Source: JBFMHD01 sp040752395 [NCBI: Candidatus Hydrogenedentota bacterium]
GTDB taxonomy: Bacteria; JBFMHD01
Direction of reading: 5' to 3'
Assembly (NCBI GenBank): GCA_040752395.1
Contig: JBFMHD010000066.1
Span: 1 to 12,680 of the forward strand
Length of the DNA stretch: 12,680 nucleotides
Below the pieces are notes generated by a model, which did no database searches, was not told where the DNA came from, and saw only the letters and a list, made by a program, of their open reading frames with translations. Below are positions 1 through 12,680 of this stretch, in pieces. The translations under genes were made by a program, and so were the position numbers. The first letter of the stretch is position 1. Each line of letters begins with the position of its first letter.

Positions 1-1
1 T

Positions 2-1078
2 TCAACGAGCACAGAGACCACGCCAGCAACGGATATGAATTTAAACGAGACGTATTACTGGCGAGTAGCTGCGGTTGATGCGATGGGCAACTGGTCGCAA
101 TATTCTGATACTTTCGAGTTCATTATACGGAATTCTGCACCCTATGAAACAATACTCGTTCCTGTTGATGGCGAGACGTATTCACAAAACGTAGTTTGTA
201 CATACATTGTTTTCGATGCTGATAATAATAGATGTACTTTAACAATAATACAATACACGCTTAATGATACAGACTGGTATAATTGTACTATAACAAGTGG
301 CGAGACGGCAAACGTAACAGCAGACGCGAATGGCGAGACGCATTATTTTGTCTGGGCTTCGGCAATAGATTTACCGAATACGAGTTGTCTTGTAAAACTA
401 CGGATACGTGCCTATGATGGCATTGATACAGGTTCAGCTGATACTACATACTGGTTTAGTATCTATAATCTAATCCCACCACCACCAGCGAACGTATCTG
501 CGATCGCTGATTTAACATTACCTGATACCGGGGTATATATTACCTGGGATCAGGAAACCAGTTCGATAATAAAGCAGTTTAATATTTATAGAAGTACAGG
601 ATTTAGTTATATACTTTATGATAGTGTATCATCAAGTGATACAGATTATCTTGATAGCGGAGCTGTGCAGGGTGAGACGTATTACTATAGAATAACCAAA
701 ATAGATACCTACAATAACGAGAGTTCATTTTCAGATACAGTGAGCGCGCCATATATAACACTACAGAAATTAATAAGTGACACAATCCTGCTACCGAATG
801 AAACAACGACATATACAATCCAATATACAAACAATGGTTTTGCGCCTTGCACCAATGCGGTATTGATCGAGTATTTACCTCAATACATCGAGCTTGCAGA
901 TACGCCTACAGGTTCAGGCACAGTAATAGATTATTATACCCAGGAAGCAGGGCCTGGTTGGGAGTCAGTGTGGCAGGGTAAAACAGTAATCAAGGTTCGA
1001 TGGACCTTTTTAAATAAATTATATCCACAGAACACGGTTCCAGGTGGAACTGTCACGTGGGTAGGTAGAGTTAAATAA
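2..1078 (+). CDS. Secreted surface protein with FN3-like and DUF11-type domains, 5' end missing
   Basis: The reading frame is already open at the left edge, so this is the C-terminal part of a larger protein (about 358 residues visible). In order I see: the end of a fibronectin-III-like domain (motif NETYYWRVAAVD near the left edge); an Ig/FN3-like domain of about 110 residues; a proline-rich linker (PPPPANVSA) and a clear FN3 domain with the GETYYYRI motif; and a final domain of about 105 residues with TTTYTIQYTNNGFAPCTNAVL, typical of the DUF11 / TIGR01451 repeat found in bacterial cell-surface proteins. Asp and Thr are frequent and Lys is sparse. The next gene follows after 43 bp and also ends in a DUF11-type domain, so the two are likely co-transcribed surface proteins. 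The role (adhesion, appendage or S-layer component) cannot be told from sequence. No membrane anchor or sorting domain is visible at its C-terminus. Confidence 0.85.
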   Translation, partial: STSTETTPATDMNLNETYYWRVAAVDAMGNWSQYSDTFEFIIRNSAPYETILVPVDGETYSQNVVCTYIVFDADNNRCTLTIIQYTLNDTDWYNCTITSGETANVTADANGETHYFVWASAIDLPNTSCLVKLRIRAYDGIDTGSADTTYWFSIYNLIPPPPANVSAIADLTLPDTGVYITWDQETSSIIKQFNIYRSTGFSYILYDSVSSSDTDYLDSGAVQGETYYYRITKIDTYNNESSFSDTVSAPYITLQKLISDTILLPNETTTYTIQYTNNGFAPCTNAVLIEYLPQYIELADTPTGSGTVIDYYTQEAGPGWESVWQGKTVIKVRWTFLNKLYPQNTVPGGTVTWVGRVK

Positions 1079-1121
1079 GCAGCCGTGTAGTTTTTTACCG
1101 CACTGCAACGGAGGTGTTTTT

Positions 1122-2144
1122 ATGTTAAAAAAATGTTTAGTAGTTTTACTGGTATTATTTATACCAGCGGCGGTGTTAGCCGTAGGAACACCGGCTAATA
1201 CACAAATCGTCAATGGTGATGACAATGCCACAGCTAATCAAGCAGATACCTGGGGCGACATTGTTTTTGAGTATGTAAGCGAGTACAATGATACGTTTTA
1301 TGCAACATCAGATACAGTTCAAGCCATAGTTGACACAGCTTATGACCTTGCAGTGATAGCTGATTATGACACGGAGTATAGTGGTAAAGGAGATACAAAG
1401 TATATCTCGTACAGTATCACAAACACAGGTAATTCAACAGACAGTATCTCATTACAGGTTGAATATGTTAGCGAGGATCCGTGGTCATACAAGATATTTC
1501 TTGATGATGACAATGACGGTGTTCACGATGCGAACGAGTTAACCGAGATATCGTCTGTATTATTAGCTGAGGATGCAGGTGAGAGTATCTTTGTAGCTGT
1601 AATAATTCCAGACACAGCGGTTGATTTAGACAGCACAAGGATCAGGTTAATAGTGACAGATGGAGTTGGTGCTTCTGGCGACTCGTGGCCGAATCTTGCA
1701 GCAAATAGTCGTGATAGACAGACAGATACAGTGCTTGTGATGATAGCAGGTCCTGTATTATTTGTGTCAAAGACTGTGGACACGACCACGTATGGGACAG
1801 ACCCGTATGATACTTTAATCTACACAATATATTATGACAATGATGGTTCAGGCACAGCAACGAATGTAGTGATTTACGATGTATTGCCGCGGTATACAAC
1901 GTGGGTAGTCGCGTCAATCGATACATCAGGGTTACATGATACACCAACATGTTCAGCGAGCGTGGCATTTGATACAGATTTCAGTGGTCCGTTTGAGTCG
2001 GCTGAGGGTACGAATGTACAGAGAATACGGATAACGTTATTAACCAATATATCTCCTAATGATGGAGATGTGTACGGTACTGTTCAGAATACTGCTACTG
2101 ACAAAGATGCAGGCTACATAAGGTTCAGAGTCACGATTAATTAA
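1122..2144 (+). CDS. Secreted DUF11-domain surface protein
   Basis: 340 residues. The ATG is preceded by a strong Shine-Dalgarno (GGAGGTG at 1110-1116, 5-nt spacing). Residues 1-20 are a classical signal peptide (MLKKCLVVLLVLFIPAAVLA) with cleavage expected after A20. The mature N-terminus starts with TPANTQI, a module shared with the next gene (TPENTQI). Residues about 75-210 form a beta-rich domain with NTGNSTDSISLQVEY, and residues 128-139 carry an Asp-rich DDDNDGVHDANE loop resembling EF-hand-like or thrombospondin-3-like calcium sites. Residues about 211-340 are a DUF11-type domain (LFVSKTVD... TLIYTIYYDN... VVIYDVLP). There is no transmembrane anchor or C-terminal sorting tail. Inference: an exported, possibly calcium-stabilised structural or adhesive protein of the same surface cluster. 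No enzymatic motif is visible. Confidence 0.85.
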   Translation: MLKKCLVVLLVLFIPAAVLAVGTPANTQIVNGDDNATANQADTWGDIVFEYVSEYNDTFYATSDTVQAIVDTAYDLAVIADYDTEYSGKGDTKYISYSITNTGNSTDSISLQVEYVSEDPWSYKIFLDDDNDGVHDANELTEISSVLLAEDAGESIFVAVIIPDTAVDLDSTRIRLIVTDGVGASGDSWPNLAANSRDRQTDTVLVMIAGPVLFVSKTVDTTTYGTDPYDTLIYTIYYDNDGSGTATNVVIYDVLPRYTTWVVASIDTSGLHDTPTCSASVAFDTDFSGPFESAEGTNVQRIRITLLTNISPNDGDVYGTVQNTATDKDAGYIRFRVTIN

Positions 2145-2290
2145 AAACGATATAAACGCCTCTGTATAGAAAGGCTTTAAGTAAGAAACGCAACACATCC
2201 TTATGTTAGTAAGGTCAAGATGGCTTTTTTACGGTACAGATTAAGTTCTGCAATCCCTGATTGGTTCATGATTTGCAGGATATGGCGTTA

Positions 2291-2326
2291 TTTCTTAATT
2301 CTTTAATTCTTATTTCTTATTTTTAA
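2291..2326 (+). repeat. Degenerate 7/8-bp tandem repeat upstream of the 653-aa gene
   Basis: The stretch reads as TTTCTTA, ATTCTTTA, ATTCTTA, TTTCTTA, TTTTTAA: units of 7 bp with one of 8, ending one base before the Shine-Dalgarno of the next gene. It belongs to the style of short tandem repeats seen at 4323-4471 and 12467-12611. The remaining 146 bp of this intergenic gap (2145-2290) hold only weak hairpins (2199-2214 and 2248-2278) and no gene. Confidence 0.6.
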
Positions 2327-2340
2327 GAGGAGTAGGTGCT

Positions 2341-4302
2341 TTGAAGGTTATTAAACCTTATTGCATACTATTTAAAATACTTACCAAATGGCAGAATGGC
2401 TTAAGGCACTGCCTTATGGGAATCCCTCTATTACTACTATTAGTGTGCAGTAATTCGTTATATGCACTTACTCCAGAGAATACACAAATCGAGAATGCTG
2501 CTTATTTTGATTATGAAGATGAATATACTGATACTTATCAAACAGCAACAGATACAGTGACAATGACTGTAGGTTATTTATTCGAGGCTTATTTAAGTTC
2601 AGATTCAGGGATAAGGTATGGAGATAGGGGGGAGAGTGTATCTTTTGGTTTCTATGTTGAGAATCGTGGTAATGCTGGTGATACGTATACCTTTGTGGCA
2701 CATGGTCTCTATGGGAATGAAATATTTGCTGATACCCTGGTTGAGAATGGTTTATACGATACGGGGGAATTGGCTATTGATACAAAATATTTTGCAATCA
2801 ATGAGACATTACCCATAGTTTTTGTTATCAAGATACCTGATGGAGCTGTGAATGGTAATAGAGACACGTTGAATCTGTATATTATTTCGTTTAAAGACCC
2901 AAGCTGTTCAAAATTATATAAAGCTCAAGCTGTATGTTCATCACTTATCTCAGGGCTATGCGGGTTCGAATTATCAATAGATACACCGCTGTATCAATAT
3001 GCTGACTATACACTTACAATAACTGCTCTGGATGGTTTATTCCAACAATATACCGCATATAGTGGTACCACAACGTTGTATGTAAATACAGAAACAATCG
3101 TTTTAGAGAACTGGGATAGCGGTATCATAACATATAGACTGACATTTCTTGATACTGGAATATATACAATTCGGGTAGTAGATAATACAGATACGTCAGT
3201 GGGTGAAACAGTAATTATTTATGTATATGAGGATACGAGTACACCGATAGCGCCATTAGTGTGTCCGCTTAATATTAAGATACGGGGTAATGAGGTGGCA
3301 TTAATCTCGATATTTTCAGATACGCTATTAAACGTAGATTTTGAGTACCGCTCAAGTAGTAGTATGGATACCTGGAAATTCATAAATAACGACACAGTGC
3401 CGAGGCGGTGGGGGGTATATTGGAACACAGATAGTGTACCAGAGGGCAGCTATGAGTTACGAGTGGTAGGTTCAACGGCAAGCTGCACAGATATGACCCC
3501 AGGGATATATGAGATAATAGTAAACAGGAATGATTATGATATAGATGAGTATCGGGATGTTGTGACAAATGAGCATATAAAAAGGCAGAGAATAAGACCG
3601 AACACTGATAATGTGACATTGTTATTAGATGGGTGTCGGGTAGAGATACCAGCTGGTATAATATCAGAGACAACGTATTTCAGGGCTACGGTGCATAACA
3701 ATGCGCCGTATGGTCCACCGAACAGGAGTGAAATAACTGATCTTGGTATATATCGTAGTTTTGAGTTTGAGAACGGGTATGTAAGGTTTCCGAAGGATAT
3801 AAGATTGTGGATGGGGTTTGAGGATGCAGGGGCAGAAGAAAAAAAATACAGGATATTTACTTATGATAATACATTATCAGTTTGGGTAGAATCAGTTGGT
3901 TCGTATGTTAATATGGATGAGGATTATGTAGAGGTGAGCTTAAATCATTTGAGTTTATTTGCAGTATTTGGGTTCATACCTGCGACGAATCTTTCGGGTT
4001 TAGAGGTTTATCCGAATCCGTGGAAACCGAATGACGGTGACCCGAATACCGGTAAAGAATGGACAGCTGATGATCCTACAAGCGGTATAATATTTGCGAA
4101 TGTGACTGATAGAGTGAGGATACAGATTTATACTATTGCCGGGAAATTAGTTGTAGACAGGACAATCTCAAATACAGGTGGAAATGTCAGGTGGGATGTT
4201 AGAAATGACCGTGGTGGTAAGGTTGCAACAGGGATGTATATCGCTGTGATAACAGGCGATAACGGAGAGAAGGTAATAAGAAAGATAATGGTGATAAGAT
4301 AG
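2341..4302 (+). CDS. Large secreted multidomain protein with C-terminal FlgD-Ig / type IX sorting-like domain
   Basis: 653 residues from a TTG start with a good Shine-Dalgarno (AGGAG at 2328-2332, 8-nt spacing). An ATG at 2416 (residue 26) is an alternative that would give a more usual signal-peptide n-region. The hydrophobic core is residues 27-40, with cleavage expected after SLYA (residue 42). Mature parts: a TPENTQI module homologous to the upstream protein with a NEW3/DUF11-like domain (about 43-185); beta-sandwich domains (about 205-295 and 300-395); a ZU5-like segment (about 420-545; VEIPAGIISETTYFRATV then a terminal SLFAVFG); and a C-terminal domain (about 550-653) with EVYPNPWKPNDG, VRIQIYTIAGKLV, WDVRNDRGG and GMYIAVITGDNGEKVIRKI. 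That last pattern is the FlgD-like Ig / TIGR04183-type tail used as a type IX secretion signal in Bacteroidota and relatives. The PorV-like gene directly downstream fits such a role. The cargo function is unknown and no catalytic motif is visible. Confidence 0.85.
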   Translation: MKVIKPYCILFKILTKWQNGLRHCLMGIPLLLLLVCSNSLYALTPENTQIENAAYFDYEDEYTDTYQTATDTVTMTVGYLFEAYLSSDSGIRYGDRGESVSFGFYVENRGNAGDTYTFVAHGLYGNEIFADTLVENGLYDTGELAIDTKYFAINETLPIVFVIKIPDGAVNGNRDTLNLYIISFKDPSCSKLYKAQAVCSSLISGLCGFELSIDTPLYQYADYTLTITALDGLFQQYTAYSGTTTLYVNTETIVLENWDSGIITYRLTFLDTGIYTIRVVDNTDTSVGETVIIYVYEDTSTPIAPLVCPLNIKIRGNEVALISIFSDTLLNVDFEYRSSSSMDTWKFINNDTVPRRWGVYWNTDSVPEGSYELRVVGSTASCTDMTPGIYEIIVNRNDYDIDEYRDVVTNEHIKRQRIRPNTDNVTLLLDGCRVEIPAGIISETTYFRATVHNNAPYGPPNRSEITDLGIYRSFEFENGYVRFPKDIRLWMGFEDAGAEEKKYRIFTYDNTLSVWVESVGSYVNMDEDYVEVSLNHLSLFAVFGFIPATNLSGLEVYPNPWKPNDGDPNTGKEWTADDPTSGIIFANVTDRVRIQIYTIAGKLVVDRTISNTGGNVRWDVRNDRGGKVATGMYIAVITGDNGEKVIRKIMVIR

Positions 4303-4310
4303 GGTTAAAG

Positions 4311-5744
4311 ATGCAAGATAACAAAAGAAGCAAGAAGCAAGAAACGGAAAACATAATCAAAGATGGAAAAAAGATTATGAGAAAAAAAGATTCAAAGATT
4401 GAAAGATTCAAAGATTCAAAGATTATTTCTGCATTCTGCATTCTTCTGATGCTTCTTGCTTCTACTTCTTATGCATCTCGCAATGATGCTGGTGAAAACG
4501 CAGCCTCGTTTTTAGAGGTAATGAAAGGCGCAGTACCAGCAGCAATGGGTGAGGCATTTGTTGCTGTTACTGATTATCCGATGCAGGGTATGTTTTACAA
4601 CCCTGGCCAGCTTGTTTACTTAAAAAGAAAGAATATATTATTCACACATCAGAACCTGATACAGGATATAGATTATGAATCATTAATGTTTGGGATACCC
4701 TTAAACCAAGAATCTGTGATCGGTGTTGGGTTAGACTATGTAGATTTAGGCAAAGTAAAACGGACTACGATACAGAGTTTCAATCAGGGAATAAATTTAG
4801 GCACAGCGAGCGGGAATGATCTAATGCTATCAGCATATTATGCAAGACCAATTACTGAGAGCCTTGGCATAGGAGCTGGAATAAAGTGGGTGAGAGAAAA
4901 GCTTGATGAAAAGGCTGCAAACTCAGTTAGTATAGATGCAGGATTGATATATAAATTACCGATAAGAGAGCTGACCTTTGGGGTCAGTTTAAGAAATTTG
5001 GGAACAAAATTAAAGTTTTATTCTGATAAAGAAAATATACCATTAACATTACAAACAGGGTTCCAGTATCTCTCACCAAATAAGAGGTTCAGAGTCTGTA
5101 TAGATGCGGATAAAGTGAGGAGAGAGGAGATAGGGTTACATTGTGGTGGCGAGTTAATGATAAAAGAGATATTGTTTTTGAGGATGGGATATAATTCTGC
5201 GATAGATGTTGATAACGGTTTAACATTAGGGTTCGGAATAAAGTATTACAATATAGGCTTTGATTATGCTTATGTACCATTTGGAGATATAGGAAGGAAT
5301 CACAGGTTTAGCGGGTATTGTGAGTTCGGTAAGAGTTATAAAGAAGAAGAGACAACAAGTTTCATAGAGAAGATCAGAGAGAGGTTTAAGAAAAAGAAAA
5401 GGGTAGAGATAATAAAAGAAGAAGCAAAAGAAGAAAAGGAAGAGGTAAGAGTGATTGAACCGAGGTATGGACCTTTTATCGGGGTAGGGGAAAGCAAGCG
5501 GGATTGGTTAGACGAATTATTGCCTATTGTTTTCAAGACCCAGATTGAGTTAGCAGGAAAAGACATAAGTCCTGCGAATCAGTTAGCTGGTAGATATTAT
5601 ATTTATGAGGAAGAGACGATTATAAAGATACATTTAGAGATAGACTTAATAGACGAGGCTGGAACTATTATTAAGACCTTAAGCAGAGACGGAGAATTAA
5701 ATAGAATAATAATTTTGATCCAGGAATTAATAAAGCAATTATGA
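4311..5744 (+). CDS. PorV/PorQ-like (UPF0164) outer-membrane barrel with extra C-terminal domain
   Basis: 477 residues from the ATG at 4311 (AGGG at 4301-4304), but the better start is probably the ATG at 4377 (residue 23), which gives a shorter n-region before the hydrophobic core IISAFCILLMLLASTSYA (cleavage near residue 55). Residues 61-340 show the hallmarks of the PorV/PorQ family: NAASFLEVMKGAVPAAMGEAFVAV, then a YNPGQL motif (residues 96-101) and alternating beta strands ending in FSGYCEFG. PorV-type barrels sit in the outer membrane and, in type IX secretion, take part in delivering sorting-domain proteins to the surface. Unusually, a highly charged linker (about 342-380, many K and E) follows, then about 95 residues (383-477) with LAGRYYIYEEETIIKIHLEIDL and DEAGTIIKTLSRDGEL. 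These resemble the half-domain of FlgO/CsgG/TolB-type periplasmic proteins (a '...vrI...LiD..tGeii' pattern). The gap to the upstream gene is 8 bp, so an operon is likely. The N-terminal coding region is built from 7/8-bp tandem repeats. Confidence 0.82.
   Translation: MQDNKRSKKQETENIIKDGKKIMRKKDSKIERFKDSKIISAFCILLMLLASTSYASRNDAGENAASFLEVMKGAVPAAMGEAFVAVTDYPMQGMFYNPGQLVYLKRKNILFTHQNLIQDIDYESLMFGIPLNQESVIGVGLDYVDLGKVKRTTIQSFNQGINLGTASGNDLMLSAYYARPITESLGIGAGIKWVREKLDEKAANSVSIDAGLIYKLPIRELTFGVSLRNLGTKLKFYSDKENIPLTLQTGFQYLSPNKRFRVCIDADKVRREEIGLHCGGELMIKEILFLRMGYNSAIDVDNGLTLGFGIKYYNIGFDYAYVPFGDIGRNHRFSGYCEFGKSYKEEETTSFIEKIRERFKKKKRVEIIKEEAKEEKEEVRVIEPRYGPFIGVGESKRDWLDELLPIVFKTQIELAGKDISPANQLAGRYYIYEEETIIKIHLEIDLIDEAGTIIKTLSRDGELNRIIILIQELIKQL
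4323..4343 (+). repeat. GCAAGAA-type 7-bp tandem repeat inside the barrel gene's 5' end
   Basis: Two exact GCAAGAA units (4330-4343) preceded by a degenerate unit. The unit is, on rotation, the reverse complement of the TTGCTTC unit repeated at 12591-12611. It lies between the two possible start codons (4311 and 4377). Confidence 0.7.
4326..4463 (+). repeat. Perfect 14-bp inverted repeat bracketing the likely start of the barrel gene
   Basis: The left arm 4326-4339 (AGAAGCAAGAAGCA) is the exact reverse complement of the right arm 4450-4463 (TGCTTCTTGCTTCT). The 110-nt loop contains the ATG at 4377 and the 8-bp repeat. In RNA the arms could pair around the start. Whether that matters for translation, or only reflects two repeats of one family in opposite orientation, is open. 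Confidence 0.6.
4386..4425 (+). repeat. Five-copy 8-bp tandem repeat AAAGATTC within coding sequence
   Basis: Five head-to-tail units at 4386, 4394, 4402, 4410 and 4418: three exact AAAGATTC plus AAAGATTG and AAAGATTA. Because 8 is not a multiple of 3, the frame rotates through the unit, producing the charged n-region KKDSKIERFKDSKI before the signal-peptide core. Confidence 0.85.
4431..4471 (+). repeat. 7-bp repeats encoding the signal-peptide core
   Basis: GCATTCT twice (4431-4444), a 6-bp spacer, then GCTTCTT, GCTTCTA and CTTCTTA. These bases encode the hydrophobic core and cleavage region of the barrel's signal peptide. The 17 bases at 4451-4467 are identical to 12600-12616 in the non-coding right end. 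Confidence 0.75.
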
Positions 5745-5846
5745 GCGCACCTCACAAAATTTTGCCGCAGTAAGCTATCGCCAACTCTATCGTTGACTGG
5801 CATTGTTAATAAAAATACAAAAAAAGACTTTGCAAAAAAGTATTTC

Positions 5847-5875
5847 TTGCAAACATATTATATTTGTATTATAAT
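5847..5875 (+). promoter_or_regulatory. Sigma70-type promoter for the short RHH ORF
   Basis: TTGCAA at 5847-5852, a 17-bp spacer, and a consensus TATAAT at 5870-5875. Transcription would start about 7 bp further on, leaving a leader of roughly 25-30 nt to the ATG at 5910. The upstream 100 bp (5745-5846), after the end of the surface cluster, show no clear terminator. Confidence 0.7.
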
Positions 5876-5909
5876 CTTATTATGCTATTGATAAATTAAG
5901 GAGGCTGCA

Positions 5910-6008
5910 ATGAGAAAAAATATTGTTGCAAGTTTATCTCTGCCGCCGGAAATAGTCAGCCAAGCCGATGAGTTGGGCAAAGAAGAAAAAAAGACAAGAA
6001 GCGAATAA
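5910..6008 (+). pseudogene. Truncated ribbon-helix-helix (CopG/MetJ/Arc-type) regulator, 32 codons
   Basis: The ATG has a perfect Shine-Dalgarno (AAGGAGG at 5898-5904, 5-nt spacing) and its own consensus promoter. The 32 residues begin MRKNIVASLSLPPEIV and continue to KKTRSE, which matches the DNA-contacting beta strand and first helix of RHH proteins of the CopG type. Those usually continue after '(T)RSEL' into a second helix needed for dimerisation. Here a TAA stops the frame right after RSE, and no other frame downstream supplies the missing helix. I therefore read it as a decayed antitoxin or regulator gene. An expressed micro-protein cannot be excluded, because its expression signals are intact. 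It lies 81 bp upstream of the sugar-transporter operon. Confidence 0.6.
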
Positions 6009-6034
6009 GAATCAACAAATTTATATTTTTGTTT

Positions 6035-6063
6035 TTGACTGAAATAATAATTAAATGTAATAT
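6035..6063 (+). promoter_or_regulatory. Sigma70-type promoter of the sugar ABC operon
   Basis: TTGACT at 6035-6040, a 17-bp AT-rich spacer, and TAATAT at 6058-6063. The predicted start near 6070 leaves about 20 nt of leader with GGAGA (6079-6083) before the TTG start at 6090. No extended operator palindrome is evident around it. Confidence 0.65.
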
Positions 6064-6089
6064 CAAAAAAGAATTACTGGAGAACTGTT

Positions 6090-7487
6090 TTGAGAGATTT
6101 TTATAAAATTGTATTATGTTCAATTCTGGTTGCTGGTTTTATTCTCTCCTGTGGACGGAAAGAAAGTGAATACACAGCTGACGGCAGATTGATACTGGAT
6201 TACTGGGAGAAGTGGACAGGGTTTGAGGCTGAGGCAATGGAAAAGGTTGTGGAAGAGTTTAACAGATCACAGGATAGATTATTTGTTAAATATGTAGTAA
6301 CAGCAGGGATTGATAGAAAGCTTCTTGTTGCCACAGCTGGTGGTGATCCACCTGATATCGCCGGCATCTGGACCTGGGCAATCAATATTTATGCAGACAA
6401 AGGCGCGATAACCCGTCTTGATGATTATGCAAAAAAAGCAGGTATTACACGCAATGATTATATTCATGTATTTTATGATATGTGTACCCACCGTGGTAAA
6501 TTATGGGCGTTGCCTACCACACCAGCAACTATCGCCCTTCACTGGAATAAACGATTATTTAGAGAAGCTGGTTTAGACCCAAACAAAGCACCGAAAACTA
6601 TACAGGAATTAGATGAATACGCAGAAAAAATGACATTATATAAACTTCCTGATGGCAAGATTATCTCTTATCCAGAGTTAATTAAATTACCTGATTATAA
6701 ATCAATTATTAGCAATGCTGAAATTATACAGATGGGTTTTTTGCCTTTTGAGCCAGGGTGGTGGAACTGGGCGTGGAACCATTATTTTTGGGGTACTATG
6801 TGGAACGGAAGGGATAAGATGACTATAAATACGCCAGAACAAATCAAGGCTTACAAATGGATTGCGAGTTACAGCGAAAAATTTGGGAAAGACCTTGTAG
6901 AGCGGTTTACAAGCAGTTTTGCAGGTCAGTTTGCTTCAAGTCAGAACGCGTTCTTATGTGGCAGGGTTGCTATGGAGATTCAGGGCGTATGGATGTACAA
7001 TTTCATAGACAAGTATGCTCCGGGGATGGACTGGGGCTGCGCACCATTCCCAACAGATGCAGAGGTCAAAGGATTGGAGAATGTTACAGTAGTTGAAGGT
7101 GATGTCCTTGTTATCCCTTTAGGTGCCCGGCACCCTGAAGAATCGTTTGAATTCATCAAGTTTGTTCAAAACCAGAAATATATGGAGATGCTGTGTATGG
7201 GTCATCGGAAATTTACACCGCTTGCTTCTGTGAGTGAAGATTTTTATAAGAATCATCCGCATCCTTATTTAAATGTTTTCCGTGAACTTGCAAAAAGTAA
7301 GTATGCTTTTACTGTCCCAGCAATAGGTATATCAAACGAGATTTTGAGAGAATATAATGTAGCTTGTGATTTAGTTAGAAAATTAGAGTTATCTCCAGAG
7401 AAAGCACTCAATGATTTACAAGTGCAGCTTCAGAATAGCCTGGATAGAGAGATTCAACGACTGAAACGAAGGGGTAAATGGCAATGA
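6090..7487 (+). CDS. Lipoprotein extracellular sugar-binding protein of a CUT1 ABC importer
   Basis: 465 residues from a TTG start with GGAGA 6 nt upstream. Residues 1-20 are a lipoprotein signal with lipobox-like ILSC and the lipid-carrying Cys at residue 21, so it is expected to be membrane-anchored facing the periplasm. Family-1 solute-binding features follow: a first lobe with LDYWEKWTG, the GGDPPDI motif (84-90), NKRLFREAGLD (153-163), and the hinge/second-lobe motif CGRVAMEIQGVW (290-301). Residues 224-238 carry six tryptophans plus Tyr and Phe, suggesting a strongly aromatic sugar-stacking site. The next gene overlaps its end by 10 bp, and the two permeases downstream make the assignment firm. 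The substrate (oligosaccharide, glycerol phosphate or other) cannot be read from sequence. It has its own promoter. Confidence 0.92.
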   Translation: MRDFYKIVLCSILVAGFILSCGRKESEYTADGRLILDYWEKWTGFEAEAMEKVVEEFNRSQDRLFVKYVVTAGIDRKLLVATAGGDPPDIAGIWTWAINIYADKGAITRLDDYAKKAGITRNDYIHVFYDMCTHRGKLWALPTTPATIALHWNKRLFREAGLDPNKAPKTIQELDEYAEKMTLYKLPDGKIISYPELIKLPDYKSIISNAEIIQMGFLPFEPGWWNWAWNHYFWGTMWNGRDKMTINTPEQIKAYKWIASYSEKFGKDLVERFTSSFAGQFASSQNAFLCGRVAMEIQGVWMYNFIDKYAPGMDWGCAPFPTDAEVKGLENVTVVEGDVLVIPLGARHPEESFEFIKFVQNQKYMEMLCMGHRKFTPLASVSEDFYKNHPHPYLNVFRELAKSKYAFTVPAIGISNEILREYNVACDLVRKLELSPEKALNDLQVQLQNSLDREIQRLKRRGKWQ

Positions 7488-8368
7488 CAAAAAAAGAAAA
7501 AATGAATATTTTTAAAGGGTTGGCATTTATATCCCCCTGGATTATAGGCTTTTTAACTTTTACAGTTTACCCGGTAATAATGTCGTTTTATTACAGTTTC
7601 TGTGATTACTCAGTCTTTGAAAAACCTCTGTTGATTGGGTTTGATAATTATATTGATTTACTCTTTGATAAAATATTCTGGATATCGCTCGGCAATACGT
7701 TATATTTTGCAGCTCTTTCTATACCGCTTGGTTTAATAGTAGCCTTTATTATAGCTTTATTATTAAACGCAAAAGTAAGATGTATGGCTGTTTACAGAAC
7801 CTTTTTCTTTATGCCTACACTGGTACCGATTGTTGCGAGTGCGGTTTTATGGATGTGGATATTAAATGGTCAATATGGATTACTGAATAATTTCTTAGAA
7901 TGGATAGGATTAAAAGGGCCTAACTGGCTGCAGGATAAGTACTGGGTGATACCAGCGTTAGTTGTTATGGGTTTATGGGGGCTGGGTCGCACTATAGTGA
8001 TATTGCTTGCAGGTCTTCAGGAAGTACCACAGAGTTTATATGAAGCATCTGAGATTGATGGTGCAAATTATATTCAGCGTATTTTTAATGTTACGATACC
8101 GATGGTCTCGCCTATCATATATTTTAATGTAATTATGGGTATTATTGGTTGTCTTCAAGTATTCAGCGAGCCATTTATTATGACTGGTGGTGGCCCGGGC
8201 CGGGCATCTACGTTTTATTCGTTCTATTTATATCAGAAAGCGTTTGAAGATTATAATATGGGGTATGCGAGTGCGATGGCATGGATTTTATTTATTGTTA
8301 TTCTTGTTCTTACTCTTATTGCAAACCAGATTTCCAAGCGGTTTGTCTTCTACCGCGGAGGCGATTAA
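7478..8368 (+). CDS. MalF-type carbohydrate ABC permease subunit
   Basis: 296 residues, the usual length for CUT1 MalF/UgpA/LacF-type permeases. Six hydrophobic segments lie at about 13-38, 72-96, 105-130, 155-180, 212-230 and 262-283. The cytoplasmic EAA loop, which docks on the ATPase, is EASEIDGANYIQRIF (189-203) followed by TIPMVSP (206-212), with the conserved Gly at 195. FIMTGGGP (233-240) is typical of MalF-type permeases. Its ATG at 7478 overlaps the binding-protein stop. A second in-frame ATG at 7484 is better spaced from AGGGG (7470-7474). It pairs with the next gene to form the translocation pore. Unlike E. coli MalF it lacks a large periplasmic P2 loop. Confidence 0.93.
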   Translation: MAMTKKEKMNIFKGLAFISPWIIGFLTFTVYPVIMSFYYSFCDYSVFEKPLLIGFDNYIDLLFDKIFWISLGNTLYFAALSIPLGLIVAFIIALLLNAKVRCMAVYRTFFFMPTLVPIVASAVLWMWILNGQYGLLNNFLEWIGLKGPNWLQDKYWVIPALVVMGLWGLGRTIVILLAGLQEVPQSLYEASEIDGANYIQRIFNVTIPMVSPIIYFNVIMGIIGCLQVFSEPFIMTGGGPGRASTFYSFYLYQKAFEDYNMGYASAMAWILFIVILVLTLIANQISKRFVFYRGGD

Positions 8369-8371
8369 TAT

Positions 8372-9754
8372 ATGAACGAAAACGTTGCGGCACAAAGACT
8401 AAATAGAATGATTATTTACGTTCTTTTGGTTATCGGCTCTATAATATTTTTCACTCCTTTTATGTGGCTTCTATGTACATCGTTTAAACCAATCGAACAA
8501 ACAATGAAAATCCCTATCACATGGCTGCCGCGGGCAGATTATATTAACTATGATTACAAAGAACTTGCAGCTTTTGATGTAATACTTGTTAAGGTTTTAG
8601 AGGGTCCAAAGCAGGGTAAAGAGGTACTGGTAGCAAGTGATGAATTCAGAGACGGGAAAGTAACGTTTATGGATGAAAAGGGGACACAATCATATGGTGC
8701 AGAACCAGTCCCATATAACACTCTATATCTTCGTATCCAGCAAAGCCTTGAAATCGCTGAACATGGTTATATGGTAAAGGTTGTAGAAGGGCCGAAGCAG
8801 GGGTTACGACTCATTATACGGGAAGAGGAGTATTGTGATGGCAAGGTGAGATTAGAGGTTCAGGAAGCTGATAGAATTTTTTCACGGGATTATAGATGTG
8901 ACATAATAAAACCTGTTAAGAAAGGCTGGGTAAAGGTTGTTGAGGATGTAGAGAAAGGGAAATCATACTGCCAGCTATTTTCTAAAGGTCGGTCCAGATA
9001 TTTTGAAAAGGTGATAAGTAAACGAGATGTTCTCTGGAGTTGTATACCGAAGAGCGAGATTACAACCAGAATAGAGTTCCGGCTTGAAAACTACAAGATA
9101 TTATGGAATACAATACCATTTTTTAAATACCTGAAGAACACGCTGTTCGTTGCTGTGGTTGGTACTATTGCTATGACATTTTCGAGCGCGCTTGTAGCTT
9201 ATGGATTTTCGCGCATTAAATGGAAAGGCCGAGATTTTTTCTTTGCAGTCTCTATTGCCACGATGATGATACCATTTCCGGTGACTATGGTGCCATTATA
9301 TACAATTTTTAAAACGTTCGGAATGATAGGAACCCTGAAGCCGCTCTGGGTGCCGACTTTTTTTGCATCTGCGTTTAATATCTTTTTACTCCGTCAATTT
9401 TTTATGACCATCCCATTTGAGTTATCTGAAGCAGCGATTGTTGACGGCTGCAACGAGTTCCAGATATTTTATCGTATAATACTACCTCTCTCAAAACCCG
9501 TGTTACTCGTGGTCGGGTTATTTCATTTTATGTATTCCTGGAACGATTTTATGGGACCACTTATTTATCTTAACAAACCCGAAACATTTACACTCTCACT
9601 CGGGTTGCAGCAATTCCAGAGTAAATCAGGCGGTGCTGAATGGCATCTCATTATGGCAATGAGCGTGCTTATTATATTGCCTGTTATAGTATTATTTTTC
9701 TTTACACAGAAGACGTTCATTCAGGGTATAGCTCTTACAGGCTCAAAAGAGTAG
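8372..9754 (+). CDS. MalG-type carbohydrate ABC permease with large repeat-bearing periplasmic insertion
   Basis: 460 residues, against about 270-300 for typical CUT1 MalG-type subunits. The start is 3 bp after the MalF-type stop, with GGAGG at 8356-8360. Residues 12-36 form TM1, followed by the conserved TSFKPIEQ and WLP segment (36-53). The normal family sequence resumes at about 237 with RLENYKILWNTIPFFKYLKNTLFVAV, then four further hydrophobic segments, the EAA loop EAAIVDGCNEFQIFYRIILP (353-372) and a final TM (425-445). The roughly 175 residues in between (about 60-235) are an insertion in the first periplasmic loop. It holds three divergent repeats: VKVLEGPKQGKEV (73-85), VKVVEGPKQGLRL (135-147) and VKVVEDVEKGKSY (187-199). 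The first two repeats also carry a DGKV motif about 10 residues later. No ATPase gene follows. Confidence 0.92.
   Translation: MNENVAAQRLNRMIIYVLLVIGSIIFFTPFMWLLCTSFKPIEQTMKIPITWLPRADYINYDYKELAAFDVILVKVLEGPKQGKEVLVASDEFRDGKVTFMDEKGTQSYGAEPVPYNTLYLRIQQSLEIAEHGYMVKVVEGPKQGLRLIIREEEYCDGKVRLEVQEADRIFSRDYRCDIIKPVKKGWVKVVEDVEKGKSYCQLFSKGRSRYFEKVISKRDVLWSCIPKSEITTRIEFRLENYKILWNTIPFFKYLKNTLFVAVVGTIAMTFSSALVAYGFSRIKWKGRDFFFAVSIATMMIPFPVTMVPLYTIFKTFGMIGTLKPLWVPTFFASAFNIFLLRQFFMTIPFELSEAAIVDGCNEFQIFYRIILPLSKPVLLVVGLFHFMYSWNDFMGPLIYLNKPETFTLSLGLQQFQSKSGGAEWHLIMAMSVLIILPVIVLFFFTQKTFIQGIALTGSKE
8582..9013 (+). repeat. Three divergent protein-level repeats within the MalG-type permease
   Basis: The units cover residues 71-102, 133-165 and 185-214 (8582-8677, 8768-8866 and 8924-9013). 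The first two share VKV(L/V)EGPKQG and DGKV. The third keeps VKVVE...KGK and a basic core but lacks GPKQ. DNA identity between units has already decayed at third positions, so the duplication is old and under protein-level selection rather than a recent tandem expansion. Confidence 0.75.
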
Positions 9755-9806
9755 TTAACTATCTTAAGCCGGAAATACTGCAATGCCTCAGTTATTGGTG
9801 CAGTAG

Positions 9807-10234
9807 AACTTACTTAAGAAGCCAACTTATTTTTCTCAAGGCACAGGTAATTATCGAGATATAAATCAGAAGCTGAAAAATATGTATTATATTACGATAA
9901 TGTTCGACAGTTCAATGCTTTGGCTGTAAATAAAGATAAATCCGCTAAAAACGATTCATTTGAATATATTGACAGAAGTGGTCAAAAGCAGGTTGTGCTT
10001 GTACCCAAAAATAGTTTCACTTTTGCCTGTTTTGATAAAACACTCATAACATATATTAATTCTCAAAGAAAGAATACCTACGGACCCGATTGCGTAAAGC
10101 CAATTAATTACTCTCTTGAAACGAATGATGGTAGAACAATTAATATCTTGAAAGATTATGTCTCTGCACCTTTTGGTCTGGAGATACGTGAAGCCCGGAT
10201 AAAACGGATAATAGTAGAGTTAGGAAGAAAATGA
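9807..10234 (+). pseudogene. Decayed remnant of a large gene, possibly a carbohydrate-active enzyme
   Basis: Two coding-like pieces lie in different frames behind the permease. The first (9807 to about 9869) reads NLLKKPTYFSQGTGNYRDINQ and has no start; a stop lies just upstream at 9804. The second is open from 9851 to the stop at 10232-10234, contains no ATG, has only a TTG at 9920 without a Shine-Dalgarno, and includes FEYIDRSGQKQVVLVPKNSF, YGPDCVKPINYSLETNDG and PFGLEIREARIKRIIVEL. It therefore looks like a gene 3' end whose front has been deleted and whose frame is broken near 9862-9880. From memory the FSQGTGNYRDxNQ and YSLETNDGR motifs resemble very large cellobiose-phosphorylase-like glycosidase proteins, which would suit a sugar-import operon. 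I cannot verify that family assignment. Confidence 0.55.
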
Positions 10235-10372
10235 TGGCATATAATATTAACTATGATGACAAAAGTTTAATCATTATTTATAGGTGGAATATGGCTGGAC
10301 AGAGATCAATAAGTTTACATAATATACATTATCGGAAATATCATTATGCTGTTGAAGTCTGCCAAATTAAAC

Positions 10373-10399
10373 TTGACATATTATAAAAATAGTTATACT
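10373..10399 (+). promoter_or_regulatory. Probable promoter of the VanZ-like gene
   Basis: Consensus TTGACA at 10373-10378, then TATACT at 10394-10399 with a short 15-bp spacer. An 11-bp near-duplicate (GTTATACTTTT at 10392, GTTATACTTAA at 10403) supplies a second TATACT at 10405-10410. The leader to the ATG at 10486 would be about 75-80 nt and very AT-rich. Apart from this, the 251-bp gap 10235-10485 shows no convincing gene. Confidence 0.45.
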
Positions 10400-10485
10400 T
10401 TTGTTATACTTAAAGATTATATAGATCGATTAAATAAAAGTATTAAAATAATATTTGATATTAATGCATATTTTTAGCTTATACT

Positions 10486-11928
10486 ATGAGATATAAAAAA
10501 CTTATTGACTGGCTTGTCGCTCTTTCCTGGACTATTATTATTTATATTACTCTTCCAATTGGGCCTGATGTTATTAGATACTACACAGATTTAATAAATA
10601 ATAAAAATAGATTGCTAATTGATTATATACATAATAATCCAGTTTATAGTCAAAGTATAACTGAAAAACTGCTCTTTATACTTAATAAAATAAACGGTTA
10701 TCAGCTGATCGGCTGGTTCTCTGCTTTTATAATACTATGTTTTCTTATATACATTTATGTTAAATTAATAAAACTTAAAAGAACATTAGTTGAGATAATC
10801 CTTTATTTTTATATAGTGATTTTTTACGCCTATTTTCTTTTAACTATTAAGGTTCCTACAGAAAAGATACATTTTATTGAATACGGATTTTTATCTTATT
10901 TATTGTTTCGTGTATATTTTAATTATATATTTTCACCCGTTATATATATTTATACAATCATCACAGGCTATTATATCGGGATCTCAGATGAAATAATACA
11001 ACATATTTTGCCAAATCGTAATGGTGCGTTTATTGATGTTCTGTGGAACGGGATTTCAGTTTTACTTGGTACCTGTATTGTTATAATTATCAATGGTTTA
11101 AAAAGCCTTAAAGTAAAACTTGAAGCCAAAGAACTAAGTTATGTAAACTTATGCGTTATCGTGGCTATTTTGAGCACAGACATTTTTTTAGCTGTTGTTC
11201 AGGAATATGGTTATCTACATAAATTTGATGCTAATACATATTTTTATTCTCGGTTATCAATCCAAAATCTTCAAAGACTTGATAAAGATAGTTATCAGAA
11301 TTTTGCTAATATTCTTAACTCCTCAAATGATAAAAATTATGAGGATTTTATAAACAAAAGATATACTTCAAGGAGAGCCTCTTTTCTTCATGAGCTCCGG
11401 GTTCACCTATTCAGACGTGATAGACGTTTTATGCAATACCTTCATTACTCTTTAGTAAAAGATCGAAAATTTGACATTTCTATTATTAAAAACAGTGAGT
11501 ACCGTGATTATTATTATAGATATATTCAGTATTATATGAAGAAAGAGATTGTAGATGATGGTGTGATAAAAGAATATATCAATATATTAAAAACAAAGAC
11601 TCCAAAGGATGAGAGAGAGATACTTGAGGACTTATTTATATCTTATAAAGAGGACAAAATCGTATCAAATATTTTTAAGAATACATATAAAAATTCAATC
11701 TTTTATTGGGGCGATTCTTTTGTATCAGAGCTCTTCAAAAACCATAGTTTAGAATTTAATAGCCGATTTTATAAAAGCCCGGTGAGTGAGGATATAATAA
11801 CCTGGGTAAGAATGAAGGAGATATGGATTTATTCAATTATTATAATTATTTTTTTATTAGTTTTAGCTTTAAAATACTATAAATCGTGCAATAAACATAA
11901 GAGCAGCGATACCTATCATAATCCATAA
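10486..11928 (+). CDS. VanZ-like membrane protein with long C-terminal extension
   Basis: 480 residues. The first 240 contain about seven hydrophobic segments and the VanZ-family signature: KIHFIEYG (127-134), then SDEIIQHILPNRNGAFIDVLWN (167-188) with the conserved D168, E169, Q172, R178, D184 and N188. VanZ proteins are small membrane proteins; some contribute to teicoplanin resistance, while for most the function is unknown. The family is commonly about 120-200 residues, so the remaining part is unusual: residues about 241-445 are hydrophilic, rich in Tyr, Arg and Lys, with no motif I recognise, and a final transmembrane helix lies at 446-463. No Shine-Dalgarno precedes the ATG, and the codons are more AT-rich than in the transporter genes. 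Its last 60 bp overlap the convergent zinc-ribbon gene. No partner gene indicates its role. Confidence 0.8.
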   Translation: MRYKKLIDWLVALSWTIIIYITLPIGPDVIRYYTDLINNKNRLLIDYIHNNPVYSQSITEKLLFILNKINGYQLIGWFSAFIILCFLIYIYVKLIKLKRTLVEIILYFYIVIFYAYFLLTIKVPTEKIHFIEYGFLSYLLFRVYFNYIFSPVIYIYTIITGYYIGISDEIIQHILPNRNGAFIDVLWNGISVLLGTCIVIIINGLKSLKVKLEAKELSYVNLCVIVAILSTDIFLAVVQEYGYLHKFDANTYFYSRLSIQNLQRLDKDSYQNFANILNSSNDKNYEDFINKRYTSRRASFLHELRVHLFRRDRRFMQYLHYSLVKDRKFDISIIKNSEYRDYYYRYIQYYMKKEIVDDGVIKEYINILKTKTPKDEREILEDLFISYKEDKIVSNIFKNTYKNSIFYWGDSFVSELFKNHSLEFNSRFYKSPVSEDIITWVRMKEIWIYSIIIIIFLLVLALKYYKSCNKHKSSDTYHNP

Positions 11929-12243
11929 TATCATAATGTTATGTGTTTTTTTTCTTACTACAATTTCCTCCGGTGTCATCTCTTCCCAGGTTTTAGATTT
12001 CTTTCGCAATTGTTCCCAGCCTGACTCCCCTTCTTTTTTTTGTTTTCCGTAAACTTTTTTTAATCTTGAAGAAAACAGGTCATCTTCCTTTTTTTGAAAA
12101 AGTTTAAACTGTTCTTCAGCTATTTTTTCTTTAATCTCAGGAGCGACCTGCTCCAGATCTATTTTTTCAAGAGCACCACCACAACTTTTACAGTGCCTTG
12201 AATCGTTTGTGTTTTCTTCTCCACAAATCTGACATATTCTCAT
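11869..12243 (-). CDS. Zinc-ribbon protein with single C-terminal transmembrane helix
   Basis: 124 residues from the ATG at 12243. A TTG at 12279 would add 12 residues but is itself the -35 box of a promoter, so I reject it as a start. Residues 1-23 are a zinc ribbon with CQIC (4-7) and CKSC (18-21). Residues about 28-100 are charged and probably helical (EIKEKIAEEQFKLFQKKEDD), and 103-119 form a hydrophobic helix (IMILWIMIGIAALMFIA). Expected topology is a cytoplasmic ribbon on a membrane tail. Many bacteria carry such small 'zinc-ribbon domain-containing' proteins of unknown function. No Shine-Dalgarno is present. It is the only minus-strand gene in the window and is convergent with the VanZ-like gene. 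Confidence 0.8.
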   Translation of the reverse strand: MRICQICGEENTNDSRHCKSCGGALEKIDLEQVAPEIKEKIAEEQFKLFQKKEDDLFSSRLKKVYGKQKKEGESGWEQLRKKSKTWEEMTPEEIVVRKKTHNIMILWIMIGIAALMFIARFIVF

Positions 12244-12250
12244 ACAACGA

Positions 12251-12279
12251 ATTAAACTAATTTTTACTATTTCCGTCAA
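12251..12279 (-). promoter_or_regulatory. Promoter abutting the zinc-ribbon start codon
   Basis: On the minus strand: TTGACG (12279-12274), a 17-bp spacer, TTTAAT (12256-12251). With the usual 6-8 bp to the start point, transcription would begin at about 12244, directly at the ATG (12243). This implies a leaderless or nearly leaderless mRNA, in line with the absence of a Shine-Dalgarno. Confidence 0.55.
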
Positions 12280-12292
12280 TTATTTTATTGAC
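12275..12292. promoter_or_regulatory. Operator-like palindrome over the -35 box
   Basis: GTCAAT, 6 bp, ATTGAC: a perfect 6+6 inverted repeat overlapping the -35 element of the minus-strand promoter. A dimeric regulator could bind here; chance occurrence in AT-rich DNA is also possible. Confidence 0.3.
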
Positions 12293-12320
12293 TTTTTTAT
12301 TCAAATGGGATGATATGTAA

Positions 12321-12341
12321 AAGCAGAAGCAAGAGGCAAGA
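12321..12341 (+). repeat. Degenerate 7-bp repeat (AAGCAGA, AGCAAGA, GGCAAGA)
   Basis: Three in-phase 7-bp units of the same A/G-rich family as 4330-4343, in the 400-bp non-coding stretch at the right end of the window. Confidence 0.6.
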
Positions 12342-12371
12342 TAATTGGGTTATTGCGTTTTTGTGCTCTAC

Positions 12372-12431
12372 ACCCCGTTAGAGAAAGTTATTTTGTTGAC
12401 ATATAAGTTGACTTAGGTTCTCTAACGGGGT
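12372..12431. repeat. 60-bp element with perfect 14-bp inverted ends
   Basis: ACCCCGTTAGAGAA (12372-12385) and TTCTCTAACGGGGT (12418-12431) are exact reverse complements around a 32-bp centre that contains a direct repeat, GTTGAC (12395-12400 and 12407-12412). The arms are more GC-rich than their surroundings. No T-run follows on either strand, so it is not a simple intrinsic terminator. It could be a REP/MITE-like element or a protein-binding hairpin. Confidence 0.75.
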
Positions 12432-12466
12432 ACACAACGTATGAAAAACTAAAGATGATATAAAAA

Positions 12467-12506
12467 GAGTCGTGAGTCAAAACAGGACTCAAGACTCAAG
12501 ACTTTT
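12467..12506 (+). repeat. 7-bp repeat block (GAGTC/GACTC type)
   Basis: GAGTCGT, GAGTCAA, a 5-bp break, then GACTCAA, GACTCAA, GACTTTT. The two halves are partly complementary (GAGTC against GACTC), so the block can also fold back on itself. Confidence 0.7.
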
Positions 12507-12540
12507 CAGCAGGCTTTGGGCTTTTGTCTCCAGCCGGCTG

Positions 12541-12561
12541 TAGTCCGTAGCCTATAGCCTG
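12541..12561 (+). repeat. 7-bp repeat block (TAGTCCG, TAGCCTA, TAGCCTG)
   Basis: Three consecutive 7-bp units sharing TAG.C, different in sequence from the neighbouring blocks but with the same period. It lies in non-coding DNA between two other 7-bp blocks. Confidence 0.65.
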
Positions 12562-12590
12562 TCCTGATACCTCTCACTTCTTCCGTTATC

Positions 12591-12611
12591 TTGCTTCTTG
12601 CTTCTTGCTTC
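12591..12611 (+). repeat. Three exact TTGCTTC units
   Basis: Head-to-tail TTGCTTC at 12591, 12598 and 12605, then a degenerate TACTTGA. The 17 bases 12600-12616 recur exactly at 4451-4467 in the barrel gene's signal-peptide region. The block ends about 35 bp before the Shine-Dalgarno of the gene at the right edge, a position like that of the repeats at 2291-2326. Confidence 0.8.
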
Positions 12612-12661
12612 TACTTGATATCATTAGAGTTACAATGTTTTTCAGAGGAGGTAAATCTGGG

Positions 12662-12680
12662 ATGAAACAACTATGTTTTA
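12662..12680 (+). CDS. Start of a gene running off the right edge
   Basis: An ATG at 12662 is preceded by a strong Shine-Dalgarno (GAGGAGGT at 12645-12652) with about 10-nt spacing and opens MKQLCF before the window ends. The strong ribosome-binding site is the only support; product unknown. Confidence 0.5.

Follow-up and report, generated by a model that had tools for sequence, protein, structure and literature searches.

The window analysed here, a single stretch of 12,680 nucleotides, encodes a CUT1 sugar importer whose G-type permease holds a long extra segment between its first two transmembrane helices. For binding-protein signalling to an ABC importer, the textbook case is the maltose transporter of E. 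coli and, to our knowledge, the P2 loop on its MalF subunit has seemed one clade's peculiarity. We ask what the extra segment is, where it came from and what it may contribute to the importer. The features concerned are as follows.

6090..7487, + strand: sugar ABC substrate-binding protein (SBP_bac_1/8; UgpB-like), with PF01547 at E=1.7e-23, PF13416 at E=4.2e-21 and an EPGWW segment
7478..8368, + strand: F-type (UgpA/MalF-like) permease, 296 aa, without an inserted domain; PF00528 at E=6.8e-16, residues 71-282 aligned to MalF 281-505
8372..9754, + strand: G-type (UgpE/MalG-like) CUT1 permease, 460 aa, with the insert; PF00528 at E=9.2e-19 over residues 275-451
8396..8485, + strand: TM1, residues 9-38, from hydropathy; helix 3-44 in a low-confidence full-length model
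8531..9073, + strand: inserted periplasmic domain, residues ~54-234, from alignment with the insert-less permease L002; all-beta model with pLDDT 81
9089..9142, + strand: conserved NY...NT segment, residues 240-257, immediately after the insert and entering TM2; aligned with the F-type NY...NT
9428..9451, + strand: EAA loop EAAIVDGC, residues 353-360, from the sequence

Gene context and position of the insert

The genes for the binding protein, the F subunit and the G subunit are adjacent and follow one another in this order, both in the window and in the insert-bearing loci long enough to show order. The G permease scores 68.3 bits with the BPD_transp_1 model (PF00528; cut-off 26.4) and falls far below the NCBIfam equivalog cut-offs for MalG (92.2 bits vs 261) and UgpE (111 bits vs 297). 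It possesses the EAA-X(3)-G loop (EAAIVDG at residues 353-359), a motif that PMC3150292 places in the cytoplasm and that forms a contact to the ATPase. All nine solved chains matched by phmmer, SugB, MalG and AlgM2 among them, give alignments that start at residue 232 or later. Among 2702 plasmid records matched by the whole permease, only one covers at least 80% of the query, and the best 20 of the 2702 match from residue 226 or later only; the insert alone found no match in the same plasmid collection at E<=1.

Hydropathy places the insert between TM1 (residues 9-38) and TM2 (257-279), that is, in the P1 loop, and the insert-less sister permease L002 reads WLPS-KFQWNNY across the insertion point. 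An earlier, sequence-only reading had put the insertion between the TM1/WLP segment and the ENYK segment. MalG has six transmembrane helices. Because the EAA loop is cytoplasmic and there are six helices, the TM1-TM2 loop is periplasmic; a cytoplasmic location, which that reading had named as a counter-finding, is thus not what topology gives. The insertion in the G permease of the window is real and conserved. Chance or a frameshift artefact was ruled out by one clean frame and by homologous inserts in 12 other permeases.

Several side observations concern the insert and its surroundings. The window insert (8531-9088) contains four cysteines, and none were seen by eye in eight aligned Omnitrophota inserts. 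Upstream, genes at 1122-5744 resemble those of surface or secretion proteins; one encodes a protein with DUF11, one a protein whose C-terminal stretch is like type IX sorting domains and one a PorV-like protein, and the scores of the latter two fall short of curated cut-offs. Downstream, the 480-aa product of 10486-11928 has a part that is VanZ-like (PF04892, E=7.9e-08) and another, long part that matches no family strongly.

Distribution and history of the insert

Five loci came out of a pattern scan of species genomes. One of them is L001, a permease of Candidatus Omnitrophota whose insert is shorter; another, L002, is a permease of Verrucomicrobia that has none. L004 was counted as insert-less, fewer than 290 codons being left after the F stop. 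With insert profiles, homologous shorter inserts were found in 8 Omnitrophota and 4 Verrucomicrobiota permeases over all draws, which overlap. In the phylum of L001 (Omnitrophota), 4 of 384 genomes were matched; drawing from the class of one of these gave 8 of 384, and the order to which L001's genome belongs gave 7 of 10. For Verrucomicrobiota, the phylum of L002, the count was 3 of 387, and for the order of one match there it was 4 of 223. These counts indicate that few genomes of either phylum have the insert and that a single small order has it commonly.

The related insert sets recognise one another with hhalign probabilities of 99.2% (Omnitrophota-Verrucomicrobiota), 98.5% (window-Omnitrophota) and 89.1% (window-Verrucomicrobiota), and the 13 aligned inserts have seven invariant columns (P, G, G, G, W, E, N). 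When 34 permeases are placed on a tree by their C-terminal 222 residues, the 13 proteins with an insert fall on one side of a branch with modest support (82/61), a clustering that none of 500 label shuffles equalled. L002 is placed next outside them, with support of 100/97 for the 14. A single origin of the insert, before the Omnitrophota and Verrucomicrobiota versions split, is likely. The sequence-only reading had the window's lineage building the insert; as the domain is shared with both phyla, only an extra repeat, described below, is private to the window among the 13 compared.

The insert is under purifying selection in Omnitrophota, with a constraint somewhat weaker than that of the core. 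Its dN/dS is 0.076-0.141 in all eight Omnitrophota pairs, which share sequences and of which two have an insert dS above 2. The core gives 0.027-0.066 in seven pairs, one core pair having been left out as saturated.

Repeat units within the insert

The insert can be divided into three units, all on the same strand.

8579..8764, + strand: repeat unit 1, residues 70-131, an extra unit present only in the window among the 13 homologous inserts
8765..8926, + strand: repeat unit 2, residues 132-185, which Omnitrophota inserts also have, from alignments
8927..9079, + strand: unit 3, residues 186-236, beginning with the conserved GWVxVxE strand; its likeness to units 1 and 2 is not significant

Unit 1 (VKVLEGPKQG at 73-82) aligns to unit 2 (VKVVEGPKQG at 135-144) with a score of 81, and shuffled sequences score 21.9 +/- 4.2, with 0 of 5000 as high. 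By contrast, the score of unit 3 (VKVVEDVEKG at 187-196) was reached by 994 of 5000 shuffles against unit 2 and by 232 of 5000 against unit 1, neither of which is significant. At the level of sequence, units 1 and 2 are certainly true repeats, and unit 3 is a motif resemblance at a conserved strand, in which all 13 aligned inserts have the same G, W and E. The claim of a three-repeat insertion at residues of about 60-235 (8549-9079) thus stands for the insertion, now bounded at ~54-234 (8531-9073), and for two of the repeats; the third did not hold up.

Unit 1 scores 81 with the window's own unit 2 and 18-66 with unit 2 of the 12 relatives. As it is closest to the unit beside it, the duplication would have occurred within the window's lineage. 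Of the stretches compared, the window's is 192 aa long and those of the 12 others are 102-119 aa, and the alignments point to duplication of the middle unit as the origin of the longer window insert.

Predicted fold

An AlphaFold model of the insert alone, a check that had been proposed along with the sequence-only reading, is folded and all-beta rather than disordered (pLDDT 81.0, pTM 0.62), with a similar strand order in units 1 and 2. We relied on this model because that of the full-length permease is of low confidence (62.8). A Foldseek search with it gave no match at E<=0.001. Its best matches, which are weak, were transcription complexes with an SPT5 (DSIF) chain (E from 0.025, probability 0.33), with NusG lower. 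The leading VIA-align results, both below the tool's trust level since a Z under 8 may reflect only a common arrangement, were the RBBP1 double Tudor (Z 5.9, rmsd 7.9, 90 aligned residues) and JMJD2A (9gii; Z 4.7, rmsd 1.5 over 40 residues), the latter on model residues 82-132, which correspond to unit 2. KOW and Tudor barrels are binders of nucleic acid or histones.

Family models gave a similar picture. KOW4_SPT5 matched the window sequence without significance (E=0.25, and 0.39 for the insert); SH3_1 matched one of the 13 inserts at E=0.00097, and the whole protein L011 scored 16.6 bits with it, short of the cut-off, 22.9. The family search gave no further match worth noting among the 13 inserts, and a viral fold library gave none at E<=0.001. 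DR_1245, the sole match of the insert profile among PDB sequences (E=0.77), was taken as chance. MalF is absent among the fold-search matches listed, which is no evidence of a difference. Modelling suggests that the insert may consist of SH3-like beta barrels. Homologues, topology and this model bear out the notion of a conserved, probably folded periplasmic module on the G subunit.

Relation to the P2 loop of MalF

The F and G subunits are homologous: their profiles align over 204 columns (E=8e-17) with the NY...NT segments in register. When the window F subunit is aligned to MalF, its residues 71-282 correspond to MalF 281-505 and residues 17-66 to MalF 67-113, the latter with only 2 bits. 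PMC3150292 gives P2 as MalF residues 91-271 and describes a contact of a MalF-P2 segment with MalE. Because of the F/G homology and the gap at P2 in the MalF alignment, P2 and the window insert lie in equivalent loops. By these alignments the insert is the pseudo-twofold mate of MalF P2. It had been described as lying at another site than P2; the homology makes it the symmetric one. A comparison of the insert profile with solved chains returned no MalF chain at E<=5; any homology to P2 would be a distant one.

Other inserts in the same loop

Large inserts at this position are not confined to the window type. PMC2246101 (2008) describes a hydrophilic region of ~500 aa between TM1 and TM2 of Thermotogales MalG1/2, said to be absent from all other MalG and of unknown function. 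A literature search on this insert or on insertions into the loop, with few subscription journals covered, gave this as the only clearly relevant paper among those listed. We take L029 (870 aa) to be of the Thermotogales MalG1/2 type from its size and MalG score; it looks coiled-coil by eye. Compared as a single sequence with the window-type insert, L029 gave an hhalign probability of 0.1, related insert sets giving 89-99 as controls even where one side was a single sequence. In Thermotogota, the phylum of L005, the UgpE model hits open frames of at least 700 residues in at least 30 of 31 genomes, among the matches listed. These long frames match the model only from position 42-67 on, and one holds a TAG. 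L030, L050, L054 and L055 have 461-494 residues between TM1 and the core, and L031, L051 and L053 (Thermotogota, lengths 392-419) carry an insert of ~140-160 aa in the TM1-TM2 loop. L029, L030 and L031 all belong to genome G855, which therefore holds three insert types without detectable profile relation.

In Verrucomicrobiota, L044-L046 (frames 554-614) have inserts of ~285-297 aa, L047 (frame 634) has one of ~363 aa, and L048 represents a further, short insert type. In a survey of the phylum of L002, 19 of 59 genomes were matched, and 4 of 26 rows had frames of at least 554. L049, with a 375-codon frame, has no large loop insert as far as TM1 could be placed by eye; L052 was left out for want of a usable frame. 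All 21 pairings of seven insert sets gave hhalign probabilities of at most 0.5%, the one-sequence sets L029, L047 and L048 being weaker tests. In Thermotogota and Verrucomicrobiota this loop thus carries no fewer than five further types of insert, among which profiles detect no relation to the window type.

The statement that MalG normally has no such domain was too strong, given Thermotogales MalG1/2 and the other Thermotogota and Verrucomicrobiota inserts. The window-type insert itself was not seen in the solved MalG-type chains, while other inserts at the site are common. Conceivably, G-type CUT1 permeases offer in their TM1-TM2 loop a general socket into which different bacterial lineages have independently plugged at least six unrelated domains, each as a docking or sensing device for its cognate binding protein or substrate. 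This is a tentative reading, with the balance somewhat against it.

Binding proteins and substrates

The insert had been proposed to be fitted to the aromatic-rich binding protein of the locus. All 11 full-length binding proteins encoded next to an insert-bearing permease have the aromatic EPGWW segment, a count that leaves out the fragmentary ones of L008 and L015; of seven next to insert-less permeases, one has it. That one belongs to L002, the nearest sister. As the insert-less L002 has EPGWW, the segment goes with the transporter clade and not with the insert, and this binding-protein family needs no insert; the proposed fit is accordingly not borne out. At L066 no binding protein was detected at the locus. 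At L058, 3596-6592 is a 999-codon binding-protein frame with a long upstream extension, perhaps from a wrong start.

Omnitrophota loci have glycoside hydrolase genes near the importer, namely GH65 (L001), GH94 (L060, L062), GH130 (L062) and GH35 (L064), and the Verrucomicrobiota locus L059 has a GH10 and a sulfatase gene. The presence of these genes suggests that the substrates of insert-bearing importers are oligosaccharides. In the window, none of the nine stretches scanned with Pfam, which leave out the open frame 2-1078, gave a glycosidase.

Proposed function

We propose that the insert is a periplasmic SH3-like module on the G subunit that acts as the mate of the P2 loop and touches the binding protein, its middle unit having been duplicated later; we give this reading about an even chance. 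MalE reportedly interacts with loops P2 of MalF and P1 of MalG, as Daus et al. are said to have found in 2007. We infer that the insert most likely touches the substrate-binding protein. It would add to the importer a contact surface for this protein, mirroring P2, and may keep it near or orient it over the translocation pore, with a domain on G and none on F, the reverse of E. coli. One insertion would have preceded the Omnitrophota/Verrucomicrobiota split, and the later duplication in the window's lineage may lengthen the module's reach.

The same domain could instead bind the ligand, sensing an oligosaccharide near the pore entrance. The GH65, GH94, GH130 and GH35 genes near Omnitrophota importers make such substrates probable, and the ~140-160 aa insert of L031, L051 and L053 reads like a carbohydrate-binding sandwich, an impression for which L031 gave no such Pfam match. 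However, no sugar-binding family matches the window-type insert, and its seven invariant columns look structural rather than ligand-binding; we consider a sensing role unlikely. We would be more surprised still if the insert served to anchor the importer in the envelope through peptidoglycan, an outer-membrane partner or a periplasmic protein, in the manner of SH3b wall-binding domains. The hints of an SH3-like fold, an autolysin-repeat row included (4epc, Z 2.6), are consistent with such an anchor, as is the SH3_1 match in one insert with the sub-threshold score of L011, but the better structural rows are KOW and Tudor ones, every row being weak, and the loop would leave little room for a long tether. 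It is similarly improbable that the insert is a brace of the F/G heterodimer or a spacer tolerated without a specific partner. Several insert types without detectable relation in one loop are what a permissive site would show, yet the low dN/dS and the conservation across two phyla speak against a spacer that is merely passive; a brace would be compatible with both.

Comparison with known transporters

The contact module proposed here can be set beside known systems. With UgpE, MalG, SugB and AlgM2 the window permease has in common the core, the EAA loop and the operon order; the solved SugB, MalG and AlgM2 chains align with it only from residue 232. The permease parts that lack a model in the family libraries used now have coordinates. 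For the insert model itself, the SH3-like barrels of SPT5, NusG, JMJD2A and RBBP1 are the best structural matches, all of them weak.

We regard the window insert as the same kind of element as P2 of MalF and the MalG region of Thermotogales; its sequence could not be related to either. Thermotogales MalG1/2 are likewise G-type permeases with a large insert in this loop, of ~500 aa against residues ~54-234 in the window. Nature thus offers transporters in which F, G or neither subunit bears a domain, which makes the roles of these loops testable by comparison. The more interesting part is that one loop holds many seemingly unrelated inserts. Should the socket reading be true, the window device would be one that grew through barrel duplication, akin to P2 on the mirror-image subunit of E. 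coli. In E. coli MalFGK2, P2 likewise lies between the first two core transmembrane helices, just before the equivalent of NY...NT; there the domain is carried by F, whereas in the window it is carried by G and F has none.
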